A stretch of DNA of 64,000 nt from Archangium lipolyticum (GTDB taxonomy: Bacteria; Myxococcota; Myxococcia; Myxococcales; Myxococcaceae): assembly GCF_024623785.1 (NCBI RefSeq), contig NZ_JANKBZ010000023.1, positions 62,001 through 126,000 on the forward strand, read 5' to 3'. Every line of letters starts with the position of its first letter. Position 1 is the first letter of the stretch. Shown here in pieces: positions 1 to 64,000 of the stretch. The notes under the pieces were generated by a model. That model worked only from the letters and a program-made list of their open reading frames with translations, searched no databases and was not told where the DNA came from. Made by a program: the position numbers and the translations under genes.

Positions 1-1962
1 TTCCTCTCCGCCGTGGAGAAGGGGCAGCGCGGGGTAGGGCTCTTCCTCCCCACGCGGGCGGCGGTCGAGCAGGTGGCCCAGCACGTACGCACCCACTGGC
101 CGCGCATCCACGCGGCGTACTACCACGGCGGAGAACCGATCCGCGCCATCCGGCCGTTCCTCGAGGGGACGGCGCCCCGGCCCTTCCTCCTGGCCATGAC
201 GGCCGCGGGGCAGAGCGCGCTCAACGTGCAGGGGCTCGACACCCTCGTCATCGATGACACGCGCTTCGCCAATCTCGTCGAGCGCGGGCGGGGCGTGCTC
301 ACGCGCATCCACCTCGGGAACAACGAGCTGCTCCAGATGGCCGGGCGCGTGCATGGCCGCGTCGAGGGCGGACGCATCTTCATCCTGAGCAACCGGGACA
401 TCGACTTCTTCGCGCTCCGCCCGACGGAGCCCGAGTTCCAGCTCGCCGGAGACCCGGAGCGCGTGGCACTCACCGCCGCCGCTCTTGGCGTGCGGGCCGA
501 TGCGTTGGATCTCCCCGTACCGCTCGACCGCGTGGCCTACGACCGCGTGTTCCAGCGGCTGCGGGAGCGCGGCATCGTCGACGCCCAGGGAAGGCTCTCG
601 TCCTACGGCCGCGCGGTCGAGGCACTCCCGGTGGAGCGGGCCTGGGCGGAGCTGATCGTCAATGGAGAGGACGCGCTGCTTCCCTACCTCGCCGTGTGCA
701 GCGCCATCGAGTCGCTCCACCGGATGACGCGCGAGGAGCGCGACCTGGAGGGCGTGCTGGTCACCGGGAGCGACCACCTCACCGCCTACAACCTCTACGC
801 CGAGGCGTACCGCGAGGCGGGCTTCATCGGCGAAGTGTACGGGCTACCGCGTCACCTGTTCCACGCGGAGAAGATGGAGCGCTGGGCCGAGCGGCGCGGC
901 GTGCTGGTGAAGGCCATCGAGGACGCGGCGCTGGTGATGGCGGGCGTCTACCGGAGCGTGGGCGTCGGGCTGCCCGAGCACATGCCGTTCGCGGGGGACC
1001 GAGTGTACCGCCGCTTCGCCGAGCTGCTCGCGCGCTTCATGCCCTTCGACCTCACCATCGACGAGCAGACGGCCTCGGGCGAGCAGGCGCGTGTCGCGAA
1101 GACGAGCGTGTGCGGAAGTTGGGGCGCGGTGGCGGGGATGCTCCGCTACTTCGCCGACCGCTCGGGCAACCCGCACGCCTCCATCGAGGGCACGCACATC
1201 CCGCTCGACATCCTGACGAAGTACGCGCGCCGCACCGATGCCGAACTCACCTATGACCCGTGGCACATGTCGCTCGTGCTCGAGTGGCGCATGGAGTACG
1301 CCGGCTTCGAGCTGGAGCGCGAGATCGAGGTGCTCCGCGCGTGGGGACCGGAGCTGGCGGAGCGCGCACGGCATGCGCTCGCCGAGGCGCTGGGACGAGG
1401 CGAGGCGGAGCACCCGGCGGTGCGCCGCAACCAGCCGGCCATCGACGAGGTGCGAGAGCTGTGGCGCCGCTCGGGCGGACGCACGGCGAAGCTCGGGGTG
1501 CCGGAGTTGACCTCCCTCTACGAGGCGCGGCTCGAGGGGGTCACCACGATGGACGAGCTCGACGCGCGTCCATTGGTGCTGGACCTGGACGCACTGGTTC
1601 CGCCCGGGACGCGCGAGCAGCTCCTGTCGTTGCCAGACGCGGTGAGCATCCGCGACCTCGAAGTGGACCTGGACTACGAAGTGGAGGAGGACGAGGCGGG
1701 ACAGCCCGTGGGGGTGGTGCGGCTCCACCTGCCGGAGAAGCTCGCGCGCACGCTCGTGGAGGAGGAGCTCCCGTTGTTCGACCGGCCCGTGCGCTTCGTC
1801 GTGGGCCGAGGCCGGCGTGGCGCGCTGCGGGCCGACACGCTGCTCGAGCTGCAGGAACTGCTCGACATGCCGTGGATGCCCGAGGAGCTCGAGATGGTAC
1901 GTGACCCGGGCGGTGGTGGGCGTGCGGGGCGGGGCAGGGGAGCCCGGCGCCCGCGACGCTGA
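1..1962 (+). CDS. DEAH-type superfamily 2 helicase, 5' end missing
   Basis: The reading frame is already open at base 1, so the N-terminal part, including Walker A and the DEAH box, lies outside the window. What remains is about 653 residues. The start resembles the second RecA-like lobe of DEAH RNA helicases (HrpA/HrpB-like): a strand reading GLFLPTRAAVEQV, then TAAGQSALNVQGLDTLVIDD, then a motif VI variant QMAGRVHGRVEGG about 120 residues in. A long helical C-terminal part follows, probably a winged-helix/HA2-like region. The end is basic (GRGRGARRPRR), as in RNA-binding tails. It ends 1 bp before the convergent SelO stop. The helicase family is clear; the substrate is not visible from this fragment. 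Confidence 0.8.
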   Translation, partial: FLSAVEKGQRGVGLFLPTRAAVEQVAQHVRTHWPRIHAAYYHGGEPIRAIRPFLEGTAPRPFLLAMTAAGQSALNVQGLDTLVIDDTRFANLVERGRGVLTRIHLGNNELLQMAGRVHGRVEGGRIFILSNRDIDFFALRPTEPEFQLAGDPERVALTAAALGVRADALDLPVPLDRVAYDRVFQRLRERGIVDAQGRLSSYGRAVEALPVERAWAELIVNGEDALLPYLAVCSAIESLHRMTREERDLEGVLVTGSDHLTAYNLYAEAYREAGFIGEVYGLPRHLFHAEKMERWAERRGVLVKAIEDAALVMAGVYRSVGVGLPEHMPFAGDRVYRRFAELLARFMPFDLTIDEQTASGEQARVAKTSVCGSWGAVAGMLRYFADRSGNPHASIEGTHIPLDILTKYARRTDAELTYDPWHMSLVLEWRMEYAGFELEREIEVLRAWGPELAERARHALAEALGRGEAEHPAVRRNQPAIDEVRELWRRSGGRTAKLGVPELTSLYEARLEGVTTMDELDARPLVLDLDALVPPGTREQLLSLPDAVSIRDLEVDLDYEVEEDEAGQPVGVVRLHLPEKLARTLVEEELPLFDRPVRFVVGRGRRGALRADTLLELQELLDMPWMPEELEMVRDPGGGGRAGRGRGARRPRR

Positions 1963-1963
1963 T

Positions 1964-3532
1964 TCAGGAGCTGCAGGAGAGCGCCGAGCACCCTGGCTTG
2001 GATCTCGCCCAATCGGGCCGCCTGGCCGCGTAGGCCTCGCGCCCCGGTTGCTCATCGAAGGGCCGCCGCATCACGTCGAGCAGCGCGTGCACCTTCGAGT
2101 TGTCGCCAGCATGAGCGGCATCGATCGCCTCCTGGGCGAGGTAGTTGCGCAGCACGTACTTCGGATTCACCGCGTCCATCCGGCGCGCCAGCTCGGCGGG
2201 AGCCACACCCTCACGCCTCGTGCGCTGCCACCAGGTGGTCAGCCATTGGAGGCCCTTGGCCAGATGGGGCTCGGGAACCTGCCCGTAGAAGGCCTCGCGC
2301 AGCACGGCCGGGAACTCGACGGGAGCCGCCGGTGCGGTCACCACGCGGGACAGGCCGCGGAAGAAGAGGGTCATGTCCGTCTCTTCCTCGGCGAGCCACG
2401 CGATGCACCCGTTCACCAGGTCGAAGTCGGCTTTGTCCCCGAGTGAGGACAGCCCCAGCTTGGCCGCGAACCGGGCCGCCAGCTCCGTCTCGAACGTGCG
2501 ATCGTACTCGAGCAGCCCCGCTTCGATCAGGGTCTCATCGCCTTCGAGGAGCGGCATCAGCGCGACCCCGAGCCGCTCGACATTCCACATCCCGATGGCG
2601 GGCTGATTGCCATAGCGGTACCGGCGCTGGTCGGCGTCCGTGGTGTTCGGCGTCCATCCCGGGTCGAAGTCGTCGATCCAACCGTAGGGGCCGTAGTCGA
2701 TGGTGAGGCCGAGGATGGACATGTTGTCGGTGTTCATGACGCCGTGGACGAAGCCCACCGCCTGCCAATGCGCGATGAGCTTCGCGGTGCGTCGCGCCAC
2801 CTCGCCGAAGAAGGCGGCGTAGGTGTCCTTCGACGGCTTGCCGAGCTCCGGGAAGAACTGCGTCACCGTGTAGTCCGCGAGCTTCTGGAGCAGCGCCACG
2901 TCCCCCCGGCTGGTGCACAGCTCGAAGTTGCCGAAGCGCAGGAAGCTCGGAGCGACGCGGCAGACGATGGCACCGGGCTCGGCTTCGGGATGCCCGTCGT
3001 AGAACATGTCCCGGATGACCGTGTCTCCGGTGGCGACGAGCGACAGCGCGCGGGTGGTGGGCACGCCCAGGTGGTGCATGGCCTCGCTGCACAGGAACTC
3101 ACGAATGGAGGAGCGCAGCACCGCGCGCCCATCGGCGCGGCGCGAGTAGGGCGTCCGGCCCGCTCCCTTGAGCTGCAACTCGTAGCGCCCGCCGTCGGGA
3201 GCCAGCAGCTCGCCCAGCACGATGGCGCGGCCATCCCCCAGTTGTCCCGCCCAATTGCCGAACTGATGCCCACCGTAGTTGGCCGAGTACGGCACCATGC
3301 CCGGCCACAGTGCGTTTCCGGAGAGGACCTGAACCCACTCGGCGGACTGGAGTGCCGCCTCGTCCAGTCCCAGCAGGCGCACCACCTCGGGGGAGAATGC
3401 GACCAATCGAGGGGCCGAGACTGGAGTGGGCTGTACCTTCGACCAGAGCGCCCCGTGCACCTGGCGCGGCCGCGTGTCGGAGAGCGGGTCACCGGGAGTC
3501 GATTCGATGAACTGAGAAGTGAACTGGGGCAT
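1964..3532 (-). CDS. selO: SelO/YdiU family protein adenylyltransferase (AMPylase)
   Basis: SelO proteins are pseudokinase-fold enzymes that transfer AMP from ATP to Ser, Thr or Tyr of target proteins and are linked to redox stress. The 522-residue product has the family hallmarks: SANYGGHQFGNWAGQLGDGR near residue 80, LKGAGRTPYSR, GRAVLRSSIREFLCSEAMH, and the active-site stretch MNTDNMSILGLTIDYGPYGW. It ends in CSALSCSS, matching the C-terminal redox motif in which animal SelO carries selenocysteine; here the residue is Cys. I chose the ATG at 3532 because homology begins at MPQFTSQF; upstream in-frame codons look like non-coding sequence. It is transcribed divergently from the FNT-type channel gene across about 190 bp. 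Length is close to E. coli YdiU (478). Confidence 0.95.
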   Translation of the reverse strand: MPQFTSQFIESTPGDPLSDTRPRQVHGALWSKVQPTPVSAPRLVAFSPEVVRLLGLDEAALQSAEWVQVLSGNALWPGMVPYSANYGGHQFGNWAGQLGDGRAIVLGELLAPDGGRYELQLKGAGRTPYSRRADGRAVLRSSIREFLCSEAMHHLGVPTTRALSLVATGDTVIRDMFYDGHPEAEPGAIVCRVAPSFLRFGNFELCTSRGDVALLQKLADYTVTQFFPELGKPSKDTYAAFFGEVARRTAKLIAHWQAVGFVHGVMNTDNMSILGLTIDYGPYGWIDDFDPGWTPNTTDADQRRYRYGNQPAIGMWNVERLGVALMPLLEGDETLIEAGLLEYDRTFETELAARFAAKLGLSSLGDKADFDLVNGCIAWLAEEETDMTLFFRGLSRVVTAPAAPVEFPAVLREAFYGQVPEPHLAKGLQWLTTWWQRTRREGVAPAELARRMDAVNPKYVLRNYLAQEAIDAAHAGDNSKVHALLDVMRRPFDEQPGREAYAARRPDWARSKPGCSALSCSS

Positions 3533-3723
3533 GGAACATGGATGTGAAGATGGAGTCACGGATGCAAGCGAGAGAGCGCTGGGCGGAGGAGATTCGGCTC
3601 GGGCCCGGCTTCTTATCAGGGGCCTGACTGCTTGCCCCGTTCTTCGTCCGGAGTTCAATCCCCTCATCCCGAGGCAATGTCCAGGCTTCGTGGGTGCGTG
3701 ATTCCGAACCCACCCCTCCATCC

Positions 3724-5247
3724 ATGAGCACGACAGGCTGGGATGTGGAACCCGGCCGCGAGCTGCGCCACCTGCGAGCCATCCACCCCTCCCATGAGGA
3801 GCTCCGGGAGCTCAGCCGCTCGCTCGCCCTCCATCAGAGCCTGCTGCACCAGCTCCAGGCTCCGGACTTCGCGCCCGGAGCCGTCGAGTTCCCGCGCCAG
3901 TTCCTCATCCGCTTCAACATCCCCGTGTCCGGCGAGGACGGCGACCTGCGCTGGGAGCGGTTGGACGTGGTGCTGGCGGATGACGCCGTGCTCACCGTCG
4001 AACCGTTCCCGTTGGAGCTCGTGGAGCGGGCCCGTGCGCGCTTCCTCCGGCGTGAGCGCCCCGGGGGGATCGATCGCTTCCTGGCGATACTCGTCGAGGA
4101 GGTGGTGGACGGTTTCGGCACGAGGTGGGGCTCCATCCGCGAGGAGCTGCAGGGCTTGGAGACGCAGGGCCTGCGGGCTTCCGCCGGAGCCCTGGGCGCG
4201 GTGGGCAAGGCCCACACGGAGATGGCCGAGCTGCTGCGTGGTCTCCAGGCGGCGCGCGAGTGCCTCGAACAGCTCACGCGCGGGCGCTCCCGGCGCATCG
4301 GGGACGTGGCCATCGCCGAGCTGCTCGCCTCGCTCGACCGGCTCAAGGGCCTGACGGAGACCGTGGTGCAGGTGCGTGAGCACCTCGCCGGCTTGTCCGA
4401 GCAGGCCGCGGCGACCAGCGTGGAGGTGAGCGCCGAGTCACCGGAGGTCATCGAGACCGCCATCGCGCTCGGCGAGCGGCGGCTGCACCGGATGACGGTG
4501 GCCCACGCGATCACGGCGTTCATCGGTGGGCTGGCCGTGAGCTTCGGCGGGGTGGCCATGGCGTGGACGGCGGGACCCTGGACGCACGTGTTGGATCAGA
4601 GCCAGGCGCACCTGCTGGGCTCGATCGCGTTTCCCATCGGCTTCATCATCCTCATCGTGGGCAAGGGCGAGCTGTTCACCGAGAACTTCTTCGTCCCCGT
4701 CACCGGAGTGATGAGCGGCCGGGGCAGGCTGCGCGACCTGTTCCTGTTGTGGGGCTCCACGCTGGCCTTCAACCTGGTGGGAGCCGTCGTCTTCGCGTTC
4801 CTCATCTCGCGCCCGGGCGTGCTGGCGGACGGCGCGCGGCACTTCCTCGTGGAGCTCGTGAAGGAGAAGGTGTTCGTCCCGCTGCCCGTGGCCTTCATGA
4901 AGGCCGTCTTCGCCGGGTGGCTGATGACGATGCTCACGTGGCTGTTGCTCGCGGCACGGGGACAGGGCGCCCGGATGCTCATCATCTGGATGATGGGCTT
5001 CCTCATCTCGGCCGGTCATTTCAACCACGTGGTCATCTCGGCGGCCGAGGTCTTCATGGCCATGGGGGTGGGCGCGCCCGTGTCGGTGGGCGAGTGGGCG
5101 CGGCTCAACTTCCTGCCGGCGCTGCTGGGCAACCTCGTGGGGGGCATTATCTTCGTGACGCTGCTCGGTTACGTGCAGGCGCACTCACTGAGGCGCAGCG
5201 AGCAGCGGGCGCGTGGAGCCGTCCGGCGCCGCGAGACACATCACTGA
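3724..5247 (+). CDS. Formate/nitrite transporter-family channel with CorA-like cytoplasmic N-domain
   Basis: The 507-residue protein has two parts. Residues about 15-225 are soluble and resemble the cytoplasmic domain of CorA Mg2+ channels: an alpha/beta start, the strand DDAVLTVEPFP, then FLAILVEEVVDGFGTRW and a long helical stretch with coiled-coil character. Residues about 245-495 hold six hydrophobic segments with FNT-family features: AFPIGFIILIVGKGELFTEN, AFNLVGAVVFA, MKAVFAGWLMTMLTW, and GFLISAGHFNHVVIS with the conserved pore His. No CorA GMN motif is present, so the pore is FNT-like, as in YfdC. The ATG at 3724 is preferred to a GTG at 3694, though neither has a clear Shine-Dalgarno sequence. 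Substrate (formate, nitrite or other small anion) is unknown. The FNT call is firm; the CorA-like call rests on pattern. Confidence 0.82.
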   Translation: MSTTGWDVEPGRELRHLRAIHPSHEELRELSRSLALHQSLLHQLQAPDFAPGAVEFPRQFLIRFNIPVSGEDGDLRWERLDVVLADDAVLTVEPFPLELVERARARFLRRERPGGIDRFLAILVEEVVDGFGTRWGSIREELQGLETQGLRASAGALGAVGKAHTEMAELLRGLQAARECLEQLTRGRSRRIGDVAIAELLASLDRLKGLTETVVQVREHLAGLSEQAAATSVEVSAESPEVIETAIALGERRLHRMTVAHAITAFIGGLAVSFGGVAMAWTAGPWTHVLDQSQAHLLGSIAFPIGFIILIVGKGELFTENFFVPVTGVMSGRGRLRDLFLLWGSTLAFNLVGAVVFAFLISRPGVLADGARHFLVELVKEKVFVPLPVAFMKAVFAGWLMTMLTWLLLAARGQGARMLIIWMMGFLISAGHFNHVVISAAEVFMAMGVGAPVSVGEWARLNFLPALLGNLVGGIIFVTLLGYVQAHSLRRSEQRARGAVRRRETHH

Positions 5248-5306
5248 CGGGTAGGGCAGAATGTCTCTCCAGGACGTGCGGCACCCGAGTCCGCACACTC
5301 ACGACC

Positions 5307-5879
5307 ATGCAGAGCAAAGCCACCACCGTCGACCAGTACCTCGCCTCGCTCCCAGAGGATCGCCGCGCGGCGATCTCCGCCGTGCGAAAGGTCATCCTCG
5401 AGAACCTTGATAAGAACTACGCGGAGGGCATGCAGTACGGGATGATCGGCTACTACGTCCCGCACGAGGTGTTCCCCGCGGGCTACCACTGCGACCCGAA
5501 GCAGCCGCTGCCGTTCGCGTCGCTGGCCTCGCAGAAGAGCCACATGGCCGTCTACCTGATGTGCGTCTACGGCCAGCCGGAGCAGGAGAAGTGGTTCCGC
5601 GAGGCGTGGGCGAAGACGGGCAAGAAGCTCGACATGGGCAAGTCGTGCGTGCGCTTCAAGAAGCTCGAGGACGTCGCGCTCGACGTGATCGGCGAGGCCA
5701 TCCGCCGTGTGCCCGCCAAGGCGTACATCGCGCACTACGAGTCCGTGATCCGGCCGCCGGAGAAGAAGAAGGCGCCGGCCGCGAAGAAGACCAGCCCTGC
5801 CGCGAAGAAGAGCAAGCCCGTCGAGAAGAAGACCAGGCCGGCGGCGAAGAAGAAGCCAGTGGCGAGGAAGCGCGCGTAG
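5307..5879 (+). CDS. DUF1801-family protein with lysine/alanine-rich histone-like tail
   Basis: The 190-residue product starts with a DUF1801 (YdhG-like) domain: TTVDQYLASLPEDRRAAIS, then YAEGMQYGMIGYYVP, FASLASQKSHMAVYLMCVYG, and KKLDMGKSCVRFKKLEDV, ending near residue 145. The last 40 or so residues are Lys/Ala/Pro-rich with repeated PAAKK-type units, like the tails of bacterial histone H1-like proteins. The function of DUF1801 is unknown. The ATG at 5307 is chosen because the domain begins there; the upstream in-frame sequence overlaps the preceding gene in a different frame. It converges with the immunity gene that ends 6 bp away. The tail suggests nucleic acid binding (inference). Confidence 0.85.
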   Translation: MQSKATTVDQYLASLPEDRRAAISAVRKVILENLDKNYAEGMQYGMIGYYVPHEVFPAGYHCDPKQPLPFASLASQKSHMAVYLMCVYGQPEQEKWFREAWAKTGKKLDMGKSCVRFKKLEDVALDVIGEAIRRVPAKAYIAHYESVIRPPEKKKAPAAKKTSPAAKKSKPVEKKTRPAAKKKPVARKRA

Positions 5880-5884
5880 CGGGC

Positions 5885-6628
5885 TCACTCGTTGGTGGGC
5901 TCGGGTTCCGGACGTTCGATGAGGCCTGCCCGGTCGAGCAGCTCGCGCACACGTGCGGTGAACGTCACATGCTCGGGGTTGCTCGCCGTCATGGGCTCGT
6001 GGGAGAGGATGAGGAGCCAGCCCAGCGCACCCACCGGCTCGATGCGCACGGGGGCGGGCAGCGGTGGCACCGTGCCCAGGCGGCGCGACAAGTACGTCAT
6101 CCAGCCCACCCGCACCTCGAACCCGCGCTTTTCCACGAGGTCCACCATCTCGCCCGAGGATGCCATGGCGAAGTCAGGGTCCCATGCCGTGGCCATGAGG
6201 GTGAGCACCTCGACCAGCACCGGCGCGCGCAGTATCCGATCCCGTACCGCTCCCTGTCTGGGCGGTTTCAGCAGGCACGAATTGGGTCCCCCCCAGGGAG
6301 AGTATCCACCGCAAGAAAGGTGGAGGTCGGTGGCCTCCTCCTTCGCATTCCACAAGATCTGGCTGAAGCCCAGGTTCTCGATGACCTCCTTGTCGACGTC
6401 CGTGCGGATCCTGCTGCGCTGCAGGAGCTTCTCCAGTGCCTTCACCTCCGGGTCGACAGGGTGGCCTGGCAGGCCGCGGGGGGCTCCACGCCCCCCCCGG
6501 TACCATTGGGCGAAGGATGGGTCACATCGTGCCAACCCTCGGAAGAAGAGCTCCGCGCGCCGGGCACACTCCAGCGCCGTCTCCTTCCGTGGGCCCCAGT
6601 ACGCCCCTACGTAGTACCTGTCCTGCAT
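5885..6628 (-). CDS. Imm52-like immunity protein for the adjacent toxin
   Basis: This 247-residue soluble protein begins MQDRYYVGAYWGPRKETA and contains ELFFRGLARCDPSFAQWY, which I recognise as the immunity protein 52 type found in myxobacteria. Such proteins bind and neutralise a partner nuclease toxin in the cytoplasm. The gene lies 20 bp downstream of the toxin gene on the same strand, the usual toxin-immunity order. The ATG at 6628 is chosen because an AAGGAG sequence stands about 10 bases upstream and the homology begins there; upstream in-frame codons overlap the toxin. There is no signal peptide, which fits a cytoplasmic protector. Family assignment is from memory of motif patterns. 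Confidence 0.8.
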   Translation of the reverse strand: MQDRYYVGAYWGPRKETALECARRAELFFRGLARCDPSFAQWYRGGRGAPRGLPGHPVDPEVKALEKLLQRSRIRTDVDKEVIENLGFSQILWNAKEEATDLHLSCGGYSPWGGPNSCLLKPPRQGAVRDRILRAPVLVEVLTLMATAWDPDFAMASSGEMVDLVEKRGFEVRVGWMTYLSRRLGTVPPLPAPVRIEPVGALGWLLILSHEPMTASNPEHVTFTARVRELLDRAGLIERPEPEPTNE

Positions 6629-6648
6629 GTGCGCGTGCTCCTTCCCCT

Positions 6649-8202
6649 CTACCGTACTGGTGGTGCATGGCGGACGGTGATGTTGTCCCATCCTTCATCC
6701 TCGAAGATTTCGCGAAGGAACTTCGCAACCTTGGCGTCAGCGACATGCCAGGTCAGCGGCAGTCCCAACTTCCGGGCCGCCTCCGATTGTTTCCTGGCTT
6801 GTTCCATCATTTCCTTGAACCCGCCGGAAATCCTGTACCAGTACTTGGGCGTGCCATCCGCGTTGAAGAAGGAGCAGTAGCCGGGCCCCTTGGCCTCCAG
6901 CAACTCCCTGCCCTTGATGCCGTCGAACTCCAGCTTTCCAATCATGTAGACCCACCAGGCGGGCCGCCCCGTTACCTGCTCCTGATAGTCCAGGGCGTCC
7001 TTGGATTTGGTGGTGGGTTTCTTGTATGTCCATTTGCCGGGCGCTTGCGCCGAAGCTGTCTGGGTGGCCTTTGCTGCCTGACCCCGCCCACCGCCGGTGT
7101 GTCCCTGGCCTCTACCCGCCATGTGGAGGATGGAGAGGGCGCCCAGGTCCATGCCCACTGTGGCTGTCGTCGTGCCTCCCGCCACCACGGCTCTGCCCAG
7201 TACCATCTCACCCTCGGCCGTGAGCGACAGCACCGGCAGCTCGGCCCCCAACCCGCCGATGCGCCCCACCGTGGCCTCCGCGCCCCCGACCATCATGAGG
7301 ACGTGCGTGGACAGGCGCGCGGCCTCGCGTATCTGGTCCTCCCGAGACATGGCGCCGTAGCGCGCGAAGTACTCGGGCGAGGACGCGATGAGGCGCGCCA
7401 CCGTGTTGGGCAACTGAGCGAGGTCCTCCACGGTGCGGATGGGGTGGAGGATGGATTGAGCCAGGGCCACCACCATCTCCCCCATGGCATCCTGGGCCCC
7501 ATCGAGTGCGGCGTTGAGCGGGTCTCTCCCCAGGCCCAGCTCGGCCAGCGGAGGGCTGTCCGCGCGCCGGAGGGCCTCGGTGACCGGGTAGAAGACACCA
7601 CCGCGCGAGAAGTAGAAGACGCCTACCCGGAGGCCGCCCACCTTCCACTCGCCCTGTACCAGCTCGAGTGGGCCCATGCGCTGAATGGGAGTACCGGTGA
7701 GCGCGGCCACCAGGTAGCCGTCCGGGCGCACCAGCACCAGGAGCCAGAAGCGATCGGCACGCCACTTCAAATCGGCGTACTCCACGCGCTCGCCGCCCTC
7801 GAGGACCTCGCGTAGCAGCCAGGACAGTACCCGGCGCGGGGCGAAGCTCCTCTGCGTCTCGGGTGTCTTCGCCAACAGCTCCAGGAGTTGGCGCGCCTGC
7901 TCCTGGTAGAGCGCCGCGCCCGTCGGGTGCCGTGCTTCTTCCTCCAGGCCGCTGGCCTCCTGTATCACCTGGAAGGGGTCCGCCGTCTGTTCGGGAAGAC
8001 CCCCGGCGCTTCCCGTCGCCCCTTCAGGGGAGGGAGTGACAACGGACTGCCGAGGTCCGGAGTTGTAACGGAACGAGGTGGAGCGCGGGTGGAGGCCGAT
8101 GCCGCTCGTCAGGCCCCCTCGCGGACGGCCCGTGGCGCACCCTGCGAGTAGCACGGCCACTGACAGGGCCAGGAGGACCGCGCCAACGAGACGAGTGGAC
8201 AA
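6649..8202 (-). CDS. Lipoprotein toxin with C-terminal Tox-REase-5 nuclease domain
   Basis: The 517-residue precursor starts at a TTG at 8202, placed by a GGGGAGAGG ribosome site just upstream. This start gives a clean lipoprotein signal MSTRLVGAVLLALSVAVLLAGC with lipobox LAGC. The middle (about 60-370) is alpha-helical and uncharacterised, with glycine-rich hydrophobic stretches around 290-350. The last 120 residues match the Tox-REase-5 type. They carry a PD-(D/E)xK nuclease arrangement: Asp427 in EFDG, then Glu436 and Lys438 in LEAKG, with conserved Trp and Tyr residues around them. It forms a pair with the downstream Imm52-like gene. A lipoprotein carrying a C-terminal nuclease resembles SitA toxins of Myxococcus xanthus, which pass between kin by outer membrane exchange. 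Delivery here is inferred. Confidence 0.85.
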   Translation of the reverse strand: MSTRLVGAVLLALSVAVLLAGCATGRPRGGLTSGIGLHPRSTSFRYNSGPRQSVVTPSPEGATGSAGGLPEQTADPFQVIQEASGLEEEARHPTGAALYQEQARQLLELLAKTPETQRSFAPRRVLSWLLREVLEGGERVEYADLKWRADRFWLLVLVRPDGYLVAALTGTPIQRMGPLELVQGEWKVGGLRVGVFYFSRGGVFYPVTEALRRADSPPLAELGLGRDPLNAALDGAQDAMGEMVVALAQSILHPIRTVEDLAQLPNTVARLIASSPEYFARYGAMSREDQIREAARLSTHVLMMVGGAEATVGRIGGLGAELPVLSLTAEGEMVLGRAVVAGGTTTATVGMDLGALSILHMAGRGQGHTGGGRGQAAKATQTASAQAPGKWTYKKPTTKSKDALDYQEQVTGRPAWWVYMIGKLEFDGIKGRELLEAKGPGYCSFFNADGTPKYWYRISGGFKEMMEQARKQSEAARKLGLPLTWHVADAKVAKFLREIFEDEGWDNITVRHAPPVR

Positions 8203-8281
8203 GCCGCACCTCTCCCCATGTGCATGGACAGAACGCTGACCCGCTGGAATGACAGGCAAGCGTCGTAGGGGCGGTCAAGCC

Positions 8282-8302
8282 AATTTCAGCACGGGTGAAA
8301 TT
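8282..8302. promoter_or_regulatory. Inverted repeat AATTTCA-N7-TGAAATT
   Basis: A perfect 7-bp inverted repeat with a 7-base spacer lies between the lipoprotein toxin gene and the ABC transporter operon. It is AT-rich in otherwise very GC-rich DNA, which suggests an operator. It sits about 80 bp upstream of the toxin TTG start and 115 bp upstream of the ABC gene, so it could serve either. Which regulator binds is unknown. Confidence 0.45.
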
Positions 8303-8343
8303 CACGGCTGTCGGGGACGGGAAATAAATCCGCACTGGCCGCG

Positions 8344-8370
8344 TTGACAGCGCCGATCGCTGTCTTAAGT
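8344..8370 (+). promoter_or_regulatory. Candidate sigma-70 promoter overlapping operator GACAGCG-N5-CGCTGTC
   Basis: A perfect -35 box TTGACA at 8344-8349 is followed after 15-16 bases by TTAAGT/TAAGTG as a possible -10. A perfect 7-bp inverted repeat, GACAGCG (8346-8352) and CGCTGTC (8358-8364), overlaps the -35 and spacer. This is where a repressor dimer would block RNA polymerase. The operon starting at 8416 is the obvious target. The -10 box is weak. Confidence 0.45.
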
Positions 8371-8415
8371 GCAGGCGGCGTTTGAACAGAACCATTCGTT
8401 TCATGGGGTGAGGTC

Positions 8416-9417
8416 GTGTCTCAACCAATGATCCGGATCGAAGGTCTGACCAAGAGCTACGGGGCCACCCAGGCACTGCGTGGGGTCAGCTTCGACGTCC
8501 CTCGAGGACAGGTGGTGGGGTTCCTCGGGCCCAATGGGGCCGGCAAGTCCACCACGATGAAGATTCTCGCCGGCTTCGTGACGCCAACGTCCGGCACGGC
8601 GAGGGTCAATGGCATCGACGTCAGCGTCGACTCGGTCGCGTCCCGGCGGTTGATCGGGTACCTGCCCGAGAACAACCCCCTCTATGAGGAGATGATGGTC
8701 CGGGACTTCCTGGACTTCGTCGCCGAGGTGAGAGGGATTCCCAAGGCCCGCCGTGCCGAGCGGATCCGCAGCGCGGTGGAGCGCTGCGGCCTTCGCTCGG
8801 TGCTGGGCAAGGACATCCACCAGCTCTCCAAGGGCTACCGGCAGCGCGTGGGTCTGGCGCAGGCCATCGTGCACGATCCGGATCTGCTCATCCTGGACGA
8901 GCCGACGACGGGCCTGGACCCCAATCAGATCGTCGAGATCCGCGGCCTCATCAAGGAGTTGGGGAAGGAAAAGACGGTCATCCTCAGCACGCACATCCTG
9001 AGCGAGGTGCAGAGCACCTGTAGCCGGGTGCTCATCATCAACGACGGGCGTCTGGTCGCGGACGACGCGCCGGAGCGGCTGGGCGAGGGCCAGGGCGGGA
9101 CGGTCACCGTCGTGCTCGCGTCTCGCACGGGGGCCATGCTGCAGTCGGACGCCGTCCGCTCGATGCTCGAGCGCGTGGCTGGCGTCACCGGTGTGGAGCC
9201 CGCGGAAGGGGAGGGCCTCGGGACGCTGGGCTTCCGGCTGCGGTACGGCACCGAGGACATCCGACGCTCGCTCTTCGAGGCCGCCGTGAGCAACGGGCTC
9301 TGTCTGCTCGAGGTGAAGCGGCAGCATGTCAGCCTGGAAGAGACGTTCCGCAAGCTCACCGGGGGCGAGGGGCCGCGTGGCCCGCAGGACCCCCAGGTGC
9401 CGCAGCGGGCGGCTTGA
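8416..9417 (+). CDS. ABC transporter ATP-binding protein (GldA/ABC-2 type)
   Basis: This 333-residue ATPase has Walker A GPNGAGKST near residue 40, a Q-loop GYLPENNPLYEEM, signature LSKGYRQRVGLAQAI, Walker B LLILDEPTTGLD, and the switch His in STHILSE. A C-terminal domain of about 90 residues follows, as in ABC-2 ATPases of the GldA/NatA kind. It would power the permease encoded 36 bp downstream. The GTG at 8416 is preferred because GGGGTGAGG precedes it; an ATG four codons in is an alternative. With the next three genes it forms a typical ATPase, permease, GldG-like and DUF4340 operon. The exported substrate is unknown; in Bacteroidetes the related Gld proteins are needed for gliding, but that role is not established here. 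Confidence 0.93.
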   Translation: MSQPMIRIEGLTKSYGATQALRGVSFDVPRGQVVGFLGPNGAGKSTTMKILAGFVTPTSGTARVNGIDVSVDSVASRRLIGYLPENNPLYEEMMVRDFLDFVAEVRGIPKARRAERIRSAVERCGLRSVLGKDIHQLSKGYRQRVGLAQAIVHDPDLLILDEPTTGLDPNQIVEIRGLIKELGKEKTVILSTHILSEVQSTCSRVLIINDGRLVADDAPERLGEGQGGTVTVVLASRTGAMLQSDAVRSMLERVAGVTGVEPAEGEGLGTLGFRLRYGTEDIRRSLFEAAVSNGLCLLEVKRQHVSLEETFRKLTGGEGPRGPQDPQVPQRAA

Positions 9418-9453
9418 GCTGACTCCCAGACATTCGAAAAAACGAGGTAGACA

Positions 9454-10173
9454 ATGGGAACGACACTGGCGGTCGCCAGGCGTGAGTTCAGGAGTTTCTT
9501 CAACTCGCCCGTCGCTTACATCGTCATCGGCGTGTTCCTGGTCGTGGCGGGATGGCTGTACTTCAGTACCATCTTCGTCGCCGGTCAGGCCTCGCTGCGG
9601 GCGTTCTTCAGCATCGCCCCCGTGCTGTTCGTCGTCTTCGCGCCGGCCGTGACGATGCGTCTGGTGGCCGAGGAGCGCAAGAGCGGCACGCTGGAGCTGC
9701 TCTTCAGCATGCCCCTGCGCGACTGGGAGCTGGTGGCGGGCAAGTTCCTCGCGGCGCTGGGCATGGTCGCGGTCGGCCTGCTGTGGACGCTGCCCTATCC
9801 GCTCACCGTGGCGAGCCTCACCGCCGAGGGCGCCCGGTTCGACTGGGGGCCCGTGGTGATGGGCTACCTGGGGCTGCTGCTGATGGCGTCCAGCTTCCTG
9901 GCGCTGGGGCTCTGGGCCAGCGCCCTCAGCCGCAACCAGATCGTCGGCTTCATCATCGGGTTGTTGCTGTGCTTCGCCTTCTACTTCATCGACAAGTTCG
10001 CGATGGTGTTGCCCGAGTCGATCGGTGAGCTGTTGCAGTACCTCTCGGTCGACTACCACTTCGCGAACATCGCGCGCGGCGTGCTGGATACGCGTGATCT
10101 CCTCTTCTACCTGTCGCTCACGGCCGTGGGGCTCGCGCTGACCACGCGCACCCTGGGCAACGTCCGTCAGTGA
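9454..10173 (+). CDS. ABC-2 type permease (GldF-like)
   Basis: The 239-residue protein has six hydrophobic segments and starts TTLAVARREFRSFFNSPVAY, a typical opening of ABC-2/GldF permeases. The loop LVAEERKSGTLELLFSMPL after the second segment matches the conserved E-R-x-x-G-T-L-E motif of the family that contacts the ATPase. It is the membrane partner of the ATPase upstream. The next gene starts 8 bp after the stop, so the two are probably translationally linked. Substrate cannot be read from the sequence. Confidence 0.92.
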   Translation: MGTTLAVARREFRSFFNSPVAYIVIGVFLVVAGWLYFSTIFVAGQASLRAFFSIAPVLFVVFAPAVTMRLVAEERKSGTLELLFSMPLRDWELVAGKFLAALGMVAVGLLWTLPYPLTVASLTAEGARFDWGPVVMGYLGLLLMASSFLALGLWASALSRNQIVGFIIGLLLCFAFYFIDKFAMVLPESIGELLQYLSVDYHFANIARGVLDTRDLLFYLSLTAVGLALTTRTLGNVRQ

Positions 10174-10181
10174 GGTCGACG

Positions 10182-11816
10182 ATGAAACCCGGTTCCTCCA
10201 ACGCGAATGTCTTCCTCGCGGCGATCATCGGCTGCCTGGTGTTGCTCAACATCCTGGCGCTGCGCACGTTCGGCCGCTTCGATGCCACCCGTGACTCGCT
10301 CTACACGCTGTCCAAGGCCTCCCAGGACACGATGGCGGGGCTCGAGGATCCCGTCACGGTCACGGCCTACTTCACCGACGACCTGCCGCCTCCGTACTCG
10401 AGCAACGCGCGCTACGTGCGCGACCTGCTCGAGGAGTTCCGGGCCGCCTCCAAGGGCCGGCTCTCCTTCGAGTTCCTGGACCCGATGACCCAGGAGACGG
10501 CCGAGGACAAGGAGACCAAGAAGGAGACGCGGCGCGACATCTTCGGCCGGGTCTTCCGTGAGCCGACCTCCGTGGAGCGCGAGCTGGCGCAGGAAGGCGT
10601 CCAGCCCGTGGAGATCCGCGTGGTCGAGGATGACCAGATGCAGACGAAGCGCGCCTACATGGGCATCGTCATCAAGCATCAGGAGAAGAAGGAGGTCATC
10701 CCCGTCGTCCAGGACATCCGGACGCTCGAGTACGACCTCACCACGCTGGTGCGCAAGCTGACGCGCCCCAAGACGCCGGTGATCGGCGTGGTGCAGGGTC
10801 ACGACGCGCCCGCGCTTCACGAGAAGCTCTCGAGTCTGCGGACGCTGCTCGGCCAGATGTACGAGGTCCGCCCCGTGGACCTGTCCGGCAAGGAGCGTGT
10901 GGACGCGGATGTCGACGCGCTGCTCGTCATCGGCCCCAGGACGGCGTTCCAGACCCAGGAGCTCAAGGCCCTCGACCAGTTCGTGATGGAGGGCAAGAGC
11001 GTGGCGTTCTTCCTCGACTCCGTCCAGGTCGACCTGAAGACCTTCGAGCCGACCGAGGCCACGCATGGGCTCGGACCCCTGCTGGCAACCTGGGGCATCA
11101 AGGTCGGGGACCAGCTGGTGGCGGATGTCGAGTCGGCCCAGCTCAGCGTCCAGGAGCGTCGGGGCTTCATGGTCGTCTCCATGCCGGTGCCGTACCCGTT
11201 CGTCCCGATGCTCGCGCGGCTCGAGGGCGACAGCCCCATCACCCAGGGGCTCTCGGGCGTCACCCTGCCGTTCAGCACCGTCGTCACCGCCACCGCGCCC
11301 GAGGGCGCCCAGGCCACGGTGCTCGCGAAGTCCTCGCGCAAGAGCTGGTTGGAGAACAAGCCCTACAACATCGACCCGCGGCGCGACTGGCGCTCGGAGA
11401 CCGTCACGCCGGACGGTCCGCACTCCCTCATGGTGCAGGTGAGCGGGAAGCTGAAGAGCCACTTCGCCTCGGAGGCCCAGGTCAGCACCTCCAGCGGTAC
11501 GCCCGTGCTCGCGGAGAGCAAGGGGGAGCCGCGAATCATCGTGGCGGGTGGCTCGGCGGCGCTGTGGGACGACTTCATGGGCCGGCCGAACCAGGCGCTG
11601 CTCCTGAACGTCGCGGACTGGCTGCTGCTGGATCCCGCGCTCCTGGCCATGCGCACTCGCGGCATGGCCGAGGCGCCCCTCCAGGAGGAGCTGAGTGCCA
11701 CCACGCGCAACGCCGTCAAGTTCGGCAATGCGTTCGGGATTCCCTTCGCACTCGCCGCCTTCGGGCTCGTCCGCTGGCGGATGCGGGAGTCGCGTCGGGC
11801 CACTGTCACCATCTGA
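10182..11816 (+). CDS. GldG-like auxiliary protein of the ABC system
   Basis: The 544-residue product has one N-terminal transmembrane segment (VFLAAIIGCLVLLNILAL), a large extracytoplasmic domain, and a second hydrophobic segment near the C-terminus followed by a basic tail. The opening RFDATRDSLYTLSKASQDTM and the stretch TVTAYFTDDLPPPYS match GldG/ABC-type auxiliary proteins. Motifs such as EYDLTTLVRKLTRPKTPVIG and ALDQFVMEGKSVAFFLDSV are also family-like. The ATG at 10182 is chosen because GAGGT stands 5 bases before it; a GTG at 10170 overlapping the previous stop is the alternative. It probably forms the periplasmic part of the transporter. Confidence 0.9.
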   Translation: MKPGSSNANVFLAAIIGCLVLLNILALRTFGRFDATRDSLYTLSKASQDTMAGLEDPVTVTAYFTDDLPPPYSSNARYVRDLLEEFRAASKGRLSFEFLDPMTQETAEDKETKKETRRDIFGRVFREPTSVERELAQEGVQPVEIRVVEDDQMQTKRAYMGIVIKHQEKKEVIPVVQDIRTLEYDLTTLVRKLTRPKTPVIGVVQGHDAPALHEKLSSLRTLLGQMYEVRPVDLSGKERVDADVDALLVIGPRTAFQTQELKALDQFVMEGKSVAFFLDSVQVDLKTFEPTEATHGLGPLLATWGIKVGDQLVADVESAQLSVQERRGFMVVSMPVPYPFVPMLARLEGDSPITQGLSGVTLPFSTVVTATAPEGAQATVLAKSSRKSWLENKPYNIDPRRDWRSETVTPDGPHSLMVQVSGKLKSHFASEAQVSTSSGTPVLAESKGEPRIIVAGGSAALWDDFMGRPNQALLLNVADWLLLDPALLAMRTRGMAEAPLQEELSATTRNAVKFGNAFGIPFALAAFGLVRWRMRESRRATVTI

Positions 11817-11836
11817 AGCGGAGCTGAGGAAGAGCC

Positions 11837-13324
11837 ATGAAGAGAGGAACGCTCATCGCCCTTGGCGCGTTCGCGGTGCTGCTCGTGCTCGTGCTCGCCA
11901 CGCGCGAGCGGCAGGTCAGCGTCGGGGTCCGCAAGCTGGAGCTGCCGAAGCTGGACAAGGCCCAGGTCACGGAGCTCGAGCTCACGGGCGCCCGGAACGC
12001 CACCCTCCGTAAGGAGGGAGAGGGTTGGATCGTGGTGGACCCGGGCAAGCCGGACACGAAGTACACGGCGGACGAGAACCTGGTGAACGGCGCCATCGAG
12101 GCGCTCGGGGAGGTGAAGAACCCGGACTTCGTCACCGACCGTGCCGAGCGGCTGGCGGAGTACGAGCTGGATGACGCGAAGGGACTGAAGCTCAAGGTCT
12201 CCCATGGCGGCGGTCCTGCCGTGGAGCTGGTGCTCGGGAAGGCCGCCAGGAACGGAGGGGTGTACCTCCGCAAGGCCGGTAGCAACGACGTGTTCGCGCA
12301 TCAGGGCCGGCTGGACTGGTCCGTGCGCAAGGAGGTCAAGGACTGGCGCAAGCGTCAGATCGTGGCGCTCGAGGTGGACAAGCTCTCCCAGCTCGTCCTC
12401 CGCTCGAAGGAGGGAGAGAGTCTGACCCTGAAGGCGGGAGCGAACCCGGGCGAGTGGAGCCTCGCGGAGGGGACCCAGACGCCCGCCGGCTTCCGGTTCA
12501 GCTCGCAGGCGGCCCAGCAGTTCGCGCAGCAACTGGCGAGCCTGTACGCGCAGGACTTCCTCGAGGGTGATGCCGCGGCCGACTCCGCGACGGGGCTCGC
12601 TGGCGCGCATGACAGCGTGGAGGCGCAGTTGAAGGACGGCAAGAAGGTGGTGGTGCACCTGGGCCGCCAGCCCGAGGCGAAGGATGGCTCGGGCTCCGTC
12701 GCGGTCCGGGTCGAGGGAGACGCCCAGGTGTACCAGCTCCCGCAGTACACCGCCTCGCAGCTTCGCAAGCGCCTCGTGGACTTCCGGGACCTGGGCCTCC
12801 TGCGCTTCGAGCCGCAGAAGGTCTCGAAGCTGAAGCTCCAGGCCGGTGGCAAGACCGTCGTCGTGGTGAAGGAAGGGGAGGGGTGGAAGATCACCGAGCC
12901 CCAGAAGCTCCCGGACGGCTTCGAGCTCGAGCCGTCGCAGGTCGGCATGCAGCTCGCCTGGCTGCGCGACCTGCGTGCGACCCGTCTCGTCGAAGGCCAG
13001 GTCTCGGACGGGCAGGCCGGGCTCACTTCACCGGCCGCGCTCGTGGAGGTGACCGTCGAGGGCGAGCCCGTCCAGACCCTGCGGCTGGGCAAGGAGGCGC
13101 CGGGGGCGGCGAGCGGCACGAAGGAGCTGTACGCCCGGAGTACGATCGACGCGTTCACCTACGCCGTGGGTGAGGGCGTGCGAGCCCGGCTGGCCCAGGG
13201 CCTCGAGCTCTTCAAGCGCCGCGCTCCGCCGAGCTTCGCCGGGGGTGGGCAGATGCAGGGGCTCGACTCGCTCCCGCCCGACGTGAGGCGGCAGCTGGAG
13301 GCCCAACTGCGCGCGGGTCAGTAA
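11837..13324 (+). CDS. DUF4340 domain-containing protein
   Basis: The 495-residue product has an N-terminal membrane segment (TLIALGAFAVLLVLVLAT) and a long periplasmic region made of repeated beta-rich units with patterns such as LRKEGEGWIVVDPGKPDTKY and VVVKEGEGWKITEPQKLP. This is the DUF4340 pattern, a family almost always found next to GldG-like genes. A GAGGAAGAG ribosome site precedes the ATG. It is the last gene of the four-gene ABC operon, 20 bp after the GldG-like gene. The role is unknown beyond that association. Its C-terminus is Gln/Arg-rich without a second membrane anchor. Confidence 0.88.
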   Translation: MKRGTLIALGAFAVLLVLVLATRERQVSVGVRKLELPKLDKAQVTELELTGARNATLRKEGEGWIVVDPGKPDTKYTADENLVNGAIEALGEVKNPDFVTDRAERLAEYELDDAKGLKLKVSHGGGPAVELVLGKAARNGGVYLRKAGSNDVFAHQGRLDWSVRKEVKDWRKRQIVALEVDKLSQLVLRSKEGESLTLKAGANPGEWSLAEGTQTPAGFRFSSQAAQQFAQQLASLYAQDFLEGDAAADSATGLAGAHDSVEAQLKDGKKVVVHLGRQPEAKDGSGSVAVRVEGDAQVYQLPQYTASQLRKRLVDFRDLGLLRFEPQKVSKLKLQAGGKTVVVVKEGEGWKITEPQKLPDGFELEPSQVGMQLAWLRDLRATRLVEGQVSDGQAGLTSPAALVEVTVEGEPVQTLRLGKEAPGAASGTKELYARSTIDAFTYAVGEGVRARLAQGLELFKRRAPPSFAGGGQMQGLDSLPPDVRRQLEAQLRAGQ

Positions 13325-13367
13325 GAGGACGTTGGGGCTCAGGGGGATCCGGCTACAATCGGTCCCC

Positions 13368-14804
13368 ATGAGCCAGGACATCCAGGCGCTCTTGTGGTCC
13401 TACGGATATGTCGGAGCCTGCGTGGCCGCGGGGGAGTCCTCCCTGCGCCTGGGCTTGTCACGGGAGCTCGCGCGCAAGATCATCCACGTGAGCGTGGGCT
13501 TCTGGATCTTCGGCACGCTGTGGCTCTTCCAGAACCCGGCGTTGGCCGTGGTGCCGTCGCTGACGGCGGCGGTCGCCAACTGGGTCATCCATCGCAAGCG
13601 CCTGTTGAAGTCCGTTGAGACCGAGCCCGACAACCTGGGCACGGTCTGGTTCGCGTTGGCCTTCTCGGCCCTGGTGTGGCTGGCCTGGGACAAGCCCGTG
13701 GCCGCGGCGGGCGGTGTCATGGCCATGGCCGTGGGCGATGCCCTGGCCTCGCTGGTGGGCATGCGTTTCGGGCGCCACCCGTACGAGACGCTCGGAGGTG
13801 AGCGCAAGAGCCTGGAGGGCTCCCTCGCCATGCTGGCTGGCACCTTCGTGGCCGTGCTGGCCACGCTGACGTGGATGCCGGGCCTCGCTCCCGACATGCC
13901 GAAGGTGCCGCTGGCCGCCCTGTGTGCCGTGGTGGCCACCTGTGCCGAGGCACTCGGCACCCGGGGACGGGACAACCTCTTCGTGCCGCTGGCCGCGGGC
14001 GCCGTCCTCTACCTGGTTCCTCCCTCGCATGCCGCGGGGCTGGGCCTGGGCGCGGTGATCGCCGTCTTCATCGGCGTGGTGTCCTGGCTCCGGGGCTCGT
14101 TGAGCCCGAGCGGCGTGCTGGGGGCCATCCTGATCGGCACGCCCGTCCTCGGGCTCGCGGGGGCGGTGGGCGCCTCGGCCCTGCTCGCCTTCTTCATCTC
14201 CTCCAGCGCGCTCTCCAAGACCTTCCGGGCCCGCAAGGCCGGCGTGGAGGAGGAGTACGCGAAGACGGGGACGCGCGACCTGGGACAGGCGCTGGCCAAC
14301 GGTGGTGTGGCCGCGCTCGCGGCGGTGCTGCTGGCCGTCACCGGAGACGAGCGCTATGCGCTGGCCATGCTGGGCGCCCTGGTCGCCGCCAACGCGGACA
14401 CGTGGGCCACCGAGCTGGGTGTCCTCTCCCGCTCGCCCCCCAGGCTGGTCACCACGCTGCGGCAGGTGCCGGCTGGCACGTCCGGTGCCGTCTCGGGAGC
14501 CGGGTTGATGGCCTCGACCGCGGGGGCCGCCTTCGTTGGAGTGGTGGCCGCGCTCGCGGGCGCCCGGTGGTCGCTCCTCCCATGGCTCGTGCTGGCCGGG
14601 GTGGTGGGCTCGCTGTTCGACAGCTTCCTGGGCGCCACGGTGCAGGACGTGCGCTGGTGCGACGCCTGTGGCCGGGAGACGGAGCGCCGGGTGCATCGCT
14701 GTGGCCGGGCCGCCCGGCCCCTGAGGGGCTTCTCCTGGCTGGGCAACGACACGGTCAACGTGTTGGCCACGGCCGCGGGGGCGCTGCTGGCCTTCTGGGC
14801 GTAG
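13368..14804 (+). CDS. Fused VTE5-like (phytol/dolichol kinase) and DUF92/VTE6-like membrane protein
   Basis: The 478-residue polytopic protein joins two families. Residues 1-215 carry the CTP-dependent lipid kinase pattern of SEC59/VTE5: RKIIH at 36-40, GDALASLVG at 123-131 and KSLEGS at 147-152. Residues about 220-478 match DUF92/TMEM19, the family of phytyl-phosphate kinase VTE6: GVLGAILIGTPVLG, FFISSSALSKTFRA, RDLGQALANGGVAA, ANADTWATELGVLS, GTSGAVSGAG and GSLFDSFLGATVQ. In plants the two kinases act in sequence to turn phytol into phytyl diphosphate; here both sit in one chain. A pair of CxxC-like cysteines lies near residue 430. The ATG at 13368 is chosen as the start of homology. The isoprenoid substrate in a non-phototroph is unknown. 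Confidence 0.85.
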   Translation: MSQDIQALLWSYGYVGACVAAGESSLRLGLSRELARKIIHVSVGFWIFGTLWLFQNPALAVVPSLTAAVANWVIHRKRLLKSVETEPDNLGTVWFALAFSALVWLAWDKPVAAAGGVMAMAVGDALASLVGMRFGRHPYETLGGERKSLEGSLAMLAGTFVAVLATLTWMPGLAPDMPKVPLAALCAVVATCAEALGTRGRDNLFVPLAAGAVLYLVPPSHAAGLGLGAVIAVFIGVVSWLRGSLSPSGVLGAILIGTPVLGLAGAVGASALLAFFISSSALSKTFRARKAGVEEEYAKTGTRDLGQALANGGVAALAAVLLAVTGDERYALAMLGALVAANADTWATELGVLSRSPPRLVTTLRQVPAGTSGAVSGAGLMASTAGAAFVGVVAALAGARWSLLPWLVLAGVVGSLFDSFLGATVQDVRWCDACGRETERRVHRCGRAARPLRGFSWLGNDTVNVLATAAGALLAFWA

Positions 14805-14855
14805 CTCGCGGTGTTGCTCGTCCCTGTCGGGACTTCTCGCCTATCCTCCGCCGCC

Positions 14856-15815
14856 ATGTCCCAGTCCCAGCAGGTTCGTGTCGCCGTCGTCCAGGCCGCT
14901 CCCGTCCTCTTCGATCGTGAGGGGACGCTCGAACGCGTCGCCTCCTGGACCGCCCGGGCCGCCCAGGCGGGTGCTCGCATCGTCCTCTTCCCGGAGGCCT
15001 TCATCCCCGCCTATCCCCGGGGACTGGGCTTCGGCTTCATCGTCGGCAGCCGGACCGAGGCTGGCCGCCGTCTCTGGCAGCTCTACAACGAGCAGTCGGT
15101 GGAGATCCCCGGCCCGGCGATCGACCACCTCGGGAGCATCGCCCGCCAGCACGGTGTCTACCTCGCCATCGGTGTCATCGAGCGTGATCGCGTGACGCGC
15201 GGGACGCTCTACTGCACGCTGCTCTACTTCGGGCCGGACGGTGCGCTGCTCGCGAAGCACCGCAAGCTCAAGCCCACCGGCTCCGAGCGGCTCATCTGGG
15301 GCGAGGGCGATGGGAGCACGCTCTCCACGGTCGAGACCCCCTTCGGCCGGCTCGGCGGGCTCATCTGCTGGGAGAACTACATGCCGCTCGCCCGGACGGC
15401 CATGTACGCCAAGGGCGTCGACATCTACCTCGCCCCCACCGCCGACAACCGGGACACCTGGCAGGCCACGGTGCGCCACATCGCCAGCGAAGGCCGGTGC
15501 TTCGTGCTCGGGTGCAACCAGTTCGTCACCCGCGACATGTACCCGGAGGAGGTCCTGCGCGAGGAGGCCCTGCCCGCCGACGCACCCCGCATCATGTCCC
15601 GCGGTGGCAGCGTCATCGTCTCCCCGTTCGGCGAGGTGCTCGCCGGGCCTCTATGGGACGAGGAGGGGCTGCTGACCGCGGACCTCGACCTGGGGCTGCT
15701 CACCCGGGCGCGGCTCGACTTCGACCCGTGCGGCCACTACGCCCGGCCGGATGTCTTCCGGCTGGAGGTGGACGAGCGCGAGCGGCCCGTGGCGGCGTTC
15801 CGCCTTCAGGGGTGA
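14856..15815 (+). CDS. Nitrilase (carbon-nitrogen hydrolase family)
   Basis: Nitrilases hydrolyse organic nitriles to the acid and ammonia through a Glu-Lys-Cys triad. The 319-residue product shows all three: Glu47 in LFPEAFIPAYPRG, Lys137 in KHRKLKPT, and Cys171 in GGLICWENYMPL. The CWENYMPLAR context and the PTADNRDTWQ motif are those of true nitrilases and cyanide hydratases rather than amidases. The ATG at 14856 is chosen because homology starts at QVRVAVVQAAPV. It lies 51 bp after the fused kinase gene and 88 bp before an AraC-type regulator in the same direction. The substrate is not predictable from sequence. Confidence 0.93.
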   Translation: MSQSQQVRVAVVQAAPVLFDREGTLERVASWTARAAQAGARIVLFPEAFIPAYPRGLGFGFIVGSRTEAGRRLWQLYNEQSVEIPGPAIDHLGSIARQHGVYLAIGVIERDRVTRGTLYCTLLYFGPDGALLAKHRKLKPTGSERLIWGEGDGSTLSTVETPFGRLGGLICWENYMPLARTAMYAKGVDIYLAPTADNRDTWQATVRHIASEGRCFVLGCNQFVTRDMYPEEVLREEALPADAPRIMSRGGSVIVSPFGEVLAGPLWDEEGLLTADLDLGLLTRARLDFDPCGHYARPDVFRLEVDERERPVAAFRLQG

Positions 15816-15903
15816 CCGCGGAAATCAATTTCCCCGATAGGACAAATCCGGGCCGCGGATGTACGGCCTCCCGTGGGGGGAGGTTGACGCCAGCCGATCT
15901 ACG

Positions 15904-16989
15904 ATGGAAGGCGTGACGGAACCGACCTGCTGGGCAAGAGGCCTGGCGCACGTAGTGGATTACGCAACGCAGCGGGGTGCGGATCGCTCGGCGATTCTGG
16001 CGCGCGCATCGGTGCGCACCGGGTTGCTCGCGGATCCGGATGCACGGGTGCCCATCTCGGCGTACTACGCGGCGGTGGAGGCCGCGGCGGAGGCACTGGC
16101 CGACCCCCATTTCGGGCTCCATTACATCGAGGCCATCGAACCGGCGGCCATCGATGCGGTGGGCTTCCTGGGGATGGCCAGCCGCACGGTGGGAGAGGCG
16201 GTGCGGCGAATCATCCGCTACCACCGGGTGATGAGTGAGGGGGAGGTGTTCGAGGTGGAGATGGACGGAGGCCGCGCCGTCTTCCGATTCGAGCCCCATG
16301 GCCCCTTCCGCCCCGCCCACGTCCACATCACGGAGATGTATGCGGCGGACTGCCTGCTGCTGCCAGCGCGTTACACGGGAGCTCCCGTGGAGGTCCTCAC
16401 GCTGCGCTTCGCCCACCCCGCGCATGGCGACCCGGGCGAGTACCGCCGGCGCTTTGGCCGGATGCCAGAGTTCGGTGCCGGGGTGAACCAGTGGGCAGTG
16501 CCCGAGGAGGTGTTGGAACGGCCGCTGCCGCGTCCCGACCCGGGGTTGGCGGCCTTCCTGGAACGCTATCTCGATGCGCGTGCGACGGCCCTGCCGGCGA
16601 CGAGCCCCGTACGCGAACAGGTACGGCAAGCACTGGCCGAGGGACTGGCGGATGGCCAGGCCTCGCTGGCGGCCACGGCCCGGCGGCTCCGGGTGAGTGC
16701 ACGCACGCTCCAGCGGCGTCTGTCATTGGAGGGGGTCACGTTGGAGACCCTCCTCACGGAGGTACGGAGGGAGCGCGCCCGCCTCCTGCTGGAGCAGGGT
16801 CTACCCGTGGCCGAGGTGAGCTTCCTGCTGGGCTACGCGGAGCCCGCGGTCTTCCACCGTGCGTTCAAGCGTTGGACGGGGACGACGCCCCAGGCATGGC
16901 GGGCCCGCGCACTCCAGAAGGGTGCTCAGGAGCGCTCGGGTGGCAGCGCTGGGGTGGCGAAGGACACACGCGCCACCTCTCGCATGTAG
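15904..16989 (+). CDS. AraC-family transcriptional regulator with arabinose-binding-like N-domain
   Basis: This 361-residue regulator has an N-terminal sensor domain of the type found in OruR/ArgR-like AraC proteins (FGLHYIEAIEPAAIDAVGFL and RIIRYHRVMSEG) and a C-terminal double helix-turn-helix. The DNA-binding part is clear: SLAATARRLRVSARTLQRRL and then AEVSFLLGYAEPAVFHRAFK, ending GTTPQAWR. It follows the nitrilase gene in the same direction and may control it or nearby genes (inference). The ATG at 15904 is chosen; a GTG three codons in is an alternative. Its last 64 bp overlap the convergent SDR gene. Confidence 0.92.
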   Translation: MEGVTEPTCWARGLAHVVDYATQRGADRSAILARASVRTGLLADPDARVPISAYYAAVEAAAEALADPHFGLHYIEAIEPAAIDAVGFLGMASRTVGEAVRRIIRYHRVMSEGEVFEVEMDGGRAVFRFEPHGPFRPAHVHITEMYAADCLLLPARYTGAPVEVLTLRFAHPAHGDPGEYRRRFGRMPEFGAGVNQWAVPEEVLERPLPRPDPGLAAFLERYLDARATALPATSPVREQVRQALAEGLADGQASLAATARRLRVSARTLQRRLSLEGVTLETLLTEVRRERARLLLEQGLPVAEVSFLLGYAEPAVFHRAFKRWTGTTPQAWRARALQKGAQERSGGSAGVAKDTRATSRM

Positions 16990-17732
16990 TTGCGTGCCCA
17001 GTTGGGGAACAGGCCGGACAGCCAGACGAAGGTGCGGTTTCCAGCGCCCGAGACGTGCACGGGCCGGGCACGCAGCGTGGCTCGCACCGCCTCGCGTGCG
17101 ACTTCTTCCGGGTCCTGCAACGGCACTCGCGTGAGCTTGACGGACAGCCCGTTCTCGGTGCGGGTGTGGCCGGGCATGAAGAGCAGCACGCGCACACCGC
17201 GCGCCTCCACCTCGCCTCGGAGCGCATGGGTGAAGGCATTGAGGGCGGCCTTGCTGGCGCTGTAGTTGGCGTTGGTGGGATAGGCAACCTGTCCCAGCAC
17301 GGAGCTGACGTTGACGAGCGTGCCTTCCCCTCGCTGGAGCATCTCGGGCAACACCGCTCGCACCATGCGCAGCGCGCCAAAGTAGTTCACCTCCAGCTCC
17401 AGCCGGCCTCGGGCCGGGTCCTGCTCCAGGAAGGGCTGCTGGAAGTAGACCCCCGCGTTGTTGATGAGCAGATCGATGTGCCCATGGGCCGCGCGAGCAG
17501 CATCCACCGCCCGGGCCACGGACGCGTCGTCGGTCACATCCAGCCCATGGTGCCAGGCACGTCCGCCAGCACGCTGGATGGAGTCCGCGCCGCGAGCCAG
17601 GGCCTCCAGCTCCCTGCCCATCATGAGAACGGTCGCACCCGCCGCCCCATAGGCACGCGCCATGGCCAGACCAATGCCCCGGCTGGCGCCAGTGATGAGG
17701 ACGTTCCTGCCACGAAAAGGGAGTGTGTTCAT
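16926..17732 (-). CDS. Short-chain dehydrogenase/reductase
   Basis: The 268-residue protein is a classical SDR. It has the NAD(P)-binding TGASRGIG motif at 14-21, NNAG at the expected place, an active-site Ser in VNVSSVLG, and YSASK with catalytic Tyr and Lys. The start MNTLPFRGRNVLITGASRGI is chosen because the Rossmann fold begins at once. The length and a C-terminal region with LSGLFPNWARNYMREV resemble SDRs acting on lipid or sterol-like substrates, but the substrate is not known. Its 3' end runs 64 bp into the end of the AraC gene on the other strand. Confidence 0.92.
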   Translation of the reverse strand: MNTLPFRGRNVLITGASRGIGLAMARAYGAAGATVLMMGRELEALARGADSIQRAGGRAWHHGLDVTDDASVARAVDAARAAHGHIDLLINNAGVYFQQPFLEQDPARGRLELEVNYFGALRMVRAVLPEMLQRGEGTLVNVSSVLGQVAYPTNANYSASKAALNAFTHALRGEVEARGVRVLLFMPGHTRTENGLSVKLTRVPLQDPEEVAREAVRATLRARPVHVSGAGNRTFVWLSGLFPNWARNYMREVARVSFATPALPPERS

Positions 17733-17797
17733 GCCCGGCAAGGTACACAGGTGGGCCCCGGGAACCCGTGACTCGGGGCGCCCGAAGGATTGACCTT

Positions 17798-18760
17798 TCA
17801 CGCCAACTCATCCCGGCCGGCACGCAGCAGGTATGTCCAGAAGAGGGCCCCCAGCGCGAGCCCCAGCACGCCCTTCATCCACGAGGAGAAGAAGTCGCCG
17901 GGGGACACGAAGCCCTCCACCACGGCGATGAGCGCGAGGAAGGGCGCGCAGCCGAGCACCAGCTTCACCGCCTCGCGTCCACGCAGCACCAGGGCCTGGC
18001 CGCGGGGTAGCTCCCCGGGGTCGATGAGCGCCTGGCCCACCATGAGCCCCGCGCCGCCGGCGATGACGATGATGGACAGCTCCACCGGCCCATGGGCGGC
18101 GATGAAGTCGAACAGCTTGGGGCCCATTCCCTCGTGCACGCACAGCGCGCCCACCGAGCCGAGGTGCACCCCGTTGTTGATCAGCGTGAACACCGTGCCC
18201 AGCCCCAGCAGGATGCCGGAGGCGAAGGTGACGATGATCACCGTGAGGTTGTTGGTGGCGATGCCCGAGGCCACCGCGTTGGGCGGTGCCACGGAGAGGA
18301 TGCCATCCGTCCACATCTCCTTGCGGGCGATGAAGTCGCGCAGGTGCTCGGGCACCAGCAGCTCCGCGCCTCGTGGCTCCAGCAGCACCACCAGCGCTCC
18401 CAGGAGGATGCCCAGCACGAAGAGGCCCGTGCTCGCGGCCACGAAGGCCCCGTTGGCACGCAGGGCGCGCGGGAAGTCCCGGCGGAAGAAGGCGAGGGTG
18501 GCGGCCCACCGCTCACGCGGAGGCTGGTAGATGGCGCCGTAGGCCTGTCCGCAGAGCTGGTTGAGGAAACGGTGCACGTCCGTGCCCGCGTAGAACGTCT
18601 GCGCGTGCGCCAGATCCGCCGCCGCCTTCCGGTAGAGGACGTCGAGCGTGCGCAGCTCCTCCAGGCGCAGGGTGCCCGCGCGCTGCCGGGCGAGCAGATC
18701 CTTCAACGTGTCCCAGTCGGGGCGGCGGCGCGCCACGAAGGCGGGCAGGGGCGTGGCCAC
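17798..18760 (-). CDS. SpoIIM/DUF95-family membrane protein
   Basis: The 320-residue protein has a soluble N-terminal region (about 1-85) followed by six or seven hydrophobic segments. The family pattern of stage II sporulation protein M is visible in FIARKEMWTDGI, ATNNLTVIIVTFASGILLGLG, LINNGVHLGSVGALC and HGPVELSIIVIAGGAGLMVG. SpoIIM acts in peptidoglycan remodelling at engulfment in Bacillus; the role of the long proteobacterial version is unknown. It starts 1 bp after the stop of the RDD gene, so the two are one operon. In many bacteria SpoIIM and RDD genes sit with MoxR and DUF58 genes; none are visible here. Confidence 0.9.
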   Translation of the reverse strand: MATPLPAFVARRRPDWDTLKDLLARQRAGTLRLEELRTLDVLYRKAAADLAHAQTFYAGTDVHRFLNQLCGQAYGAIYQPPRERWAATLAFFRRDFPRALRANGAFVAASTGLFVLGILLGALVVLLEPRGAELLVPEHLRDFIARKEMWTDGILSVAPPNAVASGIATNNLTVIIVTFASGILLGLGTVFTLINNGVHLGSVGALCVHEGMGPKLFDFIAAHGPVELSIIVIAGGAGLMVGQALIDPGELPRGQALVLRGREAVKLVLGCAPFLALIAVVEGFVSPGDFFSSWMKGVLGLALGALFWTYLLRAGRDELA

Positions 18761-18761
18761 C

Positions 18762-19526
18762 TCAGCGCTCCGCCTGGACGCGGGTCCTCAGGAAGGACTC
18801 GGTGGCCTGGGGTGAGGCCAGCACGGTGGCTCGCTCCTCCTCTCCGAGCCCCCCGTAGCGGTCCACGAGCTTCGTCCCCAGCCGCGTCCGGGCCGCCGGC
18901 TCGAGCTGCGGTGCTCGCGTCAGGAAGGCGAGGATGAGCTCCACGTCCTCCGGCGCGAGCCGCATGCGGCTGGAGGCGGCGGACACGGCCGGGGCCTCGG
19001 CCGCCGGGGCGGTGTACTTGTCCAGGTCGATGCGCTCCTCGCGCACCAGCAGGGTGCCGGCGAGCAGGTCCCCGAGCCGCCGGTGCTGGCGCGTCAGCAG
19101 CATGCTCAGGCAGCCGGTGGCGTAGAGCCCGGGCAGGAAGTCCACCACGCGCACCAGGTTGCGCACCGCGCTCTCCAGCACGCCCACGGGCGAGCCGTCC
19201 ACGCGTACCACCCGGATGCCGATGAGGCGCTTGCCCGGCGTCTGCCCGCCCATCACCACCTCGCACACCGTCCAGTACAGCCACTGGGTGGCGAAGACCC
19301 CCACCACCATCAGCGTCCGCGTGAAGCCGGACAGCCCCTCGAAGAAGCCGAGCACGTCGCTCACCAGCAGCGTGAAGGTGAAGTAGGCGACGACCCAGAA
19401 GAGGAACAGCAGGACGATGTCGATCAGATAGGCGAGGCACCGGTAGCCGATGCCGGCCACGGGCAGCGAGAGGGCCACCCGCTCGGGCGTGGCGACATCG
19501 AGGTTCGGAGACGCGGCGGAATCCAT
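18762..19526 (-). CDS. RDD-family membrane protein
   Basis: The 254-residue product carries an RDD domain with three to four hydrophobic segments: RCLAYLIDIVLLFLFWVVAY near residue 28, a central segment with ATQWLYWTVCEVVMGGQTPG, and KRLIGIRVVRVDG. The Arg-Asp-Asp signature is present in variant form (RCLAYLID). The C-terminal 80 residues are soluble and charged, ending in RTRVQAER. It is the first gene of the two-gene unit with the SpoIIM-like gene. Some RDD proteins are ion transporters, but function here is unknown. Confidence 0.9.
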   Translation of the reverse strand: MDSAASPNLDVATPERVALSLPVAGIGYRCLAYLIDIVLLFLFWVVAYFTFTLLVSDVLGFFEGLSGFTRTLMVVGVFATQWLYWTVCEVVMGGQTPGKRLIGIRVVRVDGSPVGVLESAVRNLVRVVDFLPGLYATGCLSMLLTRQHRRLGDLLAGTLLVREERIDLDKYTAPAAEAPAVSAASSRMRLAPEDVELILAFLTRAPQLEPAARTRLGTKLVDRYGGLGEEERATVLASPQATESFLRTRVQAER

Positions 19527-19716
19527 TCGCCCGGGAGATTACCCGGAATGCGCCCGGGGGAACGCCTTCCGTCACCGGGAGCGTGGGAGGCCACCCTCTT
19601 GGCAGGGCAGGCGCCAGGGCGAGCCCCCTCGCGCGCCGCTCCCTCTTCACGCTCCGCGAAGCGTGGTCAAGGTGAAGAGGACAGGGTGGAACCTTCTTCA
19701 TCCGATGGAGGCGGAT

Positions 19717-20229
19717 ATGGCGGACATGGATCGGACGGGTACGGACAAGAACCAGGAAGGCAAGGGCATCGAGCAGCAGGGGCAGCAGGGAATCGACCTG
19801 GAGGCACGGCGCCAGCAGCGGCGGGAGACGCGGCGCAACCAGACCTACAAGGCCTTCCTGGGCAACCTCGCCGTCATCGGCTCGATGAACGAGCAAGAGG
19901 CCGAAAGCGCCGCGGTGTCGGTGCTGTGCGTGCTGGAGCAGCGGCTCTTCGGCGAGGAGGCGGCGCACCTGGAGGCCCAGTTGCCCGGCAAGCTTCAGGA
20001 TCTACTGGTGCGGTGCGAGCGGCACCTGGGCAAGCCGGCGAGCAAGTTTGGCAGGGATGGCTTCATCCAGATGGTCTCGGAGGACCTCGGCGTGGATGCC
20101 ATCGAGGCCGAGCGGAGGATCCGCGCCGTCTTCAGCGCGGTCCGCGAGCAGGTCTCCGAAGGGGAGATCGAGGACGTCATCGGCCAGCTGCCCGCCGACC
20201 TGCGCGAGCTGTGGCAGCGCGCCATCTGA
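19717..20229 (+). CDS. DUF2267 domain protein
   Basis: The 170-residue protein has a charged, Gln-rich N-terminal tail of about 45 residues followed by a DUF2267 domain: YKAFLGNLAVIGSMNEQEAE, AVSVLCVLEQRLFGEEAAHL, then QLPGKLQDLL and ELPADLR-like repeats of QLPADLRELW. Each half of DUF2267 is a small helical repeat. The function of the family is unknown; it is often near stress genes. The ATG at 19717 is chosen because GGAGG stands 5 bases upstream. It converges with the Hsp20 gene, and a terminator-like hairpin lies between them. Confidence 0.88.
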   Translation: MADMDRTGTDKNQEGKGIEQQGQQGIDLEARRQQRRETRRNQTYKAFLGNLAVIGSMNEQEAESAAVSVLCVLEQRLFGEEAAHLEAQLPGKLQDLLVRCERHLGKPASKFGRDGFIQMVSEDLGVDAIEAERRIRAVFSAVREQVSEGEIEDVIGQLPADLRELWQRAI

Positions 20230-20255
20230 TTCCCGGCGAGGCGCTCGAACGGCGA

Positions 20256-20281
20256 AGGGGGCCGGATTCCTCCAGCCCCCT
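20256..20281. terminator. Bidirectional terminator-like hairpin
   Basis: A 7-bp perfect stem AGGGGGC / GCCCCCT with a 12-base loop stands between the convergent DUF2267 and Hsp20 genes. No long T-run follows on either side, so it may work weakly or with Rho. Confidence 0.45.
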
Positions 20282-20307
20282 CCACCCGGGAACCCGTCTC
20301 CCGTGAC

Positions 20308-20823
20308 TCAGGCCTTCACCTTGCCCTGCTTGCTGGCGTCGGTGGCGCCCACCTGGATGCGCTTGGGCTGCACCTCGGGCAGCTTGGGCAGCCGCAAGTT
20401 GAGCACTCCGTCCTTCAGCTCGGCCGTGACGTGCTCTCCGTCCACGCCCTCGGGGAGCGTGAACGAGCGGCTGAACGAGCCGTAACTCCGCTCGTAGGCG
20501 TAGAAGCGGTCCGACTCCTCCTGCTGCTCCGTCTCCCGCTTCCCACCGATGGTGAGCCGGTCTCCCGTCAGCGTGATGTCCAGATCGCTCTCCTTCACGC
20601 CCGGCAGGTCCGCCTTGAAGATGTAGGCGTCCTTCGTCTCCTTCACCTCGAAGGCCGGGACGAAGCTCCACGTCTGCTCACCACCGCCTCCTACGATTCG
20701 GCCCATCCGCTCGAATGGATCGAACCCCATCAATTCCCGCATCTGCTCGAATGGATCGAACCCTCGCGTCCATCGCCCCACCGACGATGAGCCGCTTCCT
20801 CGACGCACCGGAAGATCCGCCAT
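20308..20823 (-). CDS. Small heat-shock protein Hsp20 (SP21-like)
   Basis: The 171-residue product is an alpha-crystallin family chaperone. The N-terminal part carries two copies of a WTRGFDPFEQM / LMGFDPFERM unit. The alpha-crystallin domain (about 50-150) reads FVPAFEVKETKDAYIFKADL, GDRLTIGGKRE and SFTLPEGVDGEHV, with the C-terminal LRLPK strand. It closely resembles SP21 (HspA) of Stigmatella aurantiaca, a protein made in heat shock and in fruiting-body spores (established knowledge). The ATG at 20823 has GGAGGAAAG just upstream. It probably binds unfolding proteins without ATP. A short DNA repeat within the gene encodes the two DPFE units. Confidence 0.95.
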   Translation of the reverse strand: MADLPVRRGSGSSSVGRWTRGFDPFEQMRELMGFDPFERMGRIVGGGGEQTWSFVPAFEVKETKDAYIFKADLPGVKESDLDITLTGDRLTIGGKRETEQQEESDRFYAYERSYGSFSRSFTLPEGVDGEHVTAELKDGVLNLRLPKLPEVQPKRIQVGATDASKQGKVKA

Positions 20824-21319
20824 GACTCTTTCCTCCTTCGTGCTCGGGTCGCACCCGCGCTGGAGCGCGGCCCCCACATTCACGGTAGAGCGGAGCGGGA
20901 CTCGCACAAGGTGTCCGGTGCGAACGCGCATCGTCCCGGAGGCCCATTGCCCGAGGAGCACGGGAGCGCTCACCACCCAACAGCCACCGGGTGCTTTGGG
21001 TATGCCCGTGCACACTCAACGGCAAATTGGCGTGAGCTGGGACTGGACCTGCGCTATTCCAATGAGCATTCGTGGGCAGCGCCGGTCGCACGTTGGGTGG
21101 GCCGGTGGCACTGTCGGGTGAAGTTTTTTCCAGTAGGCGTCCGGAGGTCGTCTCGAGCAGCGCAGAAGCGTCAACTGGTTGGGGAAGCTGCTGACCTGTG
21201 GGATGAACACCCTTGCGGATCGACGAGTCCGACCCACATCTGGTGCCGCAAGGTGGTTTGTAGGTCAGGGCAGTTCGTAGTCAGAAGGCAGTTCGCCATG
21301 ACGGCTGGGGGGCCCTCGC
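20824..21319. other. Gene-free divergent intergenic region (496 bp)
   Basis: This region lies between the start of the Hsp20 gene and that of the LuxR-type response regulator, so both promoters should be here. It is less GC-rich near 21000-21320. I see a near-perfect direct repeat at 21264-21295 but no convincing -10/-35 pair, sigma-54 site, RNA gene or coding sequence. Confidence 0.6.
21264..21295. repeat. Direct repeat GTCAG-(AA)-GGCAGTTCG, two copies
   Basis: Copy one is GTCAGGGCAGTTCG (21264-21277) and copy two is GTCAGAAGGCAGTTCG (21280-21295), differing by a 2-base insertion. They end 24 bases before the start of the response regulator gene. Such a spacing suits a dimeric activator or an autoregulatory site. 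Identity of the binder is unknown. Confidence 0.4.
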
Positions 21320-22009
21320 ATGGCATCGAATCAAGCGGAAGTGCGCGTTGGATTGTTGGAAGGACCGTGGGCGGCGTGGCAAGGCCTCGCCGATGGACTG
21401 CGGGTCGAAGGGCTGAACGTCCTGTGGGTGACCCGAGATGTCCGCACCCTCCTCGATGGAATGGGGACGGATCCTCCGCAGGTCGCCATCCTGGACGTGG
21501 AGCCCGAGGGAGCCGCCGACATGGGCTGCTCGGCAACGGAAGGGCTCAACGTCCTGCGCGAGGCACGCAAGCGGCGCCTGGAGGTGAGGATGCTGGTGTT
21601 GTCCTCGGCCAACGCCCAGGACTTCATCTCCCAGTGCTTCGATGAGGGGGCCTCGGGTTATCTCTTCCGGCAGAGCCTCACGACGAACGCGGTGTGCACG
21701 GCGGTGGGTGCCCTGGTTCGCGGGGAGAAGTTGTTCCCGGTGCAGCTGCTGCGCAATGACTTCGAGCACCCGCCAGTGGCCGCGGCCACCGCGAGCGTGT
21801 TGCTCACCCTCACCCAGCGCGAGCGCGAGGTGCTGGCCTACGTGGCCGGCGGCGCGGACAACCTGAAGATCGCCGCGCACCTGCAGATCGCCGAGCGCAC
21901 GGTGAAGTCGCACGTGACCCAGCTGTACCGGAAACTGGGCGCGGAGAACCGGACCCAGCTGGCGCTGCGTGCGTGCCACCTGGGTGTAAGGCCGCCGCCG
22001 GACTTGTAG
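21320..22009 (+). CDS. NarL/LuxR-family response regulator
   Basis: The 229-residue protein has a receiver domain (about 7-130) and a LuxR-type helix-turn-helix (about 160-220). The phospho-acceptor is Asp59 in VAILDVEPEG. The usual acidic pair near the start is reduced to LLEG, and the conserved Lys is replaced by Arg in GYLFRQSL, so phosphorylation chemistry may be altered. The DNA-binding part is typical: LTQREREVLAYVAGGADNLK and then ERTVKSHVTQLYRKL. No histidine kinase is adjacent, so it is an orphan regulator. It may regulate the downstream glycosyltransferase gene (inference). Confidence 0.9.
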   Translation: MASNQAEVRVGLLEGPWAAWQGLADGLRVEGLNVLWVTRDVRTLLDGMGTDPPQVAILDVEPEGAADMGCSATEGLNVLREARKRRLEVRMLVLSSANAQDFISQCFDEGASGYLFRQSLTTNAVCTAVGALVRGEKLFPVQLLRNDFEHPPVAAATASVLLTLTQREREVLAYVAGGADNLKIAAHLQIAERTVKSHVTQLYRKLGAENRTQLALRACHLGVRPPPDL

Positions 22010-22020
22010 GAGAACACCCC

Positions 22021-22053
22021 CCGGGGGCGGGTCGACCCGCCGTCAGCCCCCGG
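22021..22053 (+). terminator. Strong GC-rich hairpin after the response regulator
   Basis: CCGGGGGC (22021-22028) pairs with GCCCCCGG (22046-22053), and the loop contains a further palindrome GCGGGTCGACCCGC. It begins 12 bp after the stop codon. There is no T-run, so terminator function is probable but not certain. Confidence 0.5.
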
Positions 22054-22087
22054 GTCCCGGGTACGTCAGACCCCCCTGGCAGATCGG

Positions 22088-22100
22088 GGTGTCAGACACC
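22088..22100. promoter_or_regulatory. Inverted repeat GGTGTC-A-GACACC
   Basis: A perfect 6-bp inverted repeat around a single A lies 40 bp upstream of the chosen ATG of the glycosyltransferase gene. The position suits an operator or activator site. It overlaps a possible upstream GTG start, which is one reason to prefer the downstream ATG. Confidence 0.4.
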
Positions 22101-22139
22101 ACTGTCCCGCGCGCTGCGGGAGCCGGGAGGAGGAGGGCG

Positions 22140-22961
22140 ATGAACGGGGTTGTGGGGCTGGAGACGCCGCGGAGCGGTCTGGCGTCGCTGGTGCCGAGGA
22201 GAGCGGAGTGGGAGCAGGGGCGGGCCTTCTCTCGTGTACGTATCGGTCATGTGCCGTTGGATCTGGGGCGCCCGGGTGAGGTGCTTCAGTCCATTGAGGC
22301 CCTGGTGACGCGTGGCCAGGGTGGACGCATCCTCACGCCAGATGTGGAGCAGGTGGTGCTGGCGGAGGCCAACGTGGCGCTGCGCCAGGCGCTCGCCACG
22401 GCGGATTTGTCGTTGGCGGGGAGCCCGGTGGTGGCGCGGGCCGCCCGGGTGATTGGCCCTCGGGTGCCGGAGTCGCTGACGGGCGCGCAGTGGTTGACGC
22501 CGCTGGTGAAGCTGGCGCGTGAGCGGTCCTGGCGGGTGCTCGTGGTGGCGGAGCGGCCGGGGGTCGCCGAGTGGACCGCGTGCGCGTTGAGGGACCGGTA
22601 TGGGCTGCTCGCGGTGGGTGTGGCCGCGCCGGGTGTGCCCGAGGATGGGCGGGGTGCGTGGGTGGAGCGGCTGATCGACCGCATCGCCCTCACACGGCCG
22701 CACCTGGTGCTGGTGTCCATGGCGACGCCGAAGCAGGAGCTGTTCTGCCAGTACGCCGCCGCGCGGTTGCAGCCAGCGGTGCTGGTGGGCATCGGTGCGG
22801 CACTGGAGTCGTCCTGGGACGAGGGACGTCCGGTGCAGCGCTGGCGGGAACTGGCCGGGAGCGGGTGGCTCGACCGCTGCCGCCGGTGGTTGACGGCTCC
22901 GGTGCGGTTGCTGCTCCGGAACCTGTCGTTTCTCCGCATCCTCGCGGGCTCGAGGCGCTGA
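22140..22961 (+). CDS. WecG/TagA/CpsF-family glycosyltransferase
   Basis: The 273-residue protein matches the WecG/TagA family, which transfers N-acetylmannosamine-type sugars to lipid-linked intermediates in polysaccharide synthesis. Motifs: GRILTPDVEQVVLAEANVAL, DLSLAGSPVVARAARVIG, PESLTGAQWLTPLVKLA, LVSMATPKQELFCQ and a late PVQRWRELAGSGWLDR. The canonical ADG active-site stretch reads LAG here, so the acceptor Asp must lie elsewhere or is altered. The ATG at 22140 is chosen because a GGAGGAGGAGGG ribosome site precedes it. The gene ends 1 bp before the convergent LanM stop. It stands alone, without other polysaccharide genes. Confidence 0.88.
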   Translation: MNGVVGLETPRSGLASLVPRRAEWEQGRAFSRVRIGHVPLDLGRPGEVLQSIEALVTRGQGGRILTPDVEQVVLAEANVALRQALATADLSLAGSPVVARAARVIGPRVPESLTGAQWLTPLVKLARERSWRVLVVAERPGVAEWTACALRDRYGLLAVGVAAPGVPEDGRGAWVERLIDRIALTRPHLVLVSMATPKQELFCQYAAARLQPAVLVGIGAALESSWDEGRPVQRWRELAGSGWLDRCRRWLTAPVRLLLRNLSFLRILAGSRR

Positions 22962-22962
22962 C

Positions 22963-25900
22963 TCAGGGCATCGCCAGCGAGAGCACCGAGGGCACGCGCT
23001 CCGGGGCCGCGAGCCGCAGCAGGCCATAGCCGATGCCGGCCAGGCCCATCAGCAGCCCCGGGGTCTCCGTGCCCCGGGGCAGTCCGCAGAGCCAGCCGCG
23101 CTCGCGTCCGGTGTGGATGACGTGGGCCGCGCGCTCCAGGGCGGCGCGGCTCCATCGCGGCTCGCCGAGCCGCTCGCCCGCCAGGTGCAGCGGCTCCAGG
23201 TTGCCCATGTCTCCATGGCAGAGGCAGTGGTTGCCGCCGAAGCCCTCGCGCAGGGTGGTGTCCAGGGCCGTCTGGAGCTCCGCGCGTGTCTGGTCGTCGT
23301 CCTCGTGCCGCAGCGAGCACAGCCTCCCGAGCGCGATGCCCGGGGCCCCATGGCACCACGACACCATGAAGCCGGTGGTGAGGCCCTCCGCGCCTTTCTC
23401 GGGCTCGCGCAGGTCGCGCCAGTTGGCGCGCTCGGGGACGAAGAGGGCGCGCTCGTAGGTGAGGCCCTGTTGAGCAAGCTCCCGGTAGCGCGTGTCGCCG
23501 GTGGCGGCGGCCAGCTCCAGGAGGGCGTACGCGATGCCCGCCACGCCGTGGGAGAAGCCCGACAGGGGCCGATCTCCCGCCGGGCCCTTCCAGCCCACGC
23601 CCCCCTCCGGCATGGGTTGGGCGGTGGCGAGGAGCCGCTCCCCGCATCGTCTGGCGGCCTCCAGGAACCGCGAGTCCCGGGTCCGGGCGTGCAGCCCGAG
23701 CAGGACGAGCGTGCTCCCGGCGGAGCCACTGAGCAGATCCAACCGCGTGTCGGAATCGATGAGCGCTTCCAGCGCCGGGAGTCCCTCGCGCACCTCGTCC
23801 AGCAGCTCCGGCTGGTTCCAGAGGACGGCCAGGTGCCCGAGCACGTACGCGGCGGAGGTGCGGCCGACGAAGGCGCCCACGCCCGTGTCGCTCGGGTCGG
23901 GGTTGCGCCAGGCGTCCCGGACGGGCTCCAGGGCCGCGCGGGCGAGCTGCTCGAAGTCCGCGCGTCCGGTCTCCCGGGCGAGGTAGGCGAAGAACAGGGC
24001 GAGCCCGCCGACGCCCTCGTACACGTCCGTCCCGAGGGGCGCGAGGCTCCAGCGCCACCGGTCCAGGTCCTCCAGGTTCATGCCGATCCAGGTCGCGTCC
24101 GTGCGTCCCCGGATGGCCTTGGCCGCGAGGTCCTCTCCAATGGAGATGGCGGCGGCGAGGCACTCCTCGCGCGAGGCGGGCGCGGGGGTGGCCCGCTGCG
24201 CGGCCCGGGCGACGACGGGCGCGGCACCCCGGCCCTTGTCGAGGGACACCATCGACTTGCGGATGAGCGACACCTGCCAAGCGCAATCCCTCTCATCCAA
24301 CCCCGCGAGCCGCTCCCGCACCTCGCCCAGACTGTCTTGCGCGAAGTAGTCACGGATGCACTCGCCGGTGCTGCTCCACAGGTGGCGCTGGCCGGGCCGC
24401 GTGGTGAACATGGGGATGTCCCCGAGCCGCAGGTCCGCGTGCTCGTAGGGGACGAGCCGCCGCAGCGAGGGCCACACGGTGGCCTCGGCCCAGAGGTTGT
24501 CCAGCACCTTGTCGCGCTCCAGGCCGTCGCGCAGGAAGTCGGGGTGGAGGCTCTCCTGCAGCAGGAGGGCGTAGCGCTGGGTGGCGCGCACGATGTGGCG
24601 GACCTCCACGTCGGCGAAGCCCTGGAACCGGGAGCCGAGCTCCTCGCGGTGACGCATGAGGAGCCGGTACGTCTCCTCGAAGCCCTGGACGATGTCCTCG
24701 GTGTACTCGGAGGCGTCCACCGGCTGGCCCTGGAGCTGGGGCCTGTTGCTCGAGCCGGACGTGCGGCCCTGGCGGCGGACCACGCGCATGGTGTCATGGA
24801 GCGCGTCCTCCACCATGGGCACGGCCTGGGGTGACAGCTGGCCGGCCTCGCCTCCCAGCCCGCTCATGTCGACGCCCGCGCGTCCCCCCCGGCCGAAGAT
24901 GAGCATGGGCAGCATGCCGACGGAGACGATGGAGCGGTCGAGCGCGCCCCAGGCACGCTGCTGGGCCGAGTCCCCCATCTCCTGGGAGGCCCGCTGGTGG
25001 AAGAGCGCCTCCAGGTCCACGAGCACGGGGTACTCACCGGCGGCGATGAGGTTCTCCAGGTGGAAGTCCACGGCGGCGAGCGTGTGGAGCAGCGCCAGCG
25101 AGCTGCCCTGCCGCCAGTAGAAGCGTTGGAGGGCCTCGCGCGAGTCACAGCCCGCGGTCTCCACGTACTCGACCCAGCCGTAGGTGCCACGGTCCAGCAC
25201 GGTGAGCACCCGGTGCGCATGGCGCATGCCTCGCGTGTTCATCCACTCTAGGAGCTGTTGGAAGCGGACGTCCACCGCGAGCGACTTCGGCTTGTAGACG
25301 AGCTTCAGCCCGGAGCTGAACTGGAGCAGGAGGACACTCCGGCCCTCGCGGTGCAGGTCGGAGATGCCGCTCTGGAGTCCGGTGGGCAGCCCGATGTCCT
25401 GGCCTCCCTGGAAGGTCTGGCCGAGCAGCTCATGATCCGTGACGAGGTGCTGGAGGAGCTCCAGGCTCACGTCGAGCCACCGCTCGGTGCTGGTGGCCAG
25501 GAGCCGGGCGAGGACCGGGTACTCCTCCAGCAGCGCCATGAAGATCCGCGGCTCCCCCAGGTGCTTCGTCGAGAAGTAATGGAAGCGCTCCTGGGGCGAG
25601 CTCCCGGGGAGCTGCTCGAGCATCCGGGCCACGTTGAGCTCGAGGATGAGGGTCCGGGTGGACAGGTACTGGAGCCGCCGTGCGAGTCCCTCGAGCAGCG
25701 CGGCCTCGGCCTCGGGCGCCAGCAGCGGGCGCTCCAGACCATGGCGGGCCTGGAGCGCGGCCATCACCGTCCGCAGCCTCGCGGCGGCGATCCGGAGGAA
25801 CGGGTGGAACAGTCCCGAGAACGACAGCCCGGGCTGCCCCGGGGCGGAGGGCGCCTGGAGCGAGGCGGGCAGGGCTTCTCCGGCGTGCCGTTGCTCGATG

Positions 25901-26190
25901 ACCTCCTGGATGAGGAATACCCATGAGCCACTGTCCTCGGGCCCATCCTCCTGGCCTCCCGAGTGGGAGAGGAGCCGGAGGAAGTCCTGCCGGTCGAGCC
26001 CCACGCTCCTGAGCCGCTCGTCGAGGGTGGCGTCGTCTCCCGACATGAGCTGACGCCAGGCCTCCGCGCGGCGCTCGGCCTCCTCGCGAGCCGGGTCGTT
26101 CCCGTCGGACGGGGCACCTCCCTTCGCGGTGGCCCGCTCGTGGAGGAATGTCGCCTTCTTCCAGGGAAAGACAGGAGCAATGACTTGCAT
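22963..26190 (-). CDS. lanM: Class II lanthipeptide synthetase LanM
   Basis: LanM enzymes dehydrate Ser and Thr of a precursor peptide and then join the products to Cys to form lanthionine rings. The 1075-residue protein has the N-terminal dehydratase (DUF4135) region, with ERFHYFSTKHLGEP, LVYKPKSLAVDVRFQQLLEW and AAVDFHLENLIAAGEYPVLV. The C-terminal LanC-like cyclase starts near residue 720. Zinc ligands are present as Cys946 (SWCHGAPGI) and Cys991-His992 (LCHGDMGN). GFSHGVAGIAYALLELA is another cyclase motif. The ATG at 26190 is chosen with AGGTGAT upstream. It is the last gene of the minus-strand cluster, 37 bp after precursor gene lanA1. Length agrees with typical LanM (900-1100). Confidence 0.97.
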   Translation of the reverse strand: MQVIAPVFPWKKATFLHERATAKGGAPSDGNDPAREEAERRAEAWRQLMSGDDATLDERLRSVGLDRQDFLRLLSHSGGQEDGPEDSGSWVFLIQEVIEQRHAGEALPASLQAPSAPGQPGLSFSGLFHPFLRIAAARLRTVMAALQARHGLERPLLAPEAEAALLEGLARRLQYLSTRTLILELNVARMLEQLPGSSPQERFHYFSTKHLGEPRIFMALLEEYPVLARLLATSTERWLDVSLELLQHLVTDHELLGQTFQGGQDIGLPTGLQSGISDLHREGRSVLLLQFSSGLKLVYKPKSLAVDVRFQQLLEWMNTRGMRHAHRVLTVLDRGTYGWVEYVETAGCDSREALQRFYWRQGSSLALLHTLAAVDFHLENLIAAGEYPVLVDLEALFHQRASQEMGDSAQQRAWGALDRSIVSVGMLPMLIFGRGGRAGVDMSGLGGEAGQLSPQAVPMVEDALHDTMRVVRRQGRTSGSSNRPQLQGQPVDASEYTEDIVQGFEETYRLLMRHREELGSRFQGFADVEVRHIVRATQRYALLLQESLHPDFLRDGLERDKVLDNLWAEATVWPSLRRLVPYEHADLRLGDIPMFTTRPGQRHLWSSTGECIRDYFAQDSLGEVRERLAGLDERDCAWQVSLIRKSMVSLDKGRGAAPVVARAAQRATPAPASREECLAAAISIGEDLAAKAIRGRTDATWIGMNLEDLDRWRWSLAPLGTDVYEGVGGLALFFAYLARETGRADFEQLARAALEPVRDAWRNPDPSDTGVGAFVGRTSAAYVLGHLAVLWNQPELLDEVREGLPALEALIDSDTRLDLLSGSAGSTLVLLGLHARTRDSRFLEAARRCGERLLATAQPMPEGGVGWKGPAGDRPLSGFSHGVAGIAYALLELAAATGDTRYRELAQQGLTYERALFVPERANWRDLREPEKGAEGLTTGFMVSWCHGAPGIALGRLCSLRHEDDDQTRAELQTALDTTLREGFGGNHCLCHGDMGNLEPLHLAGERLGEPRWSRAALERAAHVIHTGRERGWLCGLPRGTETPGLLMGLAGIGYGLLRLAAPERVPSVLSLAMP

Positions 26191-26227
26191 GGGTATCACC
26201 TAGGTCGATGTCCGGGGGGCCGTGCGG

Positions 26228-26467
26228 TCAGCTGTCGAGGAGGGTGCAGTTGATGATTCCGCACGTCTGCTTGACGGGGCCGACACATCCCGTGGACGGT
26301 TCCTGCTCCACGGATCGTCCACCGATGATCCCGAGCAGCTCGCCCTCGTCGAGATCGGTCAGCGCCTTGCCGCACGGGCTCTCGGGAAGGATGGCGCGCT
26401 CCTCGGCGGAGAGGCTGGCGCGGAACGCGGGGTCCTTCCATGCGCGGACGATCAGTTCCTTCTTCAT
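26228..26467 (-). CDS. lanA1: Lanthipeptide precursor A1 (mersacidin/lichenicidin-type leader)
   Basis: The 79-residue peptide has a leader MKKELIVRAWKDPAFRASLS... ending in the double glycine at 49-50, the cleavage site for C39-peptidase exporters. The core is residues 51-79. It contains Cys61, Cys69 and Cys74, with Ser52, Ser58, Thr59, Thr68, Thr75 and Ser79 as possible dehydration sites, so up to three rings are possible. The part VKQTCGIINC is the ring-rich end. The leader is 78 percent or so identical to that of precursor A2. The gene lies between lanA2 and lanM on the same strand. Activity (antibacterial or other) cannot be told from sequence. Confidence 0.95.
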   Translation of the reverse strand: MKKELIVRAWKDPAFRASLSAEERAILPESPCGKALTDLDEGELLGIIGGRSVEQEPSTGCVGPVKQTCGIINCTLLDS

Positions 26468-26554
26468 GGTGCTTCACTCCTGAGGTTGTGGGGGGCGCCG
26501 GTCATCGCGAGCCAGCATCTGGTTGGAGCGTGAGGGGGAGGGATGTGACGAAGT

Positions 26555-26595
26555 GAACGCGGCGCCCGTCGGGTGGGTGCCTGGGCGCCGCGTTC
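26555..26595 (-). terminator. 13-bp perfect hairpin between lanA2 and lanA1
   Basis: GAACGCGGCGCCC (26555-26567) is the exact reverse complement of GGGCGCCGCGTTC (26583-26595), with a 15-base loop. In the transcript it would form a very stable hairpin about 65 bases after the lanA2 stop and 90 bases before lanA1. No T-run follows. It probably attenuates transcription or protects the lanA2 message from 3' decay, so the two precursors and lanM would be made in different amounts (inference). Confidence 0.6.
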
Positions 26596-26658
26596 CGGTG
26601 ATGGCCCAACACGTGCGGACGCCTGGATGCAGGCGACGATGCCGCAGGAGTTGAGGGT

Positions 26659-26886
26659 CTAGGGGAGCGGGCAGAAGTACGTGGGGGCGGGACAACGGAA
26701 CGTGTCGACCGAGTACTTGGGGTCGATCGGCCTCCCACCACCGGCGATGCCGCCCAGCTCGGCCTCGTCGAGCTCCGTCATCGCCCTCCCGGAGGGACTC
26801 TCGGGAAAAGCAGCGCGCTCCTCGGCCGAGAGGCTCGCGCGGAACACCGGGTCCTTCCATGCACGGATGATCAATTCCTTCTTCAT
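26659..26886 (-). CDS. lanA2: Lanthipeptide precursor A2, ended by an amber codon inside core-like sequence
   Basis: The 75-residue peptide has the same leader type as A1 (MKKELIIRAWKDPVFRASLS, double glycine at 49-50). The core, residues 51-75, holds two TxxC units, Thr62-Cys65 and Thr69-Cys72, plus Ser59, enough for two methyllanthionine rings. The gene ends at a TAG (26661-26659). In the same frame, directly after the stop, the DNA reads TLNSCGIVACIQA, which resembles the VKQTCGIINCTLL end of A1. So the precursor may be a truncated allele, or the stop may be bypassed. An upstream in-frame ATG exists but the leader homology begins at 26886. Confidence 0.9.
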   Translation of the reverse strand: MKKELIIRAWKDPVFRASLSAEERAAFPESPSGRAMTELDEAELGGIAGGGRPIDPKYSVDTFRCPAPTYFCPLP

Positions 26887-26976
26887 GACTCCTCCTTGGG
26901 GAATGCCCACGCCGGGTCTTGTGGCGCGGACATCGAGAAGGAGTCGGCGGTCAGCCGATGTCACGCGGAGGACGTT

Positions 26977-29205
26977 TCATTCCACCCGGCTGCTGCTGCG
27001 CATCTGGGCGCGCACCAGCTCCGCGTAGATGCCGCCTCGCAGGAGCAGCTCCTGATGCTTGCCGGCCTCCACCAGGTGGCCCTGATCCATGACCAGGATG
27101 AGGTCCGCATCCACCACGGTGCTCAGCCGGTGGGCGATGATGACGCGGGTGCCCTGGAGCGAGGCGAGCGACTGCTGCACCCGGCTCTCGGTGATGGCAT
27201 CGAGGGAGCTGGTGGCCTCGTCCAGCAGCAACACCGCCGGCTTCTGCATCAACGCCCGAGCCAGTGCCAGCCGTTGCCGCTGGCCTCCCGAGAGCGAAGC
27301 GCCGCGGTCCACCAGCGGCGTGTCGTATCCCATGGGCATGGCCATGATGTCGTCGTGGAGCTGGGCCAGCCGGGAGGCCTCGATGATGGGCTCCAGGGGG
27401 GTGGCCGGGTCGGTGATGGCGATGTTGCCGCGCAGCGTGGAGCTGAAGAAGGTCGGCTCCTGGGGCACCACGCCCATCTGGGCGCGCACCGAGTGCAGGT
27501 CCAGCTCCGTGAGATCCTCCCCGTCGAAGAGGACGCGTCCCGAGGAGGGCAGGTACAGACCGAGCAGCAGGTTGGCCAGCGTCGTCTTGCCGGCGCCCGA
27601 GCGGCCGACGATCGCCACGGACTGGCCGGGCTCGATGCGCACGGACACGTCCTGCACCACCAGCGGGGACGTGCCCGAGTAGCGGAAGGACACCCGGTCC
27701 AGCTCGATGCCGCCCTTCAGCTTCACCGTGCGGCTGGGCTTGGATGCGTCGCGCTCGGGCGGCGTGTCCAGCACGTCGTCGATGCGCTCGATGTAGCTGC
27801 GCAGCAGTTGAAGCTGCGAGCCCGTGGTGACCATGTTGCCCAGCGGCACCAGCAGCGCCCCGGCGAGCGCGTTGAGCCCCATCATGGTGCCCAGCGACAT
27901 CTTCCCCTCCAGCACCAGCAGCGCTCCGGCGGTGAGCAGTACCAGCGGCGCCACCAGCCTCAGCGTGCCCGTGAGCGCGTCCACCCAGGCCATCAGCCGG
28001 CCCCGCTTCAGCGACACGTTGAGCACGTTGACGAAGTTCTCCGAGAAGCGCTGCACCGCCTGGTGCTCCACGCCGAACGCCTTCAGCGTCTGGATGCCGG
28101 TGAGCATCTCGATCTGGTAGCTCTGGTTCTTCGCCTCCACCTCCAGGTTCTCCGACATCAACGCGCGTTGGCGCCGTGTGGACAGCAGGAGGACGAGGAT
28201 CTGCAGGGCTCCCAACCCCAGCACGATGAGCGCCATGATCGGGCTCACCACGAACAACAGCACCAGGTAGATGATCACCAGGGCGCCATCCAGCAGGGCG
28301 GAGAGCGTGCTGGAGGAGAGGATCTCCCGCACCGTGGCGTTGCTGTTGAGCCGCTGCATCAGATCGCCCGCCGCGCGCACCTGGAAGAAGGCGTAGGACA
28401 GGCCCACCAGGTGCTCCAGGAAGCCCAGCGTCATGCTCGAGTCCATGCGCGTGCGCAGCTCGAGCAGCAGGTGGCTGCGGATGAGCGAGGTGAGGAGCTG
28501 GAAGCCGGCCAGCGACATGAAGCCCAGGCCCACCACCAGCAACAGGTGCCTGTCGCCCTTGGGCACCACGCGATCGATGATCAGCCCCGTCAGCGCGGGC
28601 ACCGCCAGCGCGAAGAGCTGAAGGATGAGCGAGACCACCAGGATGCGCTGGAGGACGTGCGAGTGCTGGAGCACCTGCAGCGCGTACCTCGCGGCGGAGC
28701 GGGGACGGGGCTTCTTGCCCGTCTCGAAGTTCTCGCCCGGCTCGAGCAGCAGCGCCACGCCGGTGAAGGACTGGCGGAACCGCTCCAGGGACACCTTGCG
28801 CCGGCCGTGGCCCGGATCCAACAGGTGGACACCGTCCCGCCCCAGCTTCTCGAAGACGACGAAGTGCGAGAACTGCCAGTGGAGGATGGTGCCGGCCGGC
28901 AGGTACGTCAGCGCGTCCTCGTCCACGGAGACCCCCCGCCCGCGCAGCCCGAAGGAGCGGGCCGTGCGCAGGATGTCCAGCGCGGAGACTCCATCGCGCG
29001 CCGCGCCCATGGCCTGACGGACCTCCTCCAGCCGCACCGGCTTTCCGTGGTAGCCGAGCACCATGGCCAGACAGGCGGCGCCACACTCGATCTCCGAGAG
29101 CTGGCGCACCAGGGGGATGCGGCGCTCGCGGCCCCTCACGTGCAGGTTGCGGAACGCGGGGAACCGCTCGGTGAGACCCGGATGCCGGGCGGGTTCAGTC
29201 CTCAT
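26977..29205 (-). CDS. lanT: C39-peptidase ABC exporter of the lanthipeptide (LanT-type)
   Basis: This 742-residue protein removes the leader after Gly-Gly and exports the core. The N-terminal C39 peptidase has the triad Cys41 (EIECGAACLAMVLG), His114 (WQFSHFVVFEKLG) and Asp130 (VHLLDPGHG). Six membrane segments follow from about 170 to 460. The ATPase has Walker A GRSGAGKTT at 535-543, signature LSGGQRQRLALARAL and Walker B VLLLDEATSSLD. It starts inside the end of the adaptor gene (11-bp overlap) and precedes lanA2. All active residues are present, so it should be functional. Adaptor proteins encoded upstream suit its position in a Gram-negative envelope. Confidence 0.97.
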   Translation of the reverse strand: MRTEPARHPGLTERFPAFRNLHVRGRERRIPLVRQLSEIECGAACLAMVLGYHGKPVRLEEVRQAMGAARDGVSALDILRTARSFGLRGRGVSVDEDALTYLPAGTILHWQFSHFVVFEKLGRDGVHLLDPGHGRRKVSLERFRQSFTGVALLLEPGENFETGKKPRPRSAARYALQVLQHSHVLQRILVVSLILQLFALAVPALTGLIIDRVVPKGDRHLLLVVGLGFMSLAGFQLLTSLIRSHLLLELRTRMDSSMTLGFLEHLVGLSYAFFQVRAAGDLMQRLNSNATVREILSSSTLSALLDGALVIIYLVLLFVVSPIMALIVLGLGALQILVLLLSTRRQRALMSENLEVEAKNQSYQIEMLTGIQTLKAFGVEHQAVQRFSENFVNVLNVSLKRGRLMAWVDALTGTLRLVAPLVLLTAGALLVLEGKMSLGTMMGLNALAGALLVPLGNMVTTGSQLQLLRSYIERIDDVLDTPPERDASKPSRTVKLKGGIELDRVSFRYSGTSPLVVQDVSVRIEPGQSVAIVGRSGAGKTTLANLLLGLYLPSSGRVLFDGEDLTELDLHSVRAQMGVVPQEPTFFSSTLRGNIAITDPATPLEPIIEASRLAQLHDDIMAMPMGYDTPLVDRGASLSGGQRQRLALARALMQKPAVLLLDEATSSLDAITESRVQQSLASLQGTRVIIAHRLSTVVDADLILVMDQGHLVEAGKHQELLLRGGIYAELVRAQMRSSSRVE

Positions 29206-30142
29206 GTCCCAATGCTCCCTTCAGCCCCGGAATCAGCGTGACGAGGATGCGCTCCGTGCGCACGCGGGCGTCGGCCTGGGCCAGCATCCCGTCGAAGTAG
29301 TTGAACGTCTTTCCCTTGATGGTGAACGTGGTCTGCGGCACTCGCGCCTTCACCACCACCATGGGGCCCGCCAGCTGGACGGCATCCCCGCTGTCCGCCC
29401 CCAGGTAGCGGCGCACCTCGTTGGGTCCGACGACCTGGTCTCCCACGGACTCGATGGTGAACGTCTGGTACTGGTGGCTGAAGCCGTTGAGCTCCACGCG
29501 CAGCGGCTTGCCCGGCTCGAGCCTCGGCCGGTAGCCGCCGGGCAGCAGCGCCACCAGCGTCACGTTCACCTGGTCCCCCGTGACGGAGACCACGCTCTCT
29601 CCCGGGTTGACGTACTGGCCCTTGCGCACCTTCAGCGTGCTCACGACTCCGGCCTGCGGCGCCCGCAGCGTGCGGGCCTGCTGCCGGGCCTGTGCCAGTT
29701 CCCGCTCGGCGCGCAGCGAGGTGAGTGCCTGGCGTGCCGCCTCGTCCGAGGGGTTCTGAAGCACCCGGACGAGCTGAAGCTCGAACTCGCGCTGGATGCG
29801 CTCCAACGTGGACGTCTCCTCCCGCGAGAGGAAGCTCACCAGCGGCTGCCCCGCCTCCACCCGCTGCCCGGGTTGCACGTCCACCGAGGCGACGATTCCG
29901 GGCGCCTCGACGGTGAGCTCGCTCCGGCCCTCGACCTTCACCATGGCGGGGCCGGAGGCGTATTCGGGGATGGTGCCGAGCAGCGAATAGAGGGCCGCGG
30001 CGGCGATCAGGGCGAGCAGCAGCCAGTACGTCCACCGCGTCCACTTCGGAGAGATGCGGAGGATGTCCCCTTCGTCCTGGGAGCCTTCGTGGTGGCGCAG
30101 GGCTTCCTCCCGGAAGATGCGCGTGCGTTGAGTGGCTTCCAT
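29195..30142 (-). CDS. HlyD-family periplasmic adaptor
   Basis: The 315-residue protein has a cytoplasmic N-terminal tail of about 40 residues, a membrane anchor (WTYWLLLALIAAAALYSLLG), and then an adaptor body: lipoyl-like halves VEAPGIVASVDVQPGQRVEA and RAPQAGVVSTLKVRKGQYVN around a helical hairpin with ELAQARQQARTL. HlyD adaptors link an inner-membrane ABC exporter to an outer-membrane channel. The ATG at 30142 sits 2 bp after the upstream adaptor's stop, and the 3' end overlaps the exporter start. It most likely works with the C39 exporter; no TolC gene is nearby. Confidence 0.92.
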   Translation of the reverse strand: MEATQRTRIFREEALRHHEGSQDEGDILRISPKWTRWTYWLLLALIAAAALYSLLGTIPEYASGPAMVKVEGRSELTVEAPGIVASVDVQPGQRVEAGQPLVSFLSREETSTLERIQREFELQLVRVLQNPSDEAARQALTSLRAERELAQARQQARTLRAPQAGVVSTLKVRKGQYVNPGESVVSVTGDQVNVTLVALLPGGYRPRLEPGKPLRVELNGFSHQYQTFTIESVGDQVVGPNEVRRYLGADSGDAVQLAGPMVVVKARVPQTTFTIKGKTFNYFDGMLAQADARVRTERILVTLIPGLKGALGHED

Positions 30143-30144
30143 GG

Positions 30145-31113
30145 TCAAGGCGTTGCTCCCGTCGGCGCGGAGCCGCCCGTGCCCCTCCCACCCAGCTGCT
30201 GCGTGGGACCCGAGCGGACGTGGACGACCTGGCCCGTGGAGACCTCGGACGGCGGTGGCTGGCTGAAGGTGGCGGTGGCGAAGACCAGGCGGGCCGCGGC
30301 GTCCACCTCGGGCGCGATGCTCTCCACGGCTCCCATGAGCGTGAGGCCACCGCGCTGGAGGACCTTCAGCTCCACGGTCGCGCCCGGCTGGAGCCCGCGC
30401 GCCTCCTCCTCGGGGACGGCGAAGCGCACCTTCCACTCGCCGTTGCCGAGCAGCCGGAGCACGGGCTGTCCCGCCGCGAGGCGCGTGCCGGGACCGACGA
30501 GCCGGGCGGCCACCACGCCATCGAAGGGCGCCACGAGCGTGGCGTCGTCCAGGTTCTGCTTCAGCTCGGTCAGCTGGGCCTGGCGCTGGAGCGTCTGGGC
30601 CCGGGCGGCCTGCAAGCGGGCCTCGGCGGTGCTCTCCTCGTAGCGGACCTTGTCCAGCTCCTCCTTCGAATAGACGCCCAGCTGCAGCGAGCGCGGGGTG
30701 AAGTAGCGGCGCTTCCTGGCGCGGGCCTCGGACAGGGCGAGGGCGGCGGCGTGCTCCTCCGCGCGCGAGCCCTGGAGGGTGGCCTGGGCCGCCGCCAGCT
30801 CCTGCTGGAGCGCGCGCGTGTCGAGCCGCGCCAGCACCTGCCCCTCGCGGACGGACTGGCCCACCTCGACGACCACCTCTTCCAGCCGCGAGTCGAAGCG
30901 GGAGCTCACGTCCACGGTGTCATGGGGAATGACGACGCCCAGGAAGGGCTCCTCATTTCCCGAGCGGGAAGCGGCACCGCCGTCCACCACCAGGGCGGGC
31001 GTCGGGCCGTTCCCTCTCGAGTCGGGGTTCGCGAGAGCAGGCGCCATGACTCCCACGCTCCCCAGGCAAGCCAGTCCCCACCCCACCACCCTCATCCGCA
31101 CCCGATGCCGCAT
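30145..31113 (-). CDS. RND-type periplasmic adaptor (membrane fusion protein)
   Basis: The 322-residue product has an N-terminal hydrophobic signal (GWGLACLGSVGVMAPALA) and no C-terminal membrane segment. Adaptor features are the lipoyl halves EEVVVEVGQSVREGQVLARL and ATLVAPFDGVVAARLVGPGT around a coiled-coil hairpin with many Arg and Glu residues, then a beta-barrel part with EWKVRFAVPEEEA. It is the first gene of the lanthipeptide operon and is adjacent to a second adaptor, which is uncommon in LanM clusters. The ATG at 31113 is preferred, with GGGAGA upstream; ATG at 31095 is possible. No RND pump gene is nearby. Confidence 0.9.
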   Translation of the reverse strand: MRHRVRMRVVGWGLACLGSVGVMAPALANPDSRGNGPTPALVVDGGAASRSGNEEPFLGVVIPHDTVDVSSRFDSRLEEVVVEVGQSVREGQVLARLDTRALQQELAAAQATLQGSRAEEHAAALALSEARARKRRYFTPRSLQLGVYSKEELDKVRYEESTAEARLQAARAQTLQRQAQLTELKQNLDDATLVAPFDGVVAARLVGPGTRLAAGQPVLRLLGNGEWKVRFAVPEEEARGLQPGATVELKVLQRGGLTLMGAVESIAPEVDAAARLVFATATFSQPPPSEVSTGQVVHVRSGPTQQLGGRGTGGSAPTGATP

Positions 31114-31352
31114 CCATGTCTCCCGTGGCAGGTCCCAAAAGGGGAGAGGGGGCGCGAAGGTGTTGTGACGAGGAGCGGTGCAACGACGTGGCGCCGGATT
31201 CTTGGCGCCGCTTCCCCGCCGGCTCTCCCGGCGAGCCTTCCTGGTTGAAGGTTCCGGGCGGATTCTCGCGAATTGAGAGAGTGGGAAAGCCGACGCTTCT
31301 GTCGGGCGCGCGGCCCCGTCTTCGACGCGGAGGATGGGGATGTGTAGCGGAT

Positions 31353-31366
31353 CGCCACATGTGGCG
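31353..31366. promoter_or_regulatory. Perfect 14-bp palindrome CGCCACATGTGGCG
   Basis: The palindrome lies in the control region shared by the lanthipeptide operon and the pseudo-receiver gene, about 240 bp from the first and 130 bp from the second. It is followed by TTTT on the plus strand. It could be an operator half-site pair for a dimeric regulator, or a small hairpin. Confidence 0.4.
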
Positions 31367-31456
31367 GTTTTCCCTGACTCGCCCACTGGTCAGACCCAGA
31401 GGGCATGCTTAGTCATTCCGCCGACAATCGTGGTATGGGCGCGGCGCGAGTGGGAG

Positions 31457-31472
31457 TGGCACAGCTCCTGCT
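31457..31472 (+). promoter_or_regulatory. Sigma-54-type promoter TGGCAC-N5-CTGCT
   Basis: TGGCAC (-24) and CTGCT (-12) keep the diagnostic GG-N10-GC spacing, with one mismatch from the consensus TTGC element. Transcription would start near 31483, which leaves a short leader with GGGAAGGGA and a GTG start at 31499. Sigma-54 promoters need an enhancer-binding ATPase and are common for developmental genes in myxobacteria. Confidence 0.55.
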
Positions 31473-31498
31473 AAATGCGGCCAGTGGGAAGGGACAGC

Positions 31499-32020
31499 GT
31501 GGCCGACATGGGAGAGAATGCGGTGTACGCGCGGAGCAGGCAGGTCTCGCAGTCGCGGTCGGTGCCGGTGGTGTCCTCGCCGGTGGTGTCTTGGAAGGAG
31601 TCCCGGAAGCGTCCGGTCATGTTCCAGGGTCAGGTACTGGTGATCGAGAACCTCAGAGAGCGTCGCCAGCTGCTGTGCGACATGCTCTCGCAGGAGCGCT
31701 TCGAGGCCGGGGCCGTCGAGGACGCGCGGGATGCCGTGCAGCTGCTCTCCCAGGAGCTCGTTTCCGGCAGGGGGAAGATGCCGGAGCTCATCATCTGCAA
31801 CGCGCGGATGCTGGGGGACGCCGGACTGGCGGCGCTCGAGTGGCTGAGCGCGTACCACCCCGAAGTGCCCATCATCCTCCTGAGCGCCTTCACCACGCCG
31901 AAGATGCGCGAGCGGATGGCGCGGATCGACGGGGCCTACGTGCTCGATCAGTCCTTCGATCTGGAGGACGTGCGGTCCGCGGCCGTCTCGCTGGCGGCCT
32001 CGCGTCAGACGACCGTCTAG
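31499..32020 (+). CDS. Pseudo-receiver domain protein
   Basis: The 173-residue protein has a basic, Ser-rich N-terminal tail of about 45 residues and then a receiver fold (GQVLVIENLRERRQLL to the end). The phospho-acceptor Asp is replaced by Asn in LIICNARMLG, the acidic pair is reduced to EN, and the conserved Lys is Gln in VLDQSFDL. The Ser/Thr position is kept (LLSAFT). It is therefore unlikely to be phosphorylated in the standard way and may act by protein contact. The GTG at 31499 is preferred (GGGAAGGGA 5 bases upstream and the predicted transcription start at about 31483); ATG at 31508 is the alternative. There is no output domain. Confidence 0.82.
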   Translation: MADMGENAVYARSRQVSQSRSVPVVSSPVVSWKESRKRPVMFQGQVLVIENLRERRQLLCDMLSQERFEAGAVEDARDAVQLLSQELVSGRGKMPELIICNARMLGDAGLAALEWLSAYHPEVPIILLSAFTTPKMRERMARIDGAYVLDQSFDLEDVRSAAVSLAASRQTTV

Positions 32021-32119
32021 CCCGGCTTCACCCAATTACTACCCGGTGGTGACGCGGTCGTTGCGGGAGGCCCGCCCATGCTCCGGCGTGCTCCCGCGGT
32101 GCTGTGTATGGTCCGGCAC

Positions 32120-32869
32120 ATGGATGCCGAAGCACAGCCCTTGCCGGGAGCCGTCAAGCGAAGCCCCCGGTTCGCGACGACCCGCTGGAGTCTCATCCTC
32201 GCCGCGCGCCTGGGAGGAACGCCGGAGGCTCGCGAGGCGCTGACCGCGCTGTGTGAGCTCTATTGGTATCCCCTCTATGCCTTCGTCCGGCGCCGGGGCC
32301 ACGCGGCCGACGAGGCTTTCGACCTGACACAGGGCTTCTTCGCGCGATTGTTGGAGAAGAATGACCTGGCCGTGGTGGACCGGCAGCGGGGCCGCTTCCG
32401 GTCCTGGCTGCGCACCGCGCTCGAACACTATCTGGCCAACGAATGGGACCGGGCGCGGGCGGGGAAGCGCGGGGGAGGGCAGTCCCCCGTATCCATCGAC
32501 AGCGAGGAGGCCGAGGGACTCTATGGCCGGGAGCTGTCACACGGGCTGACGCCCGAGAAGCTCTTCGAGCGCCGCTGGGCGCTGGCCCTGCTGGAGCGGG
32601 TGGTGGTCCTGCTGCGCGCCGAGTGGGAGCAGGGTGGCAAGGGGAAGCTCTTCGAGAAGTTGAAGGGCTGCCTCACGGGAGACAAGGGAGACACCTCGTA
32701 CCAGCACATCGCCAGCGAGGTGGGGATGAGCGAGGGGGCGGTGAAGGTGGCGGTGCACCGGTTGCGCCGCCGCTTCCGCGAGCTGCTCGAGAGTGAGATC
32801 GCCCAGACCGTCGAGCGGCACCAGGACATCGAGGAGGAGCTGCGGCACCTGTTCGCCGCCCTGAGCTGA
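32120..32869 (+). CDS. ECF-type RNA polymerase sigma factor paired with a Ser/Thr kinase
   Basis: The 249-residue protein starts [20 protein letters not shown] and contains [37 protein letters not shown] and [19 protein letters not shown]. These are region 2 features of the ECF groups found next to Ser/Thr kinases in Planctomycetes and myxobacteria. Region 4 reads [20 protein letters not shown] with [10 protein letters not shown] after it. The kinase gene begins 4 bp after its stop. In the ECF43 case of Vibrio, a linked kinase phosphorylates and activates the sigma factor; the same is likely here (inference). The start is uncertain: ATG at 32120 chosen, ATG at 32108 possible. Confidence 0.9.
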
Positions 32870-32873
32870 CGCC

Positions 32874-35090
32874 ATGTCCCCGGTAACCTTCTCCCAGAAC
32901 GGCTTCATGGAGGGGGATGACGCACGAGGGTCGGTTCCGATGACGAGCACGGCCGGGTCCTGCCCGGAGTGCGGAATGAATCTGTCGGAGGGCGCTCCCG
33001 AGGGCCTGTGCCCCCGGTGTCTGCTCTCCGGCCTGTTCGGCGACGAGGAGCCCGAGCCTCCCTCCTCCGAGCCCCTGCCCACGGCTGGAGAGCGGGGCTC
33101 CATCCGCTTCGGCGAGTACGAGCTGGTCGAGCGCATCGCACGGGGCGGGATGGGGGTCGTCTACAAGGCCCGGCAGGTGCGCATCAACCGGCTGGTGGCC
33201 CTGAAGATGATCGTCGACGGCGAGCTGGCCAGCGACATGGAGGTGTACCGCTTCCGGGCCGAGGCCGAGGCCGCCGCGCTGCTGGACCATCCGGGCATCG
33301 TCCCCATCTACGAGGTGGGCGAGCACGAGGGGCGCCACTACTTCACGATGAAGCTGATGGAGGGCGGGAGCCTGGCCGACCACCTGGAGCTGCTGGGTGG
33401 GGATCAGGGTCGTGCGGCGGAGTGGGTGGCGGAGGTGGCGCGAGCGGTGCACTACGGCCACCAGCACGGCATCCTCCACCGCGATCTGAAGCCCGCCAAC
33501 ATCCTCCTGGACGCGAACGGGAAGCCGCACGTGGGGGACTTCGGCGTCGCCCGGCACCTGGAGAAGGACGGGGGCTTCACGCAGACGGGCATGGTGGTGG
33601 GCACTCCGGCCTACATGGCGCCGGAGCAGGCCGCGGGACGCATCCGGGAGCTCACCACCGCCGCGGACGTGTACAGCCTGGGGGCCATCCTCTTCGAGCT
33701 GCTCGCCGGCCGGCCGCCCTTCGTGGCGGACAGCGCGACGGGCGTCCTCCGGCAGGTGTTGGAGTCCGAGCCCGTCTCCCTCCGCTCGCTCCGGGCGGAC
33801 GTGGAGCCGGAGCTGGAGACCATCTGCCTCAAGTGCCTGGAGAAGGATCCGGCGCGCCGCTACGGCTCGGCGGAGAAGCTGGCGAAGGATCTGGATCGCT
33901 GGCGCAACGGAGAGCCCATCCATGCGCGGCGCAGCGGCCCGCTGGTGCGCGCGTGGAACTGGTGCCGGCGGCACCCGCTGGTGGCGGGAGGACTGGCGGC
34001 GGTGGTGTGGTTCCTCCTCATCATGTCGGTGGTCTCGTTCTCCATCGCGCGGACGCAGGAGCGGGAGCGGCGCCAGGAGGTGCTGAGGGCCAACGCCTAC
34101 GCCGCCCGGACGGTGGCGGGGACGGTGCTCTTCCAGCTCGCCGAGTATGGCCAGGCCGTCGAGCGGGTGGCGGCGGAGGACTGGACGCGAGAGCTGTTGA
34201 AGCGCGGCGATCCGGAGTCCCTGAAGCTCCTCGTCCGGACGACGTACGAGACCCACGATGATCCGCGCAACGGCTTGAGGCTCCCCGGCGGACCGTCACC
34301 GTTCGAGAACTGGTTCATCCTGGACGCCCAGGGTCTCGTCCGGGCCCGCTGGCCGGAGCCGCCCGCGGGCTTCCTGGGCAGGGACTTCGGGTGGAGGGAC
34401 TACTTCCAGGGCGCGGCACAGCGGGCGCGCAAGGGCCAGCACGCGCCGTACATCTCGCGCGCGTTCGAGTCCGAGGCGGATGAGCGCTTCCGCTTCGCCA
34501 TCTCCGTGCCCGTCTATGACGAGCAGGGCCGCTGGCTCGGCGTCGTGGTGGCCATGGTGGGGACGGGCTCCACGCTGGGCGCGCTGTCGCTGAACGGGGT
34601 GAACGAAGAGGGCCGGTCCGTCGTGCTCGTGGGGCCCAGGGATCGCGAGCGCGGCCAGGCCCTTCCCTCCGGGCAGGACGAGCACGTCGTCCTCGTTCAC
34701 GAGGCGCTCGCGCATGGGGCGGCCACCGTGCTCGATGCCACGGCCGCGCACCGGGTCGAGCAGGTGCTGCGGCATGCCCCCAGGTACGGGCAGCAGCAGT
34801 TCCGGCTCCCCGGTCCGGGTCCCCTGGCTTCCTACGAGGACCACCGGGATCCGCTGCTCGGGGGCGCCGGGACCTGGCTGGCGGCGTTCGCTCCCGTGGG
34901 GAGCACGGGCTTCGTGGCCATCGTCCAGACACAGGATGATGCCGCCTTCGCGCCCACCCGGAAGCTCGCCACGCGGCTGGCGCTCTGGGGTGGAATTCCC
35001 TTCACCCTCGGGGCGACGGGAATCGGCCTGGCGCTGTGGAATGCCCGGCGGAGGCATCGGGCGAGGGAGGAGCGCTCGACGCAATCGTGA
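32874..35090 (+). CDS. Transmembrane Ser/Thr protein kinase with zinc ribbon and extracytoplasmic sensor domain
   Basis: The 738-residue protein has, in order: a zinc ribbon (Cys30, Cys33, Cys46, Cys49), a kinase domain (about 80-345) with GGMGVVYKA, Lys111, HRDLKPAN (Asp204), DFG at 222-224 and [10 protein letters not shown], a membrane segment at about 370-392, an extracytoplasmic region of about 300 residues, and a second membrane segment near 705-725. The outer region has [20 protein letters not shown] and [17 protein letters not shown], which look like a Cache-type sensor. So an outside ligand would control the kinase. It is coupled to the ECF gene upstream. The ATG at 32874 is used; ATG at 32940 would still keep the zinc ribbon. 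Confidence 0.92.
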
Positions 35091-35160
35091 CATCCCATGC
35101 CGTAACCTTTCGGGATGCGCGCTTCTGAGAACGGTGCAAACCCAAACAGAGGTCACTGCC

Positions 35161-35724
35161 TTGCACCGTCTTCTCCTGTCCTGCCTGTTGCTGTCCCTCG
35201 GTCTCTGCGCTTGCGACTCGCGCCGGGACTTCGCTGGCTCCTATGATGTCTCGGGCTCCCTCACGACCTCGATGAACGGCAGGAGCAACACCTCCCGTGT
35301 CGAGGATGACACTCTCGTCATCATCGCCGATGCCCTCGACTCCGATGCGCTCTATCTGGACTTCGATTGTGGCTTGACGGGGAAGATGAAGGACGCGGAG
35401 TCCTTCACGGTCGACGCGAGGAAGTGCCCCTCCTATACGGCTGACGGCTGCACGTTCACCTGGACCTATCGGGATGGGACGGTCCGCGGTGATGCGGCAG
35501 ATGATACGAAGATCAATCTCACCCTCGCCGGGACCATCGAGGGGAGCTGCTCCGATGGCTCGGCGGGACAGCTGGGCTTCGCGTTCTCGTTGTCGGGGAA
35601 GAGGAAGGACACGTCCTCGTCGGGATCGAAGCTGACGCTGGAGCCCACCGGGGAGGGGCTCTCTCCCCAGATGTCCGCGCTGCGCTCCGAATTGGAGCGG
35701 GCGATGCGTCCTCATCTCGAGTGA
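35161..35724 (+). CDS. Hypothetical lipoprotein
   Basis: The 187-residue precursor starts at a TTG (35161) with AGAGGTC just upstream. It gives a lipoprotein signal MHRLLLSCLLLSLGLCAC with a lipobox-like LCAC. The mature part is beta-rich with paired cysteines (DFDCGLTG, ARKCPSYTADGC and EGSCSDG) that could form disulfides, and it ends in a charged helix. I recognise no family. It lies 70 bp after the kinase gene in the same direction; whether it belongs to the same operon is unclear. A GTG at 35134 is an alternative start. Confidence 0.7.
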   Translation: MHRLLLSCLLLSLGLCACDSRRDFAGSYDVSGSLTTSMNGRSNTSRVEDDTLVIIADALDSDALYLDFDCGLTGKMKDAESFTVDARKCPSYTADGCTFTWTYRDGTVRGDAADDTKINLTLAGTIEGSCSDGSAGQLGFAFSLSGKRKDTSSSGSKLTLEPTGEGLSPQMSALRSELERAMRPHLE

Positions 35725-35745
35725 GCGGCTCCCGTCGGGGCGGGC

Positions 35746-36834
35746 TCACGGGTGAGGGACGAGCCGCACCGAGGGCACCTTGAAGGTCGCGGTGATGGGC
35801 CCACCCTCGGTGAGGCCCAGCTCCTCGCAGGAGAAGCGCGTCACGCGGGCCACCAGGGGGAAGCCCGCGTCGAGCGCCACGCGGACCAGGGCGCCCTCGG
35901 GAGAGAGTGACACCACGGTGCAGGGGAGCCGGTTGCGCGCGCTGGTAGGCGAGGCCTCGGGGGGGGCCAGCGTGATGTCCTCGGCGCGGATGCAGACGAA
36001 GACCGTGTCTCCTCCGGGCGTCGGCTCCAGCGCCGTCAGCTGGTGCGGGCCCACCGCCACCGTGGCCAGTCCCTCCTCGCGCCGCAGCACCTTGCCCGGG
36101 AGCACCGTCTCGATGCCCGTCATCCTCGCCACCGACAGATCCGCCGGGTGGTTGAACACGTCGGCCACCGGCCCCACCTGGCACACGCGGCCTCCCTCCA
36201 TGGCCACCAGATCGTCCCCCAGCGCCAGCGCCTCCAGCCTGTCGTGCGTCACCACCACGGTGGGCACTCCCAGCTCCCGGAGCGTCCGCCGCAGCTCGCC
36301 CCGGAGCTGCTCGCGCGATGGGGCATCCAGCGCGGACAGGGGCTCGTCCAGCAGCAGGAGCCGGGGACGGATGGCGAGCGCCCGCGCCAGGGCCACTCGC
36401 TGCTGCTGCCCGCCGGAGAGCTCGCGCGGCCGGCGTCCCTCCAGCCCCTCCAGGCGCAGCAGCGCGAAGAGGGAGCGCGAGCGCTCGCGGCGCTCGGCCT
36501 GGGACAGGTGGGCGAGCCCGTACTGGACGTTCTGCTCCGCGGTGAGGTGGGGGAAGAGGGCGTAGTCCTGGAAGAGGTAGCCCACGCGCCGCCGCTGGGG
36601 CGGCAGGTCCACGCGGATCCCAGCGTCCCACCAGGGCTCGCCGTGGAAGAGGATGCGCCCGCGATCGGCCCGCTCGAGCCCCGCCAGGCACCGCAGCACC
36701 GTCGTCTTCCCCGCGCCCGAGGGCCCGAAGAGCACCGCCACCCGGCCCGGCGTGGCCCGCAGCTCCAGGGCCGCCCGGACGGTGGGGCCTCCGGGGAAGC
36801 GCTTCTCCAGGTCGACTACGAGCGTGTCGGCCAT
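35746..36834 (-). CDS. modC: Molybdate ABC transporter ATP-binding protein
   Basis: The 362-residue ATPase has Walker A GPSGAGKTT near residue 37, signature ELSGGQQQRVALARAL, Walker B LLLLDEPLSALD and the switch His in VTHDRLEA. The C-terminal part holds a MOP-like domain that binds molybdate-type oxyanions in ModC (RNRLPCTVVSLSPEGALVRV). It energises uptake by the ModB channel. The start at 36834 overlaps the end of modB by 19 bp. It is the last gene of modA-modB-modC. Confidence 0.95.
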   Translation of the reverse strand: MADTLVVDLEKRFPGGPTVRAALELRATPGRVAVLFGPSGAGKTTVLRCLAGLERADRGRILFHGEPWWDAGIRVDLPPQRRRVGYLFQDYALFPHLTAEQNVQYGLAHLSQAERRERSRSLFALLRLEGLEGRRPRELSGGQQQRVALARALAIRPRLLLLDEPLSALDAPSREQLRGELRRTLRELGVPTVVVTHDRLEALALGDDLVAMEGGRVCQVGPVADVFNHPADLSVARMTGIETVLPGKVLRREEGLATVAVGPHQLTALEPTPGGDTVFVCIRAEDITLAPPEASPTSARNRLPCTVVSLSPEGALVRVALDAGFPLVARVTRFSCEELGLTEGGPITATFKVPSVRLVPHP

Positions 36835-37493
36835 GGTGCCCACACCCTGCGCTGGAGCCCGTAGGTGAGGGCCAGCACGATGAACGAGAAGACGAGCAGC
36901 AGCAGCGCCGTGTTGCCCGCGGACGTGTAGTCCAGCGCCTGCACCGCGTCATAGATGGAGATGGCGGCCGTGCGCGTGCGGCCCTCCAGGTTGCCGCCCA
37001 CCATCAACACCACGCCGAACTCGCCCAGCGTGTGCGCGAACGTGAGGACCATGCCGGAGAGGATGCCGGTGGCGGACAGGGGCAGCACGACGCGGACGAA
37101 CGTCTGGAAGCGCGAGACCCCCAGGCACCAGGAGGCCTCGATGAGGCGGCGATCCACGCTGGCGAGGGCCGCGGTGAAGGGCTGCACCGCGAAGGGCAGG
37201 TTGTAGAGCACCGAGGCCAGCAACAGGCCCTCGAAGCTGAAGGGGAGGGTGTGCCCGGTGAGCGACTCGAAGCCGCGGCCCAGGGGGCTGCGCGGGCCGA
37301 GTGCCAGCAGCAGGTAGAAGCCCAGCACCGTGGGAGGGAGCACCAGCGGCAGCGCCACCACGGCCTCCACGAGGAACTTCCAACGCCAGCGAGAGCTGGC
37401 CAGCCACCAGGCGATGGGCAGGCCCAGCACCAGGAGGATGCCCGTCGTCCATGCGGCGAGGCGCAGGCTCAGCGCGATGGCGGCCCAATCCAC
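36816..37493 (-). CDS. modB: Molybdate ABC transporter permease
   Basis: The 225-residue protein has five membrane segments and starts AIALSLRLAAWTTGILLVLG, then ALPLVLPPTVLGFYLLLALG. The permease EAA-loop region is AFVRV-like: LGVSRFQTFVRVVLPLSATG, and it ends GVVLMVGGNLEGRTRT with a following channel segment. This is the typical ModB length and order. It passes molybdate delivered by ModA. The gene starts 38 bp after modA and overlaps modC. Confidence 0.95.
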   Translation of the reverse strand: MDWAAIALSLRLAAWTTGILLVLGLPIAWWLASSRWRWKFLVEAVVALPLVLPPTVLGFYLLLALGPRSPLGRGFESLTGHTLPFSFEGLLLASVLYNLPFAVQPFTAALASVDRRLIEASWCLGVSRFQTFVRVVLPLSATGILSGMVLTFAHTLGEFGVVLMVGGNLEGRTRTAAISIYDAVQALDYTSAGNTALLLLVFSFIVLALTYGLQRRVWAPWPTRS

Positions 37494-37531
37494 GGCTCAC
37501 TCCTCTCGGGGGGACATGGTGTGCACGCCCT

Positions 37532-38374
37532 TCATTGTCCCGGGAGGAAGAAGCCGTGGCGCTTCAAGAGCGCGCGGCCGTCCTCGCCGAGCAGGCCATC
37601 ACGAAACCGCTTCGCGAGCTCCACGTCCCGGGCCCGCGCGAGGATGGCGCCGCCCTGCTCCATGCGCGGGTATGCGTCGATCGGTACCTCCCAGTAACGG
37701 CCCTGCTCCTTCATGGCCGGGGCCAGCGCGAGCGCCAGGGCGATGATGCCCACGTCCGCGGAGCCGCTCTGCACGAACTGCGCGGTCTGCGCGATGTTCT
37801 CCCCGAGCACCAGCCGGTCCTTGACGGTGTCGTAGATGCCCTGGCTCTTCATGGCGGCCTCGGCCGCGCGGCCATAGGGCGCGTGCTGGGGATTGGCAAT
37901 GGCGATGCGCTTCGCGGCGGGTTCCAGCAGCGCCTTCATCCCGAGCTGCTCCAGGGGCAGCGCCGAGTCCTTCGGCACCCACACCACGATGCGGCCCACG
38001 GCGTAGAGGAAGACGCCACTCTCGTGCACCAGGCCCTGTTCGGCCAGTGTGCGCGGATAGGACACGTCCGCGGACAGGAAGAGATCGAAGGGCGCGCCGT
38101 TGGCGATCTGCGCGGAGAAGTTGCCCGATGAGCCGTAGGTCACCCGCACGTCCGCGTCGGGGTTCTTCGCGCGGAACTCCTGGACCCACTCGTCCAGTGC
38201 GAACTTGAGATCCGACGCCGCGGCAATGGTCAGGACCTGCTTCCTTCCCGCCCCGGAGGAGGGCGTTGCTTCCGGTGAGGCGGAGCCTCCTCCACCGCGC
38301 AGCCCGGCGGCGATGCCCGCTCCCAGGATGAGCAGGGTGCCCACCACGAGCGAACCCTTCACGATCGCGTTCAT
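37532..38374 (-). CDS. modA: Molybdate-binding periplasmic protein
   Basis: The 280-residue protein has an N-terminal membrane signal (GSLVVGTLLILGAGIAAGL) and a ModA-type fold. Ligand-contact regions are IAAASDLKFALDEWVQEF, YGSSGNFSAQI, GAPFDLFLSADVSYP and GIIALALALAPAM. It captures molybdate or tungstate outside the inner membrane. It is the first gene of the operon and is divergent from the Ig-like protein gene across 237 bp. I could not identify a ModE-type operator. Confidence 0.94.
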   Translation of the reverse strand: MNAIVKGSLVVGTLLILGAGIAAGLRGGGGSASPEATPSSGAGRKQVLTIAAASDLKFALDEWVQEFRAKNPDADVRVTYGSSGNFSAQIANGAPFDLFLSADVSYPRTLAEQGLVHESGVFLYAVGRIVVWVPKDSALPLEQLGMKALLEPAAKRIAIANPQHAPYGRAAEAAMKSQGIYDTVKDRLVLGENIAQTAQFVQSGSADVGIIALALALAPAMKEQGRYWEVPIDAYPRMEQGGAILARARDVELAKRFRDGLLGEDGRALLKRHGFFLPGQ

Positions 38375-38611
38375 CCGCTCTTTCTACAACCTCCCACCCG
38401 GCGGGATCCTGAAGGTTTTTCCCGATTCTTCCACGAGGGGCTGGAAGGAACTTCCGGGTGGCGGGCGGGCGCGGTGAAGACGGTGGCGCCAGCTCCTCTC
38501 GAGGACAGGAGGGTTCGGGCTCCGGCATGAATCTGGCTTTGAGCGGCCTCGAAGGCATTCCAGCCCGGGTGAGAACCCCATCATCCCCCATCCCCGGGCG
38601 AGAGGAGAGAC

Positions 38612-39043
38612 ATGTCCCGGAGGTATGGGTCGGCGAGGTGGTCGTCCTTGCTGTTCACGACGCTCCCGGTGTGGCTGGTGGGCGCGCATCTGACGGCCGC
38701 GGTGCTCGGCCTGTATACGTCGGCGCCGAAGGTCACCATCGTCCAGACGGCACGGGCCGCGCCGGACAGCGAAGCGATGATCATCGAGGTCCGGGCGGAT
38801 GACGGACGCCTGGGCTCGGGGGTGCGCCAGGTGGAGTTCCAGGTCGACTCCACCTCGGGGACATGGAAGCCGCTGTCGCTGGACTCGAGCTCCATGACCT
38901 ACAAGGGCACCTGGACGCCCGAGGCCCTGACGGAGGGCAACCACCAGATCTATGTCCGCGCCACGGACAACACGGGCAACCCGCGCACCGTGCACGTCAC
39001 GGTGGAGGTGTCCGCACCTGGAAGTGTCTTCAGCGCCGGGTGA
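38612..39043 (+). CDS. Membrane-anchored Ig-like domain protein
   Basis: The 143-residue protein has one membrane segment near residues 11-36 (LLFTTLPVWLVGAHLTAAVL) and then an Ig-like beta domain: DGRLGSGVRQVEFQVDSTSG, YKGTWTPEALTEGNHQIYVR, ATDNTGNPRTVHVTVEV. Domains of this type act as stalks or binding modules on the outer face of the membrane. GAGAGGAGAG precedes the ATG. Its last 14 bp overlap the convergent small gene. Function is unknown. Confidence 0.8.
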   Translation: MSRRYGSARWSSLLFTTLPVWLVGAHLTAAVLGLYTSAPKVTIVQTARAAPDSEAMIIEVRADDGRLGSGVRQVEFQVDSTSGTWKPLSLDSSSMTYKGTWTPEALTEGNHQIYVRATDNTGNPRTVHVTVEVSAPGSVFSAG

Positions 39044-39332
39044 GGTCCCACAGGATCAACTGCCGGGCGCGCGGGTCGATCGAGTAGGAACCCTCGTATC
39101 CGGCGAGCTGGAGCCGGATGGGGTGCTGCCCCTCGGCGTGGTCCACCCATTGCCGCATCGCGGCGAGCCGTGCGGCGTCCTGGAGCTTGCGCTCGATGGC
39201 CGTGCGGCTCCGCCGGGGTGCTTTGTCCAGGACGGCGCGGACATGGGGAGGAACCCGAACCTCGTAGGCTTCGGTGGGGGGAGAAGCAGTGCTTTCACTC
39301 GGAGTCGTGATGAGGGGTTCTGAACGACGCAT
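39030..39332 (-). CDS. Small uncharacterised protein, RelE/ParE-like pattern
   Basis: The 100-residue product ends with VPPHVRAVLDKAPRRSRTAI, then LRLQLAGYEGSYSIDPRARQ-like sequence: HPIRLQLAGYEGSYSIDPRA and LILWDLTRR. The helix pair followed by short beta strands recalls RelE/ParE-type toxin folds, but no antitoxin gene is adjacent and catalytic residues cannot be placed. The ATG at 39332 is uncertain. The tail overlaps the convergent Ig-like gene by 14 bp. Treat the fold as a guess; the gene itself is plausible. Confidence 0.55.
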   Translation of the reverse strand: MRRSEPLITTPSESTASPPTEAYEVRVPPHVRAVLDKAPRRSRTAIERKLQDAARLAAMRQWVDHAEGQHPIRLQLAGYEGSYSIDPRARQLILWDLTRR

Positions 39333-39457
39333 CAGGGTTGGGCAGTGAACAGGTGGGCCATGCCATTCGAGGAAAATCCGGGCATGGGCGACAAGAGACC
39401 CGTGGGTCACGGTTCTGGCCACTTCGCACGACGCGCGGCTGGATGGCGCGCGCCCCG

Positions 39458-39937
39458 TCAGGGCAGCTGGAGCTTCACGCTGAAGGTGTAGGACACGCTG
39501 ATGGGCTTGCCCTGGTAGAGCACCGGGCGGTAGCGGCGGCTCTCCAGGGCTTCGATGACAGCCTCGTCCATGAAAGGCCGTCCCACGAGGATGCGGCAGT
39601 GCTCGACCGCGCCTTCCCGGGTGATGGTGCAGCGGGCGATGACCCGGCCGCTGACGCGGGCAGCCAGGGCCTCTGGCGTGTAGCGAACCGCCGCACCGGA
39701 GAGCATCTCCGGCGGGGTCATGCCGGAGAAATCACAGCGAGTCACCTCCTCCCCGGCGAAGCCGTTTCCCAGCACGCCGTCGTCGGCGAGCTCCTCACCG
39801 GGCTCACTCACGGGGAGCGGGCTCTCGACGGGGCGTTCAGGCGGGGAGGGGCGGTCGTCCGAGGCGCTCGGCACGCAGGCCAGCAGGACCGCGTGCAGCA
39901 TCGAGGACACCCAGGAGACGGTGCGGGAGTGGCTCAC
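39458..39937 (-). CDS. TonB C-terminal domain protein with a lipobox-like signal
   Basis: The 159-residue protein has a short N-terminal hydrophobic stretch ending AVLLACVP, a Pro-rich linker, and a TonB C-terminal domain from about 75: ARVSGRVIARCTITREGAVE, HCRILVGRPFMDEAVIEALE, SRRYRPVLYQGKPISVSYTF. The domain is clearly paralogous to that of the gene just upstream. The LLAC could be a lipobox (Cys21), or the stretch could be a decayed TonB-type anchor (compare SLMVHAGVF in the neighbour). A lipoprotein could not be driven by ExbB/ExbD in the usual way. Confidence 0.82.
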   Translation of the reverse strand: MSHSRTVSWVSSMLHAVLLACVPSASDDRPSPPERPVESPLPVSEPGEELADDGVLGNGFAGEEVTRCDFSGMTPPEMLSGAAVRYTPEALAARVSGRVIARCTITREGAVEHCRILVGRPFMDEAVIEALESRRYRPVLYQGKPISVSYTFSVKLQLP

Positions 39938-39968
39938 GTTCGAGCTCCGGGGTGCCTGGATGGCCCTC

Positions 39969-40718
39969 TCAGGGCATGCGGATCTTCACATTGAAGATAT
40001 AGGACACGCTGACGTTCCTGCCCTGGAAGCTCACCGGGCGGTAGCGGCGGGTCGTCAGGGACGAGAGCACCGCGTCGTCCATGTGGGGCAGCCCCTTGAT
40101 GATGCGGCAGTTCTCGATGTCGCCCTCGCGGGTGATGGTGCAGCGGGCGATGACCAGGCCGCTGACCCGGGCCTCGACGGCTTCCCGCGTGTACTGGATG
40201 GGCGCACCTTCGGAGATGAGCTGCGGGGGGGTCATGCCGGCGCCGAAGGGGATGACCTCCTCGCCGGTCCCCTCTGGGGTGTTGGTCAGCATCATCGCGG
40301 CGATGGCCGGCGCTCCGGGGACGCCTCCCTTCTCGACGCCGTCGGGATGGCTGCCCGGGACGTAGGGGAGGTCATTGGCGGCGGTCTCCGGCTCGTCCGG
40401 GGTGGGAGGCGGCTCGGCCACCGGCTGTGTCTCTGGAGGCGGCGGGGGGATCTTCTTGGGCTGGACCAGCTCGGTCTTGGGCTTCTTGGGCTTGGGCGTC
40501 ACCGGCTGCTGCACGGCCTTGGGAGGGATCGGGTTGCCCTTGGGCGGCCGGGGGATTTCGAAGGTGAGCACGGGATCTTCCTTGATCTGCTCCACCGCCT
40601 TGCCCGTCAGGCCCAGCATGCCGCCGAACACGCCCGCGTGCACCATCAAGGACACCCACATCCCTGTCCCGAAACGACCTGCCCTCAACCCTGGCTGATT
40701 GATGACCGACTGGAACAT
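39969..40718 (-). CDS. TonB-family energy transducer
   Basis: The 249-residue protein has the usual TonB layout: a short cytoplasmic tail, one membrane segment (GMWVSLMVHAGVFGGMLGL), a long Pro/Lys-rich spacer (60-120) and a C-terminal TonB domain with ARVSGLVIARCTITREGDIE and SLTTRRYRPVSFQGRNVSVS. Such proteins carry inner-membrane energy to outer-membrane receptors. The TonB motif includes the SxxxH pattern needed for ExbB/D coupling. GGAGGGAA precedes the ATG. No exbB, exbD or receptor gene is nearby. It lies 31 bp upstream of its shorter paralogue. Confidence 0.9.
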   Translation of the reverse strand: MFQSVINQPGLRAGRFGTGMWVSLMVHAGVFGGMLGLTGKAVEQIKEDPVLTFEIPRPPKGNPIPPKAVQQPVTPKPKKPKTELVQPKKIPPPPPETQPVAEPPPTPDEPETAANDLPYVPGSHPDGVEKGGVPGAPAIAAMMLTNTPEGTGEEVIPFGAGMTPPQLISEGAPIQYTREAVEARVSGLVIARCTITREGDIENCRIIKGLPHMDDAVLSSLTTRRYRPVSFQGRNVSVSYIFNVKIRMP

Positions 40719-40795
40719 CTGGATTCCCTCCTGTTGACACCGTTCAAGTTACGGAGTCCGGGAGGGCTGGTGGCCTTGGGCCGTCCATCTCTTCG

Positions 40796-41518
40796 TCATG
40801 GTTTCGTCATGGACTCGAGCTCCATGCGGTACCCCACCCCGCGAATGGTGTGGATGGTGAAGGAGGAGGCGCTCGTCCAGCCGAGCTTCTTCTTCAGGTT
40901 GGAGACGAAGTTGTCCACGGTGCGCGGGTCCACGATGACGTCCCGCCCCCAGACGGCGTCGAGGATCTCCCCCCGGGTGAGGGCGCGGTCCCGGTGCTTG
41001 AGCAGGAAGGCGAGCAGGTCGAACTCGGTGCGGGTCAGGTCGATGACGTTCCCGTCGGCCCGGGAGAGGGTGCGCTTGCCGAGGTCCAGGTGGAAGCCGG
41101 AGAAGGTCATGACCTGGGGGGGCGCGCCGCCCGCCCGGCGTACCAGGGCCCCCACCCGGGCGAGCAGCTCGCGCAGCCGGTAGGGCTTGGTGAGGTAGTC
41201 CTGGGCGCCCGCCTCGAAGCCGCGGACGATGTCGTCCTCGAGCGAGCGCGCGGTGAGCATCAGCACCATGGTCTGCACGCCACTGGCGCGCAGCCTGCGG
41301 CAGAAGGAGTAGCCGTCCTCGCCCGGGAGCATGACGTCGAGGATGAGCAGGTCGAAGGCTCGCTGGGCCAGCAGGGGCTCGGCCTCGCGGGCGTGGGTGG
41401 CCACGGCCACCTCGTAACCTTCGTCCTGCAGGTTGTCCCGCAGGCCGATCCGCAGGTTCGCGTCGTCCTCGACGACGAGGATGGAGGGGCGGGTAGGGGC
41501 GCTGCTCGGCGTGTTCAT
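40796..41518 (-). CDS. OmpR-family response regulator
   Basis: The 240-residue protein has a receiver domain (SILVVEDDANLRIGL, phospho-acceptor Asp in LLILDVMLPGEDG, conserved Lys in YLTKPYRLREL) and a winged-helix DNA-binding domain (VIDLTRTEFDLLAFLLKHRD, then WGRDVIVDPRTVDNFVSNLK). All key residues are present. The start ATG at 41518 overlaps the kinase stop (ATGA), so the pair is translationally coupled. Target genes are unknown. Confidence 0.95.
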   Translation of the reverse strand: MNTPSSAPTRPSILVVEDDANLRIGLRDNLQDEGYEVAVATHAREAEPLLAQRAFDLLILDVMLPGEDGYSFCRRLRASGVQTMVLMLTARSLEDDIVRGFEAGAQDYLTKPYRLRELLARVGALVRRAGGAPPQVMTFSGFHLDLGKRTLSRADGNVIDLTRTEFDLLAFLLKHRDRALTRGEILDAVWGRDVIVDPRTVDNFVSNLKKKLGWTSASSFTIHTIRGVGYRMELESMTKP

Positions 41519-43350
41519 GAGGGGTGGGGGTCGGGGAAGTAGAGGGAGAAGGTGGTGCCCAGGGGGCTGGAGCTCTCGATGGAGATGCTGCCTCCATGGA
41601 GGGCCATGATCTTCCGGCACAGCGCGAGCCCGAGGCCGCTGCCATGGACCTCGGTGCCCTGCGAGCTCAGCCGGTAGAAGTCGCGGAAGACGTTCTCCCA
41701 CTCCTTCTCGGGGATGCCGATGCCGTTGTCCCCGAAGAGCACCACGCAGCCATGGCCCTCATGGGGGTAGGCGCGCAGGGAGAGCTCCACGGGGTTGCGC
41801 TGGTTGTAGACGCACGCGTTGCGGGCCAGGTTGGACAGCAACAGGCGCAGGAGGGAGGGGTCGACCTCGAGCTCCACCTCGCCCACGTCCGCGGTGAGCC
41901 GGATGGGGACGGCGGTGTTGCCCTCGAGGTCCGAGCGGAGCGTGCCGATCAGCTCCTCCAGCCGCACGCGGGCGGGCCGAGGCTTCCAGCGGCCCTTGTC
42001 GATGCGGTTGAAGGACAGGATGTTCTCCACGAGGAAGTGCAGCCCGTCGGCGGCCTGGATGATGCGGGCGGGGTAGTCGCGCATCTCGGGGAGCTGGGAG
42101 AGCTTGCGCTCCATCGTCTCCGCCAGCAGCCGGATGGAGGCCAGCGGGGTGCGCAGCTCGTGGGAGACGGTGGCCACGAAGTCGCTCTTGAGCTCGACGT
42201 AGCGGTACCGGCCGTGCTGGGCCACCACCGCCATCACCACGATGGCCAGCGCGAGCGCGCCGCACGTGGCCACCAGCAGCGTCTTGAGCCCATAGCGCTG
42301 CTCGATGGCCGTCTCGGCGGCGGTCCACTGGGGGACGACCACCTCCAGCCGGAGGGTCTCGAGGGGTTGCACCGCGTCGGGCGCCTTCAGCCGCACGACG
42401 CCATTCTTGTCGAAGCGGGTGCGCTCCTGCATGTCCCGGGTGAGATCGCGCAGGAGCGCGTCGAGGTCCACGGCGATGCCGCGCACCAGCTCTCCCTTGG
42501 GCTCCACGTACCAGCGCTCGCCGATCAGCGTGGGGCCGGTGAGGCCCTCGGGCATCACCAGCCCGCCGGCGCCGGCCTCGCGGGCGCGGGCCAGGAAGTC
42601 GTCGGAGGGCTCGCCGAGCGCGGTGCTGACCCGCACCACGTGGGTGAGCAGGAAGTCGAAGTCGGGCTGGGTGAAGCGCCAGCGCTCGCGCAGCAGATCC
42701 CTCTGGAGACCGGCGGAGCGGTCGATGCCACCGAGGTCCTCGGGGAGCCCCTCTCGCAGGAGCGCGCGGACGAGGGGCGGAGTGGCCTCGCCCCGCTGGA
42801 GCCGCTCCAGGAGGAGGAGGACGAAGGGCAGCTCCTGGTCCGGCGTGAGGGGGTTGGCCGCGTGGTAGCGCAGCAGCTCGTCCGCGAGCGCGTTGGCGCG
42901 CGTGGAGCTCCTCTTGCCGTCGAGCGCCTTCTCCACCGCGCGCAGCCGGATCAGCCGCTCCTGCCAGGGGCCCCCGGGAGTGCCCTCCGCGAGGGCGCGG
43001 ACGAGCTGCTGGTAGTTGCGCCGCAGGGGAGTTCGCGAGCCGGGGGCCGAGCGGGTGAGGCGGGGCAGGAACTGGGTGCCGCGGAACTGGAGGAAGAAGC
43101 CCTCGCCTGGAGCGAGCGGGTCTCCCATGGCGGCATGGAGGGCGACGAGGTTGCCTTCCATCTGCTGGGCGAGGGTGCGTTGGAGGGTCTGGGTGGCGTA
43201 GTCCTCGAACGTGGCGCGGCTGGAGCGAAGCTGCTCGCGGGCGTCCTCGCGCTCCTGGGCGAAGATGCGCTGGAGGCTCACCAGCCCCCAGGTGAGGGCG
43301 AGGAGTCCGCAGCCGAGTGCGACGAGAGTGGGGAGGAGCCTGCGCAGCAT
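41515..43350 (-). CDS. Sensor histidine kinase
   Basis: The 611-residue protein has a first membrane segment near the start (LLPTLVALGCGLLALTWGLV), a large periplasmic domain of about 320 residues, a second segment (LLVATCGALALAIVVMAVVA), then HisKA with the phospho-His in VATVSHELRTPLASIRLLAE and an ATPase domain with LLLSNLARNACVYN, FGDNGIGIPEKEWENVF and HGSGLGLALCRKI. The periplasmic part has no family I recognise. The ATG at 43350 is chosen because a TATAAT promoter element lies just upstream of it; the ATG at 43386 would overlap that promoter. It is coupled to the response regulator. Confidence 0.93.
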   Translation of the reverse strand: MLRRLLPTLVALGCGLLALTWGLVSLQRIFAQEREDAREQLRSSRATFEDYATQTLQRTLAQQMEGNLVALHAAMGDPLAPGEGFFLQFRGTQFLPRLTRSAPGSRTPLRRNYQQLVRALAEGTPGGPWQERLIRLRAVEKALDGKRSSTRANALADELLRYHAANPLTPDQELPFVLLLLERLQRGEATPPLVRALLREGLPEDLGGIDRSAGLQRDLLRERWRFTQPDFDFLLTHVVRVSTALGEPSDDFLARAREAGAGGLVMPEGLTGPTLIGERWYVEPKGELVRGIAVDLDALLRDLTRDMQERTRFDKNGVVRLKAPDAVQPLETLRLEVVVPQWTAAETAIEQRYGLKTLLVATCGALALAIVVMAVVAQHGRYRYVELKSDFVATVSHELRTPLASIRLLAETMERKLSQLPEMRDYPARIIQAADGLHFLVENILSFNRIDKGRWKPRPARVRLEELIGTLRSDLEGNTAVPIRLTADVGEVELEVDPSLLRLLLSNLARNACVYNQRNPVELSLRAYPHEGHGCVVLFGDNGIGIPEKEWENVFRDFYRLSSQGTEVHGSGLGLALCRKIMALHGGSISIESSSPLGTTFSLYFPDPHPS

Positions 43351-43371
43351 GGGGGCCAGTGGGCCGCGCAC

Positions 43372-43400
43372 ATTATACGTGCGCATGCGCGGTGGGTCAG
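43372..43400 (-). promoter_or_regulatory. Sigma-70-type promoter of the two-component operon
   Basis: On the minus strand a perfect TATAAT (43377-43372) is preceded by CTGACC (43400-43395) with a 17-base spacer. Transcription would start near 43365, about 15 bases before the ATG at 43350, so the leader is very short. Confidence 0.6.
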
Positions 43401-43497
43401 TCTTCGCGCGGAGCCCCGGGCGCCCGCTGGCCTGGCCGCCGCGCCGGGCGGGGGCGATGCGAAGGATGTGGGGTGACTTGCGAGGTCATTCCATCCC

Positions 43498-44244
43498 ATG
43501 CCATCTCTCCCGTTGTTTCCCGACTTCTCATCCGAGCTGAGGGTGAAGGCCCTCCGGGTGCACGAGCGGCTGTGCGCCGTGTATGGCTGTCCCATTCCCT
43601 TCTTCCGCGGGCAGGATCCGCTCAGCGAGCTGGTCTCGGCGCTGCTGAGCCACCGCACGCGCAACGCCTCCAGCGGCGCGGCCTTCCGTCAGCTCCGCGC
43701 GCGCCTCCCCACCTGGGAGGAGGTACGCGATGCCCCGTGCTTGGAAGTCCAGGAGGCCATCTCCGCCGTCACCTGGCCGGAGCAGAAGGCCCCTCGCATC
43801 CAGCAGGTGCTCCGGTGCATCTCCGAGCTGCGGAGCGGAGACCTGTCGCTGGACTTCCTGGGGGAATTGCCGGTGCGCGAGGCTCGCGACTGGCTCGAGC
43901 ACCTGCCCGGGGTGGGGCCGAAGACGAGCGCCGCGACGCTGCTGTTCAGCCGGCTGAGGATGCCGGCGCTGCCCGTGGACAGCCATCACCACCGGGTGGC
44001 GGTGCGGCTGGGGCTCGTCCCCGAGAGCATGCCCGTGGGGCCCGCCCACCACGTGCTGGAGGCCCAGCTCCCGCTGGACTGGGACGCTCAGCGCGTCTAC
44101 GACAACCACGAGGCGTTGATGCTGCACGGACAGCGGTGCTGCTTCTACCGGGAGCCCGCGTGCGAGCGGTGCGCCGTGCTCGACCTGTGTCCGACGGGGC
44201 GGATCCGCCTCTCCCACGTCCGGAACTCCCAGCCAATGCGTTGA
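43498..44244 (+). CDS. Endonuclease III-like DNA glycosylase (HhH-GPD, 4Fe-4S)
   Basis: The 248-residue protein removes oxidised bases and nicks the strand in base-excision repair. It shows the helix-hairpin-helix LPGVGPK (136-142) with catalytic Lys142, the catalytic Asp161 in LPVDSHHHRV, and the iron-sulfur ligands Cys215-x6-Cys222-x2-Cys225-x5-Cys231. The pattern is slightly unlike classic Nth (for example GPKTS in place of GRKTAN), so it may be a diverged member. The start ATG at 43498 is close to the two-component promoter region, divergent from it. Confidence 0.93.
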   Translation: MPSLPLFPDFSSELRVKALRVHERLCAVYGCPIPFFRGQDPLSELVSALLSHRTRNASSGAAFRQLRARLPTWEEVRDAPCLEVQEAISAVTWPEQKAPRIQQVLRCISELRSGDLSLDFLGELPVREARDWLEHLPGVGPKTSAATLLFSRLRMPALPVDSHHHRVAVRLGLVPESMPVGPAHHVLEAQLPLDWDAQRVYDNHEALMLHGQRCCFYREPACERCAVLDLCPTGRIRLSHVRNSQPMR

Positions 44245-44373
44245 GTCCTTGAATTCCGCTTCTAGGGGCTTGCCCGCCTGGGTCCTTTCGCTACATGATT
44301 GGGAAGTCAATGGCCGTCCGCCTGGTCGCCCTGCGCTCGGGACCAGGATATTGCCGCAATGCGTCACGGGATG

Positions 44374-44401
44374 TTGACGTGGTTGACGCGATGCGTTATC
44401 T
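44374..44401 (+). promoter_or_regulatory. Sigma-70-type promoter of the phasin-like gene
   Basis: TTGACG (44374-44379) and TTATCT (44396-44401) with a 16-base spacer stand 33 bases before the ATG at 44435. A ribosome site GGGGAGGAAGAG lies in between. Confidence 0.55.
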
Positions 44402-44434
44402 CTTCGTACATCGCTTTTTGGGGAGGAAGAGCAC

Positions 44435-45103
44435 ATGGCGAAGCACAAGACCGCGAAGACCGAGGTTGCCACCAAGGACACGCAGGCCCAGACGTCCGAG
44501 GCCGTGACGACCGAGGTGGTGGAAGTGAAGGCCGAGACGGTGGTGGCCGAGACCGTGAAGGCCGAGCCCGTGACGGGCGAGGCGGTGGTGGCCGAGGCCG
44601 TGAAGGCCGAGACGGCGAAGACCGAGACGCCGGTGGTGGAGAAGGTGGCGGAGGCGGTGAGGGTGGAGGCGGCGAAGGCCGAGACGGTGGTGACGGAGAC
44701 CGCCGGTCAGGTGGCGTCCTTCGTGAAGGAGCGGCTGGAGCTGGCGCAGAAGCAGATCGGTCAGCTCGAGGCGGAAGCTCAGAAGGCGCTGCAGACGCTG
44801 GTGGCCAAGGGCCGCGAGTCCGGCCGCGAGGTGCTGCAGAAGCTGAATGAGAGCGAGCAGCGCCTGCGGGAGAACCCGAAGGTGCAGGAGCTCGAGAAGA
44901 AGGCGACCTGGGTGGGGGGCGAGGTCCGCCAGCGCCTGGGTGGGCTTCAGAGCCGGATGATCCAGGTGGTGGGCAACGTGGCGAGCCAGTCGCAGGTGGA
45001 GGCCATCAACCGGGAGCTGGATCGGCTGACGCGCAAGCTGGACTCCTTCGTCTCCCCGAAGAAGGCCGAGCAGCAGTCGCAGCAGGAGTCCCCGAAGGCG
45101 TAG
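44435..45103 (+). CDS. Phasin-like coiled-coil protein with KAET-type repeats
   Basis: The 222-residue protein starts with a repetitive, low-complexity region (about 20-90) rich in Lys-Ala-Glu-Thr and Val, with units such as AVVAEAVKAETAKTETP. A helical part follows (95-200) with QVASFVKERLELAQKQIGQL and heptad-like spacing, like phasins that coat polyhydroxyalkanoate granules or like polyamine-rich cell-shape proteins. The C-terminus is Lys/Gln-rich. GGGGAGGAAGAG precedes the ATG. A strong terminator follows. The phasin call is a best guess; other coiled-coil functions are possible. Confidence 0.65.
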   Translation: MAKHKTAKTEVATKDTQAQTSEAVTTEVVEVKAETVVAETVKAEPVTGEAVVAEAVKAETAKTETPVVEKVAEAVRVEAAKAETVVTETAGQVASFVKERLELAQKQIGQLEAEAQKALQTLVAKGRESGREVLQKLNESEQRLRENPKVQELEKKATWVGGEVRQRLGGLQSRMIQVVGNVASQSQVEAINRELDRLTRKLDSFVSPKKAEQQSQQESPKA

Positions 45104-45128
45104 TCCCGGGGAGGCCGCTGGAACCAAG

Positions 45129-45165
45129 ACGCCCGGGGCCCTGTGGCACCCGGGCGTTCGTGTTT
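45129..45165 (+). terminator. Intrinsic terminator after the phasin-like gene
   Basis: ACGCCCGGG (45129-45137) pairs with CCCGGGCGT (45149-45157) around an 11-base loop, followed by TTCGTGTTT. It is shared with the convergent PPC-domain gene, whose stop lies at 45165. Confidence 0.75.
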
Positions 45166-45938
45166 CAAGGGGAGGGTGACCAGGACCCCTTCATCGTCAC
45201 GGCGGTGTACGTGCTGAAGCCGTACGAGCACGCGTACCAGGTCCCCGCGTTCGGGTTGTTGATCGTACACGCCTCGTTGCTGCCGGACAGGTACGGGCGG
45301 CAGGTGTAGTTGTTGGTGTTGGGGGCGGAGCCGAACTTCACGTACAGGTCCGCGTCACCCGTGGTGCCCGCCTTGCCCGCCTGGTTGAAGACCAGCGACG
45401 TCTTCCCGGCCGGCACGCTCAGCGTGAAGCACCTCATCGCGCCCGAGGCACCCGAGTAGGAGGCCGACTCGACACCGTGGGTCAGCACGTTGCCGGAGCT
45501 GGCGGTGAAGCTGCCCACGAGCTGCACGCCCGAGAAGGTCGAAAAGGCGTTGATCATCACGTAGTAGGTGCCGACGCTCGGGCTGACGAAGGTGCAGCTC
45601 TCCGCGTTGCCGCTCTGGAGCGGACGGCAGTCGTAGCTGCCGGAGGTGGGGGCGGAGCCGAACTTCACGTACAGGTCCGCGTCACCCGTGCCGCCACTCA
45701 GCTCGAATTTGAGCTGGGTGGCGCCCTGGCCCACCTCCAGCGAGTAGCACACCTGGCCGCCGGTGCTGGCGGAGATGTGGGTCACCGCCACGCCGTTGGC
45801 GAGGGCAAGGGGCACGCAGTCCCCCGCGGCACGCTCGGGGATGTCCTCGCCGGGGACGGGGTGGGAAGTGGCGCCGCGAGCGGATGCGGAGAGCACCAGA
45901 CCCGCGAGGGTCAGGATGCGAAGGAGCTGACGAGCCAA
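45165..45938 (-). CDS. Secreted protein with two PPC (pre-peptidase C-terminal) domains
   Basis: The 257-residue precursor starts at a TTG (45938) with a strong AGGAGGT site upstream. That start gives a signal peptide LARQLLRILTLAGLVLSASA. Two PPC domains follow (about 55-145 and 155-250), each with GDADLYVKFGSAP and cysteines in matched places (DCRPL, ESCTF; TCRPY, EACTI). PPC domains are usually C-terminal extras on secreted proteases, but no protease domain is present, so this is a stand-alone version. It converges with the phasin-like gene through the shared terminator. Likely extracellular; function unknown. Confidence 0.85.
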   Translation of the reverse strand: MARQLLRILTLAGLVLSASARGATSHPVPGEDIPERAAGDCVPLALANGVAVTHISASTGGQVCYSLEVGQGATQLKFELSGGTGDADLYVKFGSAPTSGSYDCRPLQSGNAESCTFVSPSVGTYYVMINAFSTFSGVQLVGSFTASSGNVLTHGVESASYSGASGAMRCFTLSVPAGKTSLVFNQAGKAGTTGDADLYVKFGSAPNTNNYTCRPYLSGSNEACTINNPNAGTWYACSYGFSTYTAVTMKGSWSPSP

Positions 45939-46081
45939 TTTGCTACCTCCTGTGAGACACGGGGAGAGAAGAAGCCCATCGTCGCACACGGCTCCGTGTC
46001 TGGGATTGATTGGCGGGAAGAAGTCGAAACCCGTCACGGGTTCGGGGGAGACTCGTCTCTTCCTGTGAGAAGAGGGCGTAC

Positions 46082-47266
46082 ATGATTCCACGGAGTGAAT
46101 ACCTGGAGCGGATGGAGCGCTTGCGTCAGAAGGTGGCGGAGGCCGGGCTCGATGCGTTCCTCGTCACCAGTGAGGACAGCATCTACTACCTGACCGGCGT
46201 CTCCTACAGGCCCCTGGAGCGCCCGTTCTTCATCCTGGTGCGGCCCGGGAGCGCACCCGTGCTGCTGGTGCCCGCGCTCGAGCGGGAGCACCTGCGCGCC
46301 GCGCCCAACGTGGAGGAGGTGCTGCACTACTGGGATTATCCCGCGCCGGCCGGGCAGGGCTGGGCGGACCGGTTGCTGGAGCTGCTCGCGGGCCATACCC
46401 GGGTGGGCCTGGAGCCGTCCCTGTCGCAGGAGATCGCCGGTAGGCTCGCGCACCTCTCGCCGCGGGTGCTGCCCCTCATCGAGGAGCTCCGCGTGGTGAA
46501 GTCCGCCGCCGAGGTGCGGATGCTCCGCGATGCGGCGCGTTATGCGGACGTGGCCGTGGGCAGGCTCATGGCCGCCTCGTACCACGGCGTGTCCGTGCTG
46601 GAGCTCTTCTCCGAGGGGCGCGCGGTGCAGCTGCGGATCATGCGGGAGTCCGGCTACGACGTATTGACCAGCAGCGTGCTGGTGGGGAGCTGGCCGGCGC
46701 CCCTGAGCGCGCAGCCCCACGGGGTGCCGTCCATCTCGGATCGCCTGGAGGACGGCCCTCACATCGCCCTGGCCTTCCTGCGTGTCAACGGCTACGCCGC
46801 CGAGTGCGAGCGCACCTACTTCCTCTCACCGCCCCGTGCGCAGGAGCGGGCGGCGTTCGCGGCCATGATGGAGGCGCGGCGGCGGGCCTTCGCCCGGGTG
46901 CGGCCAGGCGTGCCCTGCGCGGAGCTCGACGCCATGACGAAGGACTTCCTCCACCAGGAGGGCTACGGCGAGCGGTTGCTGCACCGCACGGGTCATGGCT
47001 TCGGGCTGGGCAACCATGAGGCCCCCTGGGTGTCCGAGGGCAGCACGGACGTCCTGCGAGAGAACATGCTCATCAGCATCGAGCCCGGTATCTACCTGCC
47101 CGGGGTGGGGGGCATCCGCCACTCCGACACCGTCCTGGTGACGCGGGACGGGTACGAGCCGCTTACCCGGTATCCCACGGACCTGGCGTCGATGACCCTG
47201 ACGGCGAGCAAGCGGTTGAGCCGGGTCAAGGGGGCGGTCCTCCGCCGCATGGCGGGTGTGAAGTGA
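46082..47266 (+). CDS. M24/creatinase-fold protein lacking metal ligands
   Basis: The 394-residue protein has the N-terminal creatinase domain and a C-terminal pita-bread domain. The catalytic His is in RTGHGFGLGNHEAPWV and one Glu in SIEPGIYLPGVGG. The Asp residues that hold the two metal ions are missing: the first site reads HIALAFLRVNGYAAECERTYF where peptidases have Asp, and the last reads GIRHSDTVLV with Ser in place of Glu. This is close to creatinase, which needs no metal, so a hydrolase of creatine-like or ectoine-like substrates is possible. The ATG at 46082 has GAAGAGGG upstream. It is 17 bp before the next gene. Confidence 0.85.
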   Translation: MIPRSEYLERMERLRQKVAEAGLDAFLVTSEDSIYYLTGVSYRPLERPFFILVRPGSAPVLLVPALEREHLRAAPNVEEVLHYWDYPAPAGQGWADRLLELLAGHTRVGLEPSLSQEIAGRLAHLSPRVLPLIEELRVVKSAAEVRMLRDAARYADVAVGRLMAASYHGVSVLELFSEGRAVQLRIMRESGYDVLTSSVLVGSWPAPLSAQPHGVPSISDRLEDGPHIALAFLRVNGYAAECERTYFLSPPRAQERAAFAAMMEARRRAFARVRPGVPCAELDAMTKDFLHQEGYGERLLHRTGHGFGLGNHEAPWVSEGSTDVLRENMLISIEPGIYLPGVGGIRHSDTVLVTRDGYEPLTRYPTDLASMTLTASKRLSRVKGAVLRRMAGVK

Positions 47267-47283
47267 GGTAGAAACGGGGGGAC

Positions 47284-48786
47284 ATGCCCCCCATCACGCA
47301 TAGCGACGTCGTCGTTCCCAAGTCCATGTCCCCCGAGGAGCGATCGAGTCTCACCGACGCGCTCTACGAGGTGCACCGGCAGATCTTCGACGGGGTGGAG
47401 CGGGAGTCCTTCAGGAAGTACGTGATCGACTCGAAGGCCGATCACACGTGGATCCAACTCCACAAGAACGAGGCGGGGGAGACGGTCGGCTATTTCGCCC
47501 TGCACATCTTCGAGAAGCAGTTCGGCGGAGTGCCCACGGCGGTGTTTCGCGCGGAGGCGGGCTCGCTGCGTGCGTACCGGGGTGGCAACGCCAACGCGCG
47601 CTTCGGGTTGAAGATGGCGCTGAGCTACCTGCTCAAGCACCCGGGCCGGCGGGCGTTCTACCTGGGCTCGCTGGTGCACCCGTCCAGCTATTCGCTGTTC
47701 GCCAAGTACTTCGGCGAGGTGTGGCCCCGGCGCGAGCAGGAGACGCCGCCGGAGCTGCTGGGCTTCATGGACGAGCTGGCCACGGAGTTCGGTCTGGAGC
47801 GGGTGGACCCGGCCAATCCCCTGGTGCGCGAGGTGGGCTGGCGGACGCGCGAGACGGAGATGGAGCGCGAGTACTGGCTCCACTGTGACAAGCCTCCGGC
47901 GCGCTACTTCGTCGAGGCCAACCCGGGCTACGTCGAGGGACACGGGCTGGTGACGGTGGTGCCCATCACCGTGCCCAACCTGATGAACATGATCCGCTCC
48001 ATGGGCCAGCGGAAGCTGCGCCAGCCCATCCAGGCGACGGCGGCCCTGGTGCAGAAGACGTCGATCGGGGCCCGCATGTTGCGCCCCGAGGTGCTGCGGC
48101 AGTTGCGCCGGGCGTCCCTCTTCTCGCACTTCGACGAGGTCACCCTGCGGGAGCTGGCCCGGCGCTCGGAGATCATCACGATCGCGGGGGGCAGGTACGT
48201 CTTCCACAGGGGAGATGCCAGCGACGAGATGTACCTGCTCGCCAGCGGCGCGGTCTACGTGCTGGCCGAGCGCGAGGAGCGCGAGAAGGTCGTGGACGAG
48301 CTCGGCAGCGGCTCGCTGTTCGGGGAGATCGCCATGCTCGCCGGGGAGCGCCGCTCGGCCTCCATCCGCACCGCCACCGCGTCCATGCTGGTGCGCATCC
48401 CCCGCTCGGCGCTGCTGCCGCTGATGGAGTCCAATGCCAACCTCCGGCAGGGCGTGTGGCTGCGGTTCGCCGAGCGCCGCTTCGATGACCTGGTGCGCGG
48501 GCTGGACCGCTACGGGCACCTCGGGCGCAAGGGGCGGCTGGCCTGGGTGCAGAGCGGCGTGCACCGCGACCTGAAGGCACAGGGGACGCTGGCCCTCGAG
48601 GCGGGCACCCACGTGTTCGTGCTGTCGGGCGTGCTGGAGGTCGAGCACGAGGGCCTCTGGACTGTCGCTCGTGGCTCGATGCTCATGGAGGTGACCCGGC
48701 CCATGACGGTGAGGGCGCAGGAGGCCACGCGGCTCATCCTGCTGTCGAAGGACTCGGCTCCGGAGCCGCTGCGGGTAGCGGGGTAG
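47284..48786 (+). CDS. GNAT-like acyltransferase with cyclic-nucleotide-binding domain
   Basis: The 500-residue protein has an N-terminal part (about 15-200) with a GNAT-like pattern: ETVGYFALHIFEKQFGGVPT, then VFRAEAGSLRAYRGGNANAR and FYLGSLVHPSSYSLFAKYFG. A cyclic-nucleotide-binding domain follows (about 280-405) with RYVFHRGDASDEMYLLASGA, GSLFGEIAMLAGERRSASIR and PRSALLPLMESN. A last part (about 410-490) is beta-rich, maybe a second, decayed copy. It resembles the plan of cAMP-controlled lysine acetyltransferases of mycobacteria, though with the order reversed. It follows the creatinase-fold gene by 17 bp. Confidence 0.75.
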   Translation: MPPITHSDVVVPKSMSPEERSSLTDALYEVHRQIFDGVERESFRKYVIDSKADHTWIQLHKNEAGETVGYFALHIFEKQFGGVPTAVFRAEAGSLRAYRGGNANARFGLKMALSYLLKHPGRRAFYLGSLVHPSSYSLFAKYFGEVWPRREQETPPELLGFMDELATEFGLERVDPANPLVREVGWRTRETEMEREYWLHCDKPPARYFVEANPGYVEGHGLVTVVPITVPNLMNMIRSMGQRKLRQPIQATAALVQKTSIGARMLRPEVLRQLRRASLFSHFDEVTLRELARRSEIITIAGGRYVFHRGDASDEMYLLASGAVYVLAEREEREKVVDELGSGSLFGEIAMLAGERRSASIRTATASMLVRIPRSALLPLMESNANLRQGVWLRFAERRFDDLVRGLDRYGHLGRKGRLAWVQSGVHRDLKAQGTLALEAGTHVFVLSGVLEVEHEGLWTVARGSMLMEVTRPMTVRAQEATRLILLSKDSAPEPLRVAG

Positions 48787-48805
48787 GGCGCGTCTACCGC
48801 CCGGG

Positions 48806-49966
48806 CTACCGGTGCCGCAGGGCCTCCCGGAGCACGGACTCCTTGAGGAGATAGCCGAAGCCGGCGTTGTTCAGGCGCACCACCAGGTCCTCCCGGGTGG
48901 TCTTCAGGCCGGCCGCCGCGCGCTCCAGGTTCCAATTGGCGCCCGCGAGCTGCTTGAGCAGATAGGCCCGCCGCGTCTGCGCCGCCGACAGGCGGTACGT
49001 CTTGAGGTACTCGAGCGTGCCGTCCGCTCGCACGATGAGCTCGCCGAGGTGGTTCTCCTCGGAGGGCACGAGGCTGGTGACGAAGCGCTCGAGGTGGAAC
49101 GGCCCCGCCTCGTAGACGGTGCTCGTCACGACCTCCGTGCCGAAGAGGCCTCCAGCCATGAAGCCCTGGAAGTCCGCCCAGTCGCGCCGCATGCGTCCGA
49201 CGGCGTTCCTCAGATCGGCCATCGAGGAGACCTGACGGTCATCGATGGAGAGCCACAGGTCGGCCGAGTTCGCGAGGAAGCCATACTGCAGCAGCAGCTC
49301 GCCGTAGAAGTCCTCCAGCAGGGCCCGGTGCAGCGCCCGGTAGTCCTCGGGGTGGGAGACGATGCAGGCGGACAGCAGCATGTCGGCCTTGAAGATGAGC
49401 ACCCCCACCTGCTGCTCGTTGATCTCGAAGACGCGCAGGGCCTCGTCGAAGGCCGTGCTCGCCCAGCCGGGCACCGACGACTCGCCCCGGGGATCCAACC
49501 CGTGGGAGAGGGCCTCCTGCGAGTACTCGGTCCACGCCACCTCCGGTCCGCCGAAGTGCATGGCGAGGAAGCCCTCCATCGCCAGGTGCAGCGGCAGCAG
49601 CCGCAGCCGGTTCTTGTCCTCCCGGCGCGCCATGCGGTGCAGCACGCGGACGGTGAACGGACCGGCCTTCAGCACCTTGCCGTCGGGCTTGTGGAGCCGC
49701 GTCCCCGCGACCACCTCCGCCTGCTTGTTGTCCCACGACATCACCAGCCCGTGCGGCACGTAGGAGATGTACTTGAGCCCGGGCTCCATCAGCCCGCCCT
49801 TCAGCGAGACGACCGCGAGGTCATCGTCGTACGTCCTCCGGGCGAAGCGCAGGTCCCCCCGCACCTCGTCCCGCAGCACCGGCACCAGGCGGATGCTGCC
49901 CCACACCTGCGAGGGCGCCAGCCGCAGGCCCGTGGGCAGGAGGCGCCTCGTCTTGTCCCGGCTCAT
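48806..49966 (-). CDS. ARPP-2-like protein, partner of the vWA protein
   Basis: The 386-residue soluble protein starts RLLPTGLRLAPSQVWGSIRL and contains AVVSLKGGLMEPGLKYISYVPHGLVMSW, split here as AVVSLKGG and YISYVPHGLVMSW. This pattern looks like the ARPP-2 family, which I recall from genomic links to vWA and conflict-type systems; the name is given with caution. The C-terminus carries a Fis-like helix-turn-helix (AGANWNLERAAAGLKTTRED). The ATG at 49966 shares its A with the stop of the upstream vWA gene (TGATG), so the two are translationally coupled; a GTG one codon earlier is possible. No enzymatic motif is visible. Confidence 0.6.
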   Translation of the reverse strand: MSRDKTRRLLPTGLRLAPSQVWGSIRLVPVLRDEVRGDLRFARRTYDDDLAVVSLKGGLMEPGLKYISYVPHGLVMSWDNKQAEVVAGTRLHKPDGKVLKAGPFTVRVLHRMARREDKNRLRLLPLHLAMEGFLAMHFGGPEVAWTEYSQEALSHGLDPRGESSVPGWASTAFDEALRVFEINEQQVGVLIFKADMLLSACIVSHPEDYRALHRALLEDFYGELLLQYGFLANSADLWLSIDDRQVSSMADLRNAVGRMRRDWADFQGFMAGGLFGTEVVTSTVYEAGPFHLERFVTSLVPSEENHLGELIVRADGTLEYLKTYRLSAAQTRRAYLLKQLAGANWNLERAAAGLKTTREDLVVRLNNAGFGYLLKESVLREALRHR

Positions 49967-51420
49967 CACGCCTCCTCCTCGGCGGGAAGGGGCTTCCCGC
50001 GCTCGAGCAACCGCCGCACACGCGCCGCGAGGTAGTCCTCCAGCTCCGACAGCGGGGCCGCGCCCTCCGCGAAGCGCGCGAAGCCGAGCACCGTGGGCAG
50101 ATCCTCCGCGTCCCGCACGCCCACCGTGGGCACGAGGGCTCCAATGCCTCGTGGAGCGTAGAGCTCCGAGGCGAACACGGGGTTGGCGTGGACGAGGGTC
50201 GTCCGGCGCCCCGGGTCCAGCTTCGTGCGGAAGACGCGGGTCACCTCGGCCACGGCGTTGGGCGGATCATTGTCGTAGCCATCGGACACGACGACCACCA
50301 GGTCCGGCATCCAGTCCAGGGCGTCGAGCAGCGGGGTGGCCAGGTCGGTCTGGCCCCGGGCCTCCACGAGCAATGGATCCTCGATGGGGTTCGTCCAGAA
50401 GGCGCGGAACTCGCGGGCCGAGGCGGACAGCAGGTAGTGCGCGGCGAGTGCCACCCCCAGCGGACGGCGGCGCTTTTCGGTGGAGCCGGATGCGGAGTAG
50501 CTGTTGTCCAGCACGGCGGCCACCCGGCCCAGCGGCACCGAGGCCCGGCGCAGCGTCCTCGCGGCGGACTGCTCCAGCGCGGCATGCAGCTCGGCACGCC
50601 GCTCCCGCCGCGTCTCCGGCTTCAGGGAGAGCACGTAGAGCGCCAGCTTCGTGAGCGCGGCCCGCCCGAGGTCGAGGGTGATGGTTCCCTCCTCGCGCGC
50701 CGCGGCACCCTGCAGGCGCAGCCGCTCGGCCACGGTGAGGCGCGGCTCGATGCGCTCGAGGAACACCCCCCGGGGGATGCCGTGCTTCACGGCCAGCCCC
50801 TCGGCGATGGTGAAGGGCAGCTCGAAGAGGGCGTCCTGAGCGAAGTGGGCCTGGCGGAACTTCTCCAGCAGCGGCGTCGTGTACACGCGCTTGCGCCAGC
50901 CCTGGAAGAGGAAGGGGTTCAGCTCACCCGAGAGCTTCAAGTGTCCGTGCGCCACCGTGGCCCGCAGCTTGGCGCGGTACTTCACCGCGTCGAAGCTCAG
51001 GTCCGGCCGCCCCTCCAGGTACTCGCGGGCGATGGCGCGTGCCCGGCGGTTGTTGATGCGCCGCTCGCGCAGCAGCTCCAGCACCCGGAAGGCCCGCTGC
51101 GGGGGCAGGGCCCGGAGCGCCGAGGCGATGAGCGCTCCCTCCTCGCGCCGGTCCTCGGGGGACGTCTGCTTCCCGGTGGCCAGCAGGTTGAGGATGATCT
51201 GCGCCTGGTTGAAGTGGTTGATGCCCGCGGCCAGCGTCCTCGCGTAGAGGCGGCGGTAGTTGCCCAGGATGTACTCGTGCAGGAAGTCGATGGCGACCGA
51301 CTGGCCTCGCGCGTCGTTGTAGAACTCGCGCTGCCCCGTGCAGGAGAAGCACGCGTTCACGAACATCACCAGATCCTCGCGGGCAACCTGCTCGGCGCGC
51401 GCCAGCGCCAGGTCCTTCAC
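49966..51420 (-). CDS. vWA-domain protein with TROVE-like helical N-domain
   Basis: The 484-residue protein has an N-terminal alpha-helical repeat region (1-290) reminiscent of the TROVE module of Ro-type RNA-binding proteins: AREDLVMFVNACFSCTGQRE and ALRALPPQRAFRVLELLRER. A von Willebrand factor A domain follows (300-450) with the MIDAS residues in VAAVLDNSYSASGS, TDLATPLLDAL and VVVVSDGYDN. The GTG at 51420 is chosen because GAAGGAG stands 6 bases upstream. It is the first gene of the pair with the ARPP-2-like gene. Ro-like bacterial proteins bind Y-like RNAs; whether this one does is untested. Confidence 0.72.
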   Translation of the reverse strand: MKDLALARAEQVAREDLVMFVNACFSCTGQREFYNDARGQSVAIDFLHEYILGNYRRLYARTLAAGINHFNQAQIILNLLATGKQTSPEDRREEGALIASALRALPPQRAFRVLELLRERRINNRRARAIAREYLEGRPDLSFDAVKYRAKLRATVAHGHLKLSGELNPFLFQGWRKRVYTTPLLEKFRQAHFAQDALFELPFTIAEGLAVKHGIPRGVFLERIEPRLTVAERLRLQGAAAREEGTITLDLGRAALTKLALYVLSLKPETRRERRAELHAALEQSAARTLRRASVPLGRVAAVLDNSYSASGSTEKRRRPLGVALAAHYLLSASAREFRAFWTNPIEDPLLVEARGQTDLATPLLDALDWMPDLVVVVSDGYDNDPPNAVAEVTRVFRTKLDPGRRTTLVHANPVFASELYAPRGIGALVPTVGVRDAEDLPTVLGFARFAEGAAPLSELEDYLAARVRRLLERGKPLPAEEEA

Positions 51421-51601
51421 GGCGGACTCCTTCGAACCTGTCCGGGGCTCGGGCGGAAGAAAGGAGCCGCTCGGGGAGAGAGGACACGACCAGCTAGTCA
51501 AGCTCCAAAGGCTCGGTTCGGAAGTCGCATCACAGTCCCGCGAGCGGCCCCATCACCCTACCATGACGGGCGCGCCGCTTCAGCCTGACACCCGGGCCGC
51601 A

Positions 51602-52537
51602 TCAGGACGCCGGGCGCGGGGTCCGCGGGGACTCGCGCGGAGGGACCGGGAGCGTGCTCTCCCGGACCGGCCAGGGCTCTCCCGTGCGGCTGCCGTGGCG
51701 CCGGGCGTAGACCTGGGTGAACTCCGCTCCCAGGAAGAGGATCTGCGCCGAGTAGTAGACCCAGATGAGCACGACGGCCAGCGAGCCCGCCGCGCCGTAG
51801 CTCGAGGCGACGGTGCTCCGTCCCAGGTACAGGCCGATGCCGAACTTCCCCAGGCTGAAGAGCAGGGACGTCACGGCCGCGCCGAGCCACACATCCCGCC
51901 AGGCGATGTGCGTGTCGGGGAGCAGCTTGAACATCATCGCGAACAGCACGGTGATGACGGCGAAGGAGATGACCAGGTTGAGCCCCTGCCACATCAGCGT
52001 CCAGCCGGGAAACACGTGGTCGAACCAGGCGCCGATTCCCGCCAGCGCGGCGCTCACCACCAGCGAGACGAGCAGCAGGAAGCCAATCACCAGCACCATC
52101 GCGAACGACAGGAAGCGGCTGCGCAGGAAGTTCAGCACTCCGTTGCGTGGCGGAGGCTGGACGTGCCAGATGTGATTGAGCGCCTCCTGGAGCTGCACGA
52201 AGACACCCGTCGCGCCGAAGATCAGGGCGATCACTCCCAGGGCCGTCGCGAGGATTCCAGCGCTCGGCTTCCGGGCGCTGATCATCATCTGCCCGATGAC
52301 CTCGGCGCCGCTATGTCCGACCAGCTCCTGGAGCTGCGCCTGGACCTGGCCCCGTGCCGCCTCCTCGCCGAAGACCATTCCGGCCACGCTGACGGCGATG
52401 ACGAGCACCGGGGCGATCGAGAACATCGTGTAGTACGAGAGCGAGGCCGCGAACATGGGCGCCTTGTCCTCGTTCCACTCCGAGAAGGCCTGCTTCACCA
52501 GCTGGAAGGTGCCTCGGGCACGAAGCGCGACAGTCAT
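51602..52537 (-). CDS. YihY/virulence factor BrkB family membrane protein
   Basis: The 311-residue protein has six to eight hydrophobic segments and the family patterns KAPMFAASLSYYTMFSIAPV, SAGILATALGVIALIFGATG, QEALNHIWHVQP, KLLPDTHIAWRDVWLGAAVT and SYGAAGSLAVVLIWVYYSAQ. YihY proteins were once called ribonuclease BN; their true role is unknown, perhaps transport or envelope function. The C-terminal tail is Pro/Arg-rich. The ATG at 52537 is chosen; one at 52558 is possible. It is divergent from the large kinase-cyclase gene. Confidence 0.92.
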   Translation of the reverse strand: MTVALRARGTFQLVKQAFSEWNEDKAPMFAASLSYYTMFSIAPVLVIAVSVAGMVFGEEAARGQVQAQLQELVGHSGAEVIGQMMISARKPSAGILATALGVIALIFGATGVFVQLQEALNHIWHVQPPPRNGVLNFLRSRFLSFAMVLVIGFLLLVSLVVSAALAGIGAWFDHVFPGWTLMWQGLNLVISFAVITVLFAMMFKLLPDTHIAWRDVWLGAAVTSLLFSLGKFGIGLYLGRSTVASSYGAAGSLAVVLIWVYYSAQILFLGAEFTQVYARRHGSRTGEPWPVRESTLPVPPRESPRTPRPAS

Positions 52538-52720
52538 GGTGGACAGTCCGTACAGCATGCGGCGTGCCAGCCCGCCAGGCGCTCGGTGAGGTCTCGACGA
52601 GAGGAAGGAGCAGCCCTGGTTCCCGGGACCACTCCCGGAAGGAGCGTAATTCTTTCAGTCCTTTTGATGACTCGTCGTTACCCAGGAGGGAGGGCTCACG
52701 CACGGCATGGGGGGCGACTG

Positions 52721-55700
52721 ATGCAGGAGGAACAGATCCAGGAGAGGGTGCAAGGGGACTTGCCCCCGCCAGGGGCTCCCGTCTCCGAGGAGGTGGAGGA
52801 TTTCGAGGACTCCTTCCTGCGCGAGGTGGCCCATGCGGATGCGTTGCTCCGAGTCCCCATGCCCGGGGCGCGGATGGGAGGCCGTGAGGGGCGCCGGTTC
52901 GAGATTCTCGAGGAGCTGGGAGGGGGCGCGATGGGGCGGGTCTTCCGGGCCCGGGACGTCGAGCTCGGGCGCGAGGTGGCCCTCAAGTTCCTGCTGCCCC
53001 GGAACGGGCGGGCCGGTCAGCTGCCAGGCTCCCGGCTGTGGGAGGAGGCTCGGGCCATCGCCCGGCTCGATCACGAGAACATCGTCCGGCTCTTCGATGT
53101 CTCCGAATGGAGCGGTGCGCCCTGGGAGCCCCGTGTCCCCTTCCTGGTGATGGAGTGCCTGGAGGGGGAGTCGCTGACCTCGGTGTTGCGGAGGGGCAGG
53201 CCGGGCCTCCGGCGGACGCTCGAGATCCTGAGCGCCGTGGCCGCGGGTCTGGCCCATGCCCACGCGCACCACATCGTCCACCGGGACCTCAAGCCGAGCA
53301 ACGTCCTCCTCACCCGGGATGGAAGGGTGAAGCTGCTCGACTTCGGTCTGGCGCACCTCATGTCCAGGACGTCCCCGCTCGTGCCCCACCTGCCCACGGC
53401 CGGCACGCCCGCCTATATGGCCCCGGAGCAGTGGCGGGGAGGGACGCAGGACGCGCGGACGGACCTCTGGGCAGCGGGTATCCTGATGTACGAGATGCTC
53501 ACGGGGGAGTTTCCCTATCCGTTCACCTCGCTTCAGGAGCTGCGGGAACGGGTGCTGTCTCCCGACCCGATGCCTTCCGTGCGCGAGCGCGCCCCGGAGC
53601 TCCCCGAGGAGGTGGAGCGGCTCGTGGCCGCTCTGCTGATCAAGGAGCCCTCGCGCCGCCTGGGCACCGCGTCCGAGCTGCGGACGAGGCTGCGCCAGTT
53701 GGAGGACTTGCTCGGACCCTGGCGCGAGACGCCGAAGCTCATGCCGCTCCAGCGGCGGCAGGTGACGCTGGTGTCCTGTACGCTCGTGAGCTGCTCCAGC
53801 GGCGAGGAGTGGCTCGATCCCGAGGACGCCAGCGAGCGGCACGCGGACTTCCACCGCCGCTGCGCGGACATCATCCAGCGGTATGAAGGTGCCATCGCCC
53901 TCTCCATCGGTGGAGAGGTGCTGGCCTGCTTCGGCTATCCCACGGTCCGGGAGGACGACTCGGAGCGCGCGGTCCGCGCGGGGCTCCAGCTGACCCGGTC
54001 CTTTGTGGAGGAAGCCCGGAACCCGGTGTCCCCCGGGCTCGCCGTGCGGGTGGGCATCCACACGGATGAGGTGGTGTTCGACGCGCTCTCCCTGAACGGA
54101 CAGGGGAGGCTGCCCGCCATCCAGGGCGAGGCCCCGCGAGTGGCGGCCTCCCTGTCGCGGCGGGCGGAGGCGGGCACGGTGGTGCTCAGTGGCACCACGT
54201 GGAGGCTCGTGCGTGGCGCCTTCGAGTCCGAGCCGCTCGGACTTCCGTCCGAGGAGGCGTACCGCGTGCTGCGCGAGCGCGAGGTGGCCTCCCGGTTCGA
54301 GCGGGCGCTCGCGGTGGGGGGCCTCTCGCCGCTGGTGGGGCGCGAGCATGAGCTGGCGCGGCTGCGGGGCTTCTGGGCGCGGGCTCGCGATGGGGCCGGC
54401 GCCTGCCTCCTGCTGAGCGGGGAGGCCGGTATCGGCAAGTCCCGCCTCATCCAGGAGTTGTGGGAGCGGGTGTCTCCAGCATCGAACCACCGTCTGCGCG
54501 CCCAGTGCTGGTGGCAGTTCCGCAACAGTGCCTTCTCCCCGGTCATCGAACTGCTGCGGTGCTTCTTCCAGCTCGGACCGGATGAGCTCCAGCGGCGGGA
54601 CATGCGTGAGGTGGAAGCGCGGTTGGTGGGGCTCGGCGTTCCCGCGGTGCTGTGGCGGGAGATCTCCGTGCTCCTCTCCGCTCCCTGTACCGGAGATGCC
54701 TCCTGCCTGCTGTCCCTGGAGAACCAGAAGGAGTGCAAGCGGATCGTGCTCGAGGCGCTGCGGCTCCTGTTCCTCCGGATGGCGGAAGAGCAGCCGGTGC
54801 TGCTCGTCGTCGAGGATCTCCACTGGGCCGACCCCTCCACGTTGGAGCTGCTCGGCCTGCTGAGCGAGCACGTCTCGAAGGCGAGGATCCTCCTCGTCCT
54901 CAGTGCTCGTCCCGAGTTCCAGCCGTCCTGGCCACCACCCCCCGGGTTCCATCGGATCGCGCTCGACCGGCTGCCGTCGGAGTCCACGGTGGCCCTGGTG
55001 CGGGGGCTCGCTCGTGGCAGGGAGCTTCCGCAGGAGACGGTCTCCCAGTTGGTAGCGAAGACGGACGGCATTCCCCTCTTCGTGGAGGAGATGACGCGCC
55101 TGGTGCTCGAGCGGGAGCCGGGCGATCACCTGCCCTCCATCCCCGTCACCCTGCACGAACTGCTGCTGTCCCGGCTGGATGCACTGCCGCCCCGGCAGAA
55201 GGCCCTGGCGCAGCTGTGCGCCGTGGTGGGGCGTGGCTTCAGTCACGCGCTCATCTCCCAGCTCCTCGCCCGGGACGAGACCCTGCTCCAGGAGGACCTC
55301 GCGGGACTCGTCTCGGCGGGGCTGCTGCAACGCTCCCGCGAGGAGCCCGGTGGAGACGAGTACCAGTTCCGCCACGCCCTCATCCAGGAGGCGGCCTACC
55401 AGTCACTGCCGCGCAGCTCGCGCAGGCAGCACCACCGGCGCGTGGCCCAGGCCCTGGTGGAGCGGTTCCAGGACATGGTGAATGCGCGGCCCGAGGTGCT
55501 CGCCCATCACTACACGGAGGCGGGCGAGTACGCGGTGGCCCTCCCTCATTGGGAACGGGCCGCGCAACTGGCCGTCACGCGCTCGGCGACCCTGGAAGCC
55601 CTCTCCCACACGCAGCAGGCGCTGGCGTTGCTGCGCCACCTTCCGGGTCGCCTCGCGCATCAGGCAGACGAGCTGCGTCTGTTGAACGGCCTCGGCATCC

Positions 55701-56851
55701 TGCTGATGGACATCAAGGGCTACGGTTCTCCCGAAGTGGAGCGGACCTATGCCCGGGTGCTGGAGTTGTTCCGCCAGATGGGGGATGCGGCTCCGCGGCT
55801 CGACATGCTCTGGATGGGCCTGGGCGCCTATTTCTCCATGACGGGACGGTTCGACAGGCTGCTCGAGCTTGCCGAGCAGTTGCTGTCGCTGGGCCGGCGC
55901 CGCGAGAGCCCGGAGTTGATTGCCCAGGGTTACCGGATGTTCTCGACCTTGTACTTCAATAAAGGGGAGTTCGACAGGGCCCTGGACTATCGCGAGCAGA
56001 TGACGTGGCTCATGGGTTCGAGGAGTTCGCCGCACGGTGCCGTCGACGAGCGGCTCTGGTTCACCGAGCGGGTGGATGATCTGGTGGTCCAGTCCTTCAT
56101 CTACGTTTTGCGCATGCAACCACATGAGGCCCAACGCCTCATGAACGAGCTGCTCGTGCTGGCCCATGGCTGGCCCGATCCCGTCAACAAGGCCTATGCG
56201 CTGATCTTCGCGACGGGAGTCCATCAGCTCCTCGGAGATGCCCGGAGCACCTTGCGCTTGAGCGAGGAGGGACTCGGTCTCGTCTCCGGCATCTGGGCTC
56301 AACCCCTGGTGGCGGGAGCCAGGTCGCAGCGAGGTTGGGCATTGACGCGCCTGGGGCGGATGACGGAGGGACTCGAGGACATGCGGAGCGGCATCGAGCA
56401 GATGAAGCAGCTGGGCGCCAGGTCCTTCATGCACTATTTCCTCGGACTGCTCGCGGACGTGTATCTGGAGTTGGGGCAGGTGAGGGAAGGGTTGTCCGAG
56501 GTGGAGGCGGGATTGCGGATTTCGGAGGAGACGGGGGCGCGCTTCTTCGAGGCCGAGCTTCACCGGATCCACGGGGAGCTGCTCCGCGCGGACGGGAGGG
56601 AAGCGGAGGCGAGGTGCTGCCTTCTCCAGGCCCTGGCCGTGGCCCGGCGGCAGCGGGCCACTCTTTTCGAGCTGCGGGCCACGTTGGCCCTGGCACGCCA
56701 GCGGGACAGGGGACACCCCGAGGTGGCGCTGCGGAGGCTGGCGCGCCTCCAGGGCCGGTTCGCGCCGGACCTCGACGTGAAGGAACTCCACGAGGCCCGG
56801 CTGCTGCTCGAACAACACCGGGAGGAGGGGCGGGAAGGAATCCCCGCGTGA
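52721..56851 (+). CDS. Kinase-cyclase-ATPase fusion regulator (TOMM-type)
   Basis: The 1376-residue protein has: a Ser/Thr kinase domain (about 60-330) with Lys89, HRDLKPSN (Asp189), DFG at 207-209 and [10 protein letters not shown]; a class III cyclase-like domain (346-520); a AAA/STAND ATPase with Walker A GEAGIGKS at 567-574 and a Walker B-like LLVVEDLHWADPS; and long TPR-like repeats to the end. This order matches the kinase/cyclase fusions of TOMM-type systems. The cyclase site is degenerate: the first metal Asp is Thr (SCTLVSC) and the second stretch is IGGEVLACFG instead of GDG. The ATG at 52721 is chosen with GGGGGG upstream. No TOMM precursor gene is nearby. Confidence 0.9.
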   Translation: MQEEQIQERVQGDLPPPGAPVSEEVEDFEDSFLREVAHADALLRVPMPGARMGGREGRRFEILEELGGGAMGRVFRARDVELGREVALKFLLPRNGRAGQLPGSRLWEEARAIARLDHENIVRLFDVSEWSGAPWEPRVPFLVMECLEGESLTSVLRRGRPGLRRTLEILSAVAAGLAHAHAHHIVHRDLKPSNVLLTRDGRVKLLDFGLAHLMSRTSPLVPHLPTAGTPAYMAPEQWRGGTQDARTDLWAAGILMYEMLTGEFPYPFTSLQELRERVLSPDPMPSVRERAPELPEEVERLVAALLIKEPSRRLGTASELRTRLRQLEDLLGPWRETPKLMPLQRRQVTLVSCTLVSCSSGEEWLDPEDASERHADFHRRCADIIQRYEGAIALSIGGEVLACFGYPTVREDDSERAVRAGLQLTRSFVEEARNPVSPGLAVRVGIHTDEVVFDALSLNGQGRLPAIQGEAPRVAASLSRRAEAGTVVLSGTTWRLVRGAFESEPLGLPSEEAYRVLREREVASRFERALAVGGLSPLVGREHELARLRGFWARARDGAGACLLLSGEAGIGKSRLIQELWERVSPASNHRLRAQCWWQFRNSAFSPVIELLRCFFQLGPDELQRRDMREVEARLVGLGVPAVLWREISVLLSAPCTGDASCLLSLENQKECKRIVLEALRLLFLRMAEEQPVLLVVEDLHWADPSTLELLGLLSEHVSKARILLVLSARPEFQPSWPPPPGFHRIALDRLPSESTVALVRGLARGRELPQETVSQLVAKTDGIPLFVEEMTRLVLEREPGDHLPSIPVTLHELLLSRLDALPPRQKALAQLCAVVGRGFSHALISQLLARDETLLQEDLAGLVSAGLLQRSREEPGGDEYQFRHALIQEAAYQSLPRSSRRQHHRRVAQALVERFQDMVNARPEVLAHHYTEAGEYAVALPHWERAAQLAVTRSATLEALSHTQQALALLRHLPGRLAHQADELRLLNGLGILLMDIKGYGSPEVERTYARVLELFRQMGDAAPRLDMLWMGLGAYFSMTGRFDRLLELAEQLLSLGRRRESPELIAQGYRMFSTLYFNKGEFDRALDYREQMTWLMGSRSSPHGAVDERLWFTERVDDLVVQSFIYVLRMQPHEAQRLMNELLVLAHGWPDPVNKAYALIFATGVHQLLGDARSTLRLSEEGLGLVSGIWAQPLVAGARSQRGWALTRLGRMTEGLEDMRSGIEQMKQLGARSFMHYFLGLLADVYLELGQVREGLSEVEAGLRISEETGARFFEAELHRIHGELLRADGREAEARCCLLQALAVARRQRATLFELRATLALARQRDRGHPEVALRRLARLQGRFAPDLDVKELHEARLLLEQHREEGREGIPA

Positions 56852-56871
56852 GGGGTTCCCCTCCGCCCGGT

Positions 56872-57678
56872 CTACTCCAGGATCTCCACCGCGTCGCCCA
56901 CGCTGATGACGCCGGGGCGCCGCACGATGACGTTCTGGCCGAACATCACCTTGTTCTTCGGGCCCACGCGCCGGTAGGTGGCGAGCGTGCGCAGCGGCTC
57001 CTGCTGGGGATCGGCCCGGGCCGTCTCCGGATCTATGGTGGTGAAGACGCAGCGGTCGCAGGGCTTCACCACGGCCAGCTCCACGGTGCCGATGCGCAGC
57101 CGCTTCCAGCCGTCCTCGGCGAAGGCGCCGCAGCCCTCCACCACGAGGTTGGGACGGAAGCGGGCCATCGGGATGGGGTGCTCCAGGCGCTGGTTGAGGT
57201 CGTCCAGCGAGGCCTGGGAGATGAGCAGCAGGGGAAAGGCATCCGCGAAGCCGACGCGATCCTCCGGGGCCGCGTACTCCGGATCCACCGGGCGGTCCAT
57301 CCGCGCGTCCACGTGCACGAGCACCAGGGGCTGTCCGATGTACTCGGAGAGCCAGCGGTCCGCCTCGGGGGACACGCGGGCGGCGGAGCAGGTGTCGTCC
57401 CACACGGTGACGTCGAGGCGGGGCGCATCGGCTGGGGGCAGGGGGACCTGGAGCTCGGGCATGCCCGGCGCAGACAGCTGGAGCCCCGCTGGCCCGGGGA
57501 CTGCGCGCAGGCGCACGAGCGCGGGAAACTCCCGCCCGGTGATGAAGGAGCCATCCGGGCGGACCGCCATCCACCGGCGGTCATGCTGGATTCCGAGCGG
57601 CTCCACGGTGGCGCGGGTCAGCGGCAGACCCGCGCACGACTTCAAGGGATAGATGGTGAGGGTCGTCAGGGTGGGCAC
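56872..57678 (-). CDS. MOSC-domain protein (YcbX/mARC-like)
   Basis: The 268-residue protein has an N-terminal MOSC beta-barrel domain (IYPLKSCAGLPLTRATVEPL, RRWMAVRPDG) and a C-terminal MOSC domain with the molybdenum-ligand Cys in VVKPCDRCVFTTIDPETA. Such proteins bind the molybdenum cofactor and reduce N-hydroxylated compounds. RFRPNLVVEGCGAFAEDGW and FGQNVIV are also family motifs. It depends on molybdenum, so modABC at 35746-38374 is relevant, though distant. It is convergent with the large fusion gene and 16 bp downstream of the VOC gene. Confidence 0.92.
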   Translation of the reverse strand: MPTLTTLTIYPLKSCAGLPLTRATVEPLGIQHDRRWMAVRPDGSFITGREFPALVRLRAVPGPAGLQLSAPGMPELQVPLPPADAPRLDVTVWDDTCSAARVSPEADRWLSEYIGQPLVLVHVDARMDRPVDPEYAAPEDRVGFADAFPLLLISQASLDDLNQRLEHPIPMARFRPNLVVEGCGAFAEDGWKRLRIGTVELAVVKPCDRCVFTTIDPETARADPQQEPLRTLATYRRVGPKNKVMFGQNVIVRRPGVISVGDAVEILE

Positions 57679-57694
57679 GACTCCTTTATATGCC

Positions 57695-58096
57695 CTATTT
57701 CGACTGCACCAGGTTGTAACGGTTGCCGTGGAGATCCTTGAAGATCAGGTCGCGGCCCCAGGGCAGATCGCGGACCGGTCCTTCCACGGTGACGCCCGCG
57801 GCGGTGAGGGCGCGGTGGTCGGCCTCGATGTCGTCGCTGGCCAGGACGATCATCGCCTGACGGCCGATCTGCTCCGACGCCGTCCTGGCCTCCTCACCCT
57901 TGAACCAGGTGGAGGGATTGAGGAGGGTGAGCTCGAAGTCCGGCTGGCCGACAGGCGAGACGGTGATCCAGCGAGGCCCTTCCGGGCCCATCGGGCTGTC
58001 CGACTGCTTCTTGAAGCCGAGCTTGCCCGTGAAGAAGGCGAGCGCCTCGTCGTCGTCCTTCACGTATACGGTGACGTGGGTGACAGCTTGAATCAT
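57695..58096 (-). CDS. VOC/glyoxalase-family protein
   Basis: The 133-residue protein has the two beta-alpha-beta modules of the vicinal oxygen chelate fold: TVYVKDDDEALAFFTGKLGF at the start and ADHRALTAAGVTVEGPVRDL with FKDLHGNRYNLVQ at the end. Members may be glyoxalases, dioxygenases or resistance proteins; the metal ligands cannot be set with confidence, so the reaction is not known. It starts at an ATG divergent from the cys operon and is probably co-transcribed with the MOSC gene. Confidence 0.9.
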   Translation of the reverse strand: MIQAVTHVTVYVKDDDEALAFFTGKLGFKKQSDSPMGPEGPRWITVSPVGQPDFELTLLNPSTWFKGEEARTASEQIGRQAMIVLASDDIEADHRALTAAGVTVEGPVRDLPWGRDLIFKDLHGNRYNLVQSK

Positions 58097-58503
58097 ATGA
58101 CCTCTGGAGTGGGTTGACGCCGAGGCTTCTATTCAGCCCGCGCCCCAGTGTCAAAGAACCGCGAAGGTCACCCCGGCGGGCTCTCCCCGGGTGGCATCCG
58201 CCATATTGGCGTAATGTCCATCTTGACGGATGACGCCCACCAGCGTTACTAAGGAACCACGATGACGCTCCACCTTTCGACAGTCACCGCACCCACAAAG
58301 TGTCGCTGCTGTCGGATGTGTACCGGCAGCCAGTCAGCGGGTGCCGAGTTCTCGAGGAGCCAGTGACTTCTTGAGCTGTCCCTGACTCGCGGCCCGCCCT
58401 CGGAAGAGGAGACGGGCCGCTTGTCTTTCAAATCCCTTCGTCCCGGCGCGTCCTCGCGAGAGGCGTCCGGTTCCTTTTTGCCTTCTTCGCCCCGGACCCG
58501 GCC
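58097..58503. other. Divergent control region and leader of the cys operon (407 bp)
   Basis: No coding sequence is visible here. It separates the VOC gene from cysH and must hold promoters for both. On the cysH side there is a 7-bp stem with one G-U pair (58309-58315 with 58323-58329) and a stronger hairpin at 58389-58420. I do not recognise a SAM riboswitch or a CysB site. Confidence 0.6.
58389..58428 (+). terminator. Terminator-like hairpin in the cys leader
   Basis: GCGGCCCG (58389-58396) pairs exactly with CGGGCCGC (58413-58420), followed by TTGTCTTT. It lies 75 bp before cysH. It could be an attenuator of the sulfate operon, or the end of a short leader transcript. Confidence 0.45.
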
Positions 58504-59241
58504 ATGTCCTCCACCCTCCAGTCATCCCACGGTGTCTCTCCGGAAGAGTTGCGTACCGCGTCGGAGGAGCTGCGCGACGCACCCGCCGAGGTGGTGCTGG
58601 CCTGGGTCGAGCGGCGGTTCGGCGCGCGCGCGGCCATCGCCTCCAGCTTTGGCGTGGAGGACATGGTCCTCATCGATCTGGCCCGCACGCACGCTCCGAG
58701 CGTGCGCCTGTTCACGCTGGATACCGGCCGGCTGCCTCCGGAGACGTACGAGGTGATGGACGTGGTGCGCCGCCGCTACGGGGTGGAGATCGAGACGTTC
58801 TTCCCGGCGCGCGAGCGCGTGGAGGCGCTGGAGTCCACCAAGGGGTACTTCTCCTTCAAGCAGAGCATCGAGGAGCGCAAGGAGTGCTGCGGCATCCGCA
58901 AGGTGGAGCCGCTGCGGCGCGCGCTCGCCGGGCGTGAGGCCTGGGTGACGGGGCTGCGCCGGGAGCAGTCGGTGACCCGCACCTCGGTGGAGAGCGTGGA
59001 GCTGGATGCCACGCACGGGCTCGTCAAGGTGAGCCCCCTGACGCGTTGGACCTCCCGTGAGGTGTGGGAGTACGTGAAGACACACGGCGTGCCCTACAAC
59101 GCGCTGCACGATCGGGGCTATCCGTCCATCGGGTGCGCCCCCTGCACTCGCGCGGTGCGGCCCTACGAGGACGAGCGCGCCGGCCGCTGGTGGTGGGAGT
59201 CCCCCGAGAACCGCGAGTGCGGGTTGCATGTCCGCCGCTAG
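58504..59241 (+). CDS. cysH: Assimilatory APS reductase (iron-sulfur type)
   Basis: The 245-residue enzyme reduces adenylyl sulfate to sulfite with thioredoxin. The cluster ligands that set APS reductases apart from PAPS reductases are present: Cys128-Cys129 and Cys211-x2-Cys214, plus the catalytic Cys239 in RECGLH. The P-loop-like substrate motif is IASSFGVEDMVLIDL. So sulfate is reduced directly from APS, which fits the non-functional-looking APS kinase tail of CysN. It opens the operon cysH - siroheme genes - cysD - cysN - cysJ. The ATG at 58504 is used. Confidence 0.95.
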   Translation: MSSTLQSSHGVSPEELRTASEELRDAPAEVVLAWVERRFGARAAIASSFGVEDMVLIDLARTHAPSVRLFTLDTGRLPPETYEVMDVVRRRYGVEIETFFPARERVEALESTKGYFSFKQSIEERKECCGIRKVEPLRRALAGREAWVTGLRREQSVTRTSVESVELDATHGLVKVSPLTRWTSREVWEYVKTHGVPYNALHDRGYPSIGCAPCTRAVRPYEDERAGRWWWESPENRECGLHVRR

Positions 59242-59262
59242 TCCGGGCCTCGAGGTTTCGTC

Positions 59263-59904
59263 ATGAGCACGCATGTGGACTTCCCCGTCTGCCTCCGCCT
59301 TCAGGGCAAGCGGGTCCTCCTGGTCGGGGCGGGCAACATCGCGGACGAGCGGGGCCAGCAGTTGGTGGACGCGGGCGCGCGGCTGCGGGTGGTGGCGCCT
59401 CGTGTCAGCCCGGCCCTCCGCCGGCTCGCGGACGAGGGCCGCCTGGAGCTGCTGGAGCGCGCCTATGTGTCGGGCGACGTGCACGGGCAGCAGCTCGTGT
59501 TCGTGGCCACGGATGACCGGCAGGTGAGCGAGGCCGTGGCCGCGGAGGCGCGGGACCTCGGGGTCTGGGTGAACGCGGCGGACATCCCCGAGCTGTGTGA
59601 CTTCACGCTGCCCTCGGTGGGCAGGCGCGGTCCCATCGTCGTGGCGGTCTCCACCTCCGGGCAGTCCCCCTCGCTGGCCCGGCAGCTGCGGCGGCGGTTC
59701 ATGGAGCAGGTGGGGCCCGGCCATGTGCAGCTCGCGCGGCTGAGTGGGTGGCTGCGCAAGCGCCTGCCGTGCGGTGCCGGGCGGATGCGGCTGCTGAAGC
59801 AGCTGGTGGAGGGCGAGGCCGGGGAGCTGCTGACGCGCGGTCAGCGCAAGGCCGCCTGGGTCCGGGTACGCGCCGCGCTCGAGACTTTTGGAGAGACGAC
59901 ATGA
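59263..59904 (+). CDS. Precorrin-2 dehydrogenase/sirohydrochlorin ferrochelatase (siroheme synthase N-domain)
   Basis: The 213-residue protein has the NAD-binding GAGNIADERG pattern and the CysG N-domain features LVFVATDDRQVSEAVAAEAR, VNAADIPELCDFTLPSVGRR and VVAVSTSGQSPSLARQLRRR. It makes siroheme from precorrin-2, the cofactor of sulfite reductase. It overlaps the start of the methyltransferase gene by 4 bp (ATGA). The C-terminal helical part is shorter than in full CysG, where a methyltransferase is fused; here that activity is a separate gene next door. Confidence 0.93.
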   Translation: MSTHVDFPVCLRLQGKRVLLVGAGNIADERGQQLVDAGARLRVVAPRVSPALRRLADEGRLELLERAYVSGDVHGQQLVFVATDDRQVSEAVAAEARDLGVWVNAADIPELCDFTLPSVGRRGPIVVAVSTSGQSPSLARQLRRRFMEQVGPGHVQLARLSGWLRKRLPCGAGRMRLLKQLVEGEAGELLTRGQRKAAWVRVRAALETFGETT

Positions 59905-60701
59905 GCAAGCACGGCAACGGCAAGGTCTATCTGGTGGGAGCGGGGCCCGGAGATCCCGGCCTGCTCACCCTCCGGGCGGTCCAGTTGCTCGAAACCGCGG
60001 ATGCGGTGGTCCATGACCGCCTCGTCCATTCCGAGGTGCTGAAGTACGCGCGGCCTCGCGCCCGGCTCCTGTTCGTGGGCAAGGAGGGTGGGGGAGAGTC
60101 GGTGGCGCAGGAGGAGATCAACGCGCTGCTCATCTCCCAGGCGAAGCTCGGGCGCAGGGTGGTGCGGCTCAAGGGCGGAGATCCGTTCGTCTTCGGCCGC
60201 GGCGCCGAGGAGGCCCTCGCGCTGGAGGCGGCGGGCATCCCCTACGAGGTGGTGCCGGGAGTCTCCAGCGGCGTGGCGGCTCCGGCGGCGGCGGGCATTC
60301 CGGTCACCCACCGGGGCGTGTCGGGCTCGGTGACGTTCGCCACCGGGCACCGGGCCGGGAAGGCGCCGGACTGGGCGCACCTGGCCGGGGCGGAGACGCT
60401 CGTGCTGTTCATGGCGGGCAGCCGGTTGGAGGAGGCGACGCTGGCGCTCATCGCGGCGGGACGCTCGCCGAGCACCCCGGCCGCCATCGTCGAGGCGGGC
60501 ACCTGGGAGCACCAGCGGGTCATCGAGGCGCCCCTGGCGGGCATCGCCTCGCGCGCCCGTGAGGCCGCCGTCGGCTCTCCGGCCCTGCTGGTGGTGGGCG
60601 AGGTCGTCTCGCTGCGCTCCCAGCTCCCCTCGCTGACCCGGTCCGAGCCCGTGATGTCCGAGTACGCGCAATTCCTGAAGGCGGAGGCTGGCCATGAGTG
60701 A
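59901..60701 (+). CDS. cobA: Uroporphyrinogen-III C-methyltransferase
   Basis: The 266-residue enzyme adds two methyl groups to uroporphyrinogen III to give precorrin-2. It shows the family motifs [50 protein letters not shown], and [17 protein letters not shown]. It is the siroheme partner of the preceding gene. The ATG at 59901 overlaps the previous stop, and its own end overlaps cysD by 8 bp, so translation is coupled through the operon. Confidence 0.95.
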
Positions 60702-61611
60702 CACCCTGTCCTCGCGTCTCTCGCACCTCGCGGTGCTGGAGGCCGAGAGCATCCACATCATCCGGGAGACGGCCGCCGAGTTCGCCAACCCGGTGATGCT
60801 CTACAGCATCGGCAAGGACTCGCAGGTGCTGCTGCACCTGGCCCGGAAGGCGTTCCACCCGGCGCCCCTGCCGTTCCCGTTGCTGCACGTGGACACCACC
60901 TGGAAGTTCCGGGACATGTACACGTTCCGCGACCAGTTCACGGCGAGGCACGGGCTGAAGCTGATCGTGCACCAGAACAAGAAGGCGCTCGCCGAGGGCA
61001 TCAACCCCTTCGACCATGGCAGCCAGAAGTACACCCACGCCATGAAGACGCAGTCGCTGCTCGAGGCGCTCGCGGAGCACGGCTTCGACGCGGCCTTCGG
61101 CGGGGCCCGGCGCGACGAGGAGAAGTCCCGCGCCAAGGAGCGCGTCTATTCCTTCCGCGACCGTCACGGACAGTGGGAGCCGCGGCGCCAGCGCCCCGAG
61201 CTGTGGAACCTCTACAACGGCCGCATCGACGCGGGCGAGAGCATGCGCGTCTTCCCGCTCTCCAACTGGACGGAGCTGGACGTGTGGCACTACGTCCTCA
61301 AGGAGCGCATCCCCGTCGTCCCGCTGTACTTCGCCGCCGAGCGCCCGGTGGTGAACCGCAACGGCATGTGGATCATGGTCGACGACGAGCGGATGCGGCT
61401 GCGTCCCGGCGAGCGTCCCGTGCAGAAGCGGGTGCGCTTCCGCACGCTGGGCTGCTACCCGCTCAGTGGCGCCGTGGAGTCCTCGGCCACCACGGTCGAG
61501 GGCGTCATCTCCGAGATGATGGAGGCCCGCGTGTCCGAGCGCCAGGGCCGCCTCATTGATCACGACGAAGAAGGCTCGATGGAGCTGAAGAAGCGCGAGG
61601 GGTACTTCTAA
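60694..61611 (+). CDS. cysD: Sulfate adenylyltransferase subunit 2
   Basis: The 305-residue protein makes APS from ATP and sulfate together with CysN. The ATP pyrophosphatase motif is [18 protein letters not shown], and the family features [60 protein letters not shown] and [16 protein letters not shown] are all present. It overlaps cobA and is coupled to cysN by a TAATG junction. Length is standard. Confidence 0.97.
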
Positions 61612-63278
61612 TGACCGCCGCGGAGCAGTTGCAGGACAGCAATCAAGAGGTTCAGCGGTTCCTCGCCGATCACTCCGAGAAGGAGCTGCTGCGTCTGGCG
61701 GTGGTGGGCTCGGTGGACGATGGCAAGTCCACGCTGATCGGCCGGCTCCTCTACGAGTGCAATGGCCTGTTCGAGGACCAGGTGGCCGCGGTGAAGCGCG
61801 CCAGCGCGGGCGAGGAGATCGACTTCTCGCTCTTCACCGACGGGCTCCGGGCCGAGCGCGAGCAGGGCATCACCATCGACGTGGCGTACCGCTACTTCTC
61901 CACGCGCCGGCGCAAGGTGATCGTCGCCGACACGCCGGGACATCTCCAGTACACGCGCAACATGGCCACCGGGGCCTCCACGGCCGACGCCGGGGTCATC
62001 CTGGTGGACGCGCGCCTGGGCATCCTCCCGCAGACGCGGCGCCATGCGTACATCGCCTCGCTGCTGCGCATTCCGTACCTCGCGGTGGCCATCAACAAGA
62101 TGGACCTGATGGACTTCGACCGCGCCGTCTTCGACCGGCTCGCGACGGAGTTCGGTGCGTTCGCCCGCACGCTCGGGTTCGAGCAGGTCCGCTTCTTCCC
62201 CATCAGCGCGCGCGCCGGGGACAACATCACCCAGCCGAGCGCCCGCACGCCGTGGCACGACGGCGAGACGCTCCTCGGGTGGCTGGAGTCCCTGCCGCAC
62301 CAGCGCCGGCAGGACGGCGCCGCCTTCCGCTTCCCGGTCCAGTACGTGCTGCGGCCGGACCTGTACTACCGCGGTTTCGCCGGGCAGCTCGCCTCCGGCA
62401 CGGTGCGCGTGGGCGACGAGGTGGTGATCCATCCTTCCAAGCGGCGGACGCGCATCGCGTCCATCGACACCTTCGAGGGGAGCCTCCCGGAGGCCAGCGC
62501 GCCGTCCTCCGTCACCCTGCGTCTGACCGACGAGGTGGACGTCAGCCGGGGAGATCTCATCGCGCACGCCGGCCAGTCCCCGCTGGTGCTCCAGCAGTTG
62601 GAGGCCATGCTGGTGTGGTTCGGCGAGAAGCCCCTGGATGGCTCGCGCCGGTACCTGGTGAAGCACACCTCGAAGTACGTCCCGGCCCACGTCGAGCAGG
62701 TGCTCTGGCGCAAGGAGCTGGAGGACCTGTCCGAGGTCCCCGCCGAGTCCCTGTCGCTCAACGAGATCGGCAAGGTCCGCCTCGTCTGCAAGCGCCCGCT
62801 GGTGTGCGACCCCTACCAGGACAACCGGAAGACGGGCGCCTTCATCCTCGTCGACCCGCTCTCCAACGACACGGTCGCCGCGGGGATGATCCTCGGGCCC
62901 GTGGCGTCGGACGGCGCCGGGACGCGGGAGTCCCGCTCCCTCATCTCCGCCCAGGAGCGGCGCGAGCGCCTCGGGCAGTCCGGTGCGGTCCTCGTGCTGG
63001 CGGGCACCCCGGACGTCCAGGAGGGCGCGCTGCGGCTCGAGCGGGCGCTGTTCGACCTGGGCCGCCACGTGGCCACCATCCGTGGCGACGCGGAGGCAGC
63101 CCTCTCGCTGGCCGAGGCCGGGCTGATCGCCATCCTCTACACCCCCGTTCCGCAGGCCCGGTTGGGACTGCGTGAGCAGCTCCGCGACGCCGGCATTCCC
63201 TGGCTGGAGCTGGAGCCCTCCCAGGAGCTGGAGCACCAGGTGAAGCAGGTCCTGGCCGCTCAGGAGACGACGCCGTGA
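61611..63278 (+). CDS. cysN: Sulfate adenylyltransferase subunit 1 with vestigial APS-kinase-like tail
   Basis: The 555-residue protein has the GTPase that drives APS synthesis: P-loop GSVDDGKST at 33-41, DTPGH at 107-111, NKMD at 162-165, then the EF-Tu-like beta domains to about 428. The remaining 120 residues look like an APS kinase domain that has lost its function: where CysC has the P-loop, this reads AGTPDVQEGA (about 464), and later GLIAILYTPVPQARLGLREQ follows the CysC pattern for the region after it. So this is probably not a working CysNC. It overlaps cysJ by 4 bp (GTGA). Confidence 0.95.
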   Translation: MTAAEQLQDSNQEVQRFLADHSEKELLRLAVVGSVDDGKSTLIGRLLYECNGLFEDQVAAVKRASAGEEIDFSLFTDGLRAEREQGITIDVAYRYFSTRRRKVIVADTPGHLQYTRNMATGASTADAGVILVDARLGILPQTRRHAYIASLLRIPYLAVAINKMDLMDFDRAVFDRLATEFGAFARTLGFEQVRFFPISARAGDNITQPSARTPWHDGETLLGWLESLPHQRRQDGAAFRFPVQYVLRPDLYYRGFAGQLASGTVRVGDEVVIHPSKRRTRIASIDTFEGSLPEASAPSSVTLRLTDEVDVSRGDLIAHAGQSPLVLQQLEAMLVWFGEKPLDGSRRYLVKHTSKYVPAHVEQVLWRKELEDLSEVPAESLSLNEIGKVRLVCKRPLVCDPYQDNRKTGAFILVDPLSNDTVAAGMILGPVASDGAGTRESRSLISAQERRERLGQSGAVLVLAGTPDVQEGALRLERALFDLGRHVATIRGDAEAALSLAEAGLIAILYTPVPQARLGLREQLRDAGIPWLELEPSQELEHQVKQVLAAQETTP

Positions 63279-64000
63279 CTTCTCCCGTGAACATCCCCTC
63301 GCTCGCCACCCTGGCCACGTCGCTCGGCGAGGAGAAGGGCGCGCTGTTGCAGCGCCTGGTCGAGGGCCTCGACTCCACCTCGCTCACGTGGCTGAGCGGG
63401 TACTTCGCCGGGCTCGCCGTCCGGCAGGTGCCCGTGAGTGCCTCCACCCAGCCCGCGCCGGCCGTGGAGGCCTCGCCCCAGGGCACGCTCACCATCATCT
63501 ACGGCACCCAGACGGGCAACAGCCGGCTGCTCGCCGAGCGGCTCAAGCAGCGGGCCGAGGCCGCCGGTCTCGCGGTGCGCACCTTCCGCGCCAGCGAGTA
63601 CCCCCAGCGCGAGCTGAAGAACGAGCGGCTCCTGTACGTGGTGATCAGCACCCAGGGGGACGGCGATCCTCCCGATGACGCGCGCGGCTTCTTCGACTTC
63701 ATCGTGGGCAAGCGCGCCCCCAGGCTCGAGCAGCTCCGGTTCGCGGTGCTGGCCCTGGGCGATTCGAGCTACCCCAAGTACTGCGAGATCGGGCGCGTCC
63801 TCGACGAGCGCTTCGCCGAGCTCGGGGCATCGCGGCTGCTGGCGCGCGGTGACTGCGACGTGGACTTCGAGCCGGTGGCCGAGCCCTGGTTGGGCGAGGC
63901 CCTGGAGCGTGCACGGACGGAGCTCGCCCCCCGGGCCCCGTTGGCGACCGTCACCCCGCTGCGCAGCGTGCCGGTGACGCCCACCTTCAGCCGGGAGAAT
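63275..64000 (+). CDS. cysJ: Sulfite reductase flavoprotein alpha-component, 3' end missing
   Basis: The gene starts at a GTG that overlaps the cysN stop and runs past the end of the window; 242 residues are visible. After a helical N-terminal part comes a flavodoxin domain: TIIYGTQTGNSRLLAERLKQ, ISTQGDGDPPDDARGF and LALGDSSYPKYCEIGRVLD. This is the FMN-binding part of CysJ, which passes electrons from NADPH to the sulfite reductase haemoprotein. The FAD/NADPH part should follow outside the window. A GTG at 63287 is another possible start. Confidence 0.92.
   Translation, partial: MTSPVNIPSLATLATSLGEEKGALLQRLVEGLDSTSLTWLSGYFAGLAVRQVPVSASTQPAPAVEASPQGTLTIIYGTQTGNSRLLAERLKQRAEAAGLAVRTFRASEYPQRELKNERLLYVVISTQGDGDPPDDARGFFDFIVGKRAPRLEQLRFAVLALGDSSYPKYCEIGRVLDERFAELGASRLLARGDCDVDFEPVAEPWLGEALERARTELAPRAPLATVTPLRSVPVTPTFSREN

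Follow-up and report, generated by a model that had tools for sequence, protein, structure and literature searches.

A premature stop codon in lanA2 and the probable decay of one of two class II lanthipeptide precursors in an Archangium species

The class II lanthipeptide LanII-2B from Archangium violaceum has been made in E. coli and is described with a core of four Ser/Thr and three Cys residues. Two of the four Ser/Thr are dehydrated and two of the three Cys cyclised, giving one Lan and one MeLan. Its antibacterial activity was weak, and the authors consider the modification to be possibly incomplete (PMC9576775). For precursors of the prochlorosin type, pseudogenes are described as common (PMC10027976, citing Cubillos-Ruiz et al. 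2017). A survey of the literature by titles and the beginnings of abstracts gave no paper on the precursor A2 studied here or on its loss, and PMC9576775 may cover a relative of its neighbour A1. As judged from profile matches and gene neighbourhood, lanA2 is one of the two precursors of a class II lanthipeptide cluster in an Archangium species.

In the window, by which we mean the whole analysed stretch of 64,000 nucleotides, this cluster lies on the minus strand in the order lanT-lanA2-lanA1-lanM. The gene lanT (26977..29205) encodes a C39-peptidase ABC exporter of 742 aa (PF03412, PF00664, PF00005); upstream of it an HlyD-type membrane-fusion protein (29195..30436) and a second HlyD/HlyD_D23 frame (30145..31386) are found, both also on the minus strand. 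The class II lanthipeptide synthetase encoded by lanM (22963..26199, minus strand, exact start uncertain) has 1078 aa and reaches 1027.6 bits with TIGR03897 against a cut-off of 304 (PF13575, PF05147). Both genes are open, and so is the second precursor gene lanA1 (26228..26467, minus strand, 79 aa). With 59.4 bits for lanA1 and 71.0 bits for lanA2, both precursors are far above the cut-off of 23.5 bits for TIGR03898, the mersacidin/lichenicidin leader family. In its leader, its GG cleavage site and the LanM and C39 ABC exporter encoded next to it lanA2 resembles other members of this family, but the match spans only the leader (residues 6-50), while the core is unmatched and in the window truncated. 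At codon 32 of lanA1 (26372-26374) the leader in the window has a Cys, where G005 and three other relatives have a Ser (PESPCGK); this change is derived in the window.

As it now stands, lanA2 (26659..26886, minus strand) comprises 75 codons and a TAG. Its ATG at 26886 is preceded by AGGAGG, and start, leader and GG site are all present. The leader (26737..26886; MKKELIIRAWKD...GGIAGG) ends with the double-Gly and is identical at 135 of 150 nt to its counterpart in the genome G005. It is followed by a core of 25 residues (GRPIDPKYSVDTFRCPAPTYFCPLP; 26662..26736; 64 of 72 aligned nt as in G005), which has two Cys compared to four in the core of G005. The two TxxC ring sites reported for the shortened peptide in an earlier note on this DNA are indeed there, namely TFRC and TYFC. 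That note had also placed the end of the frame at the TAG at 26661-26659, which is correct in coordinates and reading, and had seen a core-like continuation behind it. In the same frame TLNSCGIVACIQA does follow, of which the first 33 nt (26626..26658) encode TLNSCGIVACI. The evidence for the TAG itself comes from one draft genome.

The pattern T/S-C-G-I-x-x-C, which the earlier note found shared between this tail and the end of lanA1 (...VKQTCGIINCTLLDS-stop), is present in both; however, the likeness is merely that of a family motif, and the tail belongs to the core of A2 itself as its C-terminal part. The 189 nt behind the TAG were subjected to 50,000 dinucleotide shuffles, in which the motif [ST]CGIxxC occurred once in the frame and the looser [ST]C[GA][IVL]xxC three times, while [ST]CG[IVL]xxC near the start of the frame did not occur at all. 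Because the shuffles so rarely give the motif, because 31 of the 33 nt are identical to coding sequence at the corresponding position of the operon in G005, within the syntenic orthologue, and because TLNSCGIVACV is also found in a gene of another genus (L046, see below), the tail is not a product of chance; the homology is here a stronger proof than the shuffles.

To find orthologues of A2, all six genomes of the genus were searched by DNA, and an A2 profile was run against 96 genomes of the family, giving matches in 31 genomes. The profile search requires a leader and therefore misses leaderless fragments such as the one in G003, which came from the DNA search. Four genes stand apart in the profile search with 158-188 bits, those of G001, G002, G005 and the window, the next best having 94 bits; G004 has three precursor matches, none of them A2-like. 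The A2 genes of G005 (FRCPAPTFFCPPPKTINSCGIVACI, ending ...FFCPPPKTINSCGIVACI-stop, with TAG), G002 (FRCPAPTFFDCQRTLNSCGIVACV, with TAA) and G001 (FRCPAPTFFDCQVTINSCGIVACV, with TAG) are syntenic with the window, and in each the stop comes directly after AC[I/V]. The end in G001 and G002 reads ...FFDCQ[V/R]T[I/L]NSCGIVACV-stop, and all three intact orthologues share NSCGIVAC without variation.

At the site of the TAG (26659..26661) G005 has AAG, G001 GTG and G002 CGG, this codon adjoining an alignment gap in G001 and G002. The site of the former stop (26623..26625) is CAG in the window only, and a stop in all four other copies, which are G005, G001, G002 and the fragment in G003. Because the relatives have a sense codon at the site of the TAG, and their stop at the site of the CAG, the gain of the TAG and the loss of the old stop are both derived in the lineage of the window. 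Compared to three of three intact orthologues with a sense codon, lanA2 thus has a disabling change that arose in this lineage, as is expected of a pseudogene. The comparison with relatives had been proposed in the earlier note, and the outcome which it had named as contrary, homologues all stopping at the same TAG with an unconserved tail behind it, was not found. The loss of the original stop, and the independent loss of A2 in a second species described below, go beyond that note.

Beyond the genus, 20 further loci of the A2 profile search were read, and L046 (from position 1696) of G042, which belongs to another genus of the family, was the one with the A2 tail stretch. Its leader and the start of its core are different. 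Further on in the core lies CTLNSCGIVACV, which contains TLNSCGIVACV and runs on into PPSYRICVE; the DNA of the motif is identical to the tail in the window at 28 of 33 nt. The tail motif is thus common to different genera, within different cores. Because it is also found in L046, the stretch lost in the window is the most widely conserved part of the A2 core.

We consider it probable, with considerable confidence, that lanA2 has been truncated by a nonsense mutation and is a gene in decay, with probable loss of one of the two class II lanthipeptides of the cluster. The truncation together with the loss of the old stop is well supported by the comparison with the relatives. A sense codon in the middle of the core would have become TAG in the lineage of the window, while 12 codons downstream the old stop would have become CAG; the simplest order is a gain of the TAG first and a neutral loss of the old stop thereafter. 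Since translation would halt at the TAG after 75 residues, the last ring region, T-x-N-S-C-G-I-V-A-C, would no longer be made. The mature A2 product would then presumably be lost or inactive, the cluster would now work through A1, and the residual leader and half-core would represent a decaying gene. The nonsense mutation proposed in the earlier note as one of three readings, which was said to have removed the second half of the core, has thus found support in three intact orthologues, while its being recent is likely rather than proven.

With regard to age, half of the A2 dS was used as the share of the window branch. A stop dating back to the split from G005 would predict about 4.1 neutral changes within the 33-nt tail on this branch, and one or two are seen (P 0.08 or 0.22). 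An identity of 31 of 33 is ordinary for this stretch, as 29% of 33-column windows reach it. It is likely that the TAG is recent, and most likely lanA2 represents a recently broken copy. On the branch of the window six non-synonymous and three synonymous changes were counted in lanA2, on the branch of G005 two and three, with five and four unplaced; the counts of 6:3 and 2:3 are not significantly different (p=0.58), so that a relaxed constraint on lanA2 is not demonstrable from them or from its dN/dS (given below), which speaks against decay, and none of the branch tests for selection is significant in the other genes either (lanA1 p 1.0, lanM 0.14, lanT 0.57).

A different reading is that the stop simply moved upstream and that LanM and LanT turn the 25-residue core with its two Cys into a smaller lanthipeptide, which selection maintains. 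Leader, GG site, both TxxC pairs, lanM and lanT are all present as this would require, the old stop has been erased, and the dN/dS of lanA2 between window and G005 (0.28, with the tail codons included and the stop codon left out) does not indicate a collapse; the values for lanT, lanM and lanA1 are 0.13, 0.31 and 0.38. If this were true, a new two-ring lanthipeptide would have been made from the N-terminal half of A2 by relocation of the stop, and the family would remodel its ring number by stop moves within the core. However, the NSCGIVAC which was lost is the part kept without change in all three intact orthologues and found even in another genus. Furthermore, four window-derived replacements (S26A, L27F, S48A, F70Y) lie at sites fixed in these three orthologues, which hints at relaxation without proving it. 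In the 96-genome search no other stop was found in front of an A2-like tail: an inner stop was flagged at five other places (L053, L055, L051, L156 and L155, in G017, G027, G055 and twice in G029), which turned out to be natural ends or unrelated cores without an A2-like tail behind the stop. We therefore regard a functional shortening as rather unlikely.

An error of sequencing or assembly might be suspected, as the genome is a draft of 75 contigs and the TAG is seen in one genome only. But an error would then have to account for two separate differences within 39 nt, a stop gained and a stop lost, in surroundings which are colinear with G005 at 92-93% identity and in which lanT, lanA1 and lanM are open, and such an error is very unlikely. 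Programmed stop bypass, which had also been considered in the earlier note, or amber suppression would yield the full core and would fit with a tail that is in frame and conserved. Against this, a CTA anticodon was not located by ARAGORN at the 64 tRNA places found with RF00005 (run on the covering loci), in a list that is incomplete, being without tRNA-Ile and having 150 of 162 candidates scored; and the profile search for PylS gave one match with 21.7 bits, below the cut-off of 178.15. TAG is an ordinary terminator for this gene, because the A2 of G005 itself ends with it. With the old stop gone, bypass would add 65 residues (the TAG residue and 64 more) up to the TGA at 26466-26464 (26464..26466, minus strand), which overlaps the start of lanA1 and where any read-through frame ends. 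This extension is not conserved, because lanA1 shares the frame of lanA2 in G005 but is in a different frame in the window, and a TAG at the site of the window is absent from G001, G002 and G005 alike. Bypass is in our view extremely unlikely. There is finally the reading of the tail as an ancestral third core, again proposed in the earlier note, or as a separate precursor downstream of lanA2, for which the motif resembling the end of lanA1 might speak. It was rejected and has almost no probability, as in G005, G001 and G002 the tail runs on without a leader of its own as the end of a single, continuous A2 core. Truncation of lanA2 by a nonsense mutation remains the best explanation.

Between lanA2 and lanA1 a hairpin is predicted (26555-26595, minus strand), consisting of a 13-bp stem with arms at 26583..26595 (5') and 26555..26567 (3') and a loop of 15 nt. 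The stem noticed earlier is real, its arms being 100% complementary, and the frame behind the TAG indeed meets no stop before it and stays open to the TGA. G005 has the same 26 nt in the arms, against differences at 6 of 15 positions in the loop and at about 22-30% in the flanks. The hairpin is not followed by a run of T, and it may set the ratio of A2 to A1. A dispersed repeat is unsupported, as a 77-nt query around the hairpin found in six genomes only this locus and its counterpart in G005 (E <= 0.001).

A second broken A2 was found in G003 (L018 1495-1542, minus strand, C203). About 20 bases after the stop of lanT lies what remains of A2 there, the last part of the core with its stop (CPRTINSCGIVACV-stop); the leader and the first part of the core are absent. 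Since lanT, lanA1 and lanM are open in G003 too, A2 seems to have been lost independently in this species, and from the opposite side. In total, A2 is intact in three of the five genomes in which the cluster was found, truncated on the 3' side in one and without its 5' side in another. Because A2 is broken in two of five clusters while lanT, lanA1 and lanM persist in all five, A2 appears dispensable to the cluster. With regard to gene order, G001, G002 and G003 have several kb with other genes (loci L070, L071 and L072) between A2, or its fragment, and A1 with lanM, while in the window and in G005 these lie next to each other.

In the genome of the window 14 precursors of the TIGR03898 leader family were found, of which six have a syntenic partner, as judged by DNA over the flanks, among the nine found in G005. 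These are A1, A2 and the pairs L123/L133, L129/L137, L132/L139 and L073/L135; a weaker match, L125/L135, was taken to be paralogous and left out. Two of these six, A2 and L073, have a broken core in the genome of the window but a kept leader. Compared to the syntenic G005 gene L135/L026, L073/L028 (G000:C37:79624-79803) has lost 60 bp of its core and carries a TAG two codons ahead of the old TGA. In addition, Cys is altogether absent from the cores of four precursors that do have a GG site, the first copy of L129 and L130 in the genome of the window (G000) and two copies of L150 in G002; because they lack Cys, these cores are presumably unable to form lanthionine rings.

The locus clearly illustrates birth-and-death evolution within a family of myxobacterial lanthipeptides, in which cores break while leaders and enzymes persist. 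An intact A2 in G005, a truncated one in the window and a half-deleted one in G003 offer a natural series for asking whether A1 depends on A2 for its activity. For genome miners a caution follows, as the 75-residue peptide predicted from this genome is probably no ancestral product.

LanII-2B is among the described systems closest to this cluster. The orthologue of lanA1 in G003 has the core KAALEPSTGCTDGVPTCGIVPFCDLEVA with four Ser/Thr and three Cys, which fits the counts given for LanII-2B (PMC9576775). Because these counts agree and because G003, a draft of 430 contigs, gave one LanM match, we infer that LanII-2B is the A1 peptide of G003, although the passages of PMC9576775 on this peptide carry neither sequence nor strain. 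In this case the LanM of this cluster would act on A1, and the A1-only state would be real in G003. LanII-2B differs from our case in being A1-like, and as G003 lacks an A2, no A2 product would be covered by that work. With two-peptide lantibiotics such as roseocin (PMC10027976; PMC9576775) the cluster has in common that it encodes two precursors whose leaders are of one type and whose cores are dissimilar, and in G005 such dissimilar cores are found by sequence. Unlike those, A1 and A2 are a putative pair, and because A2 is broken in the window and in G003, the pair would not be obligatory for retention of the cluster. Prochlorosins are Nif11-family peptides of picocyanobacteria (PMC10783134), whereas the leaders here are of TIGR03898. 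Nevertheless, because the core of L073 is broken too, four further cores are without Cys and pseudogenes are called common among prochlorosin-type precursors (PMC10027976), lanA2 adds a further case to a kind of loss that is already known from such precursor families.
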